Assembly: GCF_040796495.1 (NCBI RefSeq)
Contig: NZ_JBFNQN010000003.1
Span: 1 to 64,000 of the forward strand
From: Kineococcus endophyticus
Lineage (GTDB): Bacteria; Actinomycetota; Actinomycetes; Actinomycetales; Kineococcaceae
Length of the DNA: 64,000 nucleotides
Direction of reading: 5' to 3'
Position numbers and translations under genes: made by a program. Below the pieces are notes generated by a model. It was given only the letters and a program-made list of their open reading frames with translations. It had not been told where the DNA came from and ran no database searches. Positions 1 through 64,000 of this stretch are shown one piece after another (the first letter of the stretch is position 1; each line of letters opens with the position of its first letter).

Positions 1-115
1 CAGCAACACCGAGCGCGCCCAGGCACTTGCCCCGTGGCTGGAGCACTACAACACTGGCCGCCGTCACAGCGCCCTCGGTGGCCTGCCCCCGATCAGCCGC
101 CTGTCACCAACGTGA
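1..115 (+). mobile_element. IS481-type transposase, C-terminal fragment (window edge)
   Basis: Reading from base 2 to the TGA at 113-115 gives 37 residues ending in a YN-GRRHSALGGLPP-RL pattern. That pattern is the typical extreme C-terminus of IS481/IS3-group DDE transposases, just after the catalytic Glu helix. The rest of the gene lies before the window. No terminal inverted repeat could be recognised in the 200 bp downstream, so the insertion sequence boundary is undefined. It probably sits inside the integrative element, beside a decayed nuclease gene. Confidence 0.75.
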
Positions 116-317
116 TGGCTGGGTACACCTAGAGGGCTGCAGGAAATCGGCCGACTACTCGATAGGGAAATTCGCGAGGCGTTGGCCGACAGGCGGTGAA
201 ATCCTACGGTTCTTGTAGACTTAAATTGTCTATGGTCTTTTGTGCGAAGCGCACGGCCCAGTGCCGTCGCGGACCACAGGCTCGGTGTAGGGCAACTGCC
301 ACCATGCAATCGGATCG

Positions 318-1565
318 ATGGTCTACTCTGCATCAATGTCCATGCACCAACGTCGCGTTTACCGCCCCAACGTATGGGACGCGGAGTTTGGAAGTCGGCT
401 AGCTGGCGCAGAGGATGAGGTCATCCATGTCGAAGAGGGCGTGCTCATCTCTGCAGATAACGCCGTCTTGGTGGAGGCTATAGTCGAAGAGTGGGCCGCT
501 AAGCCGCCAGTACCTCAACTTAATCAAATTTGGAGCGACCGGCGCGAGTATCGTCCCGATTCGGCCAGTGCATCTGTTCTGCAGATCAACTTTCACGCGC
601 CTGTGACGGGAGCCGCCAGCCTTCTTCACGGGAAAAACGTGTTTACCTCGGCAGGAAATAACCAATCGCGAGATCATAGCTGGACTGTTTCGATTAGTGT
701 CGAAGTCAGGGATGAGATGCTAGATGACCCCCGCCTAGAAGAGAACCTTCTGCACAGTTTAAACAGTTGGAAAACAGCGTTGGCAACGTCTTGCCGCGAG
801 GTGTCGAAAGAAGTGGCTGACCATCGCGACGAAATGCGATCTAAGGTCGCAGTTCTCTTGGATCGGCGGCGCCGACGTGTTGAAATAGCGCGATCAGCTA
901 CTGTGGCCGCAGACATTAACCTGGAGCGCGTTCTTCCCGGTGAAGTTATGCACATTCCAGTGAGCCGGGAAATCATCAACCTAGAGCAGATTGAACAGTC
1001 TGCTGCTAACGGAGTCCCCGAGTACAGGCTCACTGAAGCGATAGCTCAATCCCTGCTGGCCACCATTACGTCTTTTGGTAAAGCTCTTGAGCGACTGCCG
1101 CGTACTGCGAGTCGGATCGCTGGGGAAGACGAGGAGTCCATTAGGGACGTCCTGCTTTTCCTCTTAAATGCTAACTGGAGAGGCCTGGCAACAGGAGAGA
1201 CCTTTATTGGTGAAGGAAAAAGCGACATCCTCCTTCGGTGACGAGACAGGGATGCGTTCATTGCTGAATGCAAGTTTTGGGACGGTCCCGCCAAATTCAA
1301 CGATGCAATAGACCAATTGCTCCGTCGTTACGTCGTCTGGCGCGATACGCATGTTGCGATTGTGCTCTTTATTCGTGGTCGCAAAGACGTAGATGGCCTT
1401 CTCGTGAAGGCAAGGCAGGTGATCGAGGCTCACCCCCTGTACCTCACTTCAGACTCTGAACCGACAGATCACGCGGAACGCCAGACATTCACCATGCGCT
1501 CCCATGTCGACCCTTTGCGCGCAATTAGGCTGGATTTCGTGCCAATTGTCATGCCAGCACTCTAG
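318..1565 (+). pseudogene. PD-(D/E)XK-like protein gene interrupted by an in-frame TGA
   Basis: One continuous frame runs from ATG 318 (alternative starts 336 and 342) to TAG 1563-1565, except for a TGA at 1239-1241. Just before the stop it reads GEGKSDILLR, and just after it reads RDRDAFIAECKFW. Together these make a D...ExK arrangement typical of the PD-(D/E)XK nuclease fold, so the stop falls between the catalytic Asp and the E-x-K. Upstream is about 300 residues of mixed alpha/beta sequence I do not recognise, with an Arg-rich helix near residues 170-190. GC is lower than in the element core. The 307-residue first part lacks half the active site, so I read this as a nonsense-mutated gene (a CGA to TGA change would explain it). 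The alternatives are stop readthrough or a sequencing error. A restriction or defence role is an inference from the fold only. Confidence 0.6.
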
Positions 1566-1579
1566 TGTGCTAATTCGTG

Positions 1580-2749
1580 TCATTGCGACCGTGACGATAG
1601 GCCAAAAATGGCATCCATGGTCGTCGCGCCTGATTGCACTACTGGACGGATTTGCTTGCGGTAGACGAGTTCGGTTACTGCGGTGCTGCTATGCCCCACG
1701 AGTCGCGAGATTTCTTCCAGCGGTAACCCGCTATCTGAGAGCAGCGACACAAAGCTGTGCCGCAGTTCCCGCGGTGTCCACTCAGCCGCGTCCACGTCCT
1801 CCGCGGGGGCAATGGCCGCTCGGAAGTCCCGCCGCACATGCGAGGGATCGAGAGGAGTACCGACCTTCGACGTGAAAACCAGACCGGTCTCGACCCATCG
1901 AGCACCAGCCATGACACGGTCGCAGTGCTGCTGCTCACGCTGGGCGTGCAACGCCTCGATGCACCGCTGGGGGAGAGCGAGGGTACGCCGGGACTTGCGC
2001 GTCTTCGTGTCGCCACCGGATCGCACTGAACGCCACACCGCCACGTGCGCCGGAATGGGCGGAACGGCGTCCAGACGTCCGATGAGGTCGACGTGGTCCC
2101 AGCGCAGCGCGCGTAGCTCCTCAGTGCGAGCCCCCGTCAGCATCGACAGCACGACATACCCGCGGAGACGAGTCGATTCCACCGCCCGCAGCACGGCGTC
2201 AGCCTGCTCCATCGTCAGCGCCTTCGACGGCCGGCCACCCTGTCCCCGCGGCACGCTGCACAACGCGACGACGTTCCGCTTCACCTTGTCCCGCGCCATC
2301 GCCCGCTTCACCGCCCGGTTCAATACTGAGTGGATGCCCTGCAACGTGCGGGTGCTGAGCGTCTGCGCTTTCTTGGCCAGCCAGCGGTCCACGTCCTCCG
2401 CGCTGAGGTCACGAAGACGACGAGCTCCCATGTCCGGGATGACGTGGGTGCGGGCGAGGATCCGGTTCGTGGTGACGGTCGTTTCCGACCGCCCGTGCAG
2501 GCCGTAGGCGAGCCAGTCCTCGACGGCCTGGGCCACGGTGTAGTCGTTCGGGGCGATGGCCAGACCGTCGTCCTGGTCACGCAGCACCTCCTTCAGCTTG
2601 GCTCGAGCCTCGGTCTTCGTCCGGCCGCTGCCGCGCTTGACGATGCGCTTCCCTGCGGGGGTGAAGCCCAGGCTCACGCTGGCGATCCACCGCTGCCGCT
2701 TCTCGTCCCAGTGCAGACCGCCCTCACCGCGACCACGACGGGTGGGCAT
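1580..2749 (-). CDS. int: Site-specific tyrosine recombinase (AICE integrase)
   Basis: A 389-residue tyrosine recombinase that would integrate and, with excisionase, excise the element at a tRNA gene. The N-terminal arm-binding region (about 10-60) is followed by a SAM-like core-binding domain (about 70-165) and the catalytic domain. Visible catalytic residues are Arg208 (GARTEEL), Arg330 in TPRELRHSF, His353 (GHSS) and the nucleophile Tyr363 (VYRKQ). The first His of the usual HxxR box is Arg327, a replacement I recall as common in streptomycete AICE integrases. Its ATG overlaps the excisionase stop (TGATG), indicating translational coupling. The partner attachment site is the tRNA-Pro remnant at 15,017-15,062. 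Confidence 0.95.
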   Translation of the reverse strand: MPTRRGRGEGGLHWDEKRQRWIASVSLGFTPAGKRIVKRGSGRTKTEARAKLKEVLRDQDDGLAIAPNDYTVAQAVEDWLAYGLHGRSETTVTTNRILARTHVIPDMGARRLRDLSAEDVDRWLAKKAQTLSTRTLQGIHSVLNRAVKRAMARDKVKRNVVALCSVPRGQGGRPSKALTMEQADAVLRAVESTRLRGYVVLSMLTGARTEELRALRWDHVDLIGRLDAVPPIPAHVAVWRSVRSGGDTKTRKSRRTLALPQRCIEALHAQREQQHCDRVMAGARWVETGLVFTSKVGTPLDPSHVRRDFRAAIAPAEDVDAAEWTPRELRHSFVSLLSDSGLPLEEISRLVGHSSTAVTELVYRKQIRPVVQSGATTMDAIFGLSSRSQ

Positions 2750-2949
2750 CAGGCCGCGTCCTCGAGAGAAGCGATGTACTCGACCAGCGCCTCGTAGGGG
2801 ATGAGTCGGGTGCGCCCTTCGTGCACCGAACGGAGACGACCGGAACGCAGGAGTTCGAAGATGACGCTGCGGCTCAAGCTGAGCGCGTCGGCGGCGTCCT
2901 GCACGCGGTAGAGGAGCCGGCTGGGGGCGGTGCGCTGCTCGTGGTTCAT
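2749..2949 (-). CDS. xis: Excisionase, helix-turn-helix (Xis)
   Basis: A 66-residue MerR/excisionase-type winged helix protein. The core sequence YRVQDAADALSLSRSVIFE, followed by an R-S-G-R-L wing, is the classic DNA-binding-domain excisionase pattern that recognises att arms and directs the integrase towards excision. The frame opens further upstream to 3024, but ATG 2949 is preferred because GAAGGG lies 6 bases ahead and the family begins near here. The gene lies 29 bp after repSA and overlaps int by one base, the rep-xis-int order of pSAM2-type elements. Confidence 0.9.
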   Translation of the reverse strand: MNHEQRTAPSRLLYRVQDAADALSLSRSVIFELLRSGRLRSVHEGRTRLIPYEALVEYIASLEDAA

Positions 2950-2978
2950 CGTGGGCCCTTCGGGTCGTGGGGTAGGGG

Positions 2979-4466
2979 TCAAAGCTGTGAGGCGCGGCGG
3001 GCGCGGGCGCGGTCGTCGGTCCACTTACGGGCCTGCGCGGCGGCGGTGGCGGCTAGGGCGGCGTCCCCAGCGGTCAACCAGCCGATGCCGTCCAAGGACC
3101 AGGAGCTGACGACCAACGTCGAGTCCTCGACCTCGGGCGGCTCCACGGCGGCGTTCTGATCCAGTGACGAGGTGGTGCGGCCGGTGAGGCGGTCGCGCAG
3201 CTGCTGCACCGACCACCGTTTTCGCGCTGACCGCAACCGGCCAAGGGTGGTGGAGTAGCGGCGGGACTTCGTTGAGAAGTGCCCCCGGAAACCGAGCATT
3301 GCCGCCCACTTCGCCAGCGGCAGGTACTTCGTCCCGCCCGTCCGGGCGAGGTGCTGCACCTCAGCGAGCAGTCGGCAGATGTGCTCGACGATGCCCATCC
3401 GCCGCGCCGCCTCGGCATCGCGCAGACCCGGCGGAAGGCCGAAGTCGTTGCACGCCTTCGTGGCGTACTTCGCGATGTACGCCGCGACGGTCTCAGGGTG
3501 CAGACCATCGTCGGGGTGGTCGGCACGCCCGGCCTCGCGGGTCGCTGCCGTGGTGACGGCGCGAGCATCGACCTGAGTCCCGAACCGCAACCGACGCAGC
3601 TCCCCACGGGTTTCGGTGGCGGGGGCGTCGAACCACACCCGCGCGGCGGCGACATGGACGAGGTTGCACAACTGCTGCGCGGACACCGCCGTCAACGGGG
3701 CAGGGAACGCGTCGTCGTCAGCAGGAGGGCCGTCCAGGCGGATGAGAGCGTGGAAGTGCACCACCCCGCGGCGCTGGAACTCCGCCACCTTCGCGAACGA
3801 CACCCGCAGCAGCGCGTGGGTGTCCTTCTGCGTCAACCCCAGGAAGGCGGCCAGAGCCCGACGCAGGGCGATGGTGAAGCGACGCCACAGCTCCGGGGAC
3901 CACCACTGCCACACGACATGCCCGGTGTAGTCGTAGCACTCCGCGCACAACGGCTGCCCCAGCCGACGGTCGCCCTCGGTGTGGACGGTGCGGCAGCCAG
4001 CGGGGTTGCCGTGCTCGCAGACCGCGGATGTCGACCGCGGCCGGCACATGCTCGGACGGCCGTTCCTGCGACGCAGCCCGTGGACGGCACCGAAGGAGGG
4101 GGCGGTGAGGGTGGCGAACACCAGCGGATGCGTAGCCACCGATTCCGGAACACCCTTCATCCCTCCCGCGGCACCGGCAGCGAGAAGGTGCCACATGTCG
4201 CCCTTGTACTCGTGGGAGCACGACGGGCAGACGCTGGCGCGGCGATTGCCGCAACGGGTGTAGAGCACGCCGTCCGGCTCGTTCGCGGAATCGTAGGTCG
4301 AGAGCACCTCGCCGGTGACGCGATCCACGGTGGTGGCCTGCCCGCGCAGGCGGATCGGGCGGGCGCAGTGCCCGCAGTTCGCGGCCTGCTCGGCCCAGCG
4401 GTCGAAGGTCGGGGACATCAGCCGGCGACCGACCTCAGCCTCGGCGGTGGGAGACAGGACGTTCAC
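2979..4466 (-). CDS. repSA: Replication initiator, RepSA family
   Basis: A 495-residue rolling-circle initiator that would nick the element's double-strand origin after excision. His237 and His239 (VVHFHALIRLD) form an HxH metal site, and Tyr330/Tyr334 (AAYIAKYATKA) are the candidate nicking tyrosines; spacing and length fit the RepSA family of actinomycete integrative elements. Paired cysteines (C31-C34, C72, C80-C83, C174-C177) suggest N-terminal zinc binding. The GTG start overlaps the traSA stop (GTGA), so rep is translated with the transfer gene. No origin was identified. Confidence 0.88.
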   Translation of the reverse strand: MNVLSPTAEAEVGRRLMSPTFDRWAEQAANCGHCARPIRLRGQATTVDRVTGEVLSTYDSANEPDGVLYTRCGNRRASVCPSCSHEYKGDMWHLLAAGAAGGMKGVPESVATHPLVFATLTAPSFGAVHGLRRRNGRPSMCRPRSTSAVCEHGNPAGCRTVHTEGDRRLGQPLCAECYDYTGHVVWQWWSPELWRRFTIALRRALAAFLGLTQKDTHALLRVSFAKVAEFQRRGVVHFHALIRLDGPPADDDAFPAPLTAVSAQQLCNLVHVAAARVWFDAPATETRGELRRLRFGTQVDARAVTTAATREAGRADHPDDGLHPETVAAYIAKYATKACNDFGLPPGLRDAEAARRMGIVEHICRLLAEVQHLARTGGTKYLPLAKWAAMLGFRGHFSTKSRRYSTTLGRLRSARKRWSVQQLRDRLTGRTTSSLDQNAAVEPPEVEDSTLVVSSWSLDGIGWLTAGDAALAATAAAQARKWTDDRARARRASQL

Positions 4467-5977
4467 GCGGCACCCGCCTGACGGGCGTGATCATCCGGCT
4501 CGGACTGGGGTTCGTCGACGACGGAGAACACCGGCCGGGATCGTGACCTCGTGCTCGGTGCGTGAGTGCGGGCGAGGTCGGTGATGGCCTGATCGTCGTA
4601 GTAGGCCGCGCGAACCCGCACGGGCTCACGGACGCCATCAACCTTGACGTACGCGACGCCGGGGGCCGTGTCGGAGATCTGGTGGCACAGCGCCCCGGAC
4701 TCCCGAGCCCCCTCACCCAGGACCATGTCGACCTGAGACTTCTCGTCCAGGCGCATCGCGATCTTCGTCGGGAACAAGTTGCGCAGGCCGAGGACTTCCT
4801 TGCGGGGGTCCTGCAGCGCCGCAACCAGAACGACGCCCGGGGCCCGTCCCTGGGTGGCGATCGCAGCCAGCGCCTTCTCCGCACGGTCGCGGAGCTTGCG
4901 GTCCGGGGTGTAGGCGGTGAGCAGCGCAACCTCATCGACCAGAACCACCAGCAGCGGTTCCCGGGTACTTGGTTCGTGGCGGCGGGAGGTGCCGGCCATC
5001 CGGGCGGCCCGCTCCGTCATGAGCACCGCGGCGTCTTCCAGCAGCTGCACACCGTCCTCGACGGTGGTCGCGAACCGGGTGAACAGGTCCCGGCCCGGCT
5101 GCAGCTCCATCCCAGCCTTGCCGTCCACCGCCCACACCTGCACCAGCCCGTCGCGGATGCCCACGGCGATGCCGCCGAGCAGCGACCAGACCACCGAGCC
5201 CTTCCCTGCGCCGGTGACCCCGACGATCAGGACGTGGGTGGCGGCCAGGCGCAGCAGCCATGGCTGACCGTCCTCACGCAGACCCACCGGGACCGCGGAG
5301 GCATCCAGGACCTGGGGGATGGGCAGTGGGGTGACGACCTGAGCGAGGGGGTCGCCGTAGAGCCAGGTGACGACGGCAGTACGAGGACCGGTCTTGCGGA
5401 CCCGGCACGACCAAGCGCCGCACGCGGCGCCCAGGGTCTCCGCCGCCGTTGCCAGGTCGTCGACGGTCTGCCCGGCTACGACGTGCACCCGCCCGGTCAG
5501 GACCAGGTGCTCCCGAGAGGCCCACCGCAGCCGCGACAGGCCCGGTGTCCACGACTCCCGCCGACCAGAGCGGCGGTCGGTGACGGCCATCGCCAAACCC
5601 ACCCGTTCGCACAATCCTGGCCAGTTGCGCCGGATCGCCCGCCGCTTGCGCCGCCGCCACGCGGGCTGAGCCAGGAGACGGTTGAAGGACACCGGCCAGG
5701 CGAACCGCCACACCACCAGCACCAGGACGAGGACTACGACGACGATGCCGACCGGGAGGAGGCGGTCGCGGGTGTACGCCCACCAGACCACGACCAGGAC
5801 GGCCGCGACGAGCGGAAAGCGCCACGCGAGCTGTACGGCGGTCTTGACCATCCACCACACCAGGGACAGCAGCGAAACGATCAGCTCAGCGATCCAGTCG
5901 TCAGACCCGGTGGTGGTCTGCGCGGTGCTCGGCTGTGACGGCTGGTGGGTGACGACGCCCTGCGGACGGCCACCCAT
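4463..5977 (-). CDS. traSA: FtsK/SpoIIIE-like conjugative DNA translocase (TraSA/TraB type)
   Basis: A 504-residue membrane-anchored AAA motor that moves double-stranded DNA between mycelial cells; a single such protein suffices for AICE transfer. Hydrophobic segments lie near residues 35-70 and 78-95, followed by a basic linker. Walker A (GVTGAGKGS, near 254-262) and Walker B (LLVVLVDE, near 343-350) are intact. ATG 5977 is chosen because GGAGG lies 7 bases upstream; a GTG at 5980 is the alternative. The stop of the preceding small gene and this start form TGATG. The C-terminus is hydrophilic, with a DNA-recognition role inferred from the family. Confidence 0.92.
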   Translation of the reverse strand: MGGRPQGVVTHQPSQPSTAQTTTGSDDWIAELIVSLLSLVWWMVKTAVQLAWRFPLVAAVLVVVWWAYTRDRLLPVGIVVVVLVLVLVVWRFAWPVSFNRLLAQPAWRRRKRRAIRRNWPGLCERVGLAMAVTDRRSGRRESWTPGLSRLRWASREHLVLTGRVHVVAGQTVDDLATAAETLGAACGAWSCRVRKTGPRTAVVTWLYGDPLAQVVTPLPIPQVLDASAVPVGLREDGQPWLLRLAATHVLIVGVTGAGKGSVVWSLLGGIAVGIRDGLVQVWAVDGKAGMELQPGRDLFTRFATTVEDGVQLLEDAAVLMTERAARMAGTSRRHEPSTREPLLVVLVDEVALLTAYTPDRKLRDRAEKALAAIATQGRAPGVVLVAALQDPRKEVLGLRNLFPTKIAMRLDEKSQVDMVLGEGARESGALCHQISDTAPGVAYVKVDGVREPVRVRAAYYDDQAITDLARTHAPSTRSRSRPVFSVVDEPQSEPDDHARQAGAA

Positions 5978-6276
5978 CACGCCACCTCCGCCGTGCGGAG
6001 CAGGGCACGTCCTGCCGGGTGGCGGGGGACGGTGCGAAGTCGGGCGCTCTGCTCAGCGGCGACGGTCGCCAGGCAGCGGCAATCCGCCGCTTCCTGCGGG
6101 TCGATCGGGCCGTAGTGCTCGGCGAGCCGTCCGAACAGCTCAGCCTTGCGCTCGAACCACGCCGCTCGCTCACGGAGCGAGGTCTGTGAGCCGGGACGGG
6201 AGCGCAGCAGCGCTCCGATCTGCGTGGCGATGCTGTCCCGTTCGTTCTGATCTTCCTGGAGCTTCTGGGACTGCAT
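5977..6276 (-). CDS. Small AICE protein of unknown function
   Basis: A 99-residue soluble protein, mostly helical and charged, with an N-terminal coiled-coil-like stretch (SQKLQEDQNERDSIATQIGA) and two cysteines near the middle (DCRC). I recognise no domain. It is locked between the pra-like gene and traSA by TGATG overlaps at both ends, so it is almost certainly expressed with the transfer and replication genes. A transfer accessory or regulatory role is only positional inference. Confidence 0.75.
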   Translation of the reverse strand: MQSQKLQEDQNERDSIATQIGALLRSRPGSQTSLRERAAWFERKAELFGRLAEHYGPIDPQEAADCRCLATVAAEQSARLRTVPRHPAGRALLRTAEVA

Positions 6277-6698
6277 CAGGCGGCCCGCCCAGCGTCAGTC
6301 TTCGCCGCGGTCTTGCCGGGAGCCGACATGCCCGTCGCCTTCAACGACCACGCCAGACGAGGGCGGGCGCGGTTGGTGTCCACGTACGGGGTGGCGGTGA
6401 GCCCGTCGAAGACGACGGGGCGGAAGGGCAGGCCCGGCAACGGGGCCGGCGGAACAGGCTGGTGCTCGGCCATGACCTTCACCACGACCTCGGCCTGACC
6501 GCGACGAGCTTCGGGGTCGGCGTCCACGACGCGCACCGCCCAGAGCCGTTCACCGGTGTTCTTGTCCCGGGACTGAAAATCGACCTCCCCGGCCTGACGG
6601 CGGTCAAAGTCCTGGACCTGCTCGACCTCACCCACCACGTACGCGCCGTACGGGAACACTAGGTCCTGCCCCAACGGAATCGCGCCCTGAATCGCCAT
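6276..6698 (-). CDS. Pra-like activator of AICE replication/integration
   Basis: A 140-residue protein beginning MAIQGAIPLGQDLVFPYG and containing EVEQVQDFDRR, VMAEHQPVPP and FDGLTATPYV. These segments match my memory of streptomycete AICE proteins annotated as plasmid replication, integration and excision activator (Pra in pSAM2). GAGGAGG lies about 7 bases before the ATG. It is the first gene of the minus-strand core and probably switches on rep-xis-int. No helix-turn-helix is evident, so the mechanism cannot be read from sequence. The shared upstream region (6,699-6,826) carries repeated operator-like sites. Confidence 0.7.
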   Translation of the reverse strand: MAIQGAIPLGQDLVFPYGAYVVGEVEQVQDFDRRQAGEVDFQSRDKNTGERLWAVRVVDADPEARRGQAEVVVKVMAEHQPVPPAPLPGLPFRPVVFDGLTATPYVDTNRARPRLAWSLKATGMSAPGKTAAKTDAGRAA

Positions 6699-6775
6699 AT
6701 CGTCCTCCTCATGTCAGCGGCCGTCTGCCGTGGCACGAGTCCACTCGTTTCGAAAGGACGTTCGAACAGCCCAGC

Positions 6776-6816
6776 GGGACGTTTTGGGACGTCTTGAGAT
6801 AGGGTCAAAACGTCCC
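6776..6816. promoter_or_regulatory. Repeated GGGACGTTTTG sites, likely operator
   Basis: Two head-to-tail copies (GGGACGTTTT at 6776-6785 and GGGACGTCTT at 6786-6795) face an inverted copy (CAAAACGTCCC at 6806-6816). The block lies 10 bases before the start of the XRE-DUF5919 gene and about 80 bases from the divergent pra-like gene. A related AGGACGTTCGAA stretch lies at 6755-6766. An autoregulatory operator that also controls the core promoter is the simplest reading. Confidence 0.5.
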
Positions 6817-6826
6817 AGCGGAAGAG

Positions 6827-7567
6827 GTGCCATGGAGAACGAAACGACTGCGACGCGCGATGGTCCGCGCCACAGTGACTCTGGAGGACGTTCACCGCGT
6901 CACGGGAGTGGACGAGAAGACGGTCCAACGCTGGCTGCGAGGCCGAGTCCCGCATCAGCGTCACCGGTGGGCCGTCGCCAAGCTCGTCACCGAAGACGAG
7001 GCGTACCTGTGGCCCAGCAGCGAAGCGCGGGTGGACAGTGGCGCGGGCAGCACCGCGGAGGTCGTCGCCACCTACGCGCACCGCGCAGATGCGCCCAATG
7101 CGCTCTGGACACGTCTGATCGACGACGCAAGGCGGGCGGTCGACGTCCTCGGGTACGCCGTCCAGTTCTTGCCCGAGCTCTACCCGGCCTTGGCCACCCG
7201 GCTGGTCGCCAAGGCGGGGGACGGATGCCGCGTGCGCATCGCCGTCGCCGATCCGGACAGCCCTGAAGTCGCTGCTCGTGACGCCGAGGAGAAGCTCGGC
7301 GGCGGCATCGCGCCGCGCATCCGGTCCTCGTTGCGGCACCTCGACGCATGCGTTCGCCCCGACCTCACCGAGGTCCGTCTGCACCGCACCACCATGTACA
7401 ACTCGATCTTCCGTTTCGACGACGAACTGCTGTACACCCCTCACCTCTTCGGACGTCCCGGTTACGAGTCCCCCCTCTTCCACCTCCGGCGCGTAGGGCA
7501 AGGCGGCGTCTTCGACAACCTGGCGCAGCACATGGACGACGTCTGGGAGACCACGACGCCCCTCTAG
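6827..7567 (+). CDS. XRE-family regulator with DUF5919-like C-terminus
   Basis: A 246-residue protein. Residues about 12-50 (VTLEDVHRVTGVDEKTVQRWLRG) form a Cro/XRE-type helix-turn-helix. The remainder, with DDARRAVDVLGYAVQFLPEL and a late LRRVGQGGVFDNLAQHMDDVW, resembles the DUF5919 module found behind such domains in streptomycetes. The GTG at 6827 is weakly supported by GAAGAG; an internal ATG at 6860 is possible. It is divergent from the core operon, immediately downstream of repeated operator-like sequences, and 10 bp ahead of the Nudix gene, so it probably acts as the element's maintenance or immunity regulator. Confidence 0.75.
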   Translation: MPWRTKRLRRAMVRATVTLEDVHRVTGVDEKTVQRWLRGRVPHQRHRWAVAKLVTEDEAYLWPSSEARVDSGAGSTAEVVATYAHRADAPNALWTRLIDDARRAVDVLGYAVQFLPELYPALATRLVAKAGDGCRVRIAVADPDSPEVAARDAEEKLGGGIAPRIRSSLRHLDACVRPDLTEVRLHRTTMYNSIFRFDDELLYTPHLFGRPGYESPLFHLRRVGQGGVFDNLAQHMDDVWETTTPL

Positions 7568-7577
7568 GCTCGGAGAC

Positions 7578-8054
7578 GTGCCTCGCGTCGATCACTACCA
7601 AGACCCCCACGCCCCGGCCCCGAACAGCCTGGTGCCAGCCGCCAGCGTGGTCGTGGTGCGAGACGGCAAAGTGCTCATGCACCGCCGTAGCGACACCGAC
7701 CGCTGGTCCATCCCCGGTGGCGGCATGGAGCCGGGTGAATTCATCAAGGACACCGCTGTGCGCGAGGCGCGTGAGGAGACTGGCTATGAGGTCGAGATTG
7801 ATCGCCTGGTGGGCGTGTTCTCTGACCCCGGCCATGTCGTCAGCTACGACGATGGGGAGGTCCGTCAGCAGTTCTCCATCTGCTTCGCCGGCCACGTGAC
7901 CGGAGGAAGCCCTCAGTTGAGCGCCGAAACCCGCGAGGTCGGCTGGCACACCCCGGACGATCTCGAAGCCATGAGCGAGGACCGGGTGCACCCGTCGATC
8001 CTGCTGCGCGTGCAAGTTGCATTGCGGGACGAGACCAGCGCCTACATCGGGTGA
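7578..8054 (+). CDS. Nudix hydrolase, Pif-like (element immunity)
   Basis: A 158-residue protein with a complete Nudix box: GGGMEPGEFIKDTAVREA followed by REETGYEV, including the REUxEExGU metal-binding helix. Nudix enzymes cleave nucleoside diphosphate-linked substrates. In pSAM2, the Nudix-motif protein Pif blocks redundant transfer between cells that already carry the element, and the position here beside the element regulator suggests the same job. That role is inferred from context; a housekeeping Nudix function is possible. GTG start; the 3' end overlaps the convergent HD gene by 13 bp. Confidence 0.8.
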   Translation: MPRVDHYQDPHAPAPNSLVPAASVVVVRDGKVLMHRRSDTDRWSIPGGGMEPGEFIKDTAVREAREETGYEVEIDRLVGVFSDPGHVVSYDDGEVRQQFSICFAGHVTGGSPQLSAETREVGWHTPDDLEAMSEDRVHPSILLRVQVALRDETSAYIG

Positions 8055-8614
8055 GTGGCCCCCAGCAGTCGACTGGCCGCGGCCAGCTGATGCGATAGCT
8101 CAGCCTCTGCGGAACGCAGTCCACGCGTTACGACATGACCCGGGCCGTAGCGCCGCTCCACGTCAAGCAAGCGCTCGGCAAGCGTCATGGCCTGTCCTCG
8201 CGGTCCGGTCGTCATGTCGCAGTACGTGAGAAGGTCCCGTACCGCTGTCCCCTCATCGGAGAAGGTGGCCATCAACTCTGATAGGCCCCGAAGACCCGCC
8301 TCGAACGACGCGCAGGAGTGGTGAGCGACCAGGCAAGCTACTCGTTCCTGCCCCTGTCCGCGCAGCCACAAAGCCCCGTCAAGCGAGTGGAACTTGGTGA
8401 CGACCAGCGGGGCGGCGTAGCCGACGTCATGCAGCCACGCCGTCACCACCAGCAGGTCGCCATCCGCAGGCCCTAGGACAGCCGCGGCCTGAGCTGCCTT
8501 GCTCGCGACCGCCTGCACATGCGCCCATCGATGCTCGTCGTGCCCGAGCAGCCGGGCCGCGGCAGTCCGCGCAGAGTCGACCGTCAGCTCAGTCAGCTCG
8601 TACGCCTCGACCAC
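8042..8614 (-). CDS. HD-domain phosphohydrolase
   Basis: A 190-residue HD-fold protein. Visible metal ligands are His32/His35 (HRWAHV), the HD pair in AWLHDVGY and a later VAHHSCASFE histidine pair. This is the layout of small HD hydrolases acting on nucleotides or similar phosphates. The protein is alpha-helical with no membrane segment. It faces the Nudix gene and overlaps its 3' end, and such Nudix/HD pairs recur on actinomycete elements in my recollection. The substrate cannot be named. Confidence 0.8.
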   Translation of the reverse strand: MVEAYELTELTVDSARTAAARLLGHDEHRWAHVQAVASKAAQAAAVLGPADGDLLVVTAWLHDVGYAAPLVVTKFHSLDGALWLRGQGQERVACLVAHHSCASFEAGLRGLSELMATFSDEGTAVRDLLTYCDMTTGPRGQAMTLAERLLDVERRYGPGHVVTRGLRSAEAELSHQLAAASRLLGATHPM

Positions 8615-9086
8615 GGCACCACTCTAGGGACGGGGCAAACCCCAGGAGACCCTCTCGCGGTGCTGTGAGAACTTTCTCTACTCCGTCAAGGCGACGGGCT
8701 ACGCCCGTCGCGTTGGCCGTGGCACTGCTCGTCACCCTGCGCGCGGCCTGACGGCCGTGCTCGCGCGGCTCACGCGCCCCGCCCAACGCAGGTTATGCGT
8801 GAGCCTCACCTCGAACGCTATGAATAGTCAGCACCAGTCCAGTGATAATAGGGTTCTCCCTCCGTCCGGGTTGCGCTGCCCAAGAGCGGGGAGGAGTGCG
8901 TCGAGTGCTGGCGTGATTACCGTGTACCGCAGCATCGAAGGTCTTGCCTCCCTAACGGCCTCTTGAGCATTCCATTTTCTAGTCTGACGTAACTAGCTGT
9001 CCGGACTAAACTAGACCGACCCGATACGCGTTAAGCGCACTGACCACGGTGTGCTCAACTCAATAACCACTGCCGAAGGAGAGAAA
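8615..9086. other. Non-coding, partly structured AICE spacer
   Basis: No convincing gene is seen. The first 150 bases are GC-rich and contain a perfect 9-bp hairpin (GCGACGGGC, loop TAC, GCCCGTCGC at 8691-8711), then short inverted GC-rich motifs up to about 8,800. From about 8,810 the sequence becomes AT-richer and leads into the cargo genes. The hairpin region is a candidate for a transfer locus (clt) or a single-strand origin, but nothing proves it. Confidence 0.35.
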
Positions 9087-9191
9087 GTGCCGCAGGGAGC
9101 TGGAGTCCATGTGTTGATATCCGAAATCACACATCTTTGCCGAGAATTGCCAGAGGCAATTACGACCTACTCAACTCATTCGAGCAGGTGA
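9087..9191 (+). CDS. Possible 34-residue protein upstream of the DUF4365 gene
   Basis: A GTG at 9087 is preceded by GAAGGAGAG at ideal spacing and opens 34 codons (MPQGAGVHVLISEITHLCRE at its start). The stop at 9189-9191 is 5 bases before the ATG of the DUF4365 gene. The strong ribosome binding site and tight spacing suggest translational coupling or a small antitoxin-like or leader peptide. There is no recognisable domain, and chance cannot be excluded. Confidence 0.4.
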   Translation: MPQGAGVHVLISEITHLCRELPEAITTYSTHSSR

Positions 9192-9196
9192 GCCCG

Positions 9197-10354
9197 ATGA
9201 TCGAAAAGCCAGCTAGTCCCCGTCATCGAAAGCGACGGCAGGTGAACCACGTTACTGGAGCACTCGGTGTGGACCTAGTCAAAAGAAAGCTACCTACAGA
9301 GTGGGTCACCCGTGAGCTAAATCCCGATTATGGCCTCGATGTACATATCGAGGTTTTTGACCGTCTACCGGATGATTCCGGCAACTCGGATACGCTTGGC
9401 GAACACTTTTACGCCCAAGTTAAGGGCATCAAGGGAGGCGTCAGGAAACTGACCAAAACCGTGCGTTCGCGGACCAATGTCCTTAAGACTGACCCGCACC
9501 CGACGGAAGGAGATGCAGTTGACATCGAGGTCGTGACTTACTCGCTTGATACTAACGAATTGCTTACAATCGAGGCGATGGGTGCCGCCGTTCCAGCCTT
9601 GCTCTTCGTGGCCGACCTCGAAGAGGACATCGTTTACTTTGTTTGCCTTAACGACTATATTCAGAAAATTTTGCTTCCCGAGAATCCTGACTACGCCGAG
9701 CAGGCACATCACACAATCTACCTCCCAACCTGGAATGTATTGGATTCCACGGATGACAGCATTGCCTATATCTGGCTTCTAGCTCGGCGGGGCAAGTTTT
9801 ACGCAGCCTTCAATACTTTTGTATATCAGCGCATTGAGTTGGAGAGTGTTGCACCGTCATGGGGTATTATCGCCAATGAAGAAGATCCCCAGCAGGCGCA
9901 AATCGACCCTAGGGTCTTGTCCATGATCCAAATATTCCTGCGAGAAAATCTCCGACTGGATATTTGGGAGCACACTGGTCCGGGGTACTGGTCACCCCTC
10001 GATGATGTGCGAAAAGGGTATGAGGCATTATCGAAGCAACTTCCCATATTTGTCGATCCTCGACCCATTGATGCCGTGGAACGCTTTGTTCGGCTATTAG
10101 TAGATGTCACGCGGCAGGCTGTGAGTCTAGGGCGGATGTATGAAGAAGTTGTCCGAGAATGGCGGCTCCCCACGTCTCTTGCTGCAATGATGGACGACAC
10201 TGCCGCAAGCAAATACCGCCCGGGCATAAACTCTGAATGCGCAGCGACTGTAGACGGCGAGTCACCGACACACCTGGAGGCGGCAGCGCGAGAGTGCCTG
10301 GGTAGAACGCCTGAAGACAAACAGGGCCATGGCGGTGGGGTTGGAAGGCTATGA
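9197..10354 (+). CDS. DUF4365 (PD-(D/E)XK-like) protein
   Basis: A 385-residue protein. The N-terminal third matches the DUF4365 pattern: LPTEWVTRELNPDYGLDVHIE, then FYAQVKG. Asp48, Glu52 and the Q74-x-K76 pair are the probable nuclease-type active site. The remainder is helical and unrecognised, possibly recognising a partner or target. ATG 9197 is used because AGGTG lies 7 bases upstream. Codon use is AT-richer than the core genes, which points to separate acquisition. It converges on the DUF262 gene with 35 bp between stops. Related DUF4365 proteins are found in defence islands; a restriction role is an inference. Confidence 0.75.
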   Translation: MIEKPASPRHRKRRQVNHVTGALGVDLVKRKLPTEWVTRELNPDYGLDVHIEVFDRLPDDSGNSDTLGEHFYAQVKGIKGGVRKLTKTVRSRTNVLKTDPHPTEGDAVDIEVVTYSLDTNELLTIEAMGAAVPALLFVADLEEDIVYFVCLNDYIQKILLPENPDYAEQAHHTIYLPTWNVLDSTDDSIAYIWLLARRGKFYAAFNTFVYQRIELESVAPSWGIIANEEDPQQAQIDPRVLSMIQIFLRENLRLDIWEHTGPGYWSPLDDVRKGYEALSKQLPIFVDPRPIDAVERFVRLLVDVTRQAVSLGRMYEEVVREWRLPTSLAAMMDDTAASKYRPGINSECAATVDGESPTHLEAAARECLGRTPEDKQGHGGGVGRL

Positions 10355-10389
10355 CGCCGTGCGCCCGTCAACCCCACCCACCCAGCGCC

Positions 10390-12060
10390 TCATGGGCTGA
10401 AAGGCATGCCTTCTGTCAGTTGCTTCATGGCTTCCTCGACCAGTTGACGACGTTCGTCCAAAAAGGTCTGATAGTTGTTCGTCAAAAGCGGTCCCGACGG
10501 GATGGCGTGCGTCTTCAATCTGTAAAGAATTTCTTCATCACCGAGGCTACTGGCCTCCGACCTTTCTTTCATATACTGGAGTGGTTCTTTGTCACTGATG
10601 GTTCGGTTAGTGCGCCACGTGATCAAGGCGCAGTTCAAGGCGAGCGAAGATGGAGTTTTCTCTCCCAATTTTTTCAGGTACCCGTCTGGAAAAACGTGAT
10701 GATACTCGCGTCGGCCGAGACTGGCGGCGCTGACGCTTGAGCCGTCAGCCAAGTCAATTGCTGAGCCGTAGAGAGACACAGCCAATACGCTCCGCGCCAA
10801 GCGGTCTCGCTTCTTGGGCCAAGCCGCCGTTGCTAATTCGTCGCTGGCAGGCAAGGGTAGGTTGAAGATGTCAACCTTATCGGGCGACCTCTTGCCATGG
10901 AGCAGGTCTGCAAGTTCACGCACGTCCTTAATAACTTGCGTATGAGCAGAGCTTTCGTACCTTTCAGTAAAGAAAGCACGCCAGAGGTACTTCCGCAAGT
11001 TAGTGCGGGCAGCACCCACCGCGTCTGGCTTTAGATCTCTTGTTTGAGACCAGAGAGCAATGAGCGCCGGAACCGGGGTGACGATAGGCAAGCGTGCCGC
11101 ATCGAACAAACGTTCCTGCTCCAGGAATTCGACGGCTTTGAGTGCTCCGTCGACCAACAAGGGCCACTCATCCACGACTCGGTTCCAGTTCAGATCCAGA
11201 ATGCTGGGCCGGTCCGGAGTTTGATTCTGCATGAGCGCAGCAGTTCGCAAGACGATGTCCTGAACATCGCCATACCGACTCAAGCCCGCCACTGTCCCCG
11301 TAAGTGTGTCGAGTAGGTCGTGCAGGGATGCGCCTACCGCCTCTTCAACATCGGTGGTCACGATATCAAAGGCACTGAGCGGCGTGTGGCCAGTGTTGAT
11401 GCGCGTAAATACTTCCAAGACGGTTGCTTTCGAAGTACCTACCGGAAGGGAGATTGCCGGCAGATTGAACGAACTAACCTTACCTCGGAGCTTTGTTAAC
11501 AATTCCATCAGCTCCATGCCCTGAGCGGAGTCACCGCTGGTTGCCGCCTTGATCCACTCCTGAAGTGGTGGCCCGCCAACCGTTTCTGGCAACAAGAGTG
11601 TTGCCGGCACATAGCCCTTAGCGAAACATTGCGCAGGGTCATCAGCCCATAAAGGGTATTTCTTCCCCTCTTTGTAAGTGCGCTTGACTGCCGCCACTGC
11701 CCTGCCGCCGTAATCTGTACTACTTTCCTCATTTAGAAGGACGTAGTACGTCCGATCCTCATAGTCACCCGTAAGACTACGCCAAAGTGCGGTAAGGCGC
11801 TGTTGCCCATCGAGAAGCAATTCATTGAGCCGCTCTTTCGCTCCCGGAGCTCCTGCCAACTCACGATGTTTGAAGGGCGGGTTGTCGCCGACCTCAAGAA
11901 CCGTTACAGCACCAGCGGGGAGATCATTGATGATGCTCTCCAGGAGAGCCTTGACCTGTCCGTAACCCCATGCCTCAAAGCGTTGGAACCGGGGCAGCTG
12001 GACCTGTCCACTCCGAAGTCTAGGCAACCAGTCAGCGACCGATCGATTGCGGGCATCCAT
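10390..12060 (-). CDS. DUF262/HNH protein, GmrSD-like
   Basis: A 556-residue protein. The N-terminal DUF262 domain has LPRFQRFEAWG, the DGQQR box at 84-88 and FTRINTG near 214, the ParB/Srx-like nucleotide-binding part of GmrSD-type modification-dependent restriction enzymes. Near the C-terminus, GRREYHHVFPDGYL followed by LNCALITWRTNRTISDK is the DUF1524-like HNH nuclease signature. Both halves occur in one chain, as in fused GmrSD enzymes. The start at 12060 has GAAGGGA 5 bases upstream; the frame also opens earlier at 12126. It is AT-richer than the core genes. Restriction of modified phage DNA is the family role; the specific target is unknown. Confidence 0.82.
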   Translation of the reverse strand: MDARNRSVADWLPRLRSGQVQLPRFQRFEAWGYGQVKALLESIINDLPAGAVTVLEVGDNPPFKHRELAGAPGAKERLNELLLDGQQRLTALWRSLTGDYEDRTYYVLLNEESSTDYGGRAVAAVKRTYKEGKKYPLWADDPAQCFAKGYVPATLLLPETVGGPPLQEWIKAATSGDSAQGMELMELLTKLRGKVSSFNLPAISLPVGTSKATVLEVFTRINTGHTPLSAFDIVTTDVEEAVGASLHDLLDTLTGTVAGLSRYGDVQDIVLRTAALMQNQTPDRPSILDLNWNRVVDEWPLLVDGALKAVEFLEQERLFDAARLPIVTPVPALIALWSQTRDLKPDAVGAARTNLRKYLWRAFFTERYESSAHTQVIKDVRELADLLHGKRSPDKVDIFNLPLPASDELATAAWPKKRDRLARSVLAVSLYGSAIDLADGSSVSAASLGRREYHHVFPDGYLKKLGEKTPSSLALNCALITWRTNRTISDKEPLQYMKERSEASSLGDEEILYRLKTHAIPSGPLLTNNYQTFLDERRQLVEEAMKQLTEGMPFSP

Positions 12061-12205
12061 GTGCGTCCCTTCGTCATGCACCCAAGTACAAGAACTTGAG
12101 GCATCTAGAGTGGAGGTCGAGAACAAGGCAAGTGCACATTGGCCACTACTTGCGCACTCTCGAGCGAAATTGCTGAGTCAAACAGCGCGTGGGGGCGCTA
12201 GTAAA

Positions 12206-13339
12206 TCAGTGGCCAACGGCCTTAAGCTTCGGGCGGGGCCATACCGAGCTCACTTCGTCTATGCGCTCTGCGCTGGGGCTTGTCACCCCCAAGGAGGGCA
12301 CGGTAGTCGGCTCAACACTAAACGTAAGTTCTCCTAGCACCCCCAAAGGAAGCCCCGTCTCGCTCGACATTTTCTTAATTGCAACTCCACGGCTGCTAGC
12401 CGCAAAGACTTTTTGGAAGAGAAGCGACCTTTCGCGCTCCATGCCTGCCGGCTCACCCGTCCTGTAGCCCAAGCGCCCAAGGGCAATGACATTGTTTCTA
12501 TATGACCAATCGGACAGCAACCCGAGCGCATGCAGCCGATAGGCCATGGCCATGGCCGCAACACGCCAATAGGATTTTTCTTGCAATATTCGATCCAAGG
12601 TGGTGTTCGAACGCATGCGACGCTTAATTCCTGTCGCTGGGATTAGAAAGCTTGAAGCGAACTCATTGGCTTCTCGTTCAACGTCACGTCCGTTGAGCCG
12701 GGTGGTGTCCCGATGCAGCACGAGATGTCCCAGCTCGTGAGCCGCGTCGAACCGCCCCCGCTCGGCGCTCTTCTGCAGGTTTAGTAGCACGAACGGCTCG
12801 TCATTGCGCCAGAACGCAAAGGCGTCAAGATGCTCACCGAGTGGCGGCAGCGAGAACACGGCGACGCCCTTTGACTCCAGCAGATGCACCATGTTGGGTG
12901 CGGGGGCATCACGATCCAAACCCCAGCGCGAACGAACGTAGTCTGCGGCAAGGGCGGGTTCCATGTCCTGCTCGATATAGGGCACATCGACCGACGGAAC
13001 TTTGAAAGTCGACAGCACGTAGTCCCGTACTTCGACAGCAAGTTGGGCGGAACAGATTGCCATACCTCGAACACGCGACGCCATCTTAGTTCGCGCACGG
13101 AAAGAGACCTCATCCGCTGTTATGTCAGAGACGGGGCCTAGACGAAAGAAACTCTCCGGAAGCATCAAGGCGCCCGCAATGCGGATCAACGTGTCTTCTG
13201 TAGGGCTTTGCCGCCCCGCCTCATAATTGTGAATGCTTTGCGGTGTAACATCCACGAGCCGAGCAAGGGCTGATGCCGTGAGCCCGGCGCGCTTTCTAGC
13301 AAGAACTAGGCGCGATGGCTCAATCAATTTCACTCCCAC
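12206..13339 (-). CDS. XRE helix-turn-helix fused to ImmA/IrrE metallopeptidase
   Basis: A 377-residue regulator-protease. Residues about 8-62 form an XRE helix-turn-helix (TASALARLVDVTPQSIHNYE). The middle and C-terminal part carries the zinc protease motif AAHELGHLVLH (His201, Glu202, His205) with a downstream REANEFAS glutamate helix. ImmA-type proteins cleave or inactivate repressors and activate mobile elements or defence genes after damage or infection. The GTG start directly abuts the TAA of the upstream 240-residue gene, so the two are co-translated. Its position suggests control of the neighbouring cargo. Confidence 0.88.
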   Translation of the reverse strand: MGVKLIEPSRLVLARKRAGLTASALARLVDVTPQSIHNYEAGRQSPTEDTLIRIAGALMLPESFFRLGPVSDITADEVSFRARTKMASRVRGMAICSAQLAVEVRDYVLSTFKVPSVDVPYIEQDMEPALAADYVRSRWGLDRDAPAPNMVHLLESKGVAVFSLPPLGEHLDAFAFWRNDEPFVLLNLQKSAERGRFDAAHELGHLVLHRDTTRLNGRDVEREANEFASSFLIPATGIKRRMRSNTTLDRILQEKSYWRVAAMAMAYRLHALGLLSDWSYRNNVIALGRLGYRTGEPAGMERERSLLFQKVFAASSRGVAIKKMSSETGLPLGVLGELTFSVEPTTVPSLGVTSPSAERIDEVSSVWPRPKLKAVGH

Positions 13340-14062
13340 TTACAGAGGGTCAACCGGAAAGTTAATTTCGGTCTCTCCGCCACGAATCTCTTCAGGCCCA
13401 ATAGGATACGCGGAGATCAGGTTTCGCTCGAGCCAAGACTTCACGTACCCGTCTCCTTGCCGCGGGCGAGGCAACGAAATCTCATGGCGGATCTGCATGG
13501 TTTGCAGGTCGAAATGCATGAGGTAGACATACACCTGCAGCTTTTCCAACAGCTGACTAATCTCCTCGCTCCGCCTCTCGTGATCTGGGCGGAGAGCCTC
13601 AAAGGAGACGCTCGAGCCAAGCACGTCCTGACCAGGACGACGGTTACCTTGGATCAGCCGATGCGTAACCCCGCCCTTGGGGTACTTCGTCGAAGGCGCT
13701 TGTCCCTGGACGATTGTGCCCGTCAGCTCATCGCCAGAGGTGAACAGCATGGCCCGTCCGAGATCCTCGTTGATGAAGACAGGGAGATTTAGGACGTCGT
13801 CACGCAGGTATCCAACATCCTCAAGCTGATCGGTCAGCTCGGAGAGGCCGCCCTGGTAGGCGTAGGTCCCAGGCCCATTGGCCGAGCCACGCGAAGGTGC
13901 GCTCCGGTACTCGACGAGTGCCGCCGCACAAACATGGTGGCACATCTCGGTAGTGAGACGGAATGGCGACAGACGCCTCCGTTCAGATTCCCGCCTCGCG
14001 CGCTCTTCCTGCTGACGCTGCCATTCATCATCGCGCCCACTCTGCGAACCGCTGACCGTCAT
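13340..14062 (-). CDS. Unknown protein, partner of the XRE-ImmA gene
   Basis: A 240-residue soluble protein I do not recognise. The first 35 residues are a charged Gln/Glu/Arg helix, then a folded region containing FRLTTEMCHHVCAAALVEY and ending in a beta-rich GGETEINFPVDPL tail. ATG 14062 has GGGGAG 5 bases upstream; the frame opens slightly earlier at 14068. No membrane segment is seen. It shares an end-to-start junction with the XRE-ImmA gene, so the two probably form a functional pair, for example protease and substrate or toxin and regulator. That is inference. Confidence 0.7.
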   Translation of the reverse strand: MTVSGSQSGRDDEWQRQQEERARRESERRRLSPFRLTTEMCHHVCAAALVEYRSAPSRGSANGPGTYAYQGGLSELTDQLEDVGYLRDDVLNLPVFINEDLGRAMLFTSGDELTGTIVQGQAPSTKYPKGGVTHRLIQGNRRPGQDVLGSSVSFEALRPDHERRSEEISQLLEKLQVYVYLMHFDLQTMQIRHEISLPRPRQGDGYVKSWLERNLISAYPIGPEEIRGGETEINFPVDPL

Positions 14063-15016
14063 GCACACTCCCCAGCTTATGGAATCGGCACCTCACTTGC
14101 GGTAGCAAAACCATAAGTGCTCGTTGGTCCGAAGGCAAGCAGACACGCCGCCGCGCTCAGGCGGCTGCGGGCGCATGCCGCAGGCACTCTCCTCCCCTAT
14201 CAGAGCAGTCGCCTCCGACACGAACTCCAGGAAGACCGGGCATGACAGGAGACACGTTGCCTCTTCGACCAGCGAGTCCTCCCTTGCAGATGGACAGACT
14301 CGATGGGCAGCAGAACGCGCTGACGGCAGTCCTGACGGCAACGCGACGGCAGTCGTCCCGTTGTCCCCGCACACCGGCGCACCATCGCCGCGGGTCAGCC
14401 ACCCTCCCCGGACCTGCTCGGACTCCTATCCCTACTCTTTTAATCCGCTGCTCACTGCGCACATAGAGGTTGGGGAAGACAGCGCTACCTAGTAGGTGTG
14501 CTCGCAGTGCCTAGCGACCTCGAACCGCAGGCGGGTCTCCTCAATGGGCAACGACCACCACGCAGACCGGTAAAGATTAGGCGGCAGGTGTCAGCAAGGC
14601 GGATGCAACGCCGGGACTGGTGGTCATCCATGTAGTGCTGCCGCACCCCTCGCTCCGCTGCGGGGCTTGCCACTGGATGTCTGTGTGGCTGCTGGGCATG
14701 AGGAGCCCACAGGCCAGGCCGCCGTGTCCAGGCTCTGGCGATGCCGGAGCGCGTCTGTGACCCAGCTGCGATGATGACCGCCTCCTGTCTGACCGCAGGC
14801 GAGCAGCGCTGGAGAGACGCCCCGGAGGTCACTCGTGGCACCTCACGAGCTCTCGGTCGACCACAAACCTGCCTCGCGCCCTCCCAAGCTGCTGTCGTCG
14901 ACGCACCAAGCGAGTGTCTAACTGCGTGACAACAGACCCGGACGACCAGGGACACCTATGGGCTGGAGGAGAGACGGCAGTAGAAGGGGAAGGATGTAGC
15001 TCACCTACCTACGAAG
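14063..15016. other. Non-coding right arm of the integrative element
   Basis: About 950 bp between the last cargo gene and the tRNA remnant. Short open frames exist on both strands, but none has a ribosome binding site, recognisable protein sequence or high-GC codon pattern. Several short direct and inverted motifs are present without a clear unit. Integrase arm sites would be expected close to its right end. Confidence 0.5.
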
Positions 15017-15064
<48 letters not shown>

Positions 15065-15072
15065 TCGCCATG

Positions 15073-15108
15073 AAGGGCCCGGATCCGCTGAGCGGATTCG
15101 GGCCCTTA
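15073..15108 (+). terminator. Terminator of the host tRNA-Pro locus
   Basis: AAGGGCCCGGATCCGCT pairs across a short GAG loop with a near-perfect complement ending GGGCCCTT, directly after the tRNA remnant. It was presumably the native tRNA-Pro terminator and marks the return to chromosomal sequence. Confidence 0.75.
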
Positions 15109-15120
15109 GTCGTCTCCGGC

Positions 15121-15831
15121 TCATCCCTGCGCGGCCTCGATCGACCGCTGCAGCCACTCCTCGAGCAGGCTCTTCTCGGCGTCACTCAGCCCCGGCAGTT
15201 CCGCTGCGGTGGCGCGGAAGGCGACGGTCCGCGCCGCACCCGCCTCGACGGGAGCCCCGTCGGTGAGGATGGCGCGCGACACCGCGTCCCACAGGGCGTC
15301 GGCGAGGCCGGGGTCGCGGTCGGCGGTCGGGGCGGCGAGCAGGGTCGTGACGGCGCCGGTCCCGGCGGCGTGCACCATCGCGACGGCGCGGGCCTCGCTC
15401 ACCCGCAGCCGTCCGGCGGCCGCGACGCGGTGCACCCGAGTCCGCAGCACCTCCAGACCCGCCTCGGTGGCGGGGGAGGGGGCCCGCTCGGGGTCGTGCA
15501 GGAACCGGAAGAGGGCGGGGTTCGCGAGGCCGAACTCCACGTGGGACGTCCACCCGGCGTGCAGGTCCGCCACTGGATCGCTCTCCGTCGCGGCGACGTG
15601 GGCCGACTTCTCCGCCACGTAGCCGTCCATGACGTGCTCGGCGACCGCTTCGAGAAGCCCGTCCTTGTCCCCGAAGAGCCGGTAGATCGCCGGCGCCTGC
15701 ATCCCGGCGGCCTGTGCGACGGCCCGGGTGGTGACGGCCGCGGTGCCCTTGTCGGCCAGGAGGCTGCTGGCGACGCGGATGAGGCGGAGGCGCACGCCGT
15801 CGCGTTCGACATCCTCGGTGGAGACGGTCAC
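15121..15831 (-). CDS. TetR-family repressor
   Basis: A 236-residue TetR regulator. The helix-turn-helix is AVTTRAVAQAAGMQAPAIYRLF near residues 30-52, followed by a helical ligand-binding domain. The GTG at 15831 is preferred over upstream starts because the family begins just before the ASSLLADKG helix; the mRNA may be nearly leaderless. It is divergent from the NmrA-type gene with 88 bp between starts, so it probably represses that gene and itself. The ligand is unknown. Confidence 0.85.
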   Translation of the reverse strand: MTVSTEDVERDGVRLRLIRVASSLLADKGTAAVTTRAVAQAAGMQAPAIYRLFGDKDGLLEAVAEHVMDGYVAEKSAHVAATESDPVADLHAGWTSHVEFGLANPALFRFLHDPERAPSPATEAGLEVLRTRVHRVAAAGRLRVSEARAVAMVHAAGTGAVTTLLAAPTADRDPGLADALWDAVSRAILTDGAPVEAGAARTVAFRATAAELPGLSDAEKSLLEEWLQRSIEAAQG

Positions 15832-15919
15832 GGAACGATGGTAGCGCTTTGCCGTTTCCAGAGGTACGGTGCTGTCAATGGTACCGATCCGGCGGTATCG
15901 ACGGAAACGAGGAGCCTCC

Positions 15920-16783
15920 ATGTACGTCGTCACCGGTGCCACCGGCCAGCTCGGGTCGCGCATCGTCCACTCGCTCCTGGACCGGGTCCCCGCCGAGCGG
16001 ATCGGCGTGAGCGTCCGCGACGCCGCGACGGCCGCCCACCTCGCCGCGCGGGGGGTCCGCGTGCGGGCGGCCGACTTCCTCGATCCCGACGCGCTGGCCG
16101 GCGCCTTCGAGGGCGCCGAGCGCGTGCTCGTCGTCTCCGCCGCGATCCGCGACGCGGCGCAGGCGGCGCAGGCCCACCGCGCCGCCGTCGACGCGGCTCG
16201 GGCGGCCGGCGCGGAGCGCGTCCTCTACACGAGCCACCAGGCGGCCTCGCGCGCCTCGCAGTTCAGCCCGGCCCGAGGTCACGCCGCGACGGAGGAGCAC
16301 CTCGCCGCCGGCGGCCCGTTCACTGCGCTGCGCAACGGGTTCTACGCGACGACGGTGCCGTACCTGCTCGGCGACGCGCTCACGACGGGGGAGCTCACTG
16401 CCCCCGCCGACGGTCCGGTCTCGTGGACCGGGCACGACGACCTCGCGGAGGCGGCCGCGCGCACGCTGCTGGCCGAGAACCCGGCCGAGGGGCCCACGCC
16501 ACCTCTCACCGGGCCCGATGCCCTGGACCTCGCCGACGTCGCAAGGGTGCTCACCGACGTCTCGGGTCGCCCGGTGCGCCGCGTCGTCGTGGACGACGAG
16601 CAGTGGCTGGCCGACCAGGCGGCGGCGGGAGTTCCGGTGGGCGCATCGGAGTTCACGCTCGGCATGTTCCGCGCGTCCCGCGCGGGGGAGTTCTCCGTCG
16701 TCGACCCGACCCTGGCCGAACTCCTCGGACGTCCCGCGACGCCGCTGCGGATCCTCCTGGAGGCCGCCGTCAGTGGGCGGTGA
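15920..16783 (+). CDS. NmrA/SDR-type NAD(P)-binding quinone oxidoreductase-like protein
   Basis: A 287-residue Rossmann protein beginning MYVVTGATGQLGSRIV, the GxxGxxG dinucleotide motif of the atypical SDR/NmrA group, resembling YtfG-type NAD(P)H:quinone reductases. The conserved YTSHQAA and RNGFYATTV segments fit that subgroup. GAGGAG lies 6 bases before ATG 15920. It is divergent from a TetR gene that likely senses its substrate. The 3' end overlaps the convergent flavin monooxygenase gene by 14 bp. Confidence 0.82.
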   Translation: MYVVTGATGQLGSRIVHSLLDRVPAERIGVSVRDAATAAHLAARGVRVRAADFLDPDALAGAFEGAERVLVVSAAIRDAAQAAQAHRAAVDAARAAGAERVLYTSHQAASRASQFSPARGHAATEEHLAAGGPFTALRNGFYATTVPYLLGDALTTGELTAPADGPVSWTGHDDLAEAAARTLLAENPAEGPTPPLTGPDALDLADVARVLTDVSGRPVRRVVVDDEQWLADQAAAGVPVGASEFTLGMFRASRAGEFSVVDPTLAELLGRPATPLRILLEAAVSGR

Positions 16784-18239
16784 CCGACGCTCGCTCCGTC
16801 ACCGCGCCCATCCGCGCCCGCAGCGCGGGCACGAGGTACGCGTAGCTCGCCGGGGTCAGGGGTGTCGTCCACTGACCGCGTCGCACGGCGGCGGGCAGCG
16901 GCAGACCGAGGTCGTCGAGCATCTGGTCGAGCACAGCGAACGATCCGCTCGGTACCTGCTGCTGCCGGTGGGCGGCGGCCTGCCGGTGGGTCAGGTGGAA
17001 CCGGTGGCCCGTGCGCTGCACCTCGTCCCGGCGCGGAGCGGGCACCACGCCCGCCAGGTGGCCGGCGAGCCACACCGCGCCCACCTCCGCCGACAGGGGG
17101 CTGCGGTAGGTGTTGCCCCATCCGGCGAACGCCAGGCGGGGGACGTCGGCCGGCAGGATCCGCCGGTGCAGCGCCATGACGCCGTCGGCGTCCAGCAGGC
17201 GTTCACGCACGGACGCGTCCAGCGGGGAGAGGTCCTGGTCGAAACCCGTCGCGGCGACCACGACGTCCGCCGGCACGCGCGACCCGTCGGACAACTGCAC
17301 GTCCCCCGCACCCAGCGCGGTGATCGACCGTTCGCGGCGGACGGTGATGCGACCGCTGCGGACCGCCTCGAAGAACCCGTCCGTGACGAGGCTGTCCGCG
17401 TAGGGCAGGGGCGTGTCGGGCAGCAGACCGACTCCGCGCGCACCCGTGCGGCGGGCGATCCGCTGGGCCAGGGACCAGAGCACCGCGCGCCGCACCGGAG
17501 CGTCGACGGTGGCGAGCAGGGTCTGGAAGCGGGTCGTCCGTTCCGGGGCCATCAGGTGTTCCCCGAGGCGGGTCAGGAGCAGGTGGCGGAACGTCAACGA
17601 TCCGGCGATGCGCTTGGGGACCTTCCACCGGACGGCCCGGGCCACGACGGTCGTCGAGCGCGCCGTCCGCGACGCGGCGACGGCGACGTCGCACGCGGTT
17701 TTGCCCCAGCCCACGACGACGACGTCGCGCCCCGCGAGGACGGCACCGTCGCCGAGCTGGGTGGGTTCGACGACCTGCCCACCGGTGGCGTCGAACACGT
17801 CGCGGCCCGGCCAGTCCGGCACGTGCGGGGTCGAGAACACGCCGTTCGCGAGCACGAGCCAGTCGACGTCCAGGAGGGAGACGCCCTGCGCGTCGCGGAC
17901 CTGCACGGACCAGCCGTCGCCGGCGGGGACGGCGCGTTCGACCGTCGCACCGAGGCGGACGCGGTCACGGACGCCCTTCACGTCGGCGTAGTGCTCGAGG
18001 TAGGCGCGGACGTGGTTCCCGGTGGGGTGCAGGGGGAAGTCCGCGGGCATGGGCACGTCCGAGAACGCGTAGGAGACGCGGTCGTCCTGGGTCGACACGT
18101 CGGGGTAGCGCCGGGTCGAGCTCCACACGCCGCCGAGGTCGGGCGCCTTCTCCAGCACGGTGACCTCGTGGCCGAACTGCGTCAGCACGGCGGCGGTGAC
18201 CAGGCCGGACGGCCCGGCGCCCACGACAGCGATCCTCAT
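16770..18239 (-). CDS. Flavin-containing monooxygenase
   Basis: A 489-residue FAD/NADPH enzyme. GAGPSG at residues 7-12 is the FAD Rossmann motif, VVVVGWGKTACDVA near 185-198 is the NADPH-binding motif, and ATGFDQD near 320 is the usual FMO/BVMO second ATG motif. Such enzymes oxygenate amines, sulfides or ketones; the substrate is not predictable. ATG start, no signal peptide. Monocistronic, with a convergent overlap with the NmrA gene. Confidence 0.85.
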   Translation of the reverse strand: MRIAVVGAGPSGLVTAAVLTQFGHEVTVLEKAPDLGGVWSSTRRYPDVSTQDDRVSYAFSDVPMPADFPLHPTGNHVRAYLEHYADVKGVRDRVRLGATVERAVPAGDGWSVQVRDAQGVSLLDVDWLVLANGVFSTPHVPDWPGRDVFDATGGQVVEPTQLGDGAVLAGRDVVVVGWGKTACDVAVAASRTARSTTVVARAVRWKVPKRIAGSLTFRHLLLTRLGEHLMAPERTTRFQTLLATVDAPVRRAVLWSLAQRIARRTGARGVGLLPDTPLPYADSLVTDGFFEAVRSGRITVRRERSITALGAGDVQLSDGSRVPADVVVAATGFDQDLSPLDASVRERLLDADGVMALHRRILPADVPRLAFAGWGNTYRSPLSAEVGAVWLAGHLAGVVPAPRRDEVQRTGHRFHLTHRQAAAHRQQQVPSGSFAVLDQMLDDLGLPLPAAVRRGQWTTPLTPASYAYLVPALRARMGAVTERASVTAH

Positions 18240-18428
18240 GCCGCCAGCGTCGGACCCCGTGGTCGCCGTCGGATACCGGAGTCACCCGTTCGTCGGGAAC
18301 CCGGGTGCGCCGAGGAGGTGATTCGTCCCCCGTCCGGCCCTGCACGGACGCACCGGGTCATCGACCTCACCCGTCCGCACCCCGCAGCATCGGGGCAGAC
18401 CACCGCTCACCGAGGGAACGAGTGCCGC

Positions 18429-19586
18429 ATGGACCTGCACGTCACCGAGCACCGGCAGCTCACCGCGGTGCAGAAGCTCGCCCACGACTGGCAGGCGCTG
18501 CACGACGCCGCCGGCGAGGCCAACCCCTTCACCGGACCCGACTGGGCGCTCACCTGGCTGGACCACTTCGCCGGTGACCCCCGCCACGAACCGCTCGTGC
18601 TCGAGGTCCGCGACGGCGACCGCCTCGTGGGCATCGCCCCGCTGTACCGCCGCTCGGTGCTGCGCGGCCTGGCGACGCTCGTGCAACCCATCGGCACCGG
18701 CAGCCTGTGGATCGGGCCGTTCGAGCAGCCCGCCCTGCTGACCGACCCGACGTGCGCCCGCGACGTCGCGCGCGCCGTCGTCGGCCACCTCTGCGCCGAC
18801 CCCACGGGCTGGGACGTGGCGCAGTTCGCGCTCGGCGAGAACGTCCCGTGGTTCGAGCCGGAGTGGCTGCCCGACTGGTCCTTCACCCTCCTGCAGCGGC
18901 GCACCCGGCCGTCGGCGGTGCTGCGGCTTGAAGGCGTCGACAACGTCTACGCCGGCCGCCGGAACCTCAAGGAGTCGTTGCGGCGCGCCCGGAACCGGCT
19001 CACGCGCGACGTCGGTGCCGACGGCTGGTCCGTGCGCCGGGTCACCGACCCCGCGCTCCTGCCCGCCGCGTTCGACCGGCTCGTCGCCCTGCACGGGGAG
19101 CGCTCGCAACTGCGCGACGGCCGCCCCGTGCACGCCGACATCTACGCCGACCCGCGCGTGCTCGGTTACCTGCGCGACGTCGTGACCCGCGCCGGGGAGC
19201 ACGGCGGCGCGAGCGTCTACGAACTGCTCGTCGGCGAGACCGTCGAGGCGAGCCAACTCGTCCTGCACACCCGCTCGGCCAGCTACTCCTCGACGTCCGG
19301 GGTGTCCGAACGCGCGTGGCCGTACTCGGCCGTGACCTACCTGCTGTCCCTCGCCGTGAAGGACGCGCAGGAAGCCGGGCACCGGGTGCTGAACCTGTCG
19401 ACGGGCCCCAACCAGGCCAAGCTCCGGTGGACCGACGAGGTGCGCACCTCCACGGAGTTCGCCGTCGTCGGGCCGCGCCGCCGGTCCAAGGCGCTGACGC
19501 TCGCCCTCGACGCGCACGCCGTCCTCGCCGGGTTCGCCGAGGCGCGGCGAGCGCACCGGGTCCGGCTCACTCCCGGGAAGCCTTGA
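18429..19586 (+). CDS. GNAT-fold acetyltransferase (Acetyltransf_6/BioF2-like)
   Basis: A 385-residue protein with FTGPDWALTWLDHFAG near the N-terminus and a C-terminal GNAT half (ELLVGETVEASQLVLHTR, then VLNLSTGPNQAKLRW). This FemAB-like double-GNAT layout is found in proteins linked to cell-envelope or polysaccharide modification. The chosen ATG at 18429 begins the conserved sequence; the open frame extends far upstream only because of GC bias. The acceptor is unknown. It overlaps the convergent permease gene by 20 bp. Confidence 0.8.
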   Translation: MDLHVTEHRQLTAVQKLAHDWQALHDAAGEANPFTGPDWALTWLDHFAGDPRHEPLVLEVRDGDRLVGIAPLYRRSVLRGLATLVQPIGTGSLWIGPFEQPALLTDPTCARDVARAVVGHLCADPTGWDVAQFALGENVPWFEPEWLPDWSFTLLQRRTRPSAVLRLEGVDNVYAGRRNLKESLRRARNRLTRDVGADGWSVRRVTDPALLPAAFDRLVALHGERSQLRDGRPVHADIYADPRVLGYLRDVVTRAGEHGGASVYELLVGETVEASQLVLHTRSASYSSTSGVSERAWPYSAVTYLLSLAVKDAQEAGHRVLNLSTGPNQAKLRWTDEVRTSTEFAVVGPRRRSKALTLALDAHAVLAGFAEARRAHRVRLTPGKP

Positions 19587-20373
19587 CCCGGTTCTCCACG
19601 ACGCCGAGGACCAGGTCGGTCGCCTTGCCCAGGAGCGCCAGCAGGATGATCGCCAGGAACACCTGGTCGGTGCGGGAGGTGTTCTGCCCGTTCGTCATCT
19701 GGTAGCCGAGGCCGATGGAGGACGAGATCAGTTCGGCGGCGACGAGGAACAGCCAGCTCTGAGCGAGCCCGAGCCGCAACCCCGACAGCAGGGCCGGGGC
19801 GGTGGCGGGCAGCAGGACCGACGTGAAGAGGCCCAGCCCGCGCCGGCCGTAGGCGCGGCCGACCTCGACGAGCGCGGGGTCGAGGTGGGTGAGGGAGGAG
19901 ACGACCGTCGTGTAGACGGGGAAGAACGCCCCGATCGCGACGAGGGTGATCTTCGGGGGTTCGCCGAGCCCGATCCACAGCCCCAGCAACGGGACCCAGG
20001 CCAGGGACGGCACGGCGCGCAGGGCGCCGAGCGTGGGGGACAGCAGGCGGTAGGCCGTCGCGGAGGACCCCGTCAGACCACCGACGACGAGCCCCGCCAC
20101 CGCGCCGCAGGCGAACCCGACGAGCACGCGCTGGACGCTGATCGCGATGTTCAGCTGCAGCGCGCCGGTCGCCGACAGCTGCTGTGCGGCGGTGAGGACG
20201 TCGGCCGGGGAGGGAAGTTGGCTCGGCAGGAACAACCCGGCGGCCGTCGTGACCCACCAGGCCACGACGAGCGCGACGGGGACGACGGCTCCCAGCCACC
20301 AGCGCGACCGCGGCCGCCGGGTCGGGGCGCGGTCCGCCGCCGCCGGCGCAGCACCAGCGTCCAGCACGCTCAC
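19567..20373 (-). CDS. ABC transporter permease, SsuC/TauC type
   Basis: A 268-residue inner-membrane permease with about six hydrophobic segments. The ABC-coupling loop is in the PALLSGLRLGLAQSWLFLVAAE region, as in sulfonate/nitrate/taurine importers. The GTG start overlaps the stop of the substrate-binding gene (GTGA), so it is the third gene of a minus-strand import operon. The N-terminal Pro/Arg-rich stretch is cytoplasmic. Confidence 0.87.
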   Translation of the reverse strand: MSVLDAGAAPAAADRAPTRRPRSRWWLGAVVPVALVVAWWVTTAAGLFLPSQLPSPADVLTAAQQLSATGALQLNIAISVQRVLVGFACGAVAGLVVGGLTGSSATAYRLLSPTLGALRAVPSLAWVPLLGLWIGLGEPPKITLVAIGAFFPVYTTVVSSLTHLDPALVEVGRAYGRRGLGLFTSVLLPATAPALLSGLRLGLAQSWLFLVAAELISSSIGLGYQMTNGQNTSRTDQVFLAIILLALLGKATDLVLGVVENRVKASRE

Positions 20374-21407
20374 GCGGCGCTCGCCTTCTGTGCGAACTCC
20401 GGCACGAGCAACGTGTCGAGGGCCTTGCGCGCCGCGTCCTCCGACGGCACGTCGCCCGTCGCGGCCATCAGCGGGACGATCCCCGACAGCACGGTCCGCT
20501 GCGCGTCGCCCGGAACCCCGTCCAGGTCGAGCGTCGTGCGCTCCAGCACGCGGGCGGCCACCTCCGGGGACAACTGCGCCGTCGTGGCGTAGAGGGTGGC
20601 GAGGTCGGCGGGGTTCGCCAGCGCCCACGCACGGGCCTTCGCGTACGCGTCGACGACCTGCTGGACGAGGTCGGGGGAGTTCTGCACGAACTCCTCGCGT
20701 GCGTTCAGCACGCCGTAGGTGTTGAAGTCGACGTTGCGGTACAGCAGCTTCGACCCCGCCTGGAGCTCGGTCGCGGCCATGTTCGGGTCCAGGCCCGCCC
20801 ACGCGTCGACGTCCCCGCGTTCGAGTGCGGCGCGTCCGTCGGCGTGCTGGATGTTGAGGATCTCGACGTCGGTGCCGGACAACCCGGCCTGGGCGAGGGC
20901 CTGCTGCAGGAAGAAGTACGGGTCGGTGCCGGTCGTCGCGGCGATCTTCTTGCCGCGCAGACCCGCGACGTCGGTGACCGTCGAGTCCTTGCCGACGACG
21001 AGCGCGGTCCACTCCGGCTGGGAGTAGACCTCGACGGTCTGCACGGGGGAGCCGTTCGTGCGGGCCTGCAGCACGGCCGACCCCGCGGTGGAGGCGAGGT
21101 CGAGGTTGCCGTTGCGGAGGAACTCGTTGGCCTTGTTGCTGCCCTGGGACTGCTCCCACTGGACGGTCAGCCCGGCGTCCTCGAGCAGCTTCTGCTCCCG
21201 CACCACGAGGCTCAGCGGGTTGTAGAGCGCGTAGTCGAGGCGGACGCGGTCGCCACCGCCCGAGCCCGATGCGGGCGCGGCGGCGGGGCTGCCGGAGGAC
21301 GACTCGCCCTGGACGCAGGCGGCCGCGGTGAGCGCGAGACCGCCGAGACCGAGGCCGAGCAGGGCGCGACGGGAGGTGCTGGACGTGGACGAGGGCAGCG
21401 TGGACAC
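20370..21407 (-). CDS. ABC transporter substrate-binding lipoprotein, SsuA-like
   Basis: A 345-residue periplasmic-type binding protein anchored as a lipoprotein. An RR pair (13-14) and a hydrophobic segment lead to the lipobox LTAAAC with Cys31, suggesting Tat or Sec export. The NMT1/SsuA fold is visible in RLDYALYNPLSLVVREQKL and LRGKKIAATTGTDPYFF. Likely ligands are aliphatic sulfonates, taurine or similar small anions; the exact ligand is not readable. It lies between its ATPase and permease genes. Confidence 0.87.
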   Translation of the reverse strand: MSTLPSSTSSTSRRALLGLGLGGLALTAAACVQGESSSGSPAAAPASGSGGGDRVRLDYALYNPLSLVVREQKLLEDAGLTVQWEQSQGSNKANEFLRNGNLDLASTAGSAVLQARTNGSPVQTVEVYSQPEWTALVVGKDSTVTDVAGLRGKKIAATTGTDPYFFLQQALAQAGLSGTDVEILNIQHADGRAALERGDVDAWAGLDPNMAATELQAGSKLLYRNVDFNTYGVLNAREEFVQNSPDLVQQVVDAYAKARAWALANPADLATLYATTAQLSPEVAARVLERTTLDLDGVPGDAQRTVLSGIVPLMAATGDVPSEDAARKALDTLLVPEFAQKASAA

Positions 21408-21442
21408 AGGTCTCCCAGGGGGTGGGGGGTGAGGTGGGTGCG

Positions 21443-22273
21443 TCAGGCGGAGCGCGGGACGCCGAGCAGGTCGAGCAGTTCGACACGCAGCCGGGCCGTG
21501 GCGGCGTCGGCGCGGTCGCGCGGGCGGGGGGCGTCGACGGCGAGGTCACGGACGATGCCGGCACCGTCCCCGGTCTCGTCGGAACGGCCGAGAACGAGGA
21601 CCCGGTCGGCGAGGTGCAGGGCCTCGTCGACGTCGTGGGTGACGAAGACGACGGTCGCGCCGGTGCTGCGCTGCACGTCGTCGAGGAGGTCCTGCATCTT
21701 CAGCCGGGTCAGCGCGTCGAGCGCCGCGAACGGCTCGTCGAGCAGGAGCACCCCGGGGCGGCGGACGAGGGCGCGGGCCAGGGCTGTCCGCTGGGCCATG
21801 CCGCCGGAGACGCGGCGCGGTCGGTGGTCGGCGAACTCCTCGAGCCCGACGACCTCGAGCCAGCGCAGCACCTCGGCCCGGCCTGCGGCGCGGTCGGTCC
21901 CGCGGGGCAACCCGAAGGCGACGTTGCCGGCGAGGTCGCGCCACGGCAGCAGGCGCGGCTCCTGGAACACGACGGCCGTGCGCGGGTGGACGCCGCGGAC
22001 GGGCTGCCCGGCGACCTCCACCGCCCCCGACGTCGGGGTGTCGAGGCCGGCGATCAGGCGGAGCAGCGTCGACTTCCCGCAGCCGGAGGCGCCGACGAGG
22101 GCCACCGTGCTGCCGGCGGCGAGGTCGAGGTCGAGCGGGGCGAGGACCCGGCGGCCGCCGAAGGAGCGGCTGACCCCGCGCAGGGTCACGCCGGCGGCGT
22201 CGACCCGGCCGGTCGGCGCGGTGGGGGCGGGGGCGTTGCCGGTCACGGGTGTCGTCGTCACGATCTCCTCCAT
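21443..22273 (-). CDS. ABC transporter ATP-binding protein, SsuB-like
   Basis: An ATPase of about 276 residues energising the adjacent importer. Walker A is GASGCGKST, the signature is VSGGMAQR, Walker B is VLLLDEP and the switch is THD. The Q-loop VVFQEPRLLPW is characteristic of nitrate/sulfonate importers. Start choice is uncertain: ATG 22273 is used, GTG 22294 is possible, and an internal GTG at 22261 follows a GGAGGAG stretch. It is first in the operon, 35 bp ahead of the binding-protein gene. Confidence 0.87.
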   Translation of the reverse strand: MEEIVTTTPVTGNAPAPTAPTGRVDAAGVTLRGVSRSFGGRRVLAPLDLDLAAGSTVALVGASGCGKSTLLRLIAGLDTPTSGAVEVAGQPVRGVHPRTAVVFQEPRLLPWRDLAGNVAFGLPRGTDRAAGRAEVLRWLEVVGLEEFADHRPRRVSGGMAQRTALARALVRRPGVLLLDEPFAALDALTRLKMQDLLDDVQRSTGATVVFVTHDVDEALHLADRVLVLGRSDETGDGAGIVRDLAVDAPRPRDRADAATARLRVELLDLLGVPRSA

Positions 22274-22433
22274 CGGTCCCGGCATGAGCACCACACCTCA
22301 CGAGGAGGCGGTTGCTGCGGCGTCGTCGAGCCAGGTCTCTCGGCCGCTCTGGATGGTGGCGTCACTGTAGGCCAGCTGTGGGGGTGCTGCCGAACCGGTC
22401 GCCGGACCGGGGGTCCTCGGGCACCCTGATCCG

Positions 22434-23156
22434 GTGATCGACCGCCTGCCCTCGCCCGAGGCCGTCGCCCTCACGGGGCCGGTGATGATGCACCAGCACT
22501 GGGACGACCTGGCCTTCCTGCACTGGGCCGTCGACCCCGAGCGCATAGCCCCGTTCATGCCCCCCGGGGTGCGCCCCGACGTGCTGGACGGCGCCACCTA
22601 CGTGGGGCTCATCCCCTTCACCCTCCGCGGCGCCGGGCCGGGCCGGCGGGTCAGCGTGCCGTACGCGGGGACGTTCCTGGAGACGAACGTCCGCTTCTAC
22701 TCCGTCGACGACGAGGGCCGGCGCGGCGTCGTCTTCGCGAGCCTGGACGCGAGCCGGCTCGCGGTCGTGCTGGGCGCGCAGCTGGCGTTCGGGCTGCCCT
22801 ACCGGTGGTCGCACATGCGCCACGCGATCCGCGTGCAGGAGGGCGCGCGGGAACTGCTGTGGACGTGCCGGACGCGGGAGGGCGTGACCAGCCGCGTCGC
22901 CGTCCGCGAGGGCGGCACGGCGGTCGACGACCTGGGCGTGTTCCTCACGTCGCGCTTCGGCCTGCACGCCGAGCACCTCGGCCGGACCTGGTGGATCGCG
23001 AACGAGCACGAGCGGTGGCCGCTGCGGTCGGCGGAACTGCTGGAGCTCGACGACGGTCTCGTGGCGGCCGCGGGGGTCCAGGTCAGCGGCGCGCCCGACC
23101 ACGTCGCGTTCGCCCGCCGCGTCACGACGCGGTTCGCCCTGCCCCGACCGGTCTGA
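22434..23156 (+). CDS. DUF2071 (YqjF-like) protein
   Basis: A 240-residue soluble protein with the DUF2071 signatures MHQHWDDLAFLHWAVDPE, PFTLRGAG and FLETNVRFY. Members are uncharacterised, with an acetoacetate-decarboxylase-like fold suggested for the family. GTG start; transcribed away from the ABC importer. No signal peptide or membrane segment. Function unknown. Confidence 0.82.
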   Translation: MIDRLPSPEAVALTGPVMMHQHWDDLAFLHWAVDPERIAPFMPPGVRPDVLDGATYVGLIPFTLRGAGPGRRVSVPYAGTFLETNVRFYSVDDEGRRGVVFASLDASRLAVVLGAQLAFGLPYRWSHMRHAIRVQEGARELLWTCRTREGVTSRVAVREGGTAVDDLGVFLTSRFGLHAEHLGRTWWIANEHERWPLRSAELLELDDGLVAAAGVQVSGAPDHVAFARRVTTRFALPRPV

Positions 23157-23255
23157 CCCGGTCCTCGACGGCGTGCCGAGGGAACTCGCTCGTGCGATGC
23201 TCCGTTCACCGTTGACAGACCGTTCCCGAGACCCAGGAGAGGACCGCCGCCGCCG

Positions 23256-23333
23256 ATGTGCGACGACGATCACGCCGACGACCCTTCAAGTCCCTGCGCG
23301 GGTGCGCCCGGCCACGGTGAGGTGACCCCGTGA
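23256..23333 (+). CDS. Possible acidic leader peptide before the CNNM gene
   Basis: ATG 23256 opens 25 codons beginning MCDDDHADDPSSPC and ending GHGEVTP. Its TGA overlaps the GTG start of the CNNM transporter gene (GTGA). AGGAGAGG lies upstream, though 13 bases away, which is long. Asp- and Pro-rich nascent chains destabilise ribosomes when magnesium is low, as established for MgtL of enterobacteria. A similar sensor here, in front of a predicted Mg2+ transporter, is plausible but unproven. Confidence 0.4.
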   Translation: MCDDDHADDPSSPCAGAPGHGEVTP

Positions 23334-24730
23334 CCGACGTGCTCGCCCTGCTCCTCGGTGTCGTGGTGGTCCTCGCGATCACCGCGGCGACGGCCTACTT
23401 CGTGGCCCAGGAGTTCGCCTACATGTCGGTGGACCGCTCGGGCCTGGGGGCCCGTGCCGAGTCCGGTGACCCGGGCGCCGGACGCGCGCTCGCGGTCACG
23501 CGCCGCACCTCCTTCATGCTCTCCGGAGCCCAGCTCGGCATCACCGTCACGGGCCTGCTCGTGGGCTACGTCGCCGAACCCCTCATCGGGGAGTCCCTCG
23601 GGTCGCTCCTGGGCGGCGTCGGCATCCCCAGCGGGGTCGGCATCGCCGTGGGTGGCGTCGTGGCGCTCGTGTTCTCCACGTTCGTCCAGATGCTGTTCGG
23701 CGAGCTGTTCCCGAAGAACCTCGCCATCGCCAAGCCGGAACCGGTGGCGACCTGGCTGAGCCGTTCCACGCTGGCCTACCTCAAGGCGTTCGGCTGGCTC
23801 ATCTGGTTCTTCGACCAGTCCTCCAACGCCCTGCTGCGCGCGCTGAAGATCGAACCCGTCCACGACGTCGAGCACGCCGCGACGCCGAAGGACCTCGAGG
23901 CGATCGTCGAGGAGTCCCGCGAGAGCGGTGACCTGCCCGACGACCTGGCCGTCCTTCTCGACCGCATCCTCGACTTCCCGCAGCAGGACGTCGAGCACGC
24001 GATGATCCCGCGTTCGCGCGTCGACACCGTCGACGAGTCCGCCGACCTCGGTCTCGTCCGCGCGCTCATGGCCGTCGGCCACTCGCGCTACCCGGTCCTC
24101 GCGGCCGGCTCGGGTGACGTCCTGGGCGTCGTCCACCTCGCCGACCTCCTCGCCACGCAGGAGGAGGACAGTGCGCCGGTGACCCGCATCATGCGGCCCG
24201 CGCTCGTCGTCTCGACGCTCACGCGGCTGCCGGACGTGCTGCGGCAGCTGGGGGAGTCGCGCAACGAGCTCGCCTGCGTCGTCGACGAGTACGGCGGGTT
24301 CTCCGGCGTCGTCACCGTCGAGGACCTCGCCGAGGAACTCGTCGGCGAGATCACCGACGAGCACGACGAGGACAACCCCACGTACATCCCCGTCGAGGGG
24401 GACGGCGTGTGGGAGATGTCCGGGGAGGTGCACGTCGACGAGGTCGAACGCTCGCTCGGCGTGGACCTGCCGCGCGGCGACTACGAGACGATCGCCGGTC
24501 TCGTCATCGCCGCCCACGGCGGGCTGCCCGAGAAGGGCGCCGAGCTCGACGTGGAACTCCCGCTCGACCTCGGCGAGCTCGACCCCGAGCAGCAGGTCCT
24601 GCACGTCCGGGTCCTGTCCGTCGAACGGCACGTGCCCGGCCGGGTGCGACTGGAACTGACCGGCGCCGCGACCGCGACCGACGTTGCCACCGACACGGAG
24701 GACACCACGAAGGAGGTGACGCATGACTGA
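23330..24730 (+). CDS. CNNM/HlyC-CorC family transporter with CBS pair
   Basis: A 466-residue membrane protein. The N-terminal CNNM (DUF21) domain, about 1-190, has several hydrophobic segments including YFVAQEFAYMSVDRS and the GELFPKNLAIAKPE motif. Then come two CBS domains (about 205-330: PRSRVDTVDES and ACVVDEYGGFSGVVT) and a C-terminal CorC/HlyC domain with DGVWEMSGEVHVDEV. The family exports or exchanges Mg2+ (CorC/MpfA-like). GTG start overlapping a possible leader ORF. The following paralogue overlaps it by 8 bp. Confidence 0.88.
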   Translation: MTDVLALLLGVVVVLAITAATAYFVAQEFAYMSVDRSGLGARAESGDPGAGRALAVTRRTSFMLSGAQLGITVTGLLVGYVAEPLIGESLGSLLGGVGIPSGVGIAVGGVVALVFSTFVQMLFGELFPKNLAIAKPEPVATWLSRSTLAYLKAFGWLIWFFDQSSNALLRALKIEPVHDVEHAATPKDLEAIVEESRESGDLPDDLAVLLDRILDFPQQDVEHAMIPRSRVDTVDESADLGLVRALMAVGHSRYPVLAAGSGDVLGVVHLADLLATQEEDSAPVTRIMRPALVVSTLTRLPDVLRQLGESRNELACVVDEYGGFSGVVTVEDLAEELVGEITDEHDEDNPTYIPVEGDGVWEMSGEVHVDEVERSLGVDLPRGDYETIAGLVIAAHGGLPEKGAELDVELPLDLGELDPEQQVLHVRVLSVERHVPGRVRLELTGAATATDVATDTEDTTKEVTHD

Positions 24731-25733
24731 CAACCCCCTCGTCGTCATCGTCGCGACGGTCGTCATCGTCGCGGCGAGCGCGTTCTTCGTGGCCGTCGAG
24801 TTCGCCCTGCTGGGCGCCAAGCGGCACCGCCTCGAGGAGGCCGCGGGCACCGTCTCCGGCCGCGCCGCGCTGCGCAGCTCCCACGAGCTGACCGTCCTGC
24901 TGGCCGGGTCCCAGCTCGGGATCACCGCCTGCGTCCTGCTGCTGGGGGCCATCAGCAAACCGGCCGTCCACCACTGGCTGACCCCGCTGTTCGAGTCCGC
25001 CGGGCTGCCGCTCGTGGCGGCCGACGTCCTCGGGTTCGTCCTGGCGTTGTTCGTCGTGACGTTCATCCACCTCGTCGTGGGGGAGATGGCGCCGAAGTCG
25101 TGGGCGATCGCCCACCCCGAGCGGTCGGCCCTGCTGCTGGCCGTCCCCATGCGCGGTTTCATGTGGGTGTTCCGCCCCGTCCTGAAGCTGCTCAACTCCG
25201 CGGCCAACGTCCTGGTGCGCAAGGTCGGCGCGACCCCCACCGAGGAGGTCGTCGTCGGGCACAGCCCGGACTCGCTGCGGCACCTGCTCGAGCACTCCAC
25301 GAACGTCGGGGCGCTCGACGCGAAGTTCTCCGCCCAGCTCTCGGGGGCGCTGGACCTGCAACGGCTCACGGTGCGGGACCTGCTGCGCCCCGGCGCGACC
25401 CCGGCGAGCGTGCCGGCGGGCGCGACGGTGGAGCAGGTGCGGGACCTGTCCCGCAGCACCGGCCACCTGCGGATCCTCGTGGGCTCGACCGACGACCTGC
25501 ACGGGATCGTCCACGTCCGGGACACCCTCACCGAACCGGACGAGGCGCCGACGGCGGAGTTCGTGCGGCCCGTGTTCACGCTCGACGGCGGCACCACGCT
25601 GCACGTCGCGCTGACGCGCATGCGGGAGACGAGCAACCACCTCGCGGTCGTGACCGACGAGGGACGGGTCGAGGGTGTCGTGACCCTGTCCGACGTCCTG
25701 CGCCGGCTGTTCCCCGCACCCGCGCCCGCCTGA
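24723..25733 (+). CDS. Second CNNM/CBS transporter subunit or paralogue
   Basis: A 336-residue protein with the same CNNM membrane domain (FFVAVEFALLGAKRHRL, VGEMAPKSWAIAHPER) and a CBS region (VTDEGRVEGVVTLSDVL), but without the CorC/HlyC domain. It overlaps the preceding gene by 8 bp, so the two are translated together and may form a hetero-dimeric Mg2+ transporter. Such adjacent long and short pairs are common in actinobacteria in my recollection. Confidence 0.87.
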   Translation: MTDNPLVVIVATVVIVAASAFFVAVEFALLGAKRHRLEEAAGTVSGRAALRSSHELTVLLAGSQLGITACVLLLGAISKPAVHHWLTPLFESAGLPLVAADVLGFVLALFVVTFIHLVVGEMAPKSWAIAHPERSALLLAVPMRGFMWVFRPVLKLLNSAANVLVRKVGATPTEEVVVGHSPDSLRHLLEHSTNVGALDAKFSAQLSGALDLQRLTVRDLLRPGATPASVPAGATVEQVRDLSRSTGHLRILVGSTDDLHGIVHVRDTLTEPDEAPTAEFVRPVFTLDGGTTLHVALTRMRETSNHLAVVTDEGRVEGVVTLSDVLRRLFPAPAPA

Positions 25734-25767
25734 CCTGGCCGGGCGCGCGGGTGGCACGATCGGTCGG

Positions 25768-27549
25768 GTGAGCGAACCTGAGGTCCCCGTCTGGGAGAAG
25801 CGGTTCCGGGCCGGTCGCGTCGGACTGCCGGAGTGGGCGCTCCAGGCGCCCGACCGCTGCGTCGTCGTGGCCAGCGTCGCGGGAGTGCTGGAGGTGCACT
25901 CCTTCGACGCCGGCACCGGCGAGCTGCGGCGGCTGACCGACCGGCCGGAAGGCACGTCGAGCGCGACGATCGACGACGCCGGCGAGTTCGTCTGGTGGTT
26001 CGACGACACCGCTGGCGACGAGTACGGCGTGTGGCGGCGGCAACCCTTCGGCTCGGCTCCCGGCGAGGGCACCGAGGACGCCCTCGGGCTGCCCGCCGCC
26101 TACCCGGCCGGGCTGGCGATCGGGCGCAGCGGGACCGTCGTCGTCGGGTCCCAGGACGACGAGTACGGCACCCGCATCGACGTCGTCACCCCCTCGGGGA
26201 CCCGTCGGCTCTACGAGCACCGTGAGGACGCCTGGGCCGGGGACCTGTCCCCGGACGAGCAGTGGGTCGCGATCGCGCACTCCGAGCGCGGCGACTCCCG
26301 CCACCCCGACCTGCGCGTGCTGTCGCTGGCCGACGGCTCGACCGTCGCGGAACTGTCCGACGGCCCCGGCAAGGGGGTGTCCCCGATCGGTTTCTCCCCG
26401 GTGCGCGGCGACGCCCGGCTGCTCGTCGAGCACGAACGTGCCGGCCGTCCCGAACTGCTCGTCCTGGACCTGCAGACGGGACGCGAGGTGCAGATCGCGT
26501 TGGGCGTTCCCGGCGAGGTCGCCGGGGCGGAGTGGACGCGGGACGCGACCGGCCTCGTCGTGCTGCTCGACCACGAGGCCCGCACCCTGGCCTACCGCCT
26601 CGACCTCGGGACGGGGGTCGTCACGCAGGTCGGCCCCACGACGGGCAGCGTCGGCGGCGCGACCGCCCGTCCCGACGGCGACGTGTGGCTGACCTGGTCC
26701 TCCGCGGCGCAGCCCTCGACGGTGCGCCGCCTCGACGGGTCCGTCCTGCTGCGCGCACCCGGGGAACCGGCCCCGCCGTCGGTCGAGGTGTCGGACGTGT
26801 GGGTCGACGGGCCCGGCGGCCGGATCCACGCGCTGCTGCGCCGTCCCGCGGGTTCCTCCGGCCCGCTGCCGACGGTCGTGGAGGTGCACGGCGGGCCGAC
26901 GGCGCACGACGCCGACGCGTTCCGGCCGTACTGCGCGACGTGGGTGGACGAGGGTTTCGCCGTCGTGCAGGTGAACTACCGCGGGTCGACGGGGTACGGG
27001 TCGGCCTGGCGCGACGCCCTCGAGGCGCGCGTCGGCCACGTCGAGCTCGAGGACGTCGCGGCGGTCGCGGACCACCTCGTCTCCACGGGGGGCGCCGACC
27101 CCGACCGGCTCGTCCTCGCGGGGGCGTCGTGGGGCGGTTTCCTCACGCTGCTCGGCGTGGGGACGCAGCCGGAGCGCTGGGCCGTCGGGCTCGCCGGGGT
27201 TCCCGTCGCGGACTACGTCGCGGCGTACGAGGACGAGATGGAGGGGTTGAAGGCGTTCGACCGCTCGCTGTTCGGCGGGTCGCCCACCGACGTGCCGGAG
27301 AAGTACGCCGACTCCTCGCCGCTGACCTACGTCGACGCCGTCCGCGCCCCGGTGCTCGTGCTCGCGGGTCGCAACGACCCGCGCTGCCCGATCCGGCAGA
27401 TCGACAACTACCTCGAGCGGCTCGCCGCCCGTGGGGCGACCCACGAGGTGTACCGGTACGACGCCGGCCACGGCTCGCTGCTCGACGACGAGCGGGTGCG
27501 GCAGATGCGCGTCGAACTGGACTTCGTGCGGCGGCACCTGCCGGCCTGA
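25768..27549 (+). CDS. S9 family prolyl oligopeptidase-like peptidase
   Basis: A 593-residue serine peptidase. A beta-propeller-like N-terminal half (about 1-340) is followed by an alpha/beta hydrolase domain with Ser454 (GASWGG), Asp537 (GRNDPR) and His568 (AGHGS) as catalytic triad. It has an EVHGGP oxyanion motif and no signal peptide, so it is cytoplasmic and would cleave short peptides. GTG start 34 bp after the CNNM pair; possibly co-transcribed. Confidence 0.88.
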   Translation: MSEPEVPVWEKRFRAGRVGLPEWALQAPDRCVVVASVAGVLEVHSFDAGTGELRRLTDRPEGTSSATIDDAGEFVWWFDDTAGDEYGVWRRQPFGSAPGEGTEDALGLPAAYPAGLAIGRSGTVVVGSQDDEYGTRIDVVTPSGTRRLYEHREDAWAGDLSPDEQWVAIAHSERGDSRHPDLRVLSLADGSTVAELSDGPGKGVSPIGFSPVRGDARLLVEHERAGRPELLVLDLQTGREVQIALGVPGEVAGAEWTRDATGLVVLLDHEARTLAYRLDLGTGVVTQVGPTTGSVGGATARPDGDVWLTWSSAAQPSTVRRLDGSVLLRAPGEPAPPSVEVSDVWVDGPGGRIHALLRRPAGSSGPLPTVVEVHGGPTAHDADAFRPYCATWVDEGFAVVQVNYRGSTGYGSAWRDALEARVGHVELEDVAAVADHLVSTGGADPDRLVLAGASWGGFLTLLGVGTQPERWAVGLAGVPVADYVAAYEDEMEGLKAFDRSLFGGSPTDVPEKYADSSPLTYVDAVRAPVLVLAGRNDPRCPIRQIDNYLERLAARGATHEVYRYDAGHGSLLDDERVRQMRVELDFVRRHLPA

Positions 27550-27566
27550 GCGCGGGGCTGGCGGGG

Positions 27567-27643
27567 CCGGGTCGTTGTCCAGCGCTGGCGCGCTGGCTCC
27601 AGCGACACGTCGCTAGGTTCGGCGCTTCGCGTCAACGACCCGG
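27567..27643. repeat. Inverted repeat at a convergent junction (REP-like)
   Basis: CCGGGTCGTTG (27567-27577) is the exact complement of CAACGACCCGG (27633-27643), with further short pairing between (AGCGCTGGCGCGCT). It covers the gap between the S9 gene and the convergent TetR gene and could act as a bidirectional terminator. The right arm, within GCGTCAACGACCCGGA, recurs at 34,260-34,275 in another intergenic gap. Confidence 0.5.
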
Positions 27644-28204
27644 AACCGGGGGGCCCGTCCGGGCGCCGAAGCGGAGGCCTGCGAGGAGGAGGTCGACGAC
27701 GCGGGCGGTGTAGTCCTCGTCCGGCGTCGAGAGCCGCGACAGCGTCGTCAGGAGCTCCTCCGGGCTCAGCGGGTTGGCGACCTCGCCCGCGGCGGCGGCC
27801 GCGTCGAGCAGTCCCTCGAGGGCGGGCACGAGGTGCCCGGAGAAGTAGGCGGGCAGCGGCTCGAAGGCCGGGTCGCCGGAGTGCAGGGCGGTGGACAGGC
27901 CGCGCTTGGCCGCGACGAACCCCGTGTAGCGCAACAGCCAGCGCCGCAACGCCTCCAGAGGTGGGTGCTGCTGCGCCAGGACGGGGGCCTCGGCGGCGCA
28001 CGCGTCGACCTCGTGGCGGAAGACGGCGACCACCAGGTCCGAGCGTTGCGGGAAGTGCCGGTAGACCGTGCCGACCCCCACGCCGGCCTGCGCGGCGATC
28101 TCGCGCACGGGGGCGTCGACGCCCGCGGTCGCGAAGACGTCGCGGGCGGCGGCGAGCAGGGCGTCGACGTTGCGCTGCGCGTCGGCGCGGACCTTGCGTT
28201 CCAC
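27632..28204 (-). CDS. TetR-family repressor of the aldo/keto reductase gene
   Basis: A 190-residue TetR protein. The helix-turn-helix APVREIAAQAGVGVGTVYRHF lies near residues 31-51, followed by a helical C-terminal domain of the TetR_C SbtR-like type. It is divergent from the aldo/keto reductase gene with 85 bp between starts. Two near-identical palindromes in that gap are the obvious operators, so it should repress both genes until a reactive substrate binds. The ligand is unknown. Confidence 0.88.
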   Translation of the reverse strand: MERKVRADAQRNVDALLAAARDVFATAGVDAPVREIAAQAGVGVGTVYRHFPQRSDLVVAVFRHEVDACAAEAPVLAQQHPPLEALRRWLLRYTGFVAAKRGLSTALHSGDPAFEPLPAYFSGHLVPALEGLLDAAAAAGEVANPLSPEELLTTLSRLSTPDEDYTARVVDLLLAGLRFGARTGPPVPGR

Positions 28205-28227
28205 GGGTGGACCCCCCCTTGCGTAAC

Positions 28228-28265
28228 CGGAACAACGTTCCGTACTGTTCCGGAAGAACGTTCCG
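28228..28265. promoter_or_regulatory. Twin TetR operator palindromes
   Basis: CGGAACAACGTTCCG (28228-28242) and CGGAAGAACGTTCCG (28251-28265) differ at one base and are spaced 23 bp apart. Both are palindromic around the centre. They lie between the divergent TetR and aldo/keto reductase starts, ending 14 bases before the GGAGGA ribosome binding site of the reductase. Confidence 0.7.
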
Positions 28266-28289
28266 CTTCATCGTCCCACGGAGGACCCC

Positions 28290-29315
28290 GTGCAGTACCG
28301 CACCCTCGGCCGCACCGGCATCAAGGTCAGCCCCTTCGCCCTCGGCGCCATGATGTTCGGCCCCGTCGGCAACCCCGACCACGACGACTCCGTCGCGATC
28401 GTCCACCGCGCCCTCGACGCGGGGGTGAACTTCCTCGACACCGCGGACTTCTACTCCCACGGCAAGTCCGAGGAGATCGTCGCGAAGGCGATCGCCGGCC
28501 GCCGCGACGACGTCGTCCTCGCCACCAAGTTCCACCTGCCGATGGGGCAGGACCCCAACATGCGCGGGAACTCCCGCCGCTGGATCGTGCGGGCGGTCGA
28601 GGACTCCCTGCGCCGCCTGGGCACCGACCACGTCGACCTATACCAGGTCCACCGCCCCGACCCGGACACCGACGTCGAGGAGACGCTCTCGGCGCTGACC
28701 GACCTCGTCCGCGCGGGCAAGGTGCGGGCGATCGGGACGTCCAGCTTCCCGGCCAGCGAGATCGTCGAGGCCCAGTGGGTCTCCGAACGCCGTGGGCTGG
28801 AACGCTTCCGCACCGAGCAGCCGACGTACTCGCTGCTCAACCGCGGCATCGAGAACGAGGTCCTGCCAGTCGCGCAGCGGTACGGCATGGGCACCCTCGT
28901 GTACTCGCCGCTCGCGGGCGGGATGCTCACCGGTCGCGTCCGCCGGGGCCAGGCCCCGGACGTCAATCGGGCCGCGATGTTCCGATACTTCGGCGACGAG
29001 CGCCGCCTCGAGGCCGTCGAGCAGTTCGTGGCGCTCGCGGACGAGGTCGGCGTGAAGCTCACGCACCTCGCGCTCGCGTTCGTGCTGGCCCACCCCGGCG
29101 TGACGTCGGCGATCCTCGGCCCCCGCACCCGCGAGCAGCTCGACGACCTGCTGGCCGCGGCGGACGTCGCGCTCGACGACGCCGTGCTGGACCGGATCGA
29201 CGCGATCGTCGCGCCCGGTGAGGACGTCGGGCTGCTGGACATGCAGTACCGGACGCCTGCGGTCACCGACGCCGCCCTACGTCGTCGCCCGCTCGCCGCC
29301 CGTTCCGCCGCCTGA
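28290..29315 (+). CDS. Aldo/keto reductase
   Basis: A 341-residue NADPH-dependent reductase of the AKR superfamily. The catalytic tetrad is visible: Asp50 (FLDTADFY), Tyr55, Lys80 (ATKFH) and His121 (LYQVHRP). The NADP-binding C-terminal segment (SAILGPRTREQLDD) is present. Likely substrates are aldehydes or ketones. GTG start with GGAGGA 4-5 bases upstream. Controlled by the divergent TetR gene through the twin palindromes. Confidence 0.9.
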   Translation: MQYRTLGRTGIKVSPFALGAMMFGPVGNPDHDDSVAIVHRALDAGVNFLDTADFYSHGKSEEIVAKAIAGRRDDVVLATKFHLPMGQDPNMRGNSRRWIVRAVEDSLRRLGTDHVDLYQVHRPDPDTDVEETLSALTDLVRAGKVRAIGTSSFPASEIVEAQWVSERRGLERFRTEQPTYSLLNRGIENEVLPVAQRYGMGTLVYSPLAGGMLTGRVRRGQAPDVNRAAMFRYFGDERRLEAVEQFVALADEVGVKLTHLALAFVLAHPGVTSAILGPRTREQLDDLLAAADVALDDAVLDRIDAIVAPGEDVGLLDMQYRTPAVTDAALRRRPLAARSAA

Positions 29316-29339
29316 CGGTGCTGCCGCGGGTGTGGGCGC

Positions 29340-29443
29340 GTTGCCTCCCCGCGGTCGGTGATCGGCCGCGGGGAGGCAACGAGGTCCTCGGTGGCCGCGG
29401 GGAGGCAACGAGGTCGGTCATCGACCGCGGGGAGGCAACGAGG
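29340..29443. repeat. Three direct and one inverted copy of a 19-bp intergenic repeat
   Basis: CCGCGGGGAGGCAACGAGG occurs at 29366-29384, 29395-29413 and 29425-29443, and its first 15 bases occur inverted at 29340-29354. The linkers (10-11 bp) are themselves similar (TCGGTGATCG / TCGGTCATCG). It lies between convergent aldo/keto reductase and mntH genes. The inverted copy can pair with any of the direct copies, forming a hairpin that may terminate transcription. Confidence 0.7.
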
Positions 29444-29463
29444 CGCCCCCCGCGCGGGCGCAC

Positions 29464-30705
29464 TCAGCCGAAGAACGTCAGGTACAGCAGGGCCAGGTTG
29501 AGCGCCACGACCAGCCCCACGGCCACGACGGCGAACACCTGCGTCAGGGGCCGGTTCGCGTGCTCGCCCATGAGGTCGCGCGAACTCGTGAGCCGCACGA
29601 GGGGGATGAGCGCGAAGGGGATCCCGAAGCTCAGGACGACCTGGGACACGACGAGGGCGCGGGTCGGGTCGACCCCGATCCCGAGGCACACGAGGGCGGG
29701 GATCAGGGTGACGGCGCGGCGCAGCAGCAGGGGCACCTCGATGCGCAGCAGCCCCTGCATGATGACCGCGCCGGCGTAGGCGCCCACCGACGTCGACGCC
29801 AGGCCCGAGGCGAGCAGGCCGATCGCGAACAGCAGGGCGGCGCCCGTGCCGAGGTGGGCGGCGACGGCGGCGTGCGCGCCCTCGAGGGTGTCGGTGCCCT
29901 CCACCCCGCGCAGGGCCGAGGCGGCCAGCAGCAGCATCGAGATGTTGACGAGTCCGGCGACGACGAGCGCCGCGACGACGTCGATCCGCGTCGCGCCGAG
30001 GACCCGGCGGGTGTCGCGGGCGGCGACGGTGCCGTGGTGGTCGCGGGCCATCGCCGAGTGCAGGTACACGGCGTGCGGCATGACGGTCGCGCCGAGCATG
30101 CTGGCGGCGAGCAGGACGGTCTCGGCGCCGTCGAAGCGGGGGACGAGACCGGCAAGGGCCTCGCCCGGATCGGGCGGGGACAGGAAGTTGCTCGAGACGA
30201 AGCCGACGACGATGACGAGCAGGAACCCGATGATCACCGCCTCGAAGCGGCGCACGCCCGTGCGGTTGTGCAGGGCCAGCATGAGCAGCGAGACGATCCC
30301 GGTGATGACCCCGCCGACGAGGAGGGGCAGGTCGAAGAGCAGGTACAGGGCGACGGCCCCACCGATGACCTCGGCGAGGTCGGTGGCGATCGCGACGAGC
30401 TCGGCCTGCGCCCAGTAGGCGAGGCGGGCCTTGCGGCCCAGCCGGTCCCGCAACGCCTCGGGCAGGGTGCTGCCGCTGACGACGGCGAGCTTGGCGGACA
30501 GGTACTGCACGAGGACGGCCATCCCGTTCGCCGCGACGAGCACCCACAGCAGCAGGTAGCCGTAGCCGGCGCCCGCCGTGAGGTTGGCGGCGACGTTGCC
30601 CGGGTCGACGTAGGCGATGGCGGCGACGAACGCCGGGCCGAGCAGGCGCAGGAGCCCGGCGCGTCCGGCGTGGGCGGGCGCTGTGGCGCGGGCGTCCGTC
30701 GTCAT
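29464..30705 (-). CDS. mntH: NRAMP divalent metal (Mn2+) transporter
   Basis: A 413-residue membrane protein with about 11 hydrophobic segments. The NRAMP metal-binding motifs are present: DPGN (34-37) in the first helix and the MPHAVYLHS stretch in the sixth. It imports Mn2+ or Fe2+ with protons. ATG 30705 is used, with GGGGG immediately upstream; the frame opens five codons earlier. A perfect 22-bp palindrome sits 17 bases before the start, a natural place for a metal-sensing repressor. Confidence 0.92.
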   Translation of the reverse strand: MTTDARATAPAHAGRAGLLRLLGPAFVAAIAYVDPGNVAANLTAGAGYGYLLLWVLVAANGMAVLVQYLSAKLAVVSGSTLPEALRDRLGRKARLAYWAQAELVAIATDLAEVIGGAVALYLLFDLPLLVGGVITGIVSLLMLALHNRTGVRRFEAVIIGFLLVIVVGFVSSNFLSPPDPGEALAGLVPRFDGAETVLLAASMLGATVMPHAVYLHSAMARDHHGTVAARDTRRVLGATRIDVVAALVVAGLVNISMLLLAASALRGVEGTDTLEGAHAAVAAHLGTGAALLFAIGLLASGLASTSVGAYAGAVIMQGLLRIEVPLLLRRAVTLIPALVCLGIGVDPTRALVVSQVVLSFGIPFALIPLVRLTSSRDLMGEHANRPLTQVFAVVAVGLVVALNLALLYLTFFG

Positions 30706-30721
30706 GCCCCCATCATGCACG

Positions 30722-30743
30722 AGAGTTCGGCGCGCCGAACTCT
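30722..30743. promoter_or_regulatory. Perfect 22-bp palindrome upstream of mntH
   Basis: AGAGTTCGGCG joined to its exact complement CGCCGAACTCT, centred 28 bases before the mntH ATG and 14 bases after the GNAT stop. It could be an operator for a DtxR/MntR- or Fur-type repressor, or a hairpin terminating the GNAT transcript. There is no T-run, which favours the operator reading. Confidence 0.5.
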
Positions 30744-30756
30744 GGTGTTCGTGAGG

Positions 30757-31224
30757 TCACAGGTCCTTGGCGTAGCAGACGGACAGCGGGCTGTCGGCCC
30801 ACGGCCCGAAGTTCGTCGTCCGCGCGTAGCCGAGCGCCTCGTACAGCGCCATCGCCTCGGGCTGACGGGTCCCCGTCTCCAGCCGCACGCGAGCGGCACC
30901 GGCCTGCCGGGCCGCCTCCTCGAACGTCCCGACGAGGGCCCGGGCGACGCCGCGGCCGCGGAACCGCTCCTGCACGAACACCCGCTTCATCTCCACGGTG
31001 CGGGTCCAGTCCGGTTCGTCGACGTCCACGCGGGCGATGCACCCGGCGGGCTCGCCGTCGACGGTCGCGAGGTGGAACACGACGTCCCCGTGGATCGGGT
31101 AGTCCTCCCACGGTTCGCCCGGGTCGCGGTAGCGGCGGTTCAGTTCGAGCACCGCCGCAGCCACGAGCGCGTCGAGCTCGGGGTCACCGACCTTCCGCTC
31201 CTCGACGTGGAGGCTTCGCGTCAC
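30757..31224 (-). CDS. GNAT-family N-acetyltransferase
   Basis: A 155-residue single GNAT domain. Motif A is VFVQERFRGRGVARALVGTF (the R-G-x-G-x-A coenzyme A loop), followed by RLETGTRQPEAMALYEALGY. The substrate is unknown; many such enzymes acetylate small amines or drugs. GTG 31224 overlaps the MFS stop (GTGA), so it is co-translated with the exporter gene. Confidence 0.85.
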   Translation of the reverse strand: MTRSLHVEERKVGDPELDALVAAAVLELNRRYRDPGEPWEDYPIHGDVVFHLATVDGEPAGCIARVDVDEPDWTRTVEMKRVFVQERFRGRGVARALVGTFEEAARQAGAARVRLETGTRQPEAMALYEALGYARTTNFGPWADSPLSVCYAKDL

Positions 31225-32438
31225 TGCTCCACGCTCGCACGCACCCGCCGCCGGCGCTGGACGGGGAGGGCCGCGACCTGCGGGTCGATGGGCGCGCGAC
31301 CGTTCTTGTCCGCGCGGGTGGCTTCGCCGAGGATCGCGAGGCCCAGCAGGGCCAGGACGAGCGCGACGAGCGCGGGGGAGGCGTAGCCGAAGCCGGCGTC
31401 GATGACGAGACCGCCGAGGAAGGCGCCCATCGCGTTGCCGATGTTGAACGCGGCCTGCATCGCGGCCGAGGCCATCGACGCGCCGCCGCCCGCCGCGAGG
31501 ATGCCGCGGGTCTGGATCGGGGCGGACATGACGAACCCGACGAACGCGAACGAGAACACGCCGGCGGCCGCGACCCACGCGTGGTCGGCGAAGAGGAACA
31601 GCAGCCCGAACACCACGGCCTGGGCGACGAACCCGACCGCGAGCGTCCGGTAGGGGCGCCAGTCGGCGAGCCGGCCGCCGACGAGGTTGCCGAACGTCGC
31701 GCCGAGGCCGAACAGCACGAGCACCCAGCTGACGGACCCCTCGGAGTACCCGGCGACCTCGGTGAGCAGCGGTGCGACGTAGCTGAGGACGGTGAACAGG
31801 CTCGCGAACCCGACCGTCGTGATGAGCAGCGTCCACCACACCTGACCGCGGCGGAACGCGGCGAACTCCGAGCGCAGCGACCCGGTGCGGGTCTCGACCT
31901 CCGGCACCATCACGGCGATCGCGGCGATGGTCACCAGGCCGATGACGCCCACGAGCGCGAACGTCAGCCGCCAGCCGAGCTGCTGCCCGACGTAGGTCCC
32001 GGCGGGGACGCCGACGACGTTGGCGACGGTCAGCCCCGTGAAGACGAGGGCGAGGGCCTGGCCCTGCCGTCCGGGCGGGGCGATCTTGCGGGCCACGACC
32101 GCGCAGGCACCGAAGAACGCGCCGTGCGAGAGGCCGGAGAGGAAGCGTGCGCCGATGAGCGCCTCGAACCCGGGGGCGAGGGCGGTCGCCGCGTGCCCGG
32201 CCACGAACAGGCCCATCAGCGCGGTGAGGACGCGCTTGCGCGGCCACGAGTGCGTCAGTGCGGTCAGCGTCGGGGCGCCGACGACGACCCCCAGCGCGTA
32301 CGCCGAGATCAGCCAGCCGGCCGCGGCGATCGACACGTCGAAGCTCTCCGCCATCTGGGGCAGCAGCCCCATGGCGACGAACTCGGTCGTCCCGATGCCG
32401 AAGGCACCGACGGCGAGGGCCAGGATGGCGAGAGGCAC
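31221..32438 (-). CDS. MFS exporter (AraJ/DHA1 type)
   Basis: A 405-residue transporter with 12 hydrophobic segments. It begins PLAILALAVGAFGIGTTEF and contains LTHSWPRKRVLTALMG in the loop between helices 2 and 3, typical of the arabinose/drug efflux DHA1 family. GTG 32438 is chosen because GAGGAAG lies 8 bases upstream; the longer frame adds an improbable Pro/Arg-rich tail. The downstream GNAT gene overlaps, suggesting a modify-and-export pair. Confidence 0.85.
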   Translation of the reverse strand: MPLAILALAVGAFGIGTTEFVAMGLLPQMAESFDVSIAAAGWLISAYALGVVVGAPTLTALTHSWPRKRVLTALMGLFVAGHAATALAPGFEALIGARFLSGLSHGAFFGACAVVARKIAPPGRQGQALALVFTGLTVANVVGVPAGTYVGQQLGWRLTFALVGVIGLVTIAAIAVMVPEVETRTGSLRSEFAAFRRGQVWWTLLITTVGFASLFTVLSYVAPLLTEVAGYSEGSVSWVLVLFGLGATFGNLVGGRLADWRPYRTLAVGFVAQAVVFGLLFLFADHAWVAAAGVFSFAFVGFVMSAPIQTRGILAAGGGASMASAAMQAAFNIGNAMGAFLGGLVIDAGFGYASPALVALVLALLGLAILGEATRADKNGRAPIDPQVAALPVQRRRRVRASVEQ

Positions 32439-32648
32439 AGGCGGGTCTTCCTCAGGTTCGCAGGGGGGTCGCGGGAGGTGGGAGCGACGTCGGTCCTCCC
32501 CGGCATCATCGCGTCCCGGGGCCACGATGTTCCAGCCGGTCGGCACCTGGGCCCGGAATCGTTGAGGGACAACCCGTCCCGGGCGTGGCGGGATCACCTC
32601 ACGGATCCCTCAGGCGCGCGCCGCCGGACGACGGTCCAGGATGGCCGG

Positions 32649-34202
32649 GTGACGAACCCCACGACGCCGTGGTCCCCGCACGAGATCGTGCTCACCGCCG
32701 AGCGAGACCACCCCGATCCCTACACCGGTGTCGAGGTGTGGGCCACGTTCACCCACGAGGCCGGACGCACCCTGCGCCGCCCCGCCTTCTGGGACGGCGG
32801 GACGACGTGGCGCGTGCGGTTCGCCTCGCCCGGCCTGACCGGCCGGTGGACGTGGGAGAGCGCCGCCTCCGTCGACGACGCGGGCCTCGCGGGGGTCACC
32901 GGCGCGGTCGAGGTCGCGGGCGAGGGTGACGGTGTCTTCGGTCGCCACGGGTTCTGGCGCATGTCGGACGAGGGCCGTCACCTCGTCCACGCCGACGGCA
33001 CCCCCGCGTTCCTCGCCGCCGACACCGCGTGGGCGTTCCCGTGGCGGGCGACCCCGGAGCAGGCCGAGACCTACGCCGCCGACCGCGCCGCGAAGGGGTT
33101 CAACGCCGTCCTGCTCATGAGCGTGCAACCCGACTCCGGCGCGCGCGGGCCGGCCGACCGGACCGCCGACGAGGGGTTCGCCGTCGCGTTCGAGGACCTG
33201 CCCGACCTCACGCTGCGCCGGCTGCGGCCGGAGTACTTCGCCGAGCTCGACGTGCTGGCCGCGACGCTTGCGCGGCACGGGATCGTCCCCGTCTGGCAGC
33301 CGGTGTTCCAGGGGTTCGGCTGGAAGGGGTTGCGCACCGCGGGCGCGGAGGTGCCGCCGGAGGACTACGCGCGGTACTGCCGCTACCTCGTCGCCCGGTA
33401 CGGCGCCGCACCCGCCGTCTGGCTCGTCGGCGCGGACAAGCTCGGCGACGAACCCCAGGTCGCCGCCGGGGGAGCCGAGGTCCACGCCTGGGACGACCTC
33501 GCCCAGCCCACCGGGATCCACTACGCCCCCTTCGGCAGCAACCGCGCCCAGCAGGACGCCGACTGGCTCGACTTCCAGTGGTGCCAGACCGGCCACCTCG
33601 GTGACCACGTGCCCGAACGCGTCGCGGACATGGCGCGCAACCTGCCCGCCAAGGCCGTCGCCAACGGGGAACCCTCCTACGAGGGGACGCGCGTCGAGGG
33701 TTTCGCCGGCGGCTGGTGGCAGGGCCACGAGGCGTGGAGCAACTTCTGCGCCGGCGCGGCGATGGGCGTCGTCTACGGCGCGGGCAGCCTCTGGCAGTGG
33801 CAGCTGCGGCCCGACGAAGCCGGTCAGTCCCCGTACTTCTCGGCCCCCGGCGCGGGCTGGCGCGAGGCCCTCGACTTCGAGGGGTCGCGGTACCCCGGGG
33901 TGCTCGCCCGGGTCCTGCACGGCCTGCCGTTCACCGGTGCCGTCCCGGACTGGACGCGCACCGGGAACCCGCGCAACGTCGTCGTGCCGGGGGTGTTCTT
34001 CCTGTCCTACGTCGCCGACGGCGGGAACCTGCGGATCGCCTTCCCCGCCGACGTCCCGCGGCCCTACCGGGTCGTGGACCCGCGGACCGGAGACGTGCTG
34101 GAACGCGGTGAGCTGGCGGGGGACGGCATCGTGCGCGGTCCCGGCGGCGCGCCCCGCGTCGTGGTGTTCTGCGACGACTTCAGCGGGTCCGCGATCGCCT
34201 GA
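32649..34202 (+). CDS. DUF5060/DUF4038 glycoside hydrolase-like protein
   Basis: A 517-residue protein. The N-terminal beta domain (DUF5060: PYTGVEVWATFTH, WDGGTTWRVRFASP) is followed by a TIM-barrel DUF4038 domain (FLAADTAWAFPWRAT, GFNAVLLMSVQPD, VANGEPSYEGT) and a C-terminal beta domain. The arrangement resembles apiosidase-like GH140 enzymes acting on plant polysaccharide side chains. There is no signal peptide, so it is probably cytoplasmic. GTG start. The glycosidic specificity is inferred from the family only. Confidence 0.8.
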   Translation: MTNPTTPWSPHEIVLTAERDHPDPYTGVEVWATFTHEAGRTLRRPAFWDGGTTWRVRFASPGLTGRWTWESAASVDDAGLAGVTGAVEVAGEGDGVFGRHGFWRMSDEGRHLVHADGTPAFLAADTAWAFPWRATPEQAETYAADRAAKGFNAVLLMSVQPDSGARGPADRTADEGFAVAFEDLPDLTLRRLRPEYFAELDVLAATLARHGIVPVWQPVFQGFGWKGLRTAGAEVPPEDYARYCRYLVARYGAAPAVWLVGADKLGDEPQVAAGGAEVHAWDDLAQPTGIHYAPFGSNRAQQDADWLDFQWCQTGHLGDHVPERVADMARNLPAKAVANGEPSYEGTRVEGFAGGWWQGHEAWSNFCAGAAMGVVYGAGSLWQWQLRPDEAGQSPYFSAPGAGWREALDFEGSRYPGVLARVLHGLPFTGAVPDWTRTGNPRNVVVPGVFFLSYVADGGNLRIAFPADVPRPYRVVDPRTGDVLERGELAGDGIVRGPGGAPRVVVFCDDFSGSAIA

Positions 34203-34230
34203 CGCCGACCCTCCGGGGGGTGGCTCGTCG

Positions 34231-34275
34231 ACGCGAAGGGCCGGACCTACCGGCCTCTTGCGTCAACGACCCGGA
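34231..34275. repeat. Intergenic inverted repeat sharing a 16-bp arm with 27.6 kb
   Basis: A hairpin GGCCGG (34239-34244), loop ACCTA, CCGGCC (34250-34255) extends imperfectly into GACGCGAAG and CTTGCGTC. It is followed by GCGTCAACGACCCGGA (34260-34275), identical to 27,629-27,644. It lies between the convergent DUF4038 and ABC-F genes and probably acts as a terminator or is a dispersed repeat. Confidence 0.5.
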
Positions 34276-34289
34276 CGGGAGGGCGCGCG

Positions 34290-35933
34290 TCAGAGCTCGG
34301 TGACCCGCCCGCCGTCGACGACGAGGCGCCGCGTCACGTGCACGGCCTCGAGGAGGCGGCGGTCGTGGCTGACGAGCAGCAGCGTCCCGGCGTAGCTCGC
34401 GAGCGCCTGTTCCAGCTGCTCGATGGCGGGCAGGTCGAGGTGGTTCGTCGGTTCGTCCAGGACGAGGAGGTTCACCCCGCGCGCCTGCAGCAGGGCGAGG
34501 GCGGCGCGGGTGCGTTCGCCGGGGGACAGGCTCGCGGCGGTGCGGCCGACGTGGTGGGCGCCGAGGCCGAACTTGGCCAGCAGCGTCCGGACGTCGGCGT
34601 CGGGCTGGTCGGGCACCTCGTCGCCGAACGCGCGGGCGAGGGTGCGCTCGTCCAGGAACGCGCCGCGGGCCTGGTCGATCTCGCCGACCTGCACCCCCGA
34701 ACCGACGGCGGCGGAACCGGAGTCGGGGTCGACGCGGCCGAGCAGGAGGTTCAGCAGCGTCGACTTCCCGGCGCCGTTCGGGCCCGTGACGGCGATGCGG
34801 TCACCCGCGTCGACGGCGAGGGTCACGGGGCCCAGCGTGAACTCCCCGCGTCGCACGACGGCCTCGCGCAGCGTCGCGACGACCGACCCCGACCGCGGGG
34901 CCGCCGCGATCGACATCTGCAGCGACCACTCCTTGCGGGGTTCCTCGACGACCTCGAGGCGTTCGATCATCCGGTCGGTCTGCTTGGCCTTGGCGGCCTG
35001 CTTCTCGCTGCCCTCGCGCATCTTGGCGCGGATGTTCTTGTCCGGGTCGCCCTTGCGGACGGCGTTGCGGACGCCCTGCGCCATCCAGCCGCGCTGCATC
35101 CGGGCGCGCGCCTCGAGCCCCGACTTCGTCTCGGCGTAGTCCTCGTAGGCCTCGCGGGCGTGACGTCGCTGCACGTCGCGTTCGGCGAGGAACGCGTCGT
35201 ACCCGCCGCCGACGACGCGGACGAGCTGCTGGGCGAGGTCGAGTTCGACCACGCGTTCCACGGTGCGGGACAGGAACTCGCGGTCGTGGCTGACGAGGAC
35301 GGCGGGGGAGCGCAGGTCGGTGACGAACCGCTCCAACCGGGCGAGGCCGTCGAGGTCGAGGTCGTTGGTGGGTTCGTCGAGCAGGAACACGTCGTAGCGC
35401 GACAGCAGCAGCGCCGCGAGCCCGGCGCGCGCGGCCTGCCCGCCGGACAGCGACGTCATGAGGGCCTCGGCGGACACCGTCAGCCCGAGGTCGGCGAGGA
35501 CCTCGCCGGTGCGCTCGTCGAGGTCGGCGCCACCGAGCGCGAGCCAGCGGTCGAGGGCGTCGGCGTACCGGTCGTCGGCGCCCGCGACCCCCTCGCCGAG
35601 GGCCGCGGCGGCGTCGTCCATCTCGGTCGTCGCGGCGGTGACCCCCGTGCGGCGGCCGAGGAACTGCCCGACGGTCTCGCCGGGCCGTCGGTCCGGTTCC
35701 TGCGGCAGGTACCCGACGGTCGCGGTCGGCGGGGACAGCGAGACGGTCCCCGTCTCCGGGTGGTCCAGCCCGGCCAGCAGCTTGAGCAGCGTCGACTTGC
35801 CCGCCCCGTTCGCGCCGACCAGGCCGACGACGTCGCCGGGGGCGACGACGAGGTCCAGACCGGAGAACAGCGCCCGCGTCCCGTGGGTGGCGCTGAGGTC
35901 CTTGGCGACGAGGGTGGCGGTCACACGCGGCAT
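34290..35933 (-). CDS. ABC-F family ATPase
   Basis: A 547-residue soluble protein with two ABC domains and no membrane segments. Each has Walker A (GANGAGKST and GPNGAGKST), a signature (LSGGQAARA and LSPGERTRA) and DEPTNDLDL / DEPTNHLDL Walker B motifs, joined by a long charged linker with coiled-coil character. ABC-F proteins act on the ribosome in translation control or antibiotic resistance. ATG 35933 starts the conserved N-terminus. Divergent from the methyltransferase gene with only 24 bp between starts. Confidence 0.92.
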   Translation of the reverse strand: MPRVTATLVAKDLSATHGTRALFSGLDLVVAPGDVVGLVGANGAGKSTLLKLLAGLDHPETGTVSLSPPTATVGYLPQEPDRRPGETVGQFLGRRTGVTAATTEMDDAAAALGEGVAGADDRYADALDRWLALGGADLDERTGEVLADLGLTVSAEALMTSLSGGQAARAGLAALLLSRYDVFLLDEPTNDLDLDGLARLERFVTDLRSPAVLVSHDREFLSRTVERVVELDLAQQLVRVVGGGYDAFLAERDVQRRHAREAYEDYAETKSGLEARARMQRGWMAQGVRNAVRKGDPDKNIRAKMREGSEKQAAKAKQTDRMIERLEVVEEPRKEWSLQMSIAAAPRSGSVVATLREAVVRRGEFTLGPVTLAVDAGDRIAVTGPNGAGKSTLLNLLLGRVDPDSGSAAVGSGVQVGEIDQARGAFLDERTLARAFGDEVPDQPDADVRTLLAKFGLGAHHVGRTAASLSPGERTRAALALLQARGVNLLVLDEPTNHLDLPAIEQLEQALASYAGTLLLVSHDRRLLEAVHVTRRLVVDGGRVTEL

Positions 35934-35957
35934 TCTCCCCCGGAGCAGGATGGGGCC

Positions 35958-36707
35958 GTGGCCACCACCGGACCCAGCGAGCCGTACGACCTCGACGCGC
36001 ACGCCCGTTCCTTCGGCGCCGCCGCGGACGCCTACGCCCGGGCCCGGCCCGGTTACCCCGACGACGCGGTCGACTTCCTCGTCGGCCCCGCGCACCGGGT
36101 CCTGGACCTCGGCGCCGGGACGGGGAAGTTCACGGCCTCCCTCGCCGCGCGCGGTCTGGACGTCGTGGCCGTCGAACCGTCGACCCGGATGCTGGCGCAG
36201 CTGCGGGCCGCGCTCCCGGGCGTCGAGGCGCACGAGGGCAGCGCGGAGGCGACGGGACTGCCGGACGCGTCGGTCGACGCGGTCGTCGTGGCGCAGGCCT
36301 GGCACTGGGTCGACCCGGCGCGTGCGGTGCCGGAGGTGGCGCGGGTGCTGCGGCCCGGCGGGACCCTGGGGTTGGTGTGGAACGTCCGGGACGAGTCGGT
36401 CCCGTGGGTCTCGCGGGTCTGGGAGATCGCCCAGCAGGGCAGCGAGCACGAGATGCGCGCCTCGGTCGACACCGTCGGGGACCCGTTCGGGGCGCCCGAG
36501 CACGTCCGGACCTCCTTCGAGCACACGACCGACCGGGCGGGGATCCTCGACCTCGTCGCCTCCCGCAGCTACGTCATCGTGCTGCCGCCGGACGAGCGCG
36601 CCGCGGTGCTCGACGGCATCGCCCGGGTCCTCGACGAGGAACTCCCCGACGGCGGCGCGATCCGGGTCCCGTACGTCACCCACTGCTCGCGCTTCACGCT
36701 GAGTTGA
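35958..36707 (+). CDS. SAM-dependent methyltransferase (class I)
   Basis: A 249-residue enzyme with the SAM motif VLDLGAGTGKFTASL near residues 50-64 and the post-I motif VVAVEPS, resembling UbiE/BioC-type methyltransferases. AQAWHWVDPARAVPEVARVLRPGG is typical of motif III and IV. The substrate is unknown. GTG start, divergent from the ABC-F gene. Confidence 0.88.
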   Translation: MATTGPSEPYDLDAHARSFGAAADAYARARPGYPDDAVDFLVGPAHRVLDLGAGTGKFTASLAARGLDVVAVEPSTRMLAQLRAALPGVEAHEGSAEATGLPDASVDAVVVAQAWHWVDPARAVPEVARVLRPGGTLGLVWNVRDESVPWVSRVWEIAQQGSEHEMRASVDTVGDPFGAPEHVRTSFEHTTDRAGILDLVASRSYVIVLPPDERAAVLDGIARVLDEELPDGGAIRVPYVTHCSRFTLS

Positions 36708-36849
36708 CTTGTGTCACAGGCAGTCACGGCGACACGCGGGCTGCGGCGGGTATCGCCCGATCGGCTCCGGAACCGGGTCCCGGTGGGGCAGACTCCCCCC
36801 AGGGTGCCGGGGGGCGCCGATCCGAGCGGGTGACCAACGGGGGTGCGGC

Positions 36850-37161
36850 GTGACCGTCGTGGAGTGGGAAGAGACCGGCGCGTGGGACGGGACCGGACCG
36901 GTCGTCCGCCGTCCTCGGGTGGACCGTCACCGGCTGGCCGCGGCCGGGCTGTCGGCGCTCTGGCCGGGTCTCGGGCACGCCTACCTGGGCCGCACCGCCG
37001 CCGCGGTGGCCCTCGTCACCGCCCAGGTGCTGCTCGTCGTGCTGACCGTCCTGCCCGAGGCCTGGCGGGTGACCCTGCCGGCCTGGATCGCGCTGGTGGC
37101 GCTCGCCGCCGTCGGGGCGTGGCGGGCGGCGCGGCGCCCGGAGGACCGTCCCGAGGCGTGA
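36850..37161 (+). CDS. Small integral membrane protein
   Basis: A 103-residue protein with two or three hydrophobic segments (AAGLSALWPGLGHAYLG, AVALVTAQVLLVVLTVL, PAWIALVALAAVGAW). The first contains a W-P-G-L-G-x-A-Y pattern seen in TM2-like small membrane proteins. GTG start, 50 bp ahead of the redox-signalling operon on the same strand; it may be co-transcribed. Function unknown. Confidence 0.7.
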   Translation: MTVVEWEETGAWDGTGPVVRRPRVDRHRLAAAGLSALWPGLGHAYLGRTAAAVALVTAQVLLVVLTVLPEAWRVTLPAWIALVALAAVGAWRAARRPEDRPEA

Positions 37162-37211
37162 GGCCCCGGCCGTCCCTTGACGGTCACTAGAAGGTCTGGG
37201 AGTTTCCGTCC

Positions 37212-38930
37212 GTGGCCCCAGACGACGCACCGGACGGTCCCGCAGGCGGCTCCGTCCGCCCGGTCCTGCTGACCGTCGACGACGACCCCGCGGTCTCCCG
37301 CGCCGTCGCCCGCGACCTGCGGCGCCGCTACGGCCGCGACTACCGCGTCCTGCGCGCCGACTCCGGCGCCGACGCCCTCGGCGCCCTGCGCGAGGTGAAG
37401 CTGCGCGGCGAACCCGTCGCGGCCGTGCTGGCCGACTACCGCATGCCGCAGATGGACGGCGTCGAACTCCTCGAAGCGGCCATGGACCTCTTCCCCTCGG
37501 CCCGGCGCGTGCTGCTCACCGCCTACGCCGACACGACGGCCGCCATCCGCGCCATCAACGACGTCGACCTCGACCACTACCTGCTCAAACCCTGGAACCC
37601 GCCGGAGGAGAAGCTCTACCCCGTCCTCGACGGCCTGCTGGAGCGGTGGAACGCCGAACCCGTGCGGCCACCGGACGAGGTCGTCGTCATCGGGGACCGC
37701 TGGTCGGCGCGCTCGTTCGCCGTGCGCGACTTCCTCGCGCGCAACGAGGTGCCCTACCGCTGGCTGCTGGCCGGCCAGCCCGAGGCGGAACGGCTGCTGA
37801 CCGCCTCCGGCCAGCCGTCCGACGGTGCCCGCACGTTGCCCGTCGTGCTGGCCCCCGTTGCCGACGGCTGTCCCGAGGTGCTGCTCGACCCCGACGACAC
37901 GACCCTGGCCGACCACGTCGGCCTGACGACCCGACCGCAGCGAGAGTTCTACGACCTCGCCATCGTCGGCGGCGGACCGGCCGGGCTGGGCGCCGCGGTG
38001 TACGGCGCCTCGGAGGGCCTGCGCACGGTCCTCGTCGAGGAGCACGCCACGGGCGGGCAGGCCGGGCAGAGTTCGCGCATCGAGAACTACCTCGGGTTCC
38101 CCGACGGGTTGTCCGGCGCCCAGCTGGCCGACCGGGCCCGTCGCCAGGTCGCCAAGTTCGGCGCCGAGACGCTGACGGCCCGAACGGTCACGGGTCTGGA
38201 ACGCTCCGGCGGGTCCCGCGTGGTCCGGTTCTCCGACGGCACCAGCGTCGCCGCCCACACCGTCCTGCTCGCGACGGGCGTCGCCTACCGGACGCTGGAG
38301 GGCCCGGGCCTGGCCGAGTTCACCGGCCGTGGCGTCTACTACGGGGCGGCTCTCAGTGAGGTGACCGCCTGCGCCGACGAGGACGTGTTCGTCGTCGGCG
38401 CGGCGAACTCCGCCGGGCAGTCGGCCGTGAACCTCGCCCGCGCCGCGCGCAGCGTGACGATGCTCGTGCGGGGCCCCTCGATCGAGGCGTCGATGTCGGC
38501 GTACCTCGTCGAGCAGATCCGCGCGCTGCCGAACGTCCGCGTCCTCACGTGCACCGAGGTCACGGCCGCCGCCGGCGACGAGCGGCTGTCCTCCATCACG
38601 CTGCGGGACAGGCAGTCCGGTCGGGAACGCACGGTGGACGCGCAGCACGTGTTCGTGTTCATCGGCGCCGCCCCGCGCACCGGGTGGCTCGACGGCGCCG
38701 TCCAGCGCGACGACCACGGGTTCGTCCTCGCCGGACCGGACCTCGTCGTCGACGGGCAGCGACCGCCGGGCTGGAACCCCGCGCGCGACCCGTACCACCT
38801 GGAGACGTCGATGCCGGGGGTGTTCGTCGCGGGTGACGTCCGCGCCGACTCGGTGAAACGGGTCGCCTCCGCCGTCGGGGAGGGCGCGATGGCCGTCATG
38901 CTGGTCCACCGCTACCTGGCCCAGCAGTGA
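37212..38930 (+). CDS. Receiver / glutaredoxin-like / thioredoxin reductase-like hybrid
   Basis: A 572-residue three-module protein. Residues about 16-140 form a response-regulator receiver: the DDD acidic pocket, phospho-acceptor Asp in VLADYRMPQMDG, Thr in VLLTAYAD and Lys in HYLLKPW. Residues about 155-245 resemble a glutaredoxin fold (VVVIGDRWSARSFAVRDFLA, TLPVVLAP) without its CxxC. From about 252 a thioredoxin-reductase-type flavoprotein follows (IVGGGPAGLGAAVYG for FAD, FVVGAANSAGQSAVNLA for NADPH, FVAGDVRAD). The redox-active CxxC is absent: the region reads YYGAALSEV. It should therefore be a phosphorylation-controlled NADPH flavin reductase with an unknown electron acceptor. GTG start; its stop overlaps the kinase start. 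Confidence 0.88.
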   Translation: MAPDDAPDGPAGGSVRPVLLTVDDDPAVSRAVARDLRRRYGRDYRVLRADSGADALGALREVKLRGEPVAAVLADYRMPQMDGVELLEAAMDLFPSARRVLLTAYADTTAAIRAINDVDLDHYLLKPWNPPEEKLYPVLDGLLERWNAEPVRPPDEVVVIGDRWSARSFAVRDFLARNEVPYRWLLAGQPEAERLLTASGQPSDGARTLPVVLAPVADGCPEVLLDPDDTTLADHVGLTTRPQREFYDLAIVGGGPAGLGAAVYGASEGLRTVLVEEHATGGQAGQSSRIENYLGFPDGLSGAQLADRARRQVAKFGAETLTARTVTGLERSGGSRVVRFSDGTSVAAHTVLLATGVAYRTLEGPGLAEFTGRGVYYGAALSEVTACADEDVFVVGAANSAGQSAVNLARAARSVTMLVRGPSIEASMSAYLVEQIRALPNVRVLTCTEVTAAAGDERLSSITLRDRQSGRERTVDAQHVFVFIGAAPRTGWLDGAVQRDDHGFVLAGPDLVVDGQRPPGWNPARDPYHLETSMPGVFVAGDVRADSVKRVASAVGEGAMAVMLVHRYLAQQ

Positions 38931-40333
38931 GCCGAGCGGTGAGCACGCTGACCCCCGAGGAACTGCGGTCCCTGTTCCTCTTCGAGTCCCTCAGCGACGG
39001 TCAGCTCGCCAAGCTCGCCGCCTCGGGCCACGTGGTGACCGTCGACAGCGGCTGGCTGTACCGCGAGGGCGAGGCCGCGACGTGCTTCTACGTCCTGCTC
39101 AGCGGGGCGGTGTCGCTGCACCGCCGCAGCGGTGCCGACGACCTCGAGGTCGGCCGCACCCGGCAGCGGGGCGTCTACTCCGGCGCGTGGGAGGCCTACC
39201 TCGGCGAGGACGCCCCCGCCGGGTACACGTCGTCCCTGCGGGTGCTGGAACCCGCGGAGTTCTTCGTGCTGCCCGCCGCGAAGTTCGGCCGGGTCGTGCG
39301 CGAGTGGTTCCCGATGGCCGTCCACCTGCTGGAGGGCCTGCGGATCGGGCTGACCGAGGCGATGCAGCTCACCGGCCAGCGCGACCGGTTGCTCGCCCTC
39401 GGGTCCCTCACCGCGGGCCTCACCCACGAACTCGGCAACCCGGCGGCCGCCCTGGCCCGCACCCTGCACCAGGTGCAGGACGAGCTCGGTTCCCTCCAGG
39501 CCGCGGTCGGCCGGCTCGCGCCGGGGTTGCCGGACGTGCCGTCCGCCGGGACCGCACCCGTCCCGGGAACCCCGCTGCGCCGTTCCGAGGCCGAGGACGA
39601 CCTGCTCGACGCCCTCGAGGAACGCGACGTCCCGGAGGCCGACGACCTCGCGGCCGTCCTCGTCGAACACGGGTTCGGACCGGCGGACCTGCCCACCGAC
39701 CCGGACGCCGTCGGCTGGTTCGCCCGGACCGTCGCCGTCCGCTCGCTCGTCGCCGAGGCCGTGGCGGCGTCGGCCCGGATCAGCGCGCTGCTGTCGTCGG
39801 CGGGCAGCTACGCGCAGCTCGACCGCGCCCCCGAACGCTGGGTGGACGTGCGCGAACTCCTCGACGGGTCCATCGCCATGCTCGGGGCCGGCGCGGGCCG
39901 GGCCGTCGGGGGCTCGCGGGTCGTCACCGACTACGCCGACGTCCCGCAGGTCCTCGGGCACACCGGGGAACTCACCCAGGTGTGGACGAACCTGCTCGAC
40001 AACGCGCTCGACGCGCTCGGCGAGGCCGGCGGCACCGTCACCGTCCGGGTGCGTCCGGACCGCCCGTCCGTCGGCGTGGGGGAGGGCGTGTGCGTGGAGG
40101 TCGCCGACGACGGCCCCGGCGTCCCGCCCGAGGTGCTGCCCCGCATCTTCGAGCCCTTCGTCACGACGAAGGACGTCGGCGAGGGAACCGGGCTCGGCCT
40201 GGACATCGCCTGGCGCGTCGTCGTGCACCGCCACCACGGCCGCCTCGCCGTCCGCAGCGTCCCGGGCGAGACCGTCTTCAGCGTCTGGCTGCCCGTCCAG
40301 CCGCCCACCGCCCCCACCACCTCGGAGGACTGA
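38927..40333 (+). CDS. Histidine kinase with N-terminal cyclic-nucleotide-binding domain
   Basis: A 468-residue cytoplasmic sensor kinase. Residues about 16-130 are a CRP/FNR-like effector domain (FESLSDGQLAKLAA, YREGEAATCFYVLLSGAVSLHRR). His167 in LTAGLTHELGNPAAA is the dimerisation/phospho-acceptor His. The ATPase domain has the N box (TNLLDNALDALGEAG), G1 (VADDGPGVP) and G2 (GTGLGLDIA). About 110 residues of charged, divergent sequence separate His and ATPase. Its start overlaps the hybrid reductase stop (GTGA), so it most likely phosphorylates that receiver. The signal could be a nucleotide or a redox ligand. Confidence 0.9.
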   Translation: MSRAVSTLTPEELRSLFLFESLSDGQLAKLAASGHVVTVDSGWLYREGEAATCFYVLLSGAVSLHRRSGADDLEVGRTRQRGVYSGAWEAYLGEDAPAGYTSSLRVLEPAEFFVLPAAKFGRVVREWFPMAVHLLEGLRIGLTEAMQLTGQRDRLLALGSLTAGLTHELGNPAAALARTLHQVQDELGSLQAAVGRLAPGLPDVPSAGTAPVPGTPLRRSEAEDDLLDALEERDVPEADDLAAVLVEHGFGPADLPTDPDAVGWFARTVAVRSLVAEAVAASARISALLSSAGSYAQLDRAPERWVDVRELLDGSIAMLGAGAGRAVGGSRVVTDYADVPQVLGHTGELTQVWTNLLDNALDALGEAGGTVTVRVRPDRPSVGVGEGVCVEVADDGPGVPPEVLPRIFEPFVTTKDVGEGTGLGLDIAWRVVVHRHHGRLAVRSVPGETVFSVWLPVQPPTAPTTSED

Positions 40334-40334
40334 C

Positions 40335-40685
40335 GTGACCGACCCGATCGATCCGACCGCAGCGCCGAGCGGCCCCGGCTGCGCCGACTGCGAGAGCGCC
40401 GACCCGCAGGGCTGGTGGTTCCACCTGCGCCGCTGCGCCGCGTGCGGGCACGTCGGCTGCTGCGACTCCTCGCCGGGGCAGCACGCCCGCGCCCACGCGG
40501 CGCAGCCGGGTCACTCCGTCGTGCGCAGCTACGAACCGGGGGAGGAGTGGTTCTACGACTTCGCGACCGACGAGACGTACGCGTCGGGCCCCGACCTCGC
40601 CCCGCCCCTGGCCCGTCCCGCCGACCAGCCCGCCCCCGGCCCCCGCGGCCGCGTCCCGTGGAACTGGACCACCCTCCTGCACTGA
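40335..40685 (+). CDS. UBP-type zinc finger protein
   Basis: A 116-residue protein. CADCESADPQGWWFHLRRC, then CGHVGCCDSSPGQHARAHAA with PGHSVV, is the zf-UBP pattern (Cys pairs and His ligands) that in eukaryotes binds ubiquitin C-termini. Bacterial members are stand-alone and their ligand is unknown. The C-terminus is Pro-rich. One base separates the kinase stop from this GTG, so it is the third gene of the redox-signalling operon. Confidence 0.88.
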   Translation: MTDPIDPTAAPSGPGCADCESADPQGWWFHLRRCAACGHVGCCDSSPGQHARAHAAQPGHSVVRSYEPGEEWFYDFATDETYASGPDLAPPLARPADQPAPGPRGRVPWNWTTLLH

Positions 40686-40699
40686 CGTGCGCCCTCCTT

Positions 40700-40847
40700 C
40701 CCGCGTGGAAAACACTCTTTCCGCCCTTCCGTCGCGGTTCTGAGGGCCGGAAGCACAACTCCCGCCCTCCTCGGTCGAGGGCGGAAGGTGTGCTCTGCGC
40801 CCTCAGGAGCGCACTCGAAAGGGCGGAAAGAGTGTTTTCCACGCGGG
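40700..40847. repeat. 148-bp foldback element with perfect 29-bp inverted ends
   Basis: The 29 bases at 40700-40728 (CCCGCGTGGAAAACACTC at the start) are exactly inverted at 40819-40847. Inside are nested arms: TGAGGGC (40741-40747) with 40799-40805, AGCACA (40752-40757) with 40789-40794, and CCGCCCTC (40762-40769) with 40777-40784 around a 7-base loop. The whole block can fold into one long interrupted hairpin. It carries no gene. It may be a MITE-like insertion, a structured RNA or an unusually large terminator of the UBP operon. Confidence 0.8.
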
Positions 40848-40899
40848 CCCGGTCCCGGCGGAGGGGGTGGGCGGGCGGTGGGGCGCTTAGGCTCGCGGT

Positions 40900-41040
40900 G
40901 TGAAGTGGGTGCTGATCCTCATCGTCGTCGCGATCGCGGTCGTGATCGCCGTCCGCAAGCTGAAGGGGTCCGGGACGTCGCTGCGCGACGCGGACCCGCG
41001 CAAGCTCAGGGACGAGTTCCGGAAGCACTCCGGCGACTGA
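40900..41040 (+). CDS. 46-residue single-span membrane protein
   Basis: GTG 40900 opens VKWVLILIVVAIAVVIAVRK, a clear membrane helix, followed by a charged tail (RDADPRKLRDEFRKHSGD). It overlaps the convergent DUF2238-like gene by 35 bp. Small proteins of this layout are widespread in actinobacteria. Function unknown. Confidence 0.6.
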   Translation: MKWVLILIVVAIAVVIAVRKLKGSGTSLRDADPRKLRDEFRKHSGD

Positions 41041-41590
41041 CGACCACCAGCACGACGAGCGCCACGGCCGAGCCGGTGGTGCCGAGCACCATGTCGCCGA
41101 GGGTGTCCTCGTAGGCGGTCTCGATCTCGGTGCCGTGACGGATGAACGTCCACCACTCGCCGATCTCCCACAGCAGCGCCAGCAACGCCCCGCCGCCGAC
41201 GGCGGTCACGGCCCGGACCCACCGCGGCCTGACCGCGACGAGCCCCAGCACGACGCCGAGCCCGAGCGTCAGCAGGCACCAGTTGCCGAAGTGCAGCAGG
41301 TCGTCCCACCAGACGACCCGGTCGTACAGGTCGAGCGTGTTCCCCGTGACGTCGACGAGGAACGGCAGCATGACGAGCGTGAAACCGCCCCACGGCGCGG
41401 GACGGGACCCCCGGTGCACGGCGAACCACACCCCGGGGACGAACAGCATCATCAGCGGGTAGAACACGAGCCGGGCGCCGAAGGCCTTCCCCGCGAACTG
41501 CGGCAGGTCCCGCGCGAACGTCGCGACGAGCAGTTGCCCCACCGTCAGGGCGAGGACCAGGGCGGGAACGGTCCACCGGTGCGTGCGCAT
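41006..41590 (-). CDS. DUF2238/YjdF-like membrane protein
   Basis: A 194-residue protein with five or six hydrophobic segments. It contains DRVVWWDDLLHFGNWCLLTLGLG and LLWEIGEWWTF, with conserved D-x-x-x-H and E-x-x-E pairs inside the membrane region, and TLGDMVLGTTGSA near the end. This pattern fits the DUF2238 (YjdF) family of unknown function. ATG 41590; 55 bp from the divergent permease start. Confidence 0.72.
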   Translation of the reverse strand: MRTHRWTVPALVLALTVGQLLVATFARDLPQFAGKAFGARLVFYPLMMLFVPGVWFAVHRGSRPAPWGGFTLVMLPFLVDVTGNTLDLYDRVVWWDDLLHFGNWCLLTLGLGVVLGLVAVRPRWVRAVTAVGGGALLALLWEIGEWWTFIRHGTEIETAYEDTLGDMVLGTTGSAVALVVLVVVSRRSASGTRP

Positions 41591-41645
41591 CCCCTTAGTC
41601 TTCCGCGGGGCCCGCGGCGGACGGGCCGGAACGAGAGGACGCGCG

Positions 41646-42932
41646 ATGGCAGGGACCACCTCGAGGACGGGCTGGCGGCTCCACGGTGACGGACGGTCGG
41701 TCTCCCCGGGTGAGGTCGTCGCCCCCGACGAACGCCTCTCGTGGGGCCGGACCGTCGGCATCGGGTTGCAGCACGTCGTCGCGATGTTCGGCTCGACGGT
41801 CCTCGTCCCGGCGCTCACGGGGTTCCCCGTCGCCACGACGTTGTTCTTCTCCGCCGTCGGCACCGCGCTGTTCCTGCTGGTCACGCGCAACCGGCTGCCC
41901 AGCTACCTGGGGTCCTCCTTCGCGTTCATCGCGCCGATCCTCGCCAGTTCGTCGGGGTCGGCGACCGGCGGCGTCCTCGTCACCGGTCTGCTGCTGGCCG
42001 TCGTCGGCCTCGTCGTGCACCTCGTCGGGTCGCGCTGGATCGACGTCGTCATGCCGCCGGTCGTCACCGGCACGATCGTGGCGCTCATCGGCCTGAACCT
42101 CGCCCCCGCGGCCTGGGGGACGACCGAGACCTCCGGTTTCCGGGCCGACCCGCTCGGCGGGATCGTCACCCTGCTCGCGATCGCCCTGACGAGCGTGCTG
42201 TTCCGCGGGCTGCTCGCGCGCCTGGCCATCCTGCTCGGGGTCGCCGTCGGGTACGCCGTCGCCGCTGCGCGCGGGCTCGTCTCCTGGACCGCCGTCGAAC
42301 AGGCCGCCTGGGTGGGCCTGCCGGAGTTCCGGGCGCCGCAGGTGCACCTGGACGAGCTCGCGCTGTTCCTGCCCGTCGTCTTCGTCCTCGTCGCCGAGAA
42401 CGTCGGGCACGTGAAGTCGGTCGCCGCGATGACCGGCCGCGACCTCGACCCGCTCGCGGGCCGGGCGCTGCTCGCCGACGGCCTCGCCACGACGCTGGCC
42501 GGCCTGGGCGGCGGCTCGGGGACGACGACGTACGCGGAGAACATCGGCGTCATGGCGGCCTCGAAGGTGTACTCGACCGCGGCGTACTGGGTCGCGGCCG
42601 CCGGGGCCCTCGTCCTGTCGTTCTCGCCCAAGTTCGGGGCGCTCATCGGGTCCATCCCGCCCGGGGTCCTCGGCGGCGCCGCGACGCTGCTGTACGGGAT
42701 GATCGGTGTCCTCGGCGCCCGGATCTGGGTGCAGAACAAGGTCGACTTCTCCGACCCCGTGAACCTCACGACCGCGGCCGTCGCGCTCATCGTCGGCATC
42801 GCGAACTACACCCTCACCACGTCCGGCGGGCTGACGTTCGCGGGCATCGCGCTCGGCACGGTCGCCGCCATCGGCCTCTACCACCTCATGCGCGCCGTCG
42901 GCCGGGCGCGCGGGACGGTCAGCGCGAGCTGA
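41646..42932 (+). CDS. Uracil/xanthine permease (NCS2 family)
   Basis: A 428-residue transporter with 12-14 hydrophobic segments. It has the NCS2 signatures GLQHVVAMFGSTVLVP, VFVLVAENVGHVKSV (conserved Glu in helix 8) and GGGSGTTTYAENIGVMA. It imports uracil or xanthine by proton symport. The TYAENIG form favours uracil (UraA-like), and upp is encoded 11 kb downstream. ATG start. Monocistronic. Confidence 0.9.
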   Translation: MAGTTSRTGWRLHGDGRSVSPGEVVAPDERLSWGRTVGIGLQHVVAMFGSTVLVPALTGFPVATTLFFSAVGTALFLLVTRNRLPSYLGSSFAFIAPILASSSGSATGGVLVTGLLLAVVGLVVHLVGSRWIDVVMPPVVTGTIVALIGLNLAPAAWGTTETSGFRADPLGGIVTLLAIALTSVLFRGLLARLAILLGVAVGYAVAAARGLVSWTAVEQAAWVGLPEFRAPQVHLDELALFLPVVFVLVAENVGHVKSVAAMTGRDLDPLAGRALLADGLATTLAGLGGGSGTTTYAENIGVMAASKVYSTAAYWVAAAGALVLSFSPKFGALIGSIPPGVLGGAATLLYGMIGVLGARIWVQNKVDFSDPVNLTTAAVALIVGIANYTLTTSGGLTFAGIALGTVAAIGLYHLMRAVGRARGTVSAS

Positions 42933-42935
42933 CGG

Positions 42936-43955
42936 TCAGCGGCCGGTGACCTGCAGCAGCCGGTCACCGGCCTGCAGCGTCTCGACCTGGTGGTACAGCA
43001 GGGTCTTGCCGTCGCGCAGGACCGCCAGGACGGGGACGTCGAGGTCGGCCGGGCGACGGCCCTCGTCCTGCGGGCGCAGCGGCACCTCCTCCAGGTCCAG
43101 ACCGGAGCCGAAGGACACCAGGTCCTCCACGACCGCGACGGCGGCCGGGCTGCCGGCGGCCAGGCCCAGCAGCCGGCCCGTCGTCTCGGACGTCACGACG
43201 ACGGAGTCGGCGCCCGACTGCTTCAGCAGGTCCGCGTGCTCGGCCTCCCGCGCGGTGACGACGACGGTCGCGCGGGCGTTGAGCCGTCGCAGCGCGAGGG
43301 TCGCCAGGATCGCCGTGTCGTCCCGGTCGACGGCCACGAGGACCGTGTGGGCCCGCCCGGCCAGCGCCGTCACGAACGTCTCCGAGCGCGTGACGTCGCC
43401 CGTGACGCACAGGTAGCCGTCGCGGGCGGCGTCGGCCGTGGCGATGGGGCTGCGGTCGACGACGAGGATCCGGTCGGCGGGGGTCCCCGTCGACCGCAGC
43501 TCCCGCACCGCGTTGCGGCCCTTCGTGCCGTAGCCGAGGACGATGACGTGGTCGCGCATGCGGGCCCTCCACCGCGCGAGGCGGATCTCGGTGCGGGAGC
43601 GCTCGGTGAGCGCGGAGATGGTCGTGCCGACGAGGACGACGACGAACAGGATGCGGACCGGCGTCACGAAGAGCGCGTTGACGAGCCGGGCCCCGTCGGT
43701 CACCGGGACGATGTCGCCGTAGCCGGTCGTCGAGAGCGTGACGGTCGTGTAGTAGAGCGCGTCGAGGCCGGACAGCGTCCCGTCGACGTTGTCGCGGTAG
43801 CCGTCGCGTTCGAGGTAGACGACGCCCCAGCTCACCAGCACCAGGGCGAACGCGAACGCGAAGCGGCCCACGATGGCCAGGACCGGCGGGGTCGGACGCC
43901 GCACCGGCAGTCGCAGTCGGGAGACGGTCTCGGCCACGTCCGCAGTCTGCTGCAC
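42936..43955 (-). CDS. Two-helix potassium channel with TrkA-N (RCK) domain
   Basis: A 339-residue channel. Two membrane helices (AIVGRFAFAFALVLVSWGVVY and around ILFVVVLVGTTIS) flank a pore loop with the K+ selectivity filter TVTLSTTGYGD. From about 130 a Rossmann RCK domain (HVIVLGYGTKGRNAV) and a TrkA-C-like end bind nucleotide or ions to gate it. The GTG start at 43955 is the best fit; others lie upstream. Convergent with the uracil permease. Confidence 0.88.
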   Translation of the reverse strand: MQQTADVAETVSRLRLPVRRPTPPVLAIVGRFAFAFALVLVSWGVVYLERDGYRDNVDGTLSGLDALYYTTVTLSTTGYGDIVPVTDGARLVNALFVTPVRILFVVVLVGTTISALTERSRTEIRLARWRARMRDHVIVLGYGTKGRNAVRELRSTGTPADRILVVDRSPIATADAARDGYLCVTGDVTRSETFVTALAGRAHTVLVAVDRDDTAILATLALRRLNARATVVVTAREAEHADLLKQSGADSVVVTSETTGRLLGLAAGSPAAVAVVEDLVSFGSGLDLEEVPLRPQDEGRRPADLDVPVLAVLRDGKTLLYHQVETLQAGDRLLQVTGR

Positions 43956-44053
43956 CGCGCGCCTCCCGTCGCGCGGGTGATCACCCTCCGGCGTGTGGAC
44001 GGGCGGGGGACCCGGCCCGGTGCCACGATGGCGCCGACGAGCGGGGGCACTGC

Positions 44054-44422
44054 GTGCACGGACACGAGTGGGACGACGACAGGGCGTGGCAGGGCGCTGC
44101 GCCCGCTGTCGTCGCCCCCGCCGCTCTCGCGGCCACGCCGTCACCCCTGGCCCCGGCTCGCCGGCCCGGACTGGCCGTGCTCCTGACGTTCCTCTGGCTC
44201 GGGGCCGGCAACTGCTACGCCGGCCAGGTCGGGCTCGGCGTGACGCTCGCGCTCGTGCAGCTCGTCTGCCTGCCCCTGGCGGGTCTCTTCGCCTCGATCA
44301 CCCTCGGCGTCTCGCTGCTCGTCTCGGTGCCGGTGTGGTTGGCTGCCGTCGCGGTCGCCGGGGCCTCGGCCCACGCCCGCTGCCGGGAGCTGCTCGTCGG
44401 CCCGGGGCCGGACGGGTCCTGA
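44054..44422 (+). CDS. Small TM2-like membrane protein (copy 1)
   Basis: A 122-residue protein. A hydrophilic Ala/Pro-rich N-terminus is followed by three hydrophobic segments starting at RRPGLAVLLTFLWLGAGNCYAG. The segment LWLGAGNCYAGQVGLGV is identical in the next gene, so the two are a tandem duplication. The G-x-G-x-x-Y-x-G pattern resembles TM2-domain proteins. GTG start. Function unknown. Confidence 0.72.
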   Translation: MHGHEWDDDRAWQGAAPAVVAPAALAATPSPLAPARRPGLAVLLTFLWLGAGNCYAGQVGLGVTLALVQLVCLPLAGLFASITLGVSLLVSVPVWLAAVAVAGASAHARCRELLVGPGPDGS

Positions 44423-44472
44423 CACCCGGCGCGACGACTGCCACGATGGCGGTCCGACGGACGGGGGACGAC

Positions 44473-44889
44473 GTGAGCGGTTTCCAGCCGGGGCCGAGTG
44501 ACGGCCGCGCGTGGCAGGACCGGGATCCGGTGCAGGAGCGGCAGGCGTGGCAACCGCAGCCACCACCGCAGGGCCCCGTCGTGCCGTACGGGCAGGCCCC
44601 CCGCCAGGTCGTGGTCGTGCCGGCCAAGAACCCCGGGCTGGCGGTGCTGTTCTCGTTCCTCTGGCTCGGGGCCGGGAACTGCTACGCGGGACAGGTCGGG
44701 CTGGGCGTCGCCTTCATCGTCGCGCAGGTCGTCTGCGCGCCGATCGCGGCGCTCCTCGCCACCGTCACGGTCGGCTTCTCCCTGTTCTTCACGGTTCCGG
44801 TGTGGATCGCCGCCTTCGCCGTCTCGGCCGCCACCGGGTACGCCCGCTGCCAGGCCCACAACGCGGCCCTGGGGATCCGGGGGCTCTGA
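44473..44889 (+). CDS. Small TM2-like membrane protein (copy 2)
   Basis: A 138-residue paralogue of the preceding gene, with a longer Gln/Pro-rich N-terminus (QAWQPQPPPQGPVVPYGQ) and the same three-segment membrane region. The two C-termini (SAHARCRE versus GYARCQAHN) remain alignable. GTG start 50 bp after the first copy, with a strong bidirectional terminator after it. Confidence 0.74.
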   Translation: MSGFQPGPSDGRAWQDRDPVQERQAWQPQPPPQGPVVPYGQAPRQVVVVPAKNPGLAVLFSFLWLGAGNCYAGQVGLGVAFIVAQVVCAPIAALLATVTVGFSLFFTVPVWIAAFAVSAATGYARCQAHNAALGIRGL

Positions 44890-44900
44890 GCACAGGACGA

Positions 44901-44936
44901 CGAAGGCCCCGACCGCGATGGCGGTCGGGGCCTTCG
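44901..44936. terminator. Bidirectional rho-independent terminator
   Basis: CGAAGGCCCCGACCGC and its exact complement flank a 4-base loop, between the convergent TM2-like gene and asd. It is a 16-bp perfect stem with strong GC content. Confidence 0.85.
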
Positions 44937-44948
44937 CGGCAGCGCGGC

Positions 44949-46019
44949 TCAGGCGGTGAGCTCGGCCGCGATCAGCTCGGCGATCTGCGCGGTGTTCAGC
45001 GCGGCACCCTTGCGGAGGTTGTCGCCGCAGACGAACAGGTCGAGCGTGTTCGGGAAGTCCAGCGCCTGGCGCAGGCGGCCGACGACGGTCGGGTCCCCGC
45101 CCACGGTGCGCGCCGGCGTCGGGAAGACGCCGTTCGCGAGGTCGTCCTGCACGTCGACGCTCGGCGCCGCCTCGAGCGCCGCCGTCGCCTCGGCCACCGT
45201 GACCGGCTGCGCGAACGTCGCGTGGACGGCGAGGGAGTGCGTCGTCTGCACGGGCACGCGGACGCAGGTCGCGGACACCTTGAGGTCGGGGATCCCGAGG
45301 ATCTTGCGGGACTCGTTGCGGACCTTGAGCTCCTCGCTCGTCCAGCCGTCGTCCTTAAGCGACCCGGCGACCGGGATGACGTTGAGGGCGAGGTGGGTCT
45401 GGAACGGGGAGTCGTCGCCCAGCTTCTCGGAGACGACCTTCGCGGTGTCGCCCGCGGTCGACCCGAGCGTCCGCTGGCCGGCGATGACCTCGATCTCGTC
45501 GTACAGCCGGTCCACACCGGGCTGCCCGGCGCCCGAGGCCGCCTGGTAGCTGGCGACGACGAGTTCGGTGAGCTGCCACTTCGAGTGCAGGGCGCCGAGG
45601 GCGTCCATCATCGTCAGGGTCGTGCAGTTCGGGTTGGCGATGATGCCCTTGGGGCGGTTGCGGGCGGCGGCGCCGTTGACCTCGGGCACGACGAGGGGGA
45701 CCTCGTCGTCCATGCGGAACGCACCGGAGTTGTCGACGGCCACCGCGCCGCGCTCGGCGGCGATCGGCGCCCACACCGCGGACACCTCGTCGGGGACGTC
45801 GAACATCGCGACGTCGACGCCGTCGAAGACCTCGGGCGTCAGCTCGCGCACGACGACGTCCTCGCCGCGCACCTGCAGGACCTTGCCGGCCGAGCGGGCG
45901 GAGGCGACGAGACGGATCTCGCCCCACACGTCGGGGCGCTCGGACAGGATGCCGAGCATCACCGTGCCGACGGCGCCCGTGGCGCCGACGACCGCGAGGG
46001 TGGGCTTGCGGGTGCTCAT
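44949..46019 (-). CDS. asd: Aspartate-semialdehyde dehydrogenase
   Basis: A 356-residue NADPH-dependent enzyme making aspartate semialdehyde from aspartyl phosphate for lysine, diaminopimelate, threonine and methionine. GATGAVG at 12-18 binds NADP, and Cys132 in [11 protein letters not shown] is the catalytic thiol. [11 protein letters not shown] and a late [10 protein letters not shown] complete the active site. It overlaps lysC by 4 bp (ATGA), the standard actinobacterial lysC-asd operon. Confidence 0.97.
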
Positions 46020-47311
46020 CGTCCGGTACCTCCGTAGACCACGGCTTCACCCTCGGCGTCCAGGCCGAAGGCGGTGTGCACAGCGCGGACGGCGTCGTCG
46101 AGCTGGTCGGCGCGCGTCACGACGGAGATGCGGATCTCCGAGGTGGAGATCATCTCGAGGTTGATCTCCTTCTTGGCCAGGGCGTCGAAGAACGTCGCCG
46201 AGACGCCCGGGTGCGAGCGCATCCCGACGCCGATGAGCGAGACCTTGCCGATCTGGTCGTCGTACTCCAGGCGGTCGAAGCCGATGGCCGGCTTGACCTT
46301 CTCGAGTGCGGCGGTCGCCGTCGCGCCCTCGGACTTGGGCAGCGTGAAGGAGACGTCCGTGCGGCCCGAGGCACCCACCGAGACGTTCTGCACGATCATG
46401 TCGATGTTGATCTCGGCCTCGGCGACGGCCTTGAAGATCGCGGCGGCGGTCCCGGGGTTGTCCGGCACCCCCACGACGGTGATCTTGGCCTCGCTGCGGT
46501 CGTGCGCGACACCGGAGATGATCGGCTGCTCCACGGGTTCCTCCCCGGTCTGGTGGGTCCTGAAGGCTTCGGGGATCGGGGAGTCGGTCACCCAGGTCCC
46601 CTCGTGCGGGCTGAAGGAGCTGCGCACGTGGATCGGCAGGTCGTAGTTCCGTGCGTACTCGACGCAGCGGAGCATGAGGATCTTGGCGCCGCAGGCCGCC
46701 ATCTCCAGCATCTCCTCGCTGGCGATGCGGCTGATCTTGCGGGCCGTCGGCACGATGCGCGGGTCGGCCGTGAACACGCCGTCCACGTCGGTGTAGATCT
46801 CGCAGACGTCGGCCTTCAGTGCCGCGGCCAGCGCGACGGCCGTCGTGTCCGAACCACCGCGACCGAGCGTCGTGATGTCCTTCGTGTCCTGGCTGACGCC
46901 CTGGAACCCGGCGACGATCGCGATGGCGCCCTCGTCGAGCGCGGACCGGATGCGGCCCGGCGTGACGTCGATGATGCGGGCCCGGCCGTGCGAGGAGTCG
47001 GTGATGACGCCGGCCTGCGAGCCGGTGAACGACCGCGCCTCCAGGCCCAGGTTCGAGATCGCCATGGCGAGGACCGCCATCGAGATCCGCTCGCCCGAGG
47101 TCAGCAGCATGTCCAGCTCGCGCGCCGGCGGCATGGGGCTGACCTGCTCGGCGAGGTCGATGAGCTCGTCCGTCGTGTCACCCATCGCCGAGACCACGAC
47201 GACGACCTCGTGGCCGGCGCGCTTGGTCGCGGCGATGCGCTTCGCGACACGCTTGATGCCGTCGGCATCAGCGACCGAGGAACCGCCGAACTTCTGCACC
47301 ACGAGAGCCAC
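46016..47311 (-). CDS. lysC: Aspartokinase
   Basis: A 431-residue kinase phosphorylating aspartate, the first step of the aspartate amino-acid pathway. It begins [20 protein letters not shown] (K-F-G-G-S-S nucleotide motif) and includes [17 protein letters not shown]. Two ACT domains from about 265 to the end ([14 protein letters not shown] and [19 protein letters not shown]) would bind lysine/threonine for feedback control. An internal start giving a separate regulatory subunit is known in corynebacteria but could not be established here. Confidence 0.97.
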
Positions 47312-47413
47312 GAGCGGGATTCTACGGAAGCGCTCACGGTGCTCCGGGCCGTGCTCAACCGCGGGCTGACCTGCTGGGCAATGTGTCCAGCGGGCAGCGG
47401 CCGGTCCGTCGGT

Positions 47414-47986
47414 TCAGGGGTGCAGCGCGTCGAACTCGGCGTCGGCGGCCGTCTCGGCGTCCACGTCGAGCCGCAGGTGGGCCAGCAGCGACTGCAGCAC
47501 GCGCAGCGCCGCGGTGGCCCGAGGGCCCCAGGAGGACAGGTAGGAGAACTGCCACCACCACAGCGCCTCGGTGACGTCGCCGCGCTCGTGGTGGCGCAGG
47601 CCGTGCTCGAGGTCGGCGGCGATCGAGGCCAGGTCGTCCGACAGCGCGCCGCGCACGAGCTTGGCGTTGGTCAGCGGGTCGACGACGTCGGCGTAGTCGT
47701 CCAGGCCCTCCAGGACGTTGGCCAGGCTGGTCCGCACGGGGTCGACGTCGGGGTCCGGGCCCGCGTCCGGCTCGAAGCGGCGCGCGGGGACGATGTCGTC
47801 GACGGCCCCCAGGCGCGCCCCGGTGAGGAGGGTCTGGCTCACCGCGAGCAGCAGGACCGACAGGGCCGTGGAGTCCATGCGGCCCGTCGCGACCTCGGTG
47901 ACGCTGGAGAGGTAGGCGCGGACCTCGGCCGCCGTCGCGTCGGCGAGCCCCGTGAGCTCGTCGGACTCGGGGGTCTGGTCAGCCAT
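47414..47986 (-). CDS. DUF5063 protein
   Basis: A 190-residue helical acidic protein with [22 protein letters not shown] near the C-terminus, the DUF5063 signature. It sits directly after recR, overlapping it by 8 bp, in the order conserved in actinobacteria. Its role is unknown; the link to recombination repair is positional. Confidence 0.85.
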
Positions 47987-48578
47987 CGAGGGACCTCCGT
48001 CCGGCGAACGCCCGTCCGAGCGTCACCTCGTCCGCGTACTCCAGGTCACCACCGACCGGGAGGCCGGAGGCCAGGCGGGTCACCCTGATCCCCATGGGCT
48101 TCAGCAGCCGCGCCAGGTACGTCGCGGTGGCCTCGCCCTCGAGGTTGGGGTCCGTCGCGATGATCGTCTCGGTCACCTCGCCGTCGGACAAGCGGGAGAG
48201 CAGCTCGCGCATCCGCAGGTCGTCCGGGCCGATGCCCTCCATGGGGCTGATCGCACCGCCGAGCACGTGGTAGCGGCCGCGGAACTCCCGCGTCTTCTCG
48301 ATGGCCACGACGTCCTTGGCCTCCTCGACGACGCAGATGACGCTCGGGTCGCGGCGCGGGTCGCGGCACACCCGGCACAGCTCCTCCTGCGCCACGTTGC
48401 CGCAGACGGTGCAGAACCGGACGCGGCTCTTGACCTCGGTGAGCACCTCGGCGAGGCGCTTGACGTCGTCGGCGTCGGCCGCGAGCAGGTGGAACGCGAT
48501 GCGCTGGGCGCTCTTGGGTCCCACGCCGGGGAGCCGACCGAGCTCGTCGATCAGGTCCTGGACGACTCCTTCGTACAC
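47979..48578 (-). CDS. recR: Recombination mediator RecR
   Basis: A 199-residue protein acting with RecF/RecO to load RecA at gapped DNA. The N-terminal helix-hairpin-helix ([20 protein letters not shown]), the four-Cys zinc site (CTVCG...CRVC) and the TOPRIM domain ([22 protein letters not shown]) are all present. ATG start. It follows dnaX with 89 bp between, and overlaps the DUF5063 gene. Confidence 0.97.
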
Positions 48579-48667
48579 GTCCCGAGCCTACGTGGCCGTC
48601 CGGGCAGGACCGGACCACCGAGCGTCACCGCGTGTGGTCCGGCGCCGCCTCGTGCCGTCGCACGTCG

Positions 48668-50866
48668 TCACGTGTCGTCGCTGAGCACCCGGCCGCCGAG
48701 GATCTGCTCGACGACCGCGATCCCCACGAGCCCGGCGTCCTCGGCGTCCTCGTCGTCGCGGCTGGGGGTGTCGTCCTCCGGCGCGACGGCGACCGCCGCC
48801 GGTGCGGGGGGAGCAGACGCCGCCGGCGTCGGTGACGGCGCGGACGAGGGTGCGGCCGGTTCCGCGCGGCGGGGGCGGGACAGCTGCTCCTCGCCCGGGT
48901 CCTCTATCGGTTCCTCCGGCGGGGGGACGTCGGCGTAGTAGTCGTTGCCCGCGGGGGCCGGCGCCGGAGGCGTGGACCGCTGCGACGGGGGCGCGGGGGG
49001 CTGCTGACCGCCGGCCGGCCCTCGGGAGGGCTGCGCGCCGGTCGGGGCGGGGGCGGCCGGGGCCGGGGCGGCGGGGGCGGGCGGACGTGCCGGGGCCGAC
49101 CACCCACCCCGGGACGGGCGCTGGCCCCCGCCGCGGGCACCCCCACCGCCCCCGGCTGCCTCGCCGCCGACGGCGACGACCTTGGCCTCGATGCCCGTGA
49201 CCTGGAACAGCGCCTCGGCGACGAACCCGGCGTCGTTGCCGCGCGCGAAGCGGGCCGCGAGCTGCGGCGAGCGGAACTGCAGGCTGAGGACGCCCCCGCG
49301 GAAGTCCGCGACTGTCGCGTTCTCGGCCACGAGGGACCACGTGAGCCGCTTGACGGTGAACAGGGCACCGAGCACCTCGGTCCACAGGCGGCGGACCGTC
49401 TCCGCGTCGCCCCCGGCCGCGGGTGCGGACGGCGGTGGGGCGTCGACGGGGACGGGCGTCGGGGCGGGGGAGCCGGGCAGCCCGCCCGTCGTGGGGGCCG
49501 GTGGCTCGGCGGTCGGACGTGCCTCCGGGGCGGGGGAGCCAGGGGTGCGGGCGGCCGGCCAGCCGCCCCCGGTGGTCGCCGGTTCGGGCGTCGGCGTCGG
49601 CGCGGGGTCGGTGGGGGTAGGCGTCGGGGCGGGCGCGGGCGCGGGTGCCGGGGTGGCGGCGGGCGCAGGTGCGGGGGCGGCGGAGCTCACGGCGGCCGGC
49701 ACGCCGCCGGCGGCGGAGATGCGGCGCTCCAACCGGTCCAGCCGCGTCCCGAGGCCGCCGTCGGTGTCGGCACCCGGCAGCAGCAGGCGCGCGCAGAGCA
49801 GTTCGAGCTGCAGCCGCGGCGACGTCGCGCCCGTCATCTGCTCCAGCCCGGCGGCCACGACGTCGGCGGCGCGGGACAGCTCGTTGCGCCCCAGGTGGGC
49901 GGCCTGCGCCTGCAGCCGTTCGAGGGCGTCCTCGGGGACGGCCAGGGCGTCCCCGGCCGCGTCACCCACGGCGGCGACGATGACGAGGTCCCGCAGGCGC
50001 TGCAGCAGGTCGTCGGCGAACCGGCGCGGTTCCTGGCCGGTGTCGACGACCCGTTCGACGGCCCGGAAGACCGTCGCGGCGTCCCCGGCCGCGATCGCCT
50101 CGACGACGTCGTCGAGCAGGGACGCGTGCGTGTACCCCAGGAGGGCGACCGCGATGTCGTAGGTGACGCCGTCCTCGCCCGCCCCGGCGATGAGCTGGTC
50201 CAGGACCGACAGGGTGTCGCGGACGGACCCCCCGCCGGCGCGGACGACGAGGGGCAGCACGCCCTTGCCGATCTGCACGCCCTCCTTCTCGGCCAGCTCG
50301 CCGAGGTACGTCGTGAGCTGGGCCGGGGGCACGAGCCGGAACGGGTAGTGGTGGGTGCGGGAGCGGATGGTCGTCAGGACCTTGTCCGGCTCGGTCGTGG
50401 CGAAGACGAACTTCACGTGCGGCGGCGGCTCCTCGACCGTCTTGAGCAGCGCGTTGAAGCCCGCCGCCGTGACCATGTGGGCCTCGTCGAGGATGTAGAC
50501 CTTGAAGCGGTCGCGCGCGGGGGCGAAGGACACGCGCTCGCGCAGGTCGCGGGCGTCGTCGACGCCGTTGTGGGAGGCCGCGTCGATCTCGACGACGTCG
50601 ATGCTGCCCGGGCCGCCGTTGGCCAGGTCCAGGCAGGAGTCGCACGTCCCGCACGGCGTCGGGGTCGGGCCCTGCGCGCAGTTCAGGCAGCGGGCCAGGA
50701 TGCGGGCGCTCGTCGTCTTGCCGCACCCGCGGGGCCCGGAGAAGAGGTAGGCGTGCGTCACGCGGCCCTTGGACAGCGCGTGCATGAGCGGGGTCGTGAC
50801 GTGCTCCTGGCCGATGACCTCGGAGAAGGCCTCGGGCCGGTACCGGCGGTAGAGCGCTGTCGTCAC
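48668..50866 (-). CDS. dnaX: DNA polymerase III subunit gamma/tau
   Basis: A 732-residue clamp-loader ATPase. Walker A is GPRGCGKTTSARI, the zinc site is CLNCAQGPTPTPCGTCDSC, the DExx box is YILDEAHM and sensor 1 is VFATTEPDKV. Residues about 390-460 and 490-640 are Pro/Ala-rich low-complexity linkers, unusually long, around a tau-like domain IV/V segment (RRLWTEVLGALFTVKRLTWSL). GTG 50866 gives the conserved N-terminus TTALYRRYRPEAFSEVIGQ. No slippery heptamer was seen, so only the long form is predicted. Confidence 0.97.
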   Translation of the reverse strand: MTTALYRRYRPEAFSEVIGQEHVTTPLMHALSKGRVTHAYLFSGPRGCGKTTSARILARCLNCAQGPTPTPCGTCDSCLDLANGGPGSIDVVEIDAASHNGVDDARDLRERVSFAPARDRFKVYILDEAHMVTAAGFNALLKTVEEPPPHVKFVFATTEPDKVLTTIRSRTHHYPFRLVPPAQLTTYLGELAEKEGVQIGKGVLPLVVRAGGGSVRDTLSVLDQLIAGAGEDGVTYDIAVALLGYTHASLLDDVVEAIAAGDAATVFRAVERVVDTGQEPRRFADDLLQRLRDLVIVAAVGDAAGDALAVPEDALERLQAQAAHLGRNELSRAADVVAAGLEQMTGATSPRLQLELLCARLLLPGADTDGGLGTRLDRLERRISAAGGVPAAVSSAAPAPAPAATPAPAPAPAPTPTPTDPAPTPTPEPATTGGGWPAARTPGSPAPEARPTAEPPAPTTGGLPGSPAPTPVPVDAPPPSAPAAGGDAETVRRLWTEVLGALFTVKRLTWSLVAENATVADFRGGVLSLQFRSPQLAARFARGNDAGFVAEALFQVTGIEAKVVAVGGEAAGGGGGARGGGQRPSRGGWSAPARPPAPAAPAPAAPAPTGAQPSRGPAGGQQPPAPPSQRSTPPAPAPAGNDYYADVPPPEEPIEDPGEEQLSRPRRAEPAAPSSAPSPTPAASAPPAPAAVAVAPEDDTPSRDDEDAEDAGLVGIAVVEQILGGRVLSDDT

Positions 50867-50957
50867 GGGTCCGAGGCTAACCCGCCCCTCCGACACGCCC
50901 CGCCGTCGTCGTCCGGGGGTGTGGACAGGGCTGAGGACGGGGGCTGCGGGAACGAAG

Positions 50958-51046
50958 GGACCCCCCGCACACCCGCCAGAGCCCATCTACCCTTGCTGCC
51001 TTCCGGCCCTGGGGGGGTTTGACGGGGTGACGCCGCACGAGGGGTC
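50958..51046 (-). ncRNA. ffs: Small signal recognition particle RNA (4.5S-type)
   Basis: On the minus strand the sequence GGGCCGGAAGGCAGCAAGG followed by GTAGATGGGCTC is the universally conserved SRP helix 8 with its GGAA tetraloop and asymmetric loop. The ends pair (GACCCC with GGGGTC), giving about 89 nt. The position just upstream of dnaX is the usual actinobacterial one. The exact 5' and 3' ends are approximate. Confidence 0.93.
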
Positions 51047-51158
51047 TGCGACCACCGTACGACAGCTCCCGGCCCCGGGTCCAACCGCCCTCCCGCAGGG
51101 GTGCGGGACACGGGGGCCGTCACGAGCACCCGTCACGGCGCGCTACGCTGGAGCCACT

Positions 51159-51243
51159 GGAGGATTCGCCTAGTGGCCTATGGCGCACGCTTGGAAAGCG
51201 TGTTGGGTTAACGCCCTCAGGGGTTCAAATCCCCTATCCTCCG
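51159..51243 (+). tRNA. tRNA-Ser (GGA)
   Basis: 85 nt: acceptor GGAGGAT pairs with ATCCTCC, the anticodon arm CACGCTTGGAAAGCGTG reads GGA, a long class II variable arm is present, and the T-arm is AGGGGTTCAAATCCCCT. The CCA is not encoded. Confidence 0.96.
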
Positions 51244-51248
51244 CCGCG

Positions 51249-51285
51249 CGAGGCCCGTCCCGGACACGTTCCGGGGCGGGCCTCG
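51249..51285 (+). terminator. Terminator after tRNA-Ser(GGA)
   Basis: CGAGGCCCGTCCCGGA and TCCGGGGCGGGCCTCG form a near-perfect hairpin around a short CACGT loop, 6 bases after the tRNA. Confidence 0.75.
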
Positions 51286-51352
51286 CTGGTTCTCCGGGCC
51301 CCTCGGCGCGGTGCCGCAGCGCTCCGCCACCTCACCCCTAGACTCCAGCACC

Positions 51353-51652
51353 GTGATCTTCCAGGCCGTCGGCGAAGGGCGCCCGTACCCCGACCACGGG
51401 TACGAGACCGTCGCGCAGTGGTCCGAGGTGCCGCCGCGGCAGGTGCGGCTGGACGAGCTCACGACCACGAAGCGGACGTTGGACCTCGACGCGCTCCTCG
51501 CGGAGGACTCCACCTTCTTCGGCGACCTGTTCGCCCACGTCGTCTCCTGGCGCGGCCGCCTCTACCTCGAGGACGGCCTGCACCGGGCCGTGCGGGCCGC
51601 GCTGCACCAGCGCCAGGTCCTGCACGCGCGGGTCCTCACCCTGCCGGACTGA
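51353..51652 (+). CDS. VapB-family-like small protein
   Basis: A 99-residue protein. It begins VIFQAVGEGRPYPDHG and contains VRLDELTTTKRTLDLDALLAE and YLEDGLHRAVRAALHQRQVL. This conserved actinobacterial protein is usually annotated as a VapB-family antitoxin in my memory, but no toxin gene is adjacent, so an antitoxin role is doubtful. GTG start. It precedes the LytR_C membrane protein gene by 48 bp. Confidence 0.72.
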   Translation: MIFQAVGEGRPYPDHGYETVAQWSEVPPRQVRLDELTTTKRTLDLDALLAEDSTFFGDLFAHVVSWRGRLYLEDGLHRAVRAALHQRQVLHARVLTLPD

Positions 51653-51700
51653 GGGCCGGACTGAGCGCAGGGGCGGGGACACGGGGCACGAGGGGGAGCA

Positions 51701-52336
51701 GTGGCACGCGAACGTGACGACAGCAGCGGCGGCCGGGACGACGCGCGAGGGGACGACCGGGACGACCACGTGCTGCCCGACGTCGACGACGACCTCGACG
51801 TCGAGTCCTACGAGCGCCTGACGGGGCGACGGCGGGCCCGGCTGGTCCGCCAGCGCATCGTGTTCACCGTCGTGGTGGTGCTCGTGCTCGCCGTCGGCGG
51901 CGGCGCCTACCTCGTGTACAGCGACCGGTGGCAGCCCAGCCGCACCACGACCCCCTCGGCCGCACCCTCGACGAGCTGCGTCCCGGCGACCCCGCCGGCC
52001 CTGCTCACCCCCGGCCAGGTGACCGTGGGCGTCCTGAACGGCACGAGCCGCCGGGGTCTGGCCGCGTCGGTGGCGGGGGAGCTGCGCACGCGCGGGTTCG
52101 TCGTGGGCACGGTCGGCAACGCGGGCACCCCCACGGGACCGGCCACCGCGGTCGTCACCTACCCCGAGGCCGCCGTCCAGCAGGCCGTCACGGTCGCGGC
52201 GCGCTTCCCCGAGGTCCAGCTCGTCGCGGACCCGGCGGCGACGGCCGTCACCGTCAGCCTCGGCGACGGCTACCAGCAGATGCTCGGCGAGGGCGCCCTC
52301 GTGACGCCGCTGCCGCCGGGCTCGCCCACCTGCTGA
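51701..52336 (+). CDS. LytR_C-domain membrane protein (Cei-like)
   Basis: A 211-residue protein. About 50 acidic cytoplasmic residues are followed by one membrane helix (IVFTVVVVLVLAVGGGAYLVY), a short linker and a LytR C-terminal domain (VTVGVLNGTSRRGLAASVAGEL, then VQLVADPAATAVTVSLG). Mycobacterial Cei (Rv2700) has the same layout and supports cell-envelope integrity. GTG start. Confidence 0.82.
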   Translation: MARERDDSSGGRDDARGDDRDDHVLPDVDDDLDVESYERLTGRRRARLVRQRIVFTVVVVLVLAVGGGAYLVYSDRWQPSRTTTPSAAPSTSCVPATPPALLTPGQVTVGVLNGTSRRGLAASVAGELRTRGFVVGTVGNAGTPTGPATAVVTYPEAAVQQAVTVAARFPEVQLVADPAATAVTVSLGDGYQQMLGEGALVTPLPPGSPTC

Positions 52337-52352
52337 GGGACCCCAGCGACGA

Positions 52353-52386
52353 GGAAGGGCCCCGGAACCGCAGTTCCGGGGCCCTT
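52353..52386. terminator. Terminator, LytR_C gene / tRNA-Ser(CGA)
   Basis: GAAGGGCCCCGGAAC and GTTCCGGGGCCCTTC form a perfect 15-bp stem with a short loop, between convergent transcripts, so it can serve both. Confidence 0.85.
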
Positions 52387-52395
52387 CTCGTGACG

Positions 52396-52482
52396 CGGTG
52401 ACGGTGGGATTTGAACCCACGGAGGAGTTGCCCCCTCACACGCTTTCGAGGCGTGCTCCTTAGGCCGCTCGGACACATCACC
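52396..52482 (-). tRNA. tRNA-Ser (CGA)
   Basis: 87 nt on the minus strand: acceptor GGTGATG with CGTCACC, anticodon loop CTCGAAA reading CGA, long variable arm (GAGGGGGCAACTCCTC), T-arm GTGGGTTCAAATCCCAC. Confidence 0.95.
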
Positions 52483-52584
52483 CTGTTCACGTCGCGGACC
52501 GCTGGTGCAGGCACCGGCGTTCGCGTCGCGGGACCACCCTACACGGCGTGACGGGCCCTCCGTCACGCCCGCGTCACACCCGCG

Positions 52585-53019
52585 TCAGGCCCGTCGCTGC
52601 GCGAAGAAGTCGTCGAGCAGCGCCCGGCACTCGACCTCCCGGACACCGCCGGCGACCTCGACGACGTGGTTCAGCCGCGGGTCGCGCACGACGTCGCGGA
52701 GGGAACCCGCCGCCCCGAAGCGCGGGTCCCAAGCGCCGAAGACGAGCCGGTCCACGCGGGACAGGACGGTCGCCCCCGCGCACATGACGCACGGTTCGAG
52801 GGTGACCACGAGGGTGCAGCCGGACAGGCGCCACTCCCCGCGGGCCCGGGCCGCCGCGCGCAGGGCGAGGACCTCGGCGTGGGCGGTGGGGTCGGCGGTC
52901 GCCTCGCGTTCGTTGCGGCCGCGGCCGAGGACCTGCCCGGTGGCGTCCACGACGAGGGCGCCGACGGGCACGTCACCGCTGTCCAGGCACCGGCGCGCCT
53001 CGTCCAGGGCCTCGCCCAC
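52585..53019 (-). CDS. tadA: tRNA-specific adenosine deaminase TadA
   Basis: A 144-residue zinc deaminase converting A34 to inosine in tRNA-Arg(ACG), the tRNA encoded 3.8 kb downstream. The HAE motif (His47, Glu49) and PCVMC (Cys77, Cys80) bind zinc; [16 protein letters not shown] is the usual context. GTG or ATG starts slightly upstream are not needed. It is followed on the strand by nothing, while its associated-protein gene lies just upstream by 35 bp. Confidence 0.94.
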
Positions 53020-53054
53020 CCACGTCGACCACTGCGGGGGGACGGCGGGGCCGT

Positions 53055-53624
53055 TCAGCGCAGGGACTCCAGGACGTCCGCGAAGCCGAGCAGTTCACCG
53101 ATCTCGACCGTCGCCTCCGCCGGGTCGGCGCTCGAGGTGGCCAGGCGCACGAGGACCTCCGCGGAGACCCCGAGGTCGCCGAGCAGTTCGGGGTCGCCGG
53201 CCCAGACGTCCTCGGCCACACCGGACTCCGAGCGAGCGGGTTCGGCGGTCCCCTCGTCGGCGTCGCCGTCCTCCTCGAGCCCGGTCTCGCCGTCCGCCTC
53301 GCCGTCCTCGTCCCGGGCGGCGTGCACCGGACGGCCCGTCGCGGCGGGCAGTTCGGCGAACAGCGGCGCGTACGCGCTCTCGGCCGCGGCGACCGCGTCG
53401 GAGACGAACACCTTCACGTCGATGTCGCCCTCGGTGCGCACGAGGGCGAACCACTCGTCCTCGCGTTCCAGGACGGCCAGCACGGGACGGTCGTCGTCGA
53501 CGGCACCGCGCAGGGCGTCGCCGAGTTCGTCGGGGGAACCCGCCTCGAGGTCGATGTCGACCGACCGCCAGTCGCGGTCGTCGCCGGAACCCTCGGGGGC
53601 AAGGACTGCGGTGAAGTACGCCAC
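53055..53624 (-). CDS. tRNA adenosine deaminase-associated protein
   Basis: A 189-residue acidic protein. It begins [21 protein letters not shown] and contains [19 protein letters not shown]. The middle (about 110-145) is a very acidic Glu/Asp/Gly linker, and the end [17 protein letters not shown] is helical. The family is conserved beside tadA in actinobacteria; its molecular role is not established. GTG 53624 gives the conserved N-terminus. Confidence 0.85.
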
Positions 53625-53738
53625 GTCCCCATCGTGGCAGGAGCAGGCGGGCCGGGGCCACCGCTGCGGGTGGTGTCCGTGCTGGTGGGACGCCCGCGGC
53701 TCGTCGGGCGGGGCCGGAGCGGCGTACTTTGGGGCCTC

Positions 53739-54374
53739 ATGCGCCTGTCCGTCATCGACCACCCCCTCGTCGCCCACAAACTGACCGCCCTGCGGGACCG
53801 CGGCACCGATTCCCCGACGTTCCGCCGCCTCGCCGACGAACTGGTGACGCTGCTGGCCTACGAGGCCACCCGGGACGTCGCGGTGGAACCGCACCCGATC
53901 ACGACCCCGGTGGGTCCCACGACGGGGGTGCGCATCCGTTCCCCCAAACCCATCGTGGTGCCCATCCTGCGGGCGGGCCTGGGGATGCTGGACGGCATGG
54001 TGCGACTGCTGCCGACCGCCGAGGTCGGCTTCCTCGGGATGATCCGGGACGAGGAGACGCTGCAGGCGACGACCTACGCGAACCGGTTGCCCGACGACCT
54101 CACGGGCCGGCACTGCTTCGTGCTGGACCCGATGCTGGCGACGGGCGGAACCCTCGTGGCCTCCATCACGTACCTGCTGGAGCGGGGCGCGCAGGACGTG
54201 ACGGCGCTGTGCCTGCTCGCCGCCCCGGAGGGGTTGGAGGTCGTGCGGACGGCGTTCGACGAGCACGCGCAGGTCACGGTCGTCACCGCCGCCGTGGACG
54301 AACGCCTCGACGAGAACGGGTACATCGTCCCCGGTCTCGGCGACGCGGGGGACCGCCTCTACGGCGTCGTCTGA
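53739..54374 (+). CDS. upp: Uracil phosphoribosyltransferase
   Basis: A 211-residue pyrimidine salvage enzyme making UMP from uracil and PRPP. The PRPP loop is [18 protein letters not shown], the uracil-binding end is [15 protein letters not shown], and [14 protein letters not shown] is the conserved early motif. ATG start. Divergent from the deaminase-associated gene, with 114 bp between starts. It functions with the uracil permease encoded at 41.6 kb. Confidence 0.96.
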
Positions 54375-54396
54375 GACGCTCCTCCCGCCCACCCGA

Positions 54397-54427
54397 GCCC
54401 CGTGCCGCAGGTCCTGCGGCGCGGGGC
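54397..54427 (+). terminator. Terminator after upp
   Basis: GCCCCGTGCCGCAG, loop GT-C, CTGCGGCGCGGGGC: near-perfect 14-bp stem 22 bases after the upp stop, followed by TTCG. Confidence 0.8.
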
Positions 54428-54536
54428 TTCGTGCTGCCGGGGCCTTTCCGGCAGGATGTCCCCCGATCAGCGCAGTCGTGTCCTCGATCGGTGAGCAGCA
54501 GGGCGTTCCCGGAGAACGCCGGAAGGGAGCCGGCCC

Positions 54537-54698
54537 GTGAAGTGGCGCCGAGTTCTGTGGTGGGTCCTGGTCGTCTTCGCGTTGTACGCGGTCTACCGCT
54601 CTCCGGAGCAGGCGGCGGACTTCGTCCGCGGTGTCGGGGAATGGCTGGGCCGGGCCGTCAACAGCATCATGAGCTTCTTCAACGGGTTGCTCAGCTGA
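54537..54698 (+). CDS. 53-residue membrane-associated protein
   Basis: GTG 54537 opens VKWRRVLWWVLVVFALYAVY, a single membrane helix, then an amphipathic tail (GVGEWLGRAVNSIMSFFNGLLS). GGAAGGGAG lies 8 bases upstream. The stop lies next to the start region of the PH-domain gene, so the two are probably co-expressed. Function unknown; short, but the ribosome binding site and helix support it. Confidence 0.7.
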   Translation: MKWRRVLWWVLVVFALYAVYRSPEQAADFVRGVGEWLGRAVNSIMSFFNGLLS

Positions 54699-54754
54699 AG
54701 CACGACCGGCACCGCGACGAGCCGGACCTCGACGAGGAGGGCCGGGAACTCGTC

Positions 54755-55558
54755 ATGTACTCCGGCACCCGGCTGCGCAAGTCCCGGCGGGACGGCACGT
54801 GGCGCGTGGTGCACGGCGAGGACGGGCCGGACGGCCCGGGCGGCGGGGCGTCGCGCCTGCCGGAACTGGACGACGACGACCCCCTGCCGTCCGGTGAGCT
54901 CGACGGTGACGACGAGGACCTGGACGAGGACCGGGACGGCGCGGTGGGGGGCTCGCGGCGCGACGTCGGCCGGGCGGGCGACCCGTTGTGGGAGCGGCCG
55001 CCGAAGCGCGTCCGGCGCTACGTCCTGAGCACCGAGAAGCGGCTGGTCTGCCTGCGGCGCCACCTCGTCGTGCTGGCCGAACCCGTGCTCAGCTGCGTCG
55101 CCGGGCTCGGCGGGTGGTTGTGGCTCGTCGTCCGTGCGGGGGACGTCCCGTACCTGCCGAACGTGACGTTCCTCGGCTGGCTGGTGCTGCTCGGCCGGGC
55201 CGTCTGGAAGTGGCTGCAGTGGCGCGGGGACTGGTTCATCGCCACCGACAAGCGGCTGCTCCTGACGTACGGCGTCGTGAAGCGGCAGGTCGCGATGATG
55301 CCGCTGTCGAAGGTCACCGACATGAGTTACAACCGCTCGCTGCTCGGGCGCTTCCTCGGGTACGGCGAGCTGGTGATGGAATCGGCCGGCCAGGACCAGG
55401 CGCTGAGCGACGTGGACCGGTTGCCGATGCCCGACCAGGTCTACGTGCGCATCTGCGAGCAGCTGTTCGGTGAGGTGGGCGCCGTGGACCTGCCACGACG
55501 CCGGGGGACCCGGGTGGGACGCATCGCCCGCAAGGCGCTGCCACCGCGGTTCCGCTGA
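54755..55558 (+). CDS. PH-domain (bPH2) membrane protein
   Basis: A protein of about 267 residues. An acidic, Asp-rich region (about 35-75) precedes two membrane helices (LAEPVLSCVAGLGGWLWLVV and VTFLGWLVLLGRAVWKWL) and a bacterial PH domain (WRGDWFIATDKRLLLTYGVV, MPLSKVTDMSYNRSLLGRFLGYG). The start is uncertain: ATG 54755 is given, but the frame stays open upstream to CTG 54695 at the previous gene's stop. Function unknown; likely a membrane scaffold. Confidence 0.8.
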   Translation: MYSGTRLRKSRRDGTWRVVHGEDGPDGPGGGASRLPELDDDDPLPSGELDGDDEDLDEDRDGAVGGSRRDVGRAGDPLWERPPKRVRRYVLSTEKRLVCLRRHLVVLAEPVLSCVAGLGGWLWLVVRAGDVPYLPNVTFLGWLVLLGRAVWKWLQWRGDWFIATDKRLLLTYGVVKRQVAMMPLSKVTDMSYNRSLLGRFLGYGELVMESAGQDQALSDVDRLPMPDQVYVRICEQLFGEVGAVDLPRRRGTRVGRIARKALPPRFR

Positions 55559-55592
55559 CGGTTCCCCGGCGGCGGGAACCGGTGGACGTGCG

Positions 55593-55626
55593 AGAGGGGG
55601 CGGGATCCGAAGATCCCGCCCCCTCT
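55593..55626. terminator. Bidirectional terminator
   Basis: AGAGGGGGCGGGATC and GATCCCGCCCCCTCT form a perfect 15-bp stem with a 4-base loop between the convergent PH-domain and Lsr2-like genes. Confidence 0.85.
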
Positions 55627-55646
55627 GCGTGCCAGTCGAGCTCAGC

Positions 55647-56246
55647 TCACTGAGCGGCCTTGAACTGGTCGATGATGCTGGAGGAGATCGGGCCGCGCGG
55701 CGCGACGGCGATCCCGTTGGCGGCGGCCCACTCGCGCACGGCTCGGGCGTCCACGGCGCCGGAGGACGACGCGGGGGTCGACTTCTTCGCGGCGGCCTTC
55801 TTGGTGGTGGTGGTCGAGGCGGCGGTCGACTTCGCGGCCGTCGTCTTCGCGGCGGACTTGGCGGCGGACTTGGTCGTCGCCTTCTTGGCCGGGGCGGCCG
55901 CGGGCGCCGGGGTCTCGGCCACGGGGGCCGGGGTTTCCTCGACCGGGGCGGGGGCGGCCTTCTTGGCGGTCGCCTTCTTCGCGGCGGCCTTCTTGGCCGG
56001 AGCGGCCTTCTTCGCCGGAGCGGCGGCCGGGGCAGTGGCGGCGGGGGTGCCGGCCAGCGCGGCGGGGAGGTCCTCCCACGTCACGGTGGTGGCGGCCTTG
56101 GCCGTCGCCGGGTTCCACGAGACACCGTTCGCGTTCACCGTGAAGGTGCCGATCTTGCGACCGTTCCGCTTGACGGGGATCTCGAGGTCGACGGCACCGA
56201 CGGGCAGTTCGGTGGCCACCTTCAGTGCGACGTCGTGACTTGCCAT
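55647..56246 (-). CDS. Lsr2-like / histone H1-like nucleoid protein
   Basis: A 199-residue DNA-binding protein. An N-terminal domain (about 1-62: LEIPVKRNGRKIGTFTVNAN, W-E-D-L-P) is not the usual Lsr2 dimerisation domain. Residues 75-160 are Lys/Ala/Pro repeats (KKAAPAKKAAAKKATAKK) like histone H1 tails. The last 37 residues (AVREWAAANGIAVAPRGPIS) match the Lsr2 C-terminal AT-hook-like domain that reads the minor groove. It probably compacts DNA or silences AT-rich genes, and could act on the island at 9-14 kb. ATG start, long leader region. Confidence 0.82.
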   Translation of the reverse strand: MASHDVALKVATELPVGAVDLEIPVKRNGRKIGTFTVNANGVSWNPATAKAATTVTWEDLPAALAGTPAATAPAAAPAKKAAPAKKAAAKKATAKKAAPAPVEETPAPVAETPAPAAAPAKKATTKSAAKSAAKTTAAKSTAASTTTTKKAAAKKSTPASSSGAVDARAVREWAAANGIAVAPRGPISSSIIDQFKAAQ

Positions 56247-56860
56247 GCTGGGCTCCCGGGGGAAGTGGCTGGATTCAGGCGTCTGCAATGAAACCACAGT
56301 TCTCCGTGAGTTCGCGCATCGAACGACCCGTTTACCGGCGCAGTTCCCACCCCCGGGACATCCCATCTCCCGGGATCTGCGCGCGAGAGCTGCGGAGGAA
56401 CTGTGCGGTTCCGGGAGCGGCCGAACTAGGCGCTGAACCCGGAGGTCCCGAGAACCGTTGTGGCCCGGTGGGCCGCGTTCGCCCGGTGTCCCCCGCACGG
56501 AGGTTCTCCGTCCCCAGTTCCCGCCGGGGTTCCCCGGGGCGTTCTCCGGGGTTCTCCGCGGCCTGGTGGAGGAACGTGCGGAAGGGTTCCTGAGGGGCGC
56601 CGGCCGGCAGCGGGGGAATGCGCGGGGATCCATTCCTGGAGCCGGCTGGCGAGGTGGGTGCGCCCTGTGAGCGGGGCCACAGGTATTTCGGGTTCGGGTG
56701 CTGCGCGGTGCCGAGGTCGCTCGTGCGCACCCGGGGCTGTCACGTGGACGGGGCGGACGGGCCGGACCGGGCGGGAGGGGTGCGGGCGGGGAGGGGCGGT
56801 GACACGCCCGGAACGGCGAGAGGCCCCCGGGGTGTCCCGAGGGCCTCTCGTCCTGCTGTG
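56247..56860. other. Long non-coding region upstream of the Lsr2-like gene
   Basis: About 610 bp with open frames only from GC bias. The first 150 bases include an AT-richer patch that may hold the Lsr2-like promoter and leader. The remainder is high-GC with imperfect GGTTCTCC-type repeats (GGTTCTCCG, GGTTCCCCGG, GTTCTCCGGGG). No RNA family was recognised. The tRNA-Arg gene follows on the minus strand. Confidence 0.45.
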
Positions 56861-56933
56861 TGCGCCCGAAGGGATTCGAACCCCTAACCTTCTGATCCGT
56901 AGTCAGATGCTCTATCCGTTGAGCTACGGGCGC
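56861..56933 (-). tRNA. tRNA-Arg (ACG)
   Basis: 73 nt on the minus strand: acceptor GCGCCCG with CGGGCGC, D-arm GCTCAACGGATAGAGC, anticodon loop CTACGGA reading ACG, T-arm AGGGGTTCGAATCCCTT. A34 would be modified to inosine by the deaminase encoded at 52.6 kb. Confidence 0.95.
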
Positions 56934-57058
56934 GTCCGGCGCGCCGTGACGCGCTGACTGGACCTACTGTAGCGGGCTTCCGCCGCGCTCACCAATCGGT
57001 TGCCGCGCAACGCGTCTGGCGCCCGGCCGGCGTGTGTGGTGCGCCGCCGGGGACGAGC

Positions 57059-57093
57059 GAGGGCCCCGGTCGCGTGGTGCGACCGGGGCCCTC
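57059..57093 (-). terminator. Terminator after tRNA-Ser(GCT)
   Basis: GAGGGCCCCGGTCGC and GCGACCGGGGCCCTC, perfect 15-bp stem with a 5-base loop, 9 bases past the tRNA 3' end on the minus strand. Confidence 0.85.
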
Positions 57094-57101
57094 GACCCTG
57101 G

Positions 57102-57190
57102 CGGAGGCGGCGGGATTTGAACCCGCGAGAGGGTGTTAGCCCTCAACCCGCTTAGCAGGCGGGCGCACTAGGCCACTATGCGACGCCTCC
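57102..57190 (-). tRNA. tRNA-Ser (GCT)
   Basis: 89 nt on the minus strand: acceptor GGAGGCG with CGCCTCC, anticodon loop CTGCTAA reading GCT, long class II variable arm (GAGGGCTAACACCCTC), T-arm GCGGGTTCAAATCCCGC. Confidence 0.96.
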
Positions 57191-57236
57191 AACGCACAGC
57201 AGGCTAGCAGCCCGTGACGTGCGAGCATCACGGGCA

Positions 57237-59318
57237 ATGACCGACAACGGACCTGACCCCGAGTCCTCGCCCGCGGGCGCGCAGCCGCCCTCGTCGTCCG
57301 GACCCCCCTCCGGCCCCGCCGGCGGTGCGCCGGGCGCGACGGGGTCACCGGGGCAGGGGTCGCCGCACCTCGGGCGGCGGGCCGTCGTGGTCGCCGGGTC
57401 CGCCGTCCTCGTCGCGGGGGCCGGCGTCGGCGCGTGGTGGCTGGTCTCGGGGCGCGAGGACCCGGCGGACGGCCTCCGGGCGGCGGCCGACGCCCTCGCG
57501 ACGGCGTGGTCGGGCGGGACGCTCGGGTCGGTCCGGTTCCAGGCGGCTCCCGGTGCGCAGCTGCCCGCGGACGTCGGCGCCGAGTACGCCCGGCTGACCA
57601 CCGAGCTCGCGCAGCCCGCGCCGGCCGTGTCCGTCACCTCGACCACGGTCGACGAGCAGGATCCCCGCACGGCGAGCGCCGCCCTGGAGGTCGTGTTCGA
57701 CCTGGCCGCCTCGCACGGCGCCCCGCCGGGTGCGCGGTTCGCCTACGCCACGACCGTCCGCTTCGCCCGCTCCGAGGACACGTGGCGGCCCCTGTGGGAA
57801 CCCGCCCTCGTGCACCCGGCGCTGGCCGGGGGTTCGGTGTTCCGGGTCGACCGGACGGCCCCCGCCCGCGCGGACGTCCTGGGGCGTGACGGGTCGGCCG
57901 TCGTGACGGCGACCCCCGTGGTCCGGGTGGGGGTCCAGCCCTCCCGCACCCAGGACCCCGTGGCCACGGCGAACGCCCTCGGGGCGGCCCTCGGGGTCGA
58001 CCCGGCCGCCCTCGCCGCCCGGATCCAGAAGGCGTCGCCCGACGCGTTCGTGGACGTCATCACGTTGCGACGCAGTGACTACGACGCCCAGCGCGCCGTC
58101 CTGCAACCCGTCCCCGGGGCTGTCTTCGCCGAGTCAACGCAACCGCTGGCGCCCACCCGGGGTTTCGCCCGGGCCCTGCTCGGCAGCGTCGGGCAGGCCA
58201 CGGCGGAGGTCGTCGAGGCGTCCGGCGGCCGGTACGAGGCGGGGGACCTCGCGGGGTTGTCGGGGTTGCAGCGGACCTACGACGAACGCCTCGCCGGCCG
58301 CGTCGGCATCGCGGTCCAGGCCACCGGCGGGGCGGACGCGAGTTCCTCGGAACTGTTCCGCGTGGACCCCGCCCCCGGCCAGGCCGTCACCACGACGCTG
58401 GACGCCGCCGTGCAGCGCGCCGCCGACGACGCGCTCGCCGCGGGGGCCGCGGAATCCGCCCTCGTGGCGGTGGACGTCGCCACCGGCGCCGTCGTCGCCG
58501 TCGCCAACCACCCCGTCGACGGGGGGGACCGCGCGCTCACGGGCCGGTTCCCCCCGGGGTCCACGTTCAAGGTGGTCACCACCCTGGCCCTGTTGCGGCA
58601 CGGGCTCGACGTCGCCGAGAACGTGCCCTGCATCCCGACCTACACGGTCGACGGCCGGTCGTTCTCGAATTTCGAGGACGAGGCCTTCGGCGACGTCCCC
58701 TTCCGCACCGACTTCGCGCGCTCGTGCAACACCGCGTTCGCGAGCCTGAGCCCGCGGCTGGGCGACGACGACCTGCCCGCCGCGGCGGCCGCTCTGGGCG
58801 TCGGGGCGGAGTGGGCCACCGGTGTGGACGCGTTCGCCGGTTCGGTGCCAGCGGCGCAGTCGCCCGTGGACCTCGCCGCGGCGAGCTTCGGGCAGGGCCG
58901 CACGCTCACCTCCCCGCTGGCGATGGCGGTGGCCGCGGCGTCGGTGGCCGCAGGTGAACTGCGCCGGCCCCAGGTGGTCGTCGACCCCGCGCCCGCCGAA
59001 CCCTCGGCGCCCCCCGGCGCCGCCGAACCGGAGCTGCTGGGGACCATCGCCGGTCTCATGCGCGACGTCGTGACGAGCGGGACCGCGACGGCGCTCGCGG
59101 GCGTGCCCGGCGGGGAGGTCCACGCCAAGACGGGGACGGCGGAGTACGGCACCGCGGTGCCGCCCGCCACCCACGCGTGGACGATCGGGTACCAGGGTGG
59201 TCTGGCGTTCGCCGCCTTCGTCACCGACGGGGCCTCGGGCGGGACCGTCGCGGCGCCGTTGGCCGCCGACTTCCTCACCCGGTTGTCCGCGGCGGGCGGG
59301 TACTCGGGCGGTTCCTGA
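57237..59318 (+). CDS. Class B penicillin-binding protein with MecA_N-like domain
   Basis: A 693-residue peptidoglycan transpeptidase. A Pro/Gly-rich cytoplasmic tail and one membrane anchor (AVVVAGSAVLVAGAGVGAWW) lead to an NTF2-like MecA_N domain (about 60-175), a dimerisation domain and the transpeptidase domain. Active-site motifs are S442-T-F-K, S496-C-N and K631-T-G-T. The layout matches PBP2a/PbpA-like enzymes common in actinobacteria. ATG 57237 is used. It probably serves elongation or sporulation-like wall growth. Confidence 0.92.
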   Translation: MTDNGPDPESSPAGAQPPSSSGPPSGPAGGAPGATGSPGQGSPHLGRRAVVVAGSAVLVAGAGVGAWWLVSGREDPADGLRAAADALATAWSGGTLGSVRFQAAPGAQLPADVGAEYARLTTELAQPAPAVSVTSTTVDEQDPRTASAALEVVFDLAASHGAPPGARFAYATTVRFARSEDTWRPLWEPALVHPALAGGSVFRVDRTAPARADVLGRDGSAVVTATPVVRVGVQPSRTQDPVATANALGAALGVDPAALAARIQKASPDAFVDVITLRRSDYDAQRAVLQPVPGAVFAESTQPLAPTRGFARALLGSVGQATAEVVEASGGRYEAGDLAGLSGLQRTYDERLAGRVGIAVQATGGADASSSELFRVDPAPGQAVTTTLDAAVQRAADDALAAGAAESALVAVDVATGAVVAVANHPVDGGDRALTGRFPPGSTFKVVTTLALLRHGLDVAENVPCIPTYTVDGRSFSNFEDEAFGDVPFRTDFARSCNTAFASLSPRLGDDDLPAAAAALGVGAEWATGVDAFAGSVPAAQSPVDLAAASFGQGRTLTSPLAMAVAAASVAAGELRRPQVVVDPAPAEPSAPPGAAEPELLGTIAGLMRDVVTSGTATALAGVPGGEVHAKTGTAEYGTAVPPATHAWTIGYQGGLAFAAFVTDGASGGTVAAPLAADFLTRLSAAGGYSGGS

Positions 59319-59505
59319 TCCCTTCCTGTGAAGGTCCGGTGCGGGAACTGCGACCGGGCTGCGGCGGAAGGGCTCAGCCTCACCACGAAATCTCCGTCAG
59401 TCGGCGTGGAGGAATTGCCAACGGCCCCCGCCAGGGGTGAGGATGCTTCAGTACGCCCTGTGGGCTACATGCGGGCCCGGCTCATCCCCCCCGAGCCGGA
59501 CCGTG

Positions 59506-59538
59506 GACGGCCCCCGCTCCCCCCCAGCGGGGGCCGTC
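59506..59538 (+). terminator. Terminator after the penicillin-binding protein gene
   Basis: GACGGCCCCCGCT and AGCGGGGGCCGTC form a perfect 13-bp stem with a 7-C loop. It lies 187 bp downstream of the stop; the 486-bp gap to ssd otherwise holds only the 13-bp tandem repeat. Confidence 0.7.
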
Positions 59539-59592
59539 TCTCATTCCCCCTCCTCCTTCCGGTCGCCCACGCGCCGGGTCCTCGACGTGTCC

Positions 59593-59667
59593 TCGTCCGT
59601 CGTTCCCGTCCGTCGTTCCCGTCCGTCGTTCTCGTCCGTCGTCCCCGTCCGTCGTCCCCGTCCGTCC
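59593..59667. repeat. 13-bp tandem repeat, 5.8 copies, upstream of the Tad operon
   Basis: Units of CCGTCCGTCGTTC at 59593-59605, 59606-59618, 59619-59631, then TCGTCCGTCGTCC at 59632-59644, CCGTCCGTCGTCC at 59645-59657 and a partial CCGTCCGTCC to 59667. It lies 138 bp before the ssd start. Copy number may vary between strains and could affect expression or be neutral. Confidence 0.75.
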
Positions 59668-59804
59668 ACGGGGCCGCCCGTGGTGGCGCGACCGTGTCGT
59701 CCCGGTCTCCACAGGTGCTGCGCGTCCACAGGCGCGGATCGACGGCGGGGAGCCGCCCCACCTCGCGACCAGGGTTGTCCTCCCACCGACGCGAGGAGCC
59801 CGGA

Positions 59805-60977
59805 GTGCCCGCCCATGAAGACGTCCGAGACCCCGTCCGCAGAGCCGTGCCGCACCCCGCCCGGCACCCGGACCGACCGCGCTCCCGGACGCACGGCGCC
59901 CGCGGACACCGGGGGGCGTCCGCGCCGTCCCCCGGCGCGGCCCTGCTCCTGACCGACGACGAGGACCTCGCCGCCGCCCGCGTGCGCCTGGCCGCGGCGG
60001 CGGGAGCGGACCTGCACCGGGACGGGGGGCGCGAGGCGACCCTCGTCCTGGCCGGGGTCGACGCCGACCCCGAGCGGCTCGCCGCGGTGCGTCGGCCGGG
60101 GATCCCGCTGGTCGTCGTGGGCCGTGCTCCGCTGGACCCGCCGTGGTGGCAGGTCGCCGCCGGTCTGGAGGCCGACCACGCCGTCGTGCTCCCCGAGGCC
60201 CAGGACTGGCTGCTCGAGCGGCTGTCCGACGTGGCCGACGGCCGGGGTCGCCGCGGTCCCGTGCTCGGCGTCGTCGGCGGGACCGGCGGAGCGGGCGCGA
60301 GCGTGCTGGCCGCGGGGTTGGGCCGCGCCCTCGCGGAGGCCCTCGGAGGCTGCCTGCTCCTGGACGCCGACCCGCGTTCCGGAGGGCTGGACCTGCTCGT
60401 CGGCGGCGACGCGCTGCCCGGGCTGCGCTGGGGCGACCTCGCCGGCGTCCAGGGGCGGCTCGGCCCGCACGTCCTGCGTTCGGCCGTCCACCTCGGGGCC
60501 GGGCTGCACGTCCTCCCCGCCGACCGGCGTGGTGGCGGCGGACCGGACGCCGACGCCGTCTGGACGGTGCTCGACGCGGCCCGGCGCGCCTTCGCCGCCA
60601 CCGTGGTCGACCTGCCCCGCGGAGGTCTGGCGGACCTGGGGCCCGTCCTCGGCGCGTGCGACGAACTCCTCGTCGTGACCCCCGGCACGACCCGCGGAGC
60701 CGCGGCGGCGTGCGCCGTCCTCGACGAGCTGAGGCAGGCCGGGACGACCGGGGCGCGCCTCGTCGTCCGGGACGTGGGCGCCGGCCTGGACGCCGAGGAC
60801 GTCGCCGACGCCGCGGGGGCGCCGCTGGCCGGGACAGTCCGCCCCGACCGGGACCTCGATGCCGCGCTGGAACGGGGCGAGGGCGTCCCGGGAGGCCGGC
60901 GCAGCAGCCTGCGGGTGCTCGCCACCGCCCTGGCGCGCGACTGGGCCGCCGCCGGGCTCGACGGGGTCCGGCGGTGA
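59805..60977 (+). CDS. ssd: Septum site-determining / TadZ-CpaE-like ATPase
   Basis: A 390-residue MinD-like protein. After an Arg-rich, poorly conserved N-terminus, a receiver-like region (about 50-140) leads to the ATPase domain with a deviant Walker A (VLGVVGGTGGAGASVLAAGLG near 154) and a LLLDADPRSGGLDLLVG stretch. It matches the CpaE/TadZ group; Rv3660c (Ssd) of mycobacteria has this gene order. It would position the pilus machine or influence septation. GTG 59805 has GAGGAG upstream. Its stop overlaps the next start (GTGA). Confidence 0.82.
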   Translation: MPAHEDVRDPVRRAVPHPARHPDRPRSRTHGARGHRGASAPSPGAALLLTDDEDLAAARVRLAAAAGADLHRDGGREATLVLAGVDADPERLAAVRRPGIPLVVVGRAPLDPPWWQVAAGLEADHAVVLPEAQDWLLERLSDVADGRGRRGPVLGVVGGTGGAGASVLAAGLGRALAEALGGCLLLDADPRSGGLDLLVGGDALPGLRWGDLAGVQGRLGPHVLRSAVHLGAGLHVLPADRRGGGGPDADAVWTVLDAARRAFAATVVDLPRGGLADLGPVLGACDELLVVTPGTTRGAAAACAVLDELRQAGTTGARLVVRDVGAGLDAEDVADAAGAPLAGTVRPDRDLDAALERGEGVPGGRRSSLRVLATALARDWAAAGLDGVRR

Positions 60978-62149
60978 GGAGGCCCGGCGGGGAGTTCGAC
61001 GGGATCGTCGAGGCCGTCCGGGAGCGGCTGGCCCGCGACGGGACAGCCCCCGAACCGTCGGCCGTCGCGGCCGCGGCCCGGGCCGAGGGCGTCGTCCTGG
61101 GGGCCGCCGACCTGCTGCGGCTGCTCGACGGCGTCGGCGCCGAACTCGTCGGGGCCGGCCGGTTGCAGCCGCTGCTGCAGGTGCCCGGCGTGACCGACGT
61201 GCTCGTCAACGGCGGCGGAGCGGTGTGGGTGGACGACGGTGCCGGGCTGCGTCGCGCCGACGTGGGCCTGGCCGGGGAGGAGGAGGTGCGGGCCCTGGCC
61301 GTGCGGCTGGCCGCCGGGGCCGGCCGACGGCTGGACGACGCGAGCCCGTTCGTGGACGCCCGGCTGCCCGACGGGACGCGCCTGCACGCCGTCCTGCCGC
61401 CGCTCGCCCCCGACGGCACCCACCTGAGCCTGCGGGTGCCCGCGCTGCGGCGCCTCGGCTTCGAGGAGCTGGAGCGGTCCGGCGCCGTGCCACCGGGCTG
61501 GGGTCCGGTGCTGCGCGCGGTCGTGGCGCAGCGGCGGTCCCTGCTCGTCAGCGGGGGGACGGGCAGCGGCAAGACGACGCTGCTGCAGGCGCTGCTGGGG
61601 CTCGTGCCGGCGGGGGAGCGGATCGTCCTGGTCGAGGACGCGGGCGAGCTGCGCCCGGACCACCCGCACGTCGTCCGCCTCGAGGCGCGCCACGGCAACG
61701 TCGAGGGCCGCGGCGCCGTGGGCCTGGACGTCCTCGTCCGGCAGGCGCTGCGGATGCGGCCCGACCGCCTCGTGGTGGGCGAGTGCCGCGGCGCCGAGGT
61801 GCGTGACCTGCTGGCCGCCCTCAACACCGGCCACGCCGGCGGCGCGGGCACGCTGCACGCCAACGCCGCGGCGGACGTGCCCGTGCGGTTGCACGCCCTC
61901 GCGGCGACCGCGGGGGTCGCGCCCGCCGTCGTGGACGCCCAGCTGCTCGCCGGGGTGGACGTGGTCGTGCACGTCGACCGGAACGGCGCCGGCGGTCGCG
62001 GGGTGGCCGAGGTCGGCGTCGTCGGGGAGGACCGGGGACGGGCCGTCGTGGTGCCGGCCCTGGTCCGCGGGCAGGGCCGGGCACGGGGCTTCGACAGGCT
62101 CCGGGCGCTCCTGGGCGAGGCGGCCTGCGCCGGGACCGAGCCGTCGTGA
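60974..62149 (+). CDS. TadA/CpaF-type secretion ATPase
   Basis: A 391-residue hexameric ATPase powering pilus or secretion assembly. Walker A is SGGTGSGKTTLLQALL near 195, the Asp box is LVEDAGELRPDHPHVVRLE, and the Walker B-like region is RPDRLVVGECRGAEVRDLL. N-terminal domain with VTDVLVNGGGAVWVDDG. Matches Rv3659c-type genes. GTG start overlapping ssd; its stop overlaps the tadB start. Not related to the deaminase also named tadA. Confidence 0.92.
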   Translation: MRRPGGEFDGIVEAVRERLARDGTAPEPSAVAAAARAEGVVLGAADLLRLLDGVGAELVGAGRLQPLLQVPGVTDVLVNGGGAVWVDDGAGLRRADVGLAGEEEVRALAVRLAAGAGRRLDDASPFVDARLPDGTRLHAVLPPLAPDGTHLSLRVPALRRLGFEELERSGAVPPGWGPVLRAVVAQRRSLLVSGGTGSGKTTLLQALLGLVPAGERIVLVEDAGELRPDHPHVVRLEARHGNVEGRGAVGLDVLVRQALRMRPDRLVVGECRGAEVRDLLAALNTGHAGGAGTLHANAAADVPVRLHALAATAGVAPAVVDAQLLAGVDVVVHVDRNGAGGRGVAEVGVVGEDRGRAVVVPALVRGQGRARGFDRLRALLGEAACAGTEPS

Positions 62150-62814
62150 GCGGGCCCGTGGGCGGCGTGGCGACCGCGTCGCCGCTCCTCGTCGCGGGGC
62201 TCCTCCTCGCCGCGGGTCTGCTCGGGCCGGGCCGTCGCGGAGCCTGGCCCCGCTCACCCCGGCGCCGGCGCCGTCGTGGCAGGAGCCGGACCGCCGGTCC
62301 CCGGGCCGGTCCCTCCGTCCCGGAGCTGCAGGCGGCCGCCCGCGCCGAACAGGTGGCGGCCCTGCTGCGGGCGGGGGTCGCCCCCGCGACGGCCTGGGCG
62401 CTGCTCGACGCGGCCCCGGCCGGGTCCGTCCCGTCCCCCGTCGTCGCGCCCGGCGCCAGTTCCGGCGTCGCGCCCGGCGAGCGGGTCGTCCACGTCGTGA
62501 GGCGGCTGGTCGCGACGACCGGGGCGCCGGCGGCCGAGGCGCTCGACGCGTGCGCGGCGGGTCTGCGGGCGGACGCGGCGGCCCGGGCCGCCGTGCGGAC
62601 CGCCCTGGCCGGCGCCCGGCTGAGCGCCCGCACGGTCTCCGCCCTGCCGCTGCTCGGGGTGGTGCTCGGCGCGCTGCTGGGAGCCCGCCCCTGGGAGGTG
62701 CTCGCGGCGTCGGCCGCGGGTCGCGCGAGCGCCGTGGCCGGGCTCGTCCTGCTCGTGGCCGGTCACCGCTGGAGCGCCCGGCTGGTCCGTCGCGCCGCGG
62801 CGGCCGGCCGGTGA
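62146..62814 (+). CDS. TadB-like T2SF membrane protein
   Basis: A 222-residue protein. An N-terminal hydrophobic segment, a basic linker ([19 protein letters not shown]) and a type II secretion F domain (about 60-195) end in hydrophobic segments. Shorter than typical TadB, as in mycobacterial Rv3658c-like genes. GTG start overlapping the ATPase stop (GTGA). Confidence 0.8.
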   Translation: MSGPVGGVATASPLLVAGLLLAAGLLGPGRRGAWPRSPRRRRRRGRSRTAGPRAGPSVPELQAAARAEQVAALLRAGVAPATAWALLDAAPAGSVPSPVVAPGASSGVAPGERVVHVVRRLVATTGAPAAEALDACAAGLRADAAARAAVRTALAGARLSARTVSALPLLGVVLGALLGARPWEVLAASAAGRASAVAGLVLLVAGHRWSARLVRRAAAAGR

Positions 62815-62821
62815 GGCCCTC

Positions 62822-63439
62822 GTGAGCCCCGGTCCCGGTGTGGCGGCCGCCGTCGTGGCGACGCTGCTCGCCGCGGCGGTCCTCGTCCCCGGCCGGACGG
62901 CGCACAGCGGCCCGCACCGCGGGCACCGGGGCTTCCTCACCGACCTCCGTGGCCTGTCCCGGCGCCGGCGTCAGCGCGCCGCGGACCGGGTGCCGGCCGT
63001 CGAGGCCCCGCTCGTCGCGGACCTGCTCGCCGCGGCCGTCACCGCCGGGATGCCGCCCGGGCGGGCCCTGACCGCCGTCCTCGACGCGCTCGCCGAGGAG
63101 GGTTTCGCCGCCGAACCGGCCCTGCAGCAGGCCGCCGTGAGGTTGTCGTGGGGGTCGGGTCCGGACGGCCCGGCCGCGGCCTTCGCGCAGGACGGCGGCC
63201 GGTGGGACGAACTGGCCGATCCGCTGCTGCTGTCGGCGCGGACCGGGGCGCCCGTCGCCGACCTGCTGCGGTCGGCGGCCGCCGCGGGACGGGACCGCCG
63301 GCGCTGGGAGGCCGAGGCCGCCGCGGCCCGGTTGTCGGCCTCGCTCGTCCTGCCGCTGGGGTTGTGCACCCTGCCCGCGTTCCTGCTGCTCGGGGTCGTG
63401 CCCGTCGTCCTCAGCCTGGCCGGGGACGTGCTGTCGTGA
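62822..63439 (+). CDS. TadC-like T2SF membrane protein
   Basis: A 205-residue protein with a membrane segment at each end (VAAAVVATLLAAAVLVPG; LVLPLGLCTLPAFLLLGVVP) and a T2SF core (PLVADLLAAAVTAGMPPGRAL). It is the second platform component of the pilus. GTG start 7 bp after the tadB stop. Confidence 0.8.
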   Translation: MSPGPGVAAAVVATLLAAAVLVPGRTAHSGPHRGHRGFLTDLRGLSRRRRQRAADRVPAVEAPLVADLLAAAVTAGMPPGRALTAVLDALAEEGFAAEPALQQAAVRLSWGSGPDGPAAAFAQDGGRWDELADPLLLSARTGAPVADLLRSAAAAGRDRRRWEAEAAAARLSASLVLPLGLCTLPAFLLLGVVPVVLSLAGDVLS

Positions 63440-63574
63440 CGTCCCGGGATCCACAGGGGGCGGTTCCGGTGGGGTTCTCCACAGGCCGGCCGGACGCGGT
63501 TCCGGCGGCGGGCCCCGGCGGTGAGAGTGGTTGCGCACCGGGGTTTCCCGGTGTTCTGCGGAGGAGGAGGAACG

Positions 63575-63802
63575 GTGGCGGAACGGGAACTGGGGCACGA
63601 CGGGGAGGATGGGCGCGCGGCGGTCGGGACGGGGAACCCCGAGGAGGCGGAACCCCGCGACGCGGGGATGGCGACGGCGGAGTACGCCATGGCGACGCTC
63701 GCCGCCTGCGGTTTCGCGGGCCTGCTCATCGCGGTGCTCCGCAGCGACGAGGTGCGGGGGATGCTCCTGGGCGTCGTCCGGCAGGCGCTGACGCTGGGGT
63801 GA
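63575..63802 (+). CDS. Flp-like pilin (DUF4244)
   Basis: A 75-residue prepilin. A hydrophilic leader ends at DAGMATAEYAMATLAACGFAG, where a type IV-like peptidase would cut after a Gly/Ala before the conserved T-A-E-Y with Glu+5. The hydrophobic helix follows. DUF4244 pilins occupy this place in actinobacterial Tad loci. GTG start with GAGGAGGAGG upstream; 135 bp gap after tadC suggests its own promoter is possible. Confidence 0.85.
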   Translation: MAERELGHDGEDGRAAVGTGNPEEAEPRDAGMATAEYAMATLAACGFAGLLIAVLRSDEVRGMLLGVVRQALTLG

Positions 63803-64000
63803 ACGCCGGATCGGGGCGGCGCCGGGACGCGGGGTCGGTGACGGCGGAGTTCGCGCTCCTGCTGCCCGCCGTCGTCGTGCTCCTGGCCCTCGCGCTCGGG
63901 GCCGTGCGGGTCGTGGTGACGCAGGTCCAGTGCGTCGACGCGGCCCGCGCCGCCGCCCGGGTCGCGGCGCGGGGGGAGTCCCTCGACGTCGTCCAGCGGG
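63799..64000 (+). CDS. TadE-like pseudopilin, cut by window end
   Basis: The first 67 residues are visible. GSVTAEFALLLPAVVVLLAL is the TadE prepilin-like segment with the Glu in the usual position, followed by VVTQVQCVDAARAAARVAAR. GTG overlaps the pilin stop (GTGA). The remainder lies outside the window; TadF and further genes are expected. Confidence 0.85.
   Translation, partial: MNAGSGRRRDAGSVTAEFALLLPAVVVLLALALGAVRVVVTQVQCVDAARAAARVAARGESLDVVQR

Follow-up and report, generated by a model that had tools for sequence, protein, structure and literature searches.

Closest Described Systems

The outputs of two-component systems mostly bind DNA or are second-messenger enzymes, and a conserved redox enzyme gated by phosphorylation would, if true, be an unusual one. 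AhpF is a CxxC-using enzyme with Trx-fold domains in front of its reductase module. Both AhpF and bacterial thioredoxin reductase (TrxR; PDB 4o5q, 5uth, and 5mh4) have the FAD/NADPH fold of the flavoprotein reported here, which has no CxxC, in contrast to the TrxR of 5uth in the alignment. The bacterial zf-UBP protein of PDB 2ida, which we take to be RPA1320 of Rhodopseudomonas palustris, is of the CCD type like the finger encoded at this locus (E = 1.7e-16); the aligned region stops at residue 84 of 102 and does not take in the tail.

REC domains fused to thioredoxin reductase were counted in a census as a "Mycobacterium-like combination" (PMC5847659). The named architecture is the same as that of the present flavoprotein; the census passages on it name no kinase partner, CxxC loss or zf-UBP. 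The CRP-TrxR enzymes ("cyclic nucleotide-binding domain-containing thioredoxin-disulfide reductase") have a related TrxR-like module, without CxxC in the copies read, and are often found beside a zf-UBP, like the reductase of this locus. However, they carry the CRP-like domain on the enzyme itself, whereas here there are a REC domain and a separate kinase. One of them, ATII-TrxR, is described in passages of its report as having measured activity, as using both NADPH and NADH and as being 87% identical to a Cupriavidus metallidurans enzyme (PMC6544261).

In the literature searched, no paper was found on the three genes together or on RPA1320, and the open-licence literature yielded none on the function of bacterial zf-UBP proteins. 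The initial annotation knew of no defined pathway for this trio. Within the literature searched, this holds for the trio as a whole, but two of its parts are in print, namely the REC-TrxR fusions (census passages of PMC5847659) and the activity of a CRP-TrxR (passages of PMC6544261).

Gene Organization of the Locus

The window analyzed comprises 64,000 nucleotides of a Kineococcus endophyticus contig (NZ_JBFNQN010000003.1). Three adjacent ORFs occupy positions 37212-40685 of its plus strand, with the following features:

37212..38930, + strand, gene of the REC / Grx-like / TrxR-like flavoprotein (572 aa)
37263..37604, + strand, REC domain, residues 18-131 (Pfam Response_reg 20-131)
37434-37436, + strand, REC phospho-acceptor D75 (alignment)
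37680..37916, + strand, glutaredoxin/thioredoxin-fold domain without CxxC, residues 157-235 (AlphaFold model, alignment)
37944..38924, + strand, TrxR-like FAD/NAD(P)H module without CxxC, residues 245-571 (Pfam Pyr_redox_2 247-558)
38927..38930, + strand, overlap of reductase stop and kinase start, 4 bp (ORF coordinates)
38927..40333, + strand, gene of the 468-aa soluble histidine kinase, made up of a CRP-like domain, a DHp domain that has a helical insertion, and the ATPase
39056..39301, + strand, cNMP_binding (CRP-like) domain, residues 44-125 (Pfam 29.3 bits, cut-off 27.5)
39425..39427, + strand, phospho-acceptor histidine H167, in HELGNP (His in 134/134 near-full-length kinases)
40335..40685, + strand, gene of the zf-UBP protein (116 aa)
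40380..40577, + strand, zf-UBP domain (C16, C19, C34, C37, C42, H50, H54, H60; extra C43; Pfam zf-UBP 16-81)
40572..40682, + strand, proline-rich C-terminal tail of the zf-UBP protein (common to most zf-UBPs of the clade's operons)

This layout is the one first described, that is, a fusion protein, an overlapping kinase with a CRP-like domain and, after a single base, a zf-UBP protein, and it was borne out by the ORFs and the Pfam matches. Chance or misannotation of the three genes was ruled out because of their domain scores and their conservation across phyla. Long ORFs arise easily in a genome as GC-rich as this one, 60 being listed in 14 kb. No DNA-binding or second-messenger domain was recognized by Pfam in the three genes.

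The Flavoprotein

The catalytic set of the REC domain is complete (D23, D24, D75, T103, and K126). In the AlphaFold model, residues 157-235 follow the order strand-helix-strand-helix-strand-strand-helix, which is that of the thioredoxin/glutaredoxin fold, and GDRWSARS stands where the CxxC/CxxS active site of a glutaredoxin would be. The TrxR-like module retains its FAD and NAD(P)H motifs and reads GVYYGAAL at the position of the TrxR CxxC. The initial claim of an intact phospho-Asp together with two redox modules lacking CxxC is therefore correct, and an ordinary TrxR or glutaredoxin is ruled out by the missing motif. In addition, the flavoprotein scores 215.1 bits against TIGR01292, below the cut-off of 343.45, and its predicted structure fits the FR conformation of TrxR (5mh4, TM 0.91) better than the FO conformation (5mjk, TM 0.63).

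The TrxR module of this protein has two cysteines, and the alignment of 16 kinase-linked flavoproteins contains no invariant Cys column. Given the absence of both CxxC and any invariant Cys, the enzyme is not expected to pass electrons through the classical dithiol relay, and the lost dithiol turns its electron acceptor into a concrete question. The CxxC, kinase and tree sets were assembled without the reductases and kinases of L155, L159, and L168 (wider stretches of L058, L056, and L062).

The Histidine Kinase and Its Linkage to the Reductase

Pfam places HATPase_c at residues 348-458 of the kinase (88.8 bits), and the N and G boxes (N359, D394/G396, and G422/G424) are 99-100% conserved among near-full-length kinases; a HisKA domain was not reported in this protein at E 0.001. 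The cAMP phosphate cassette of cyclic-nucleotide-binding domains is GE...RxA. At this site the kinase reads GAWEAYLGED..YTSSLRV, with the E and the R off the register of that motif.

Relatives of the trio recur together in many bacteria, and its zinc finger belongs to a type known chiefly from ubiquitin enzymes. A survey of genome context had been proposed as a check of the initial annotation, and conserved linkage was found. The kinase adjoins the reductase in all 35 top-scoring loci of the same phylum and lies near it in all 80 named actinobacterial loci (79 within 400 bp downstream, one 1.3 kb downstream), the scan of genome contigs covering the best 80 of 588 matches. In Deinococcota, Cyanobacteriota, and Pseudomonadota, the kinase is likewise a neighbor in 6 of 6 REC-type loci among the plasmid matches listed, in one case at 2.6 kb; the TrxR records covered were 30 of 84, 40 of 125, and 60 of 108. 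Some operons have two to three kinases per single REC.

Conservation of the REC domain differs with the presence of the kinase. D75 was found in 35 of 36 kinase-linked rows of the alignment (the other one is truncated) vs. 11 of 30 kinase-less rows (one being a fragment without REC), while T103 and K126 were present in 36/36 kinase-linked rows and in only 3/30 and 14/30 kinase-less rows, respectively. A degenerate REC is thus ruled out for the kinase-linked clade and true of many of its kinase-less sisters. It must be noted that the kinase-linked reductases form one supported clade in a quick tree that includes 16 of the 80 named loci, and the contrast is close to a single evolutionary event because one clade is compared with another.

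The zf-UBP Protein

The putative Zn ligands C16, C19, C34, C37, C42, and H50 are present in all 129 bacterial sequences compared, H54 in 128 and H60 in 127. R32 is invariant (129/129), and positions 28, 72, and 74 are aromatic for the most part. The zf-UBPs of USP5 and HDAC6 read free C-terminal carboxylates, and the Arg of the CGR motif has a role in the binding of the ubiquitin C-terminus. This arginine is absent here, the residue aligned with that of USP16 being D44, which is Asp in 124 of the 129 sequences; the invariant R32 could stand in for it. The extra C43, aligned with a Gly of USP16, is Cys in 128/129 and is retained to the same degree where the genome has no such TrxR-like gene (in all 14 zf-UBPs read), so that a role as acceptor specific to TrxR-linked fingers is unsupported.

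The C-terminal tail occurs in most kinase-linked zf-UBPs near the clade of the present one and is absent from distant ones, as well as from the seven Cys-75 zf-UBPs of kinase loci and from the long operons L155, L159, and L168. The pattern used was strict, marking 8 of the 25 zf-UBPs recognized in 30 loci; by eye, L333 and L341 are also of the tail type.

The zf-UBP is a recurrent genomic partner of the flavoprotein family, as evidenced by repeated linkage, genome co-occurrence and one natural fusion of kinase and zf-UBP (L071). Its gene immediately follows that of the kinase in 35 of the 80 named loci and not in the other 45, and 41 of the 43 genomes searched among the latter have a zf-UBP elsewhere; none was found in the flanks of the six non-actinobacterial REC loci. 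In at least 41 of the 60 zf-UBP plasmid records listed (of 87), a member of this TrxR-like family is encoded no more than 2.5 kb away, the CxxC site having been read in 7 of the 41, and in two of the 19 misses (L311 and L309) a TrxR-like gene or fragment adjoins the zf-UBP by HMM. At genome level, TrxR-likes of this class were present in 48 of 61 genomes with zf-UBP (13 lacking one) vs. 11 of 185 others. These counts ignore phylogeny, and genomes were assigned on the score of their best match, with an E of around 1e-70 as the upper limit and with the addition of G202, whose match is split, rather than by reading each for CxxC. Additionally, the finger is linked to TrxR-likes of three types (REC, CRP, and short), in more than one phylum, and its presence changes 18 times on the tree, a rough figure, as L056, L058, and L062 were labeled by hand from wider stretches and short-flank loci were scored without zf-UBP. 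Of the two roles initially suggested for this protein, that of partner gained from the linkage and co-occurrence, while that of C-terminal-peptide reader was weakened by D44. Bacterial zf-UBP proteins gain a recurrent partner open to testing. In one plasmid, a thioredoxin gene lies beside a zf-UBP and a CRP-TrxR.

Proposed Mechanism and Alternatives

In our preferred reading, to which we give about an even chance, the locus encodes a two-component system of the cytosol. Its response regulator would itself be the output, an NAD(P)H flavoenzyme gated by phosphorylation, and the zf-UBP would be a partner or adaptor. The CRP-like domain of the kinase would sense an intracellular signal and, judging from the gene pairing and the intact sites, the kinase would phosphorylate D75. 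Phospho-REC may then shift the seating of the REC and Grx-fold domains on the TrxR-like module, which would gate electron flow from NAD(P)H via FAD to the acceptor. The zf-UBP would most likely act as an adaptor bringing the reductase to its target, its C-terminal tail, where present, being a candidate docking segment. The initial reading of the trio is partly supported, with respect to linkage, the kinase-REC pair, the dithiol-less reductase and the zf-UBP pairing.

Alternatively, the TrxR-like module may sense redox state or NAD(P)H rather than act as the output enzyme. Its occupancy by FAD/NAD(P)H would then determine how well REC takes up or keeps phosphate, and the kinase would report elsewhere. 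The lack of a dithiol and of invariant Cys, the operons with several kinases per REC and the lack of a recognized DNA-binding or second-messenger domain in the trio are consistent with this; however, the retained FAD and NAD(P)H motifs and the turnover of NADPH and NADH reported for a CRP-TrxR relative (passages of PMC6544261) make it unlikely. Disulfide reduction without CxxC, acting on thioredoxin or low-molecular-weight disulfides, is quite improbable given only two cysteines in the TrxR module and none invariant in 16 kinase-linked proteins, even though ATII-TrxR is reported to reduce DTNB and thioredoxin (passages of PMC6544261), neither of its modeled Cys pairs (206-223 and 376-467) forms a CxxC, and a C. 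metallidurans CRP-TrxR homologue, possibly another protein than the 87% match, also lacks the motif.

Other explanations concern the zf-UBP. Its cysteines, including C43, might be the electron acceptor replacing the lost dithiol of the reductase, as the Cys-rich finger, the near-universal C43 where USP16 has Gly, the recurrent gene pairing and the plasmid-borne thioredoxin gene would suggest, but this is very unlikely considering that C43 persists without such a TrxR-like gene and that, for 45/80 kinase-linked reductases, no zf-UBP follows the kinase. We assign a similarly small probability to a finger that reads free C-terminal carboxylates and recruits tagged clients, for which the kept Zn ligands and R32 and the mostly kept aromatic positions speak and against which stands the Asp in place of the CGR arginine. 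Finally, the same 45 loci and the many other contexts of zf-UBP would fit a bystander in the operon. Linkage to three types of TrxR-likes in more than one phylum, the label changes on the tree, the genome co-occurrence, the fusion with a kinase and the tail common to most kinase-linked zf-UBPs render this highly improbable.

Beyond the preferred reading of a phospho-gated flavoenzyme, we regard as doubtful the broader proposal that several phyla share an undescribed redox-signaling module, whose TrxR-like flavoprotein, devoid of CxxC and under the control of either kinase-REC or a CRP domain of its own, would act via a dedicated zf-UBP, either as acceptor (Cys replacing the dithiol) or as adaptor to targets such as Na+/H+ exchangers. 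In a selection of 20 annotated neighbors from zf-UBP contexts without TrxR-like genes, there was no second single theme beyond the Na+/H+ exchangers, on which the zf-UBP also occurs and to some of which it is fused.

Organization of the Three Genes and Predicted Structures

The three genes are arranged head-to-tail and were delimited as ORFs with Pfam matches:

37212–38930, + strand, REC-TrxR gene
38927–40333, + strand, kinase gene
40335–40685, + strand, zf-UBP gene

Pfam matches in the first protein are Response_reg (REC, 52 bits) and Pyr_redox_2 (106.8 bits), separated by a short middle domain; those in the second are cNMP-binding and HATPase_c, and that in the third is zf-UBP. The trio is best classed as a two-component system whose output would be unusual.

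In the AlphaFold model of the first protein (mean pLDDT 86.1, pTM 0.67), the middle domain (residues 157–235) has the predicted element order of a thioredoxin/glutaredoxin fold. The top-ranked Foldseek matches of this model were AhpF and TrxR, and its predicted conformation is closer to the FR conformation of TrxR (5mh4, TM 0.91 by target) than to the FO conformation (5mjk, 0.63). The kinase was also modelled (mean pLDDT 82.1, pTM 0.44): behind a beta-rich N-terminal domain come two long helices, the first carrying the phospho-acceptor H167, with a helical insertion (~216–247) between them, and then an ATPase-like domain; no membrane segment was seen in the model. The conserved insertion (residues ~200–250) lies inside the DHp hairpin, with E223 at 100% and several acidic and Trp positions conserved family-wide; it could be the partner interface.

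Linkage of the Kinase and Conservation of Phosphorylation Sites

The first protein was searched against 246 genomes of the phylum Actinomycetota. A kinase resembling that of the window adjoins all 35 best-scoring matches outside the window (L044–L078), including one locus cut by the contig end (L060), one in which the kinase itself is so cut (L072) and one with the kinase upstream and a different N-terminus (L077). No such kinase was found in the fetched flanks, some of them short, of the next 30 REC-type loci (L079–L108); a HisKA_3 kinase of another family lies downstream of the REC-type gene at L100. Among the named actinobacterial loci (best 80 of 588), the kinase start lies no more than 400 bp downstream at all but one (79 loci); at the exception it is 1.3 kb downstream. 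Beyond the phylum, the kinase is present at all six full-length REC-type loci among the plasmid matches listed (Deinococcus aetherius, Caballeronia NK8, Paraburkholderia PGU19, Gloeothece and two Nostoc), adjacent in five and 2.6 kb off in one, past transposase and bestrophin genes.

In the kinase-linked rows (window plus 35), the REC phospho-acceptor D75 was found in 35 of 36, the remaining one being truncated, and T103 and K126 in all 36, whereas in the 30 kinase-less rows, one of them a fragment without REC, these residues occurred in 11, 3 and 14, respectively. The kinase phospho-acceptor His was present in 134/134 near-full-length kinases. When 111 TrxR modules were placed in a quick tree, those linked to the kinase formed a single clade (60 rows, SH-aLRT 96) spanning Actinomycetota, Deinococcota, Cyanobacteriota and Pseudomonadota; the contrast in REC sites therefore counts as about one evolutionary event. 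It nevertheless matches the prediction for a phosphotransfer pair, and transfer from the kinase to the REC domain appears very likely.

Redox Module

The three classical TrxRs (L117, L118, L121) of an 81-row TrxR-like alignment carry CATC, whereas a CxxC-type site is absent from the remaining rows (L108 is gapped there). Across 16 kinase-linked proteins, none of the invariant alignment columns is a cysteine. The window protein retains the FAD (GGGPAG), NAD(P)H (GxxNSAGQ) and GDVR motifs. With regard to disulfide reduction by an enzyme of this type, the available part of one report (PMC6544261) describes ATII-TrxR, a CRP-TrxR protein with Km values of 5.21 μM for NADPH and 4.17 μM for NADH, which reduced DTNB and thioredoxin and whose model pairs Cys206-Cys223 and Cys376-Cys467. 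If correct, this report is the main evidence against ruling such activity out. An enzymatic redox output is predicted, and we consider it on balance probable.

Association of zf-UBP with the TrxR-like Family

The zf-UBP gene immediately follows the kinase in 35 of the 80 named loci (best 80 of 588) and upstream on the opposite strand in one more. For the 44 without it, 43 genomes were searchable and 41 of these had a zf-UBP elsewhere. In the 246 genomes, zf-UBP occurred in 61 and a TrxR-like family gene, classed by match score to the window protein, in 59, with both in 48 and neither in 174 (Fisher p 2.5e-28, kinship of genomes ignored). About 18 changes on the tree, gains and losses counted together, are needed for the linkage. 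At L071, the kinase C-terminus is fused to a zf-UBP domain.

Among 60 of 87 plasmid zf-UBP records listed, at least 41, many of them near-copies, had a TrxR-like gene within 2.5 kb, at least 37 of them within 400 bp. These pairs include Rhodococcus, Streptomyces, Tsukamurella, Nocardia, Rhizobium, Agrobacterium, Novosphingobium, Paraburkholderia and Gemmatirosa; on a Hymenobacter plasmid, zf-UBP adjoins a TrxR-like fragment. Three of the 41 neighbours listed were full-length REC-type, so the tie of zf-UBP is to the wider TrxR-like family and not only to the kinase form. CxxC was absent from all seven of the 41 in which the site was read. Zf-UBP mini-proteins are described, in the part of the source available, from several phyla without assigned function (PMC2602986), and the open-licence literature searched yielded no paper dealing with the three genes together or with the role of bacterial zf-UBP. 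It is likely that zf-UBP is a functional partner of the reductase.

At L047, the zf-UBP behind the kinase (~7996–8320) matches the model in its first part only and then runs on in another frame, and is thus apparently frame-shifted; the same genome (G023) has a tail-type copy elsewhere (L213).

Subtypes and Pocket of zf-UBP

Residue 75 was D/N in 41 and C in 7 of 52 zf-UBPs at kinase loci, against 12 and 63 of 76 others, a group in which the copies from long operons L155, L159 and L168 were entered. The tail GPxLAPPxxHPxDQPxPGPxxRVPxDW is common to the D/N-75 proteins at kinase loci, including that of the window, and is also found in most of the 12 outside them. It is absent from the seven Cys-75 proteins of kinase loci (L070, L071 twice, L074, L076, L078, L274) and from those of the three long operons; therefore, it is a marker of the part of the family that includes the window protein and not of every kinase operon. 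Where mycobacterial genomes have the operon without zf-UBP, a tail-type copy lies elsewhere in five of six, and the sixth has none.

The closest solved structure to the window zf-UBP is the bacterial protein 2ida. The CGR motif of human USP16, whose Arg holds the ubiquitin carboxylate, aligns with C42-C43-D44, and this Arg is therefore absent from the window protein. Position 43 is Cys in 128/129 and position 44 Asp in 124/129 zf-UBPs. R32, present in 129/129, could be a stand-in.

Wider Gene Contexts

The three widest loci (L155, L159, L168; family f19) have the order REC-TrxR, 2–3 kinases, DAC-domain protein, DUF924, MFS transporter and zf-UBP, with a Na+/H+ exchanger added in two. DAC-domain (diadenylate-cyclase-like) genes were also seen at L059, L063, L065, L162, L164 and L194; they share an operon with REC-TrxR and CRP-like kinase genes or, where the contig lacks these, precede zf-UBP, and DUF924 and MFS genes mostly accompany them if the locus is long enough. 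The L155 copy has DGA, with RHM in place of the expected RHR.

A Na+/H+ exchanger with a C-terminal zf-UBP forms one ORF at L120 and L183 (by Pfam) and at L166, L196, L198 and L212 (by HMM). The fusion in the window's own genome is:

L120, contig 6, 4971–6854, Na+/H+ exchanger-zf-UBP fusion (Pfam)

Chaperone genes flank plasmid zf-UBP/TrxR-like pairs in Rhodococcus (ClpB, J-domain protein) and Paraburkholderia (Clp ATPase, Hsp20). These exchanger and chaperone neighbourhoods suggest a link to stress or ion homeostasis.

Additionally, zf-UBP is divergent from, or overlaps, an exchanger ORF at L181, L199, L202, L205, L206 and L211, and adjoins an exchanger-rhodanese fusion at L203. L202 also encodes an SrpI-like encapsulin shell protein that carries a cNMP-binding domain (1000–2403); zf-UBP is ~3.6 kb away, on the far side of the exchanger, and a sigma factor gene lies further on; putative similar clusters occur at L181, L199 and L205.

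Immediately 3' of the window zf-UBP gene (40700–40847) there is a 32-nt inverted repeat, its arms 97% complementary and 84 nt apart. A 23-base piece of the arm occurs 63 times in the genome at ≤3 mismatches (reversed control, 0), many copies being opposite-strand pairs 38–39 bp apart. The repeat belongs to a REP-like palindrome family, of which the window copy is more widely spaced.
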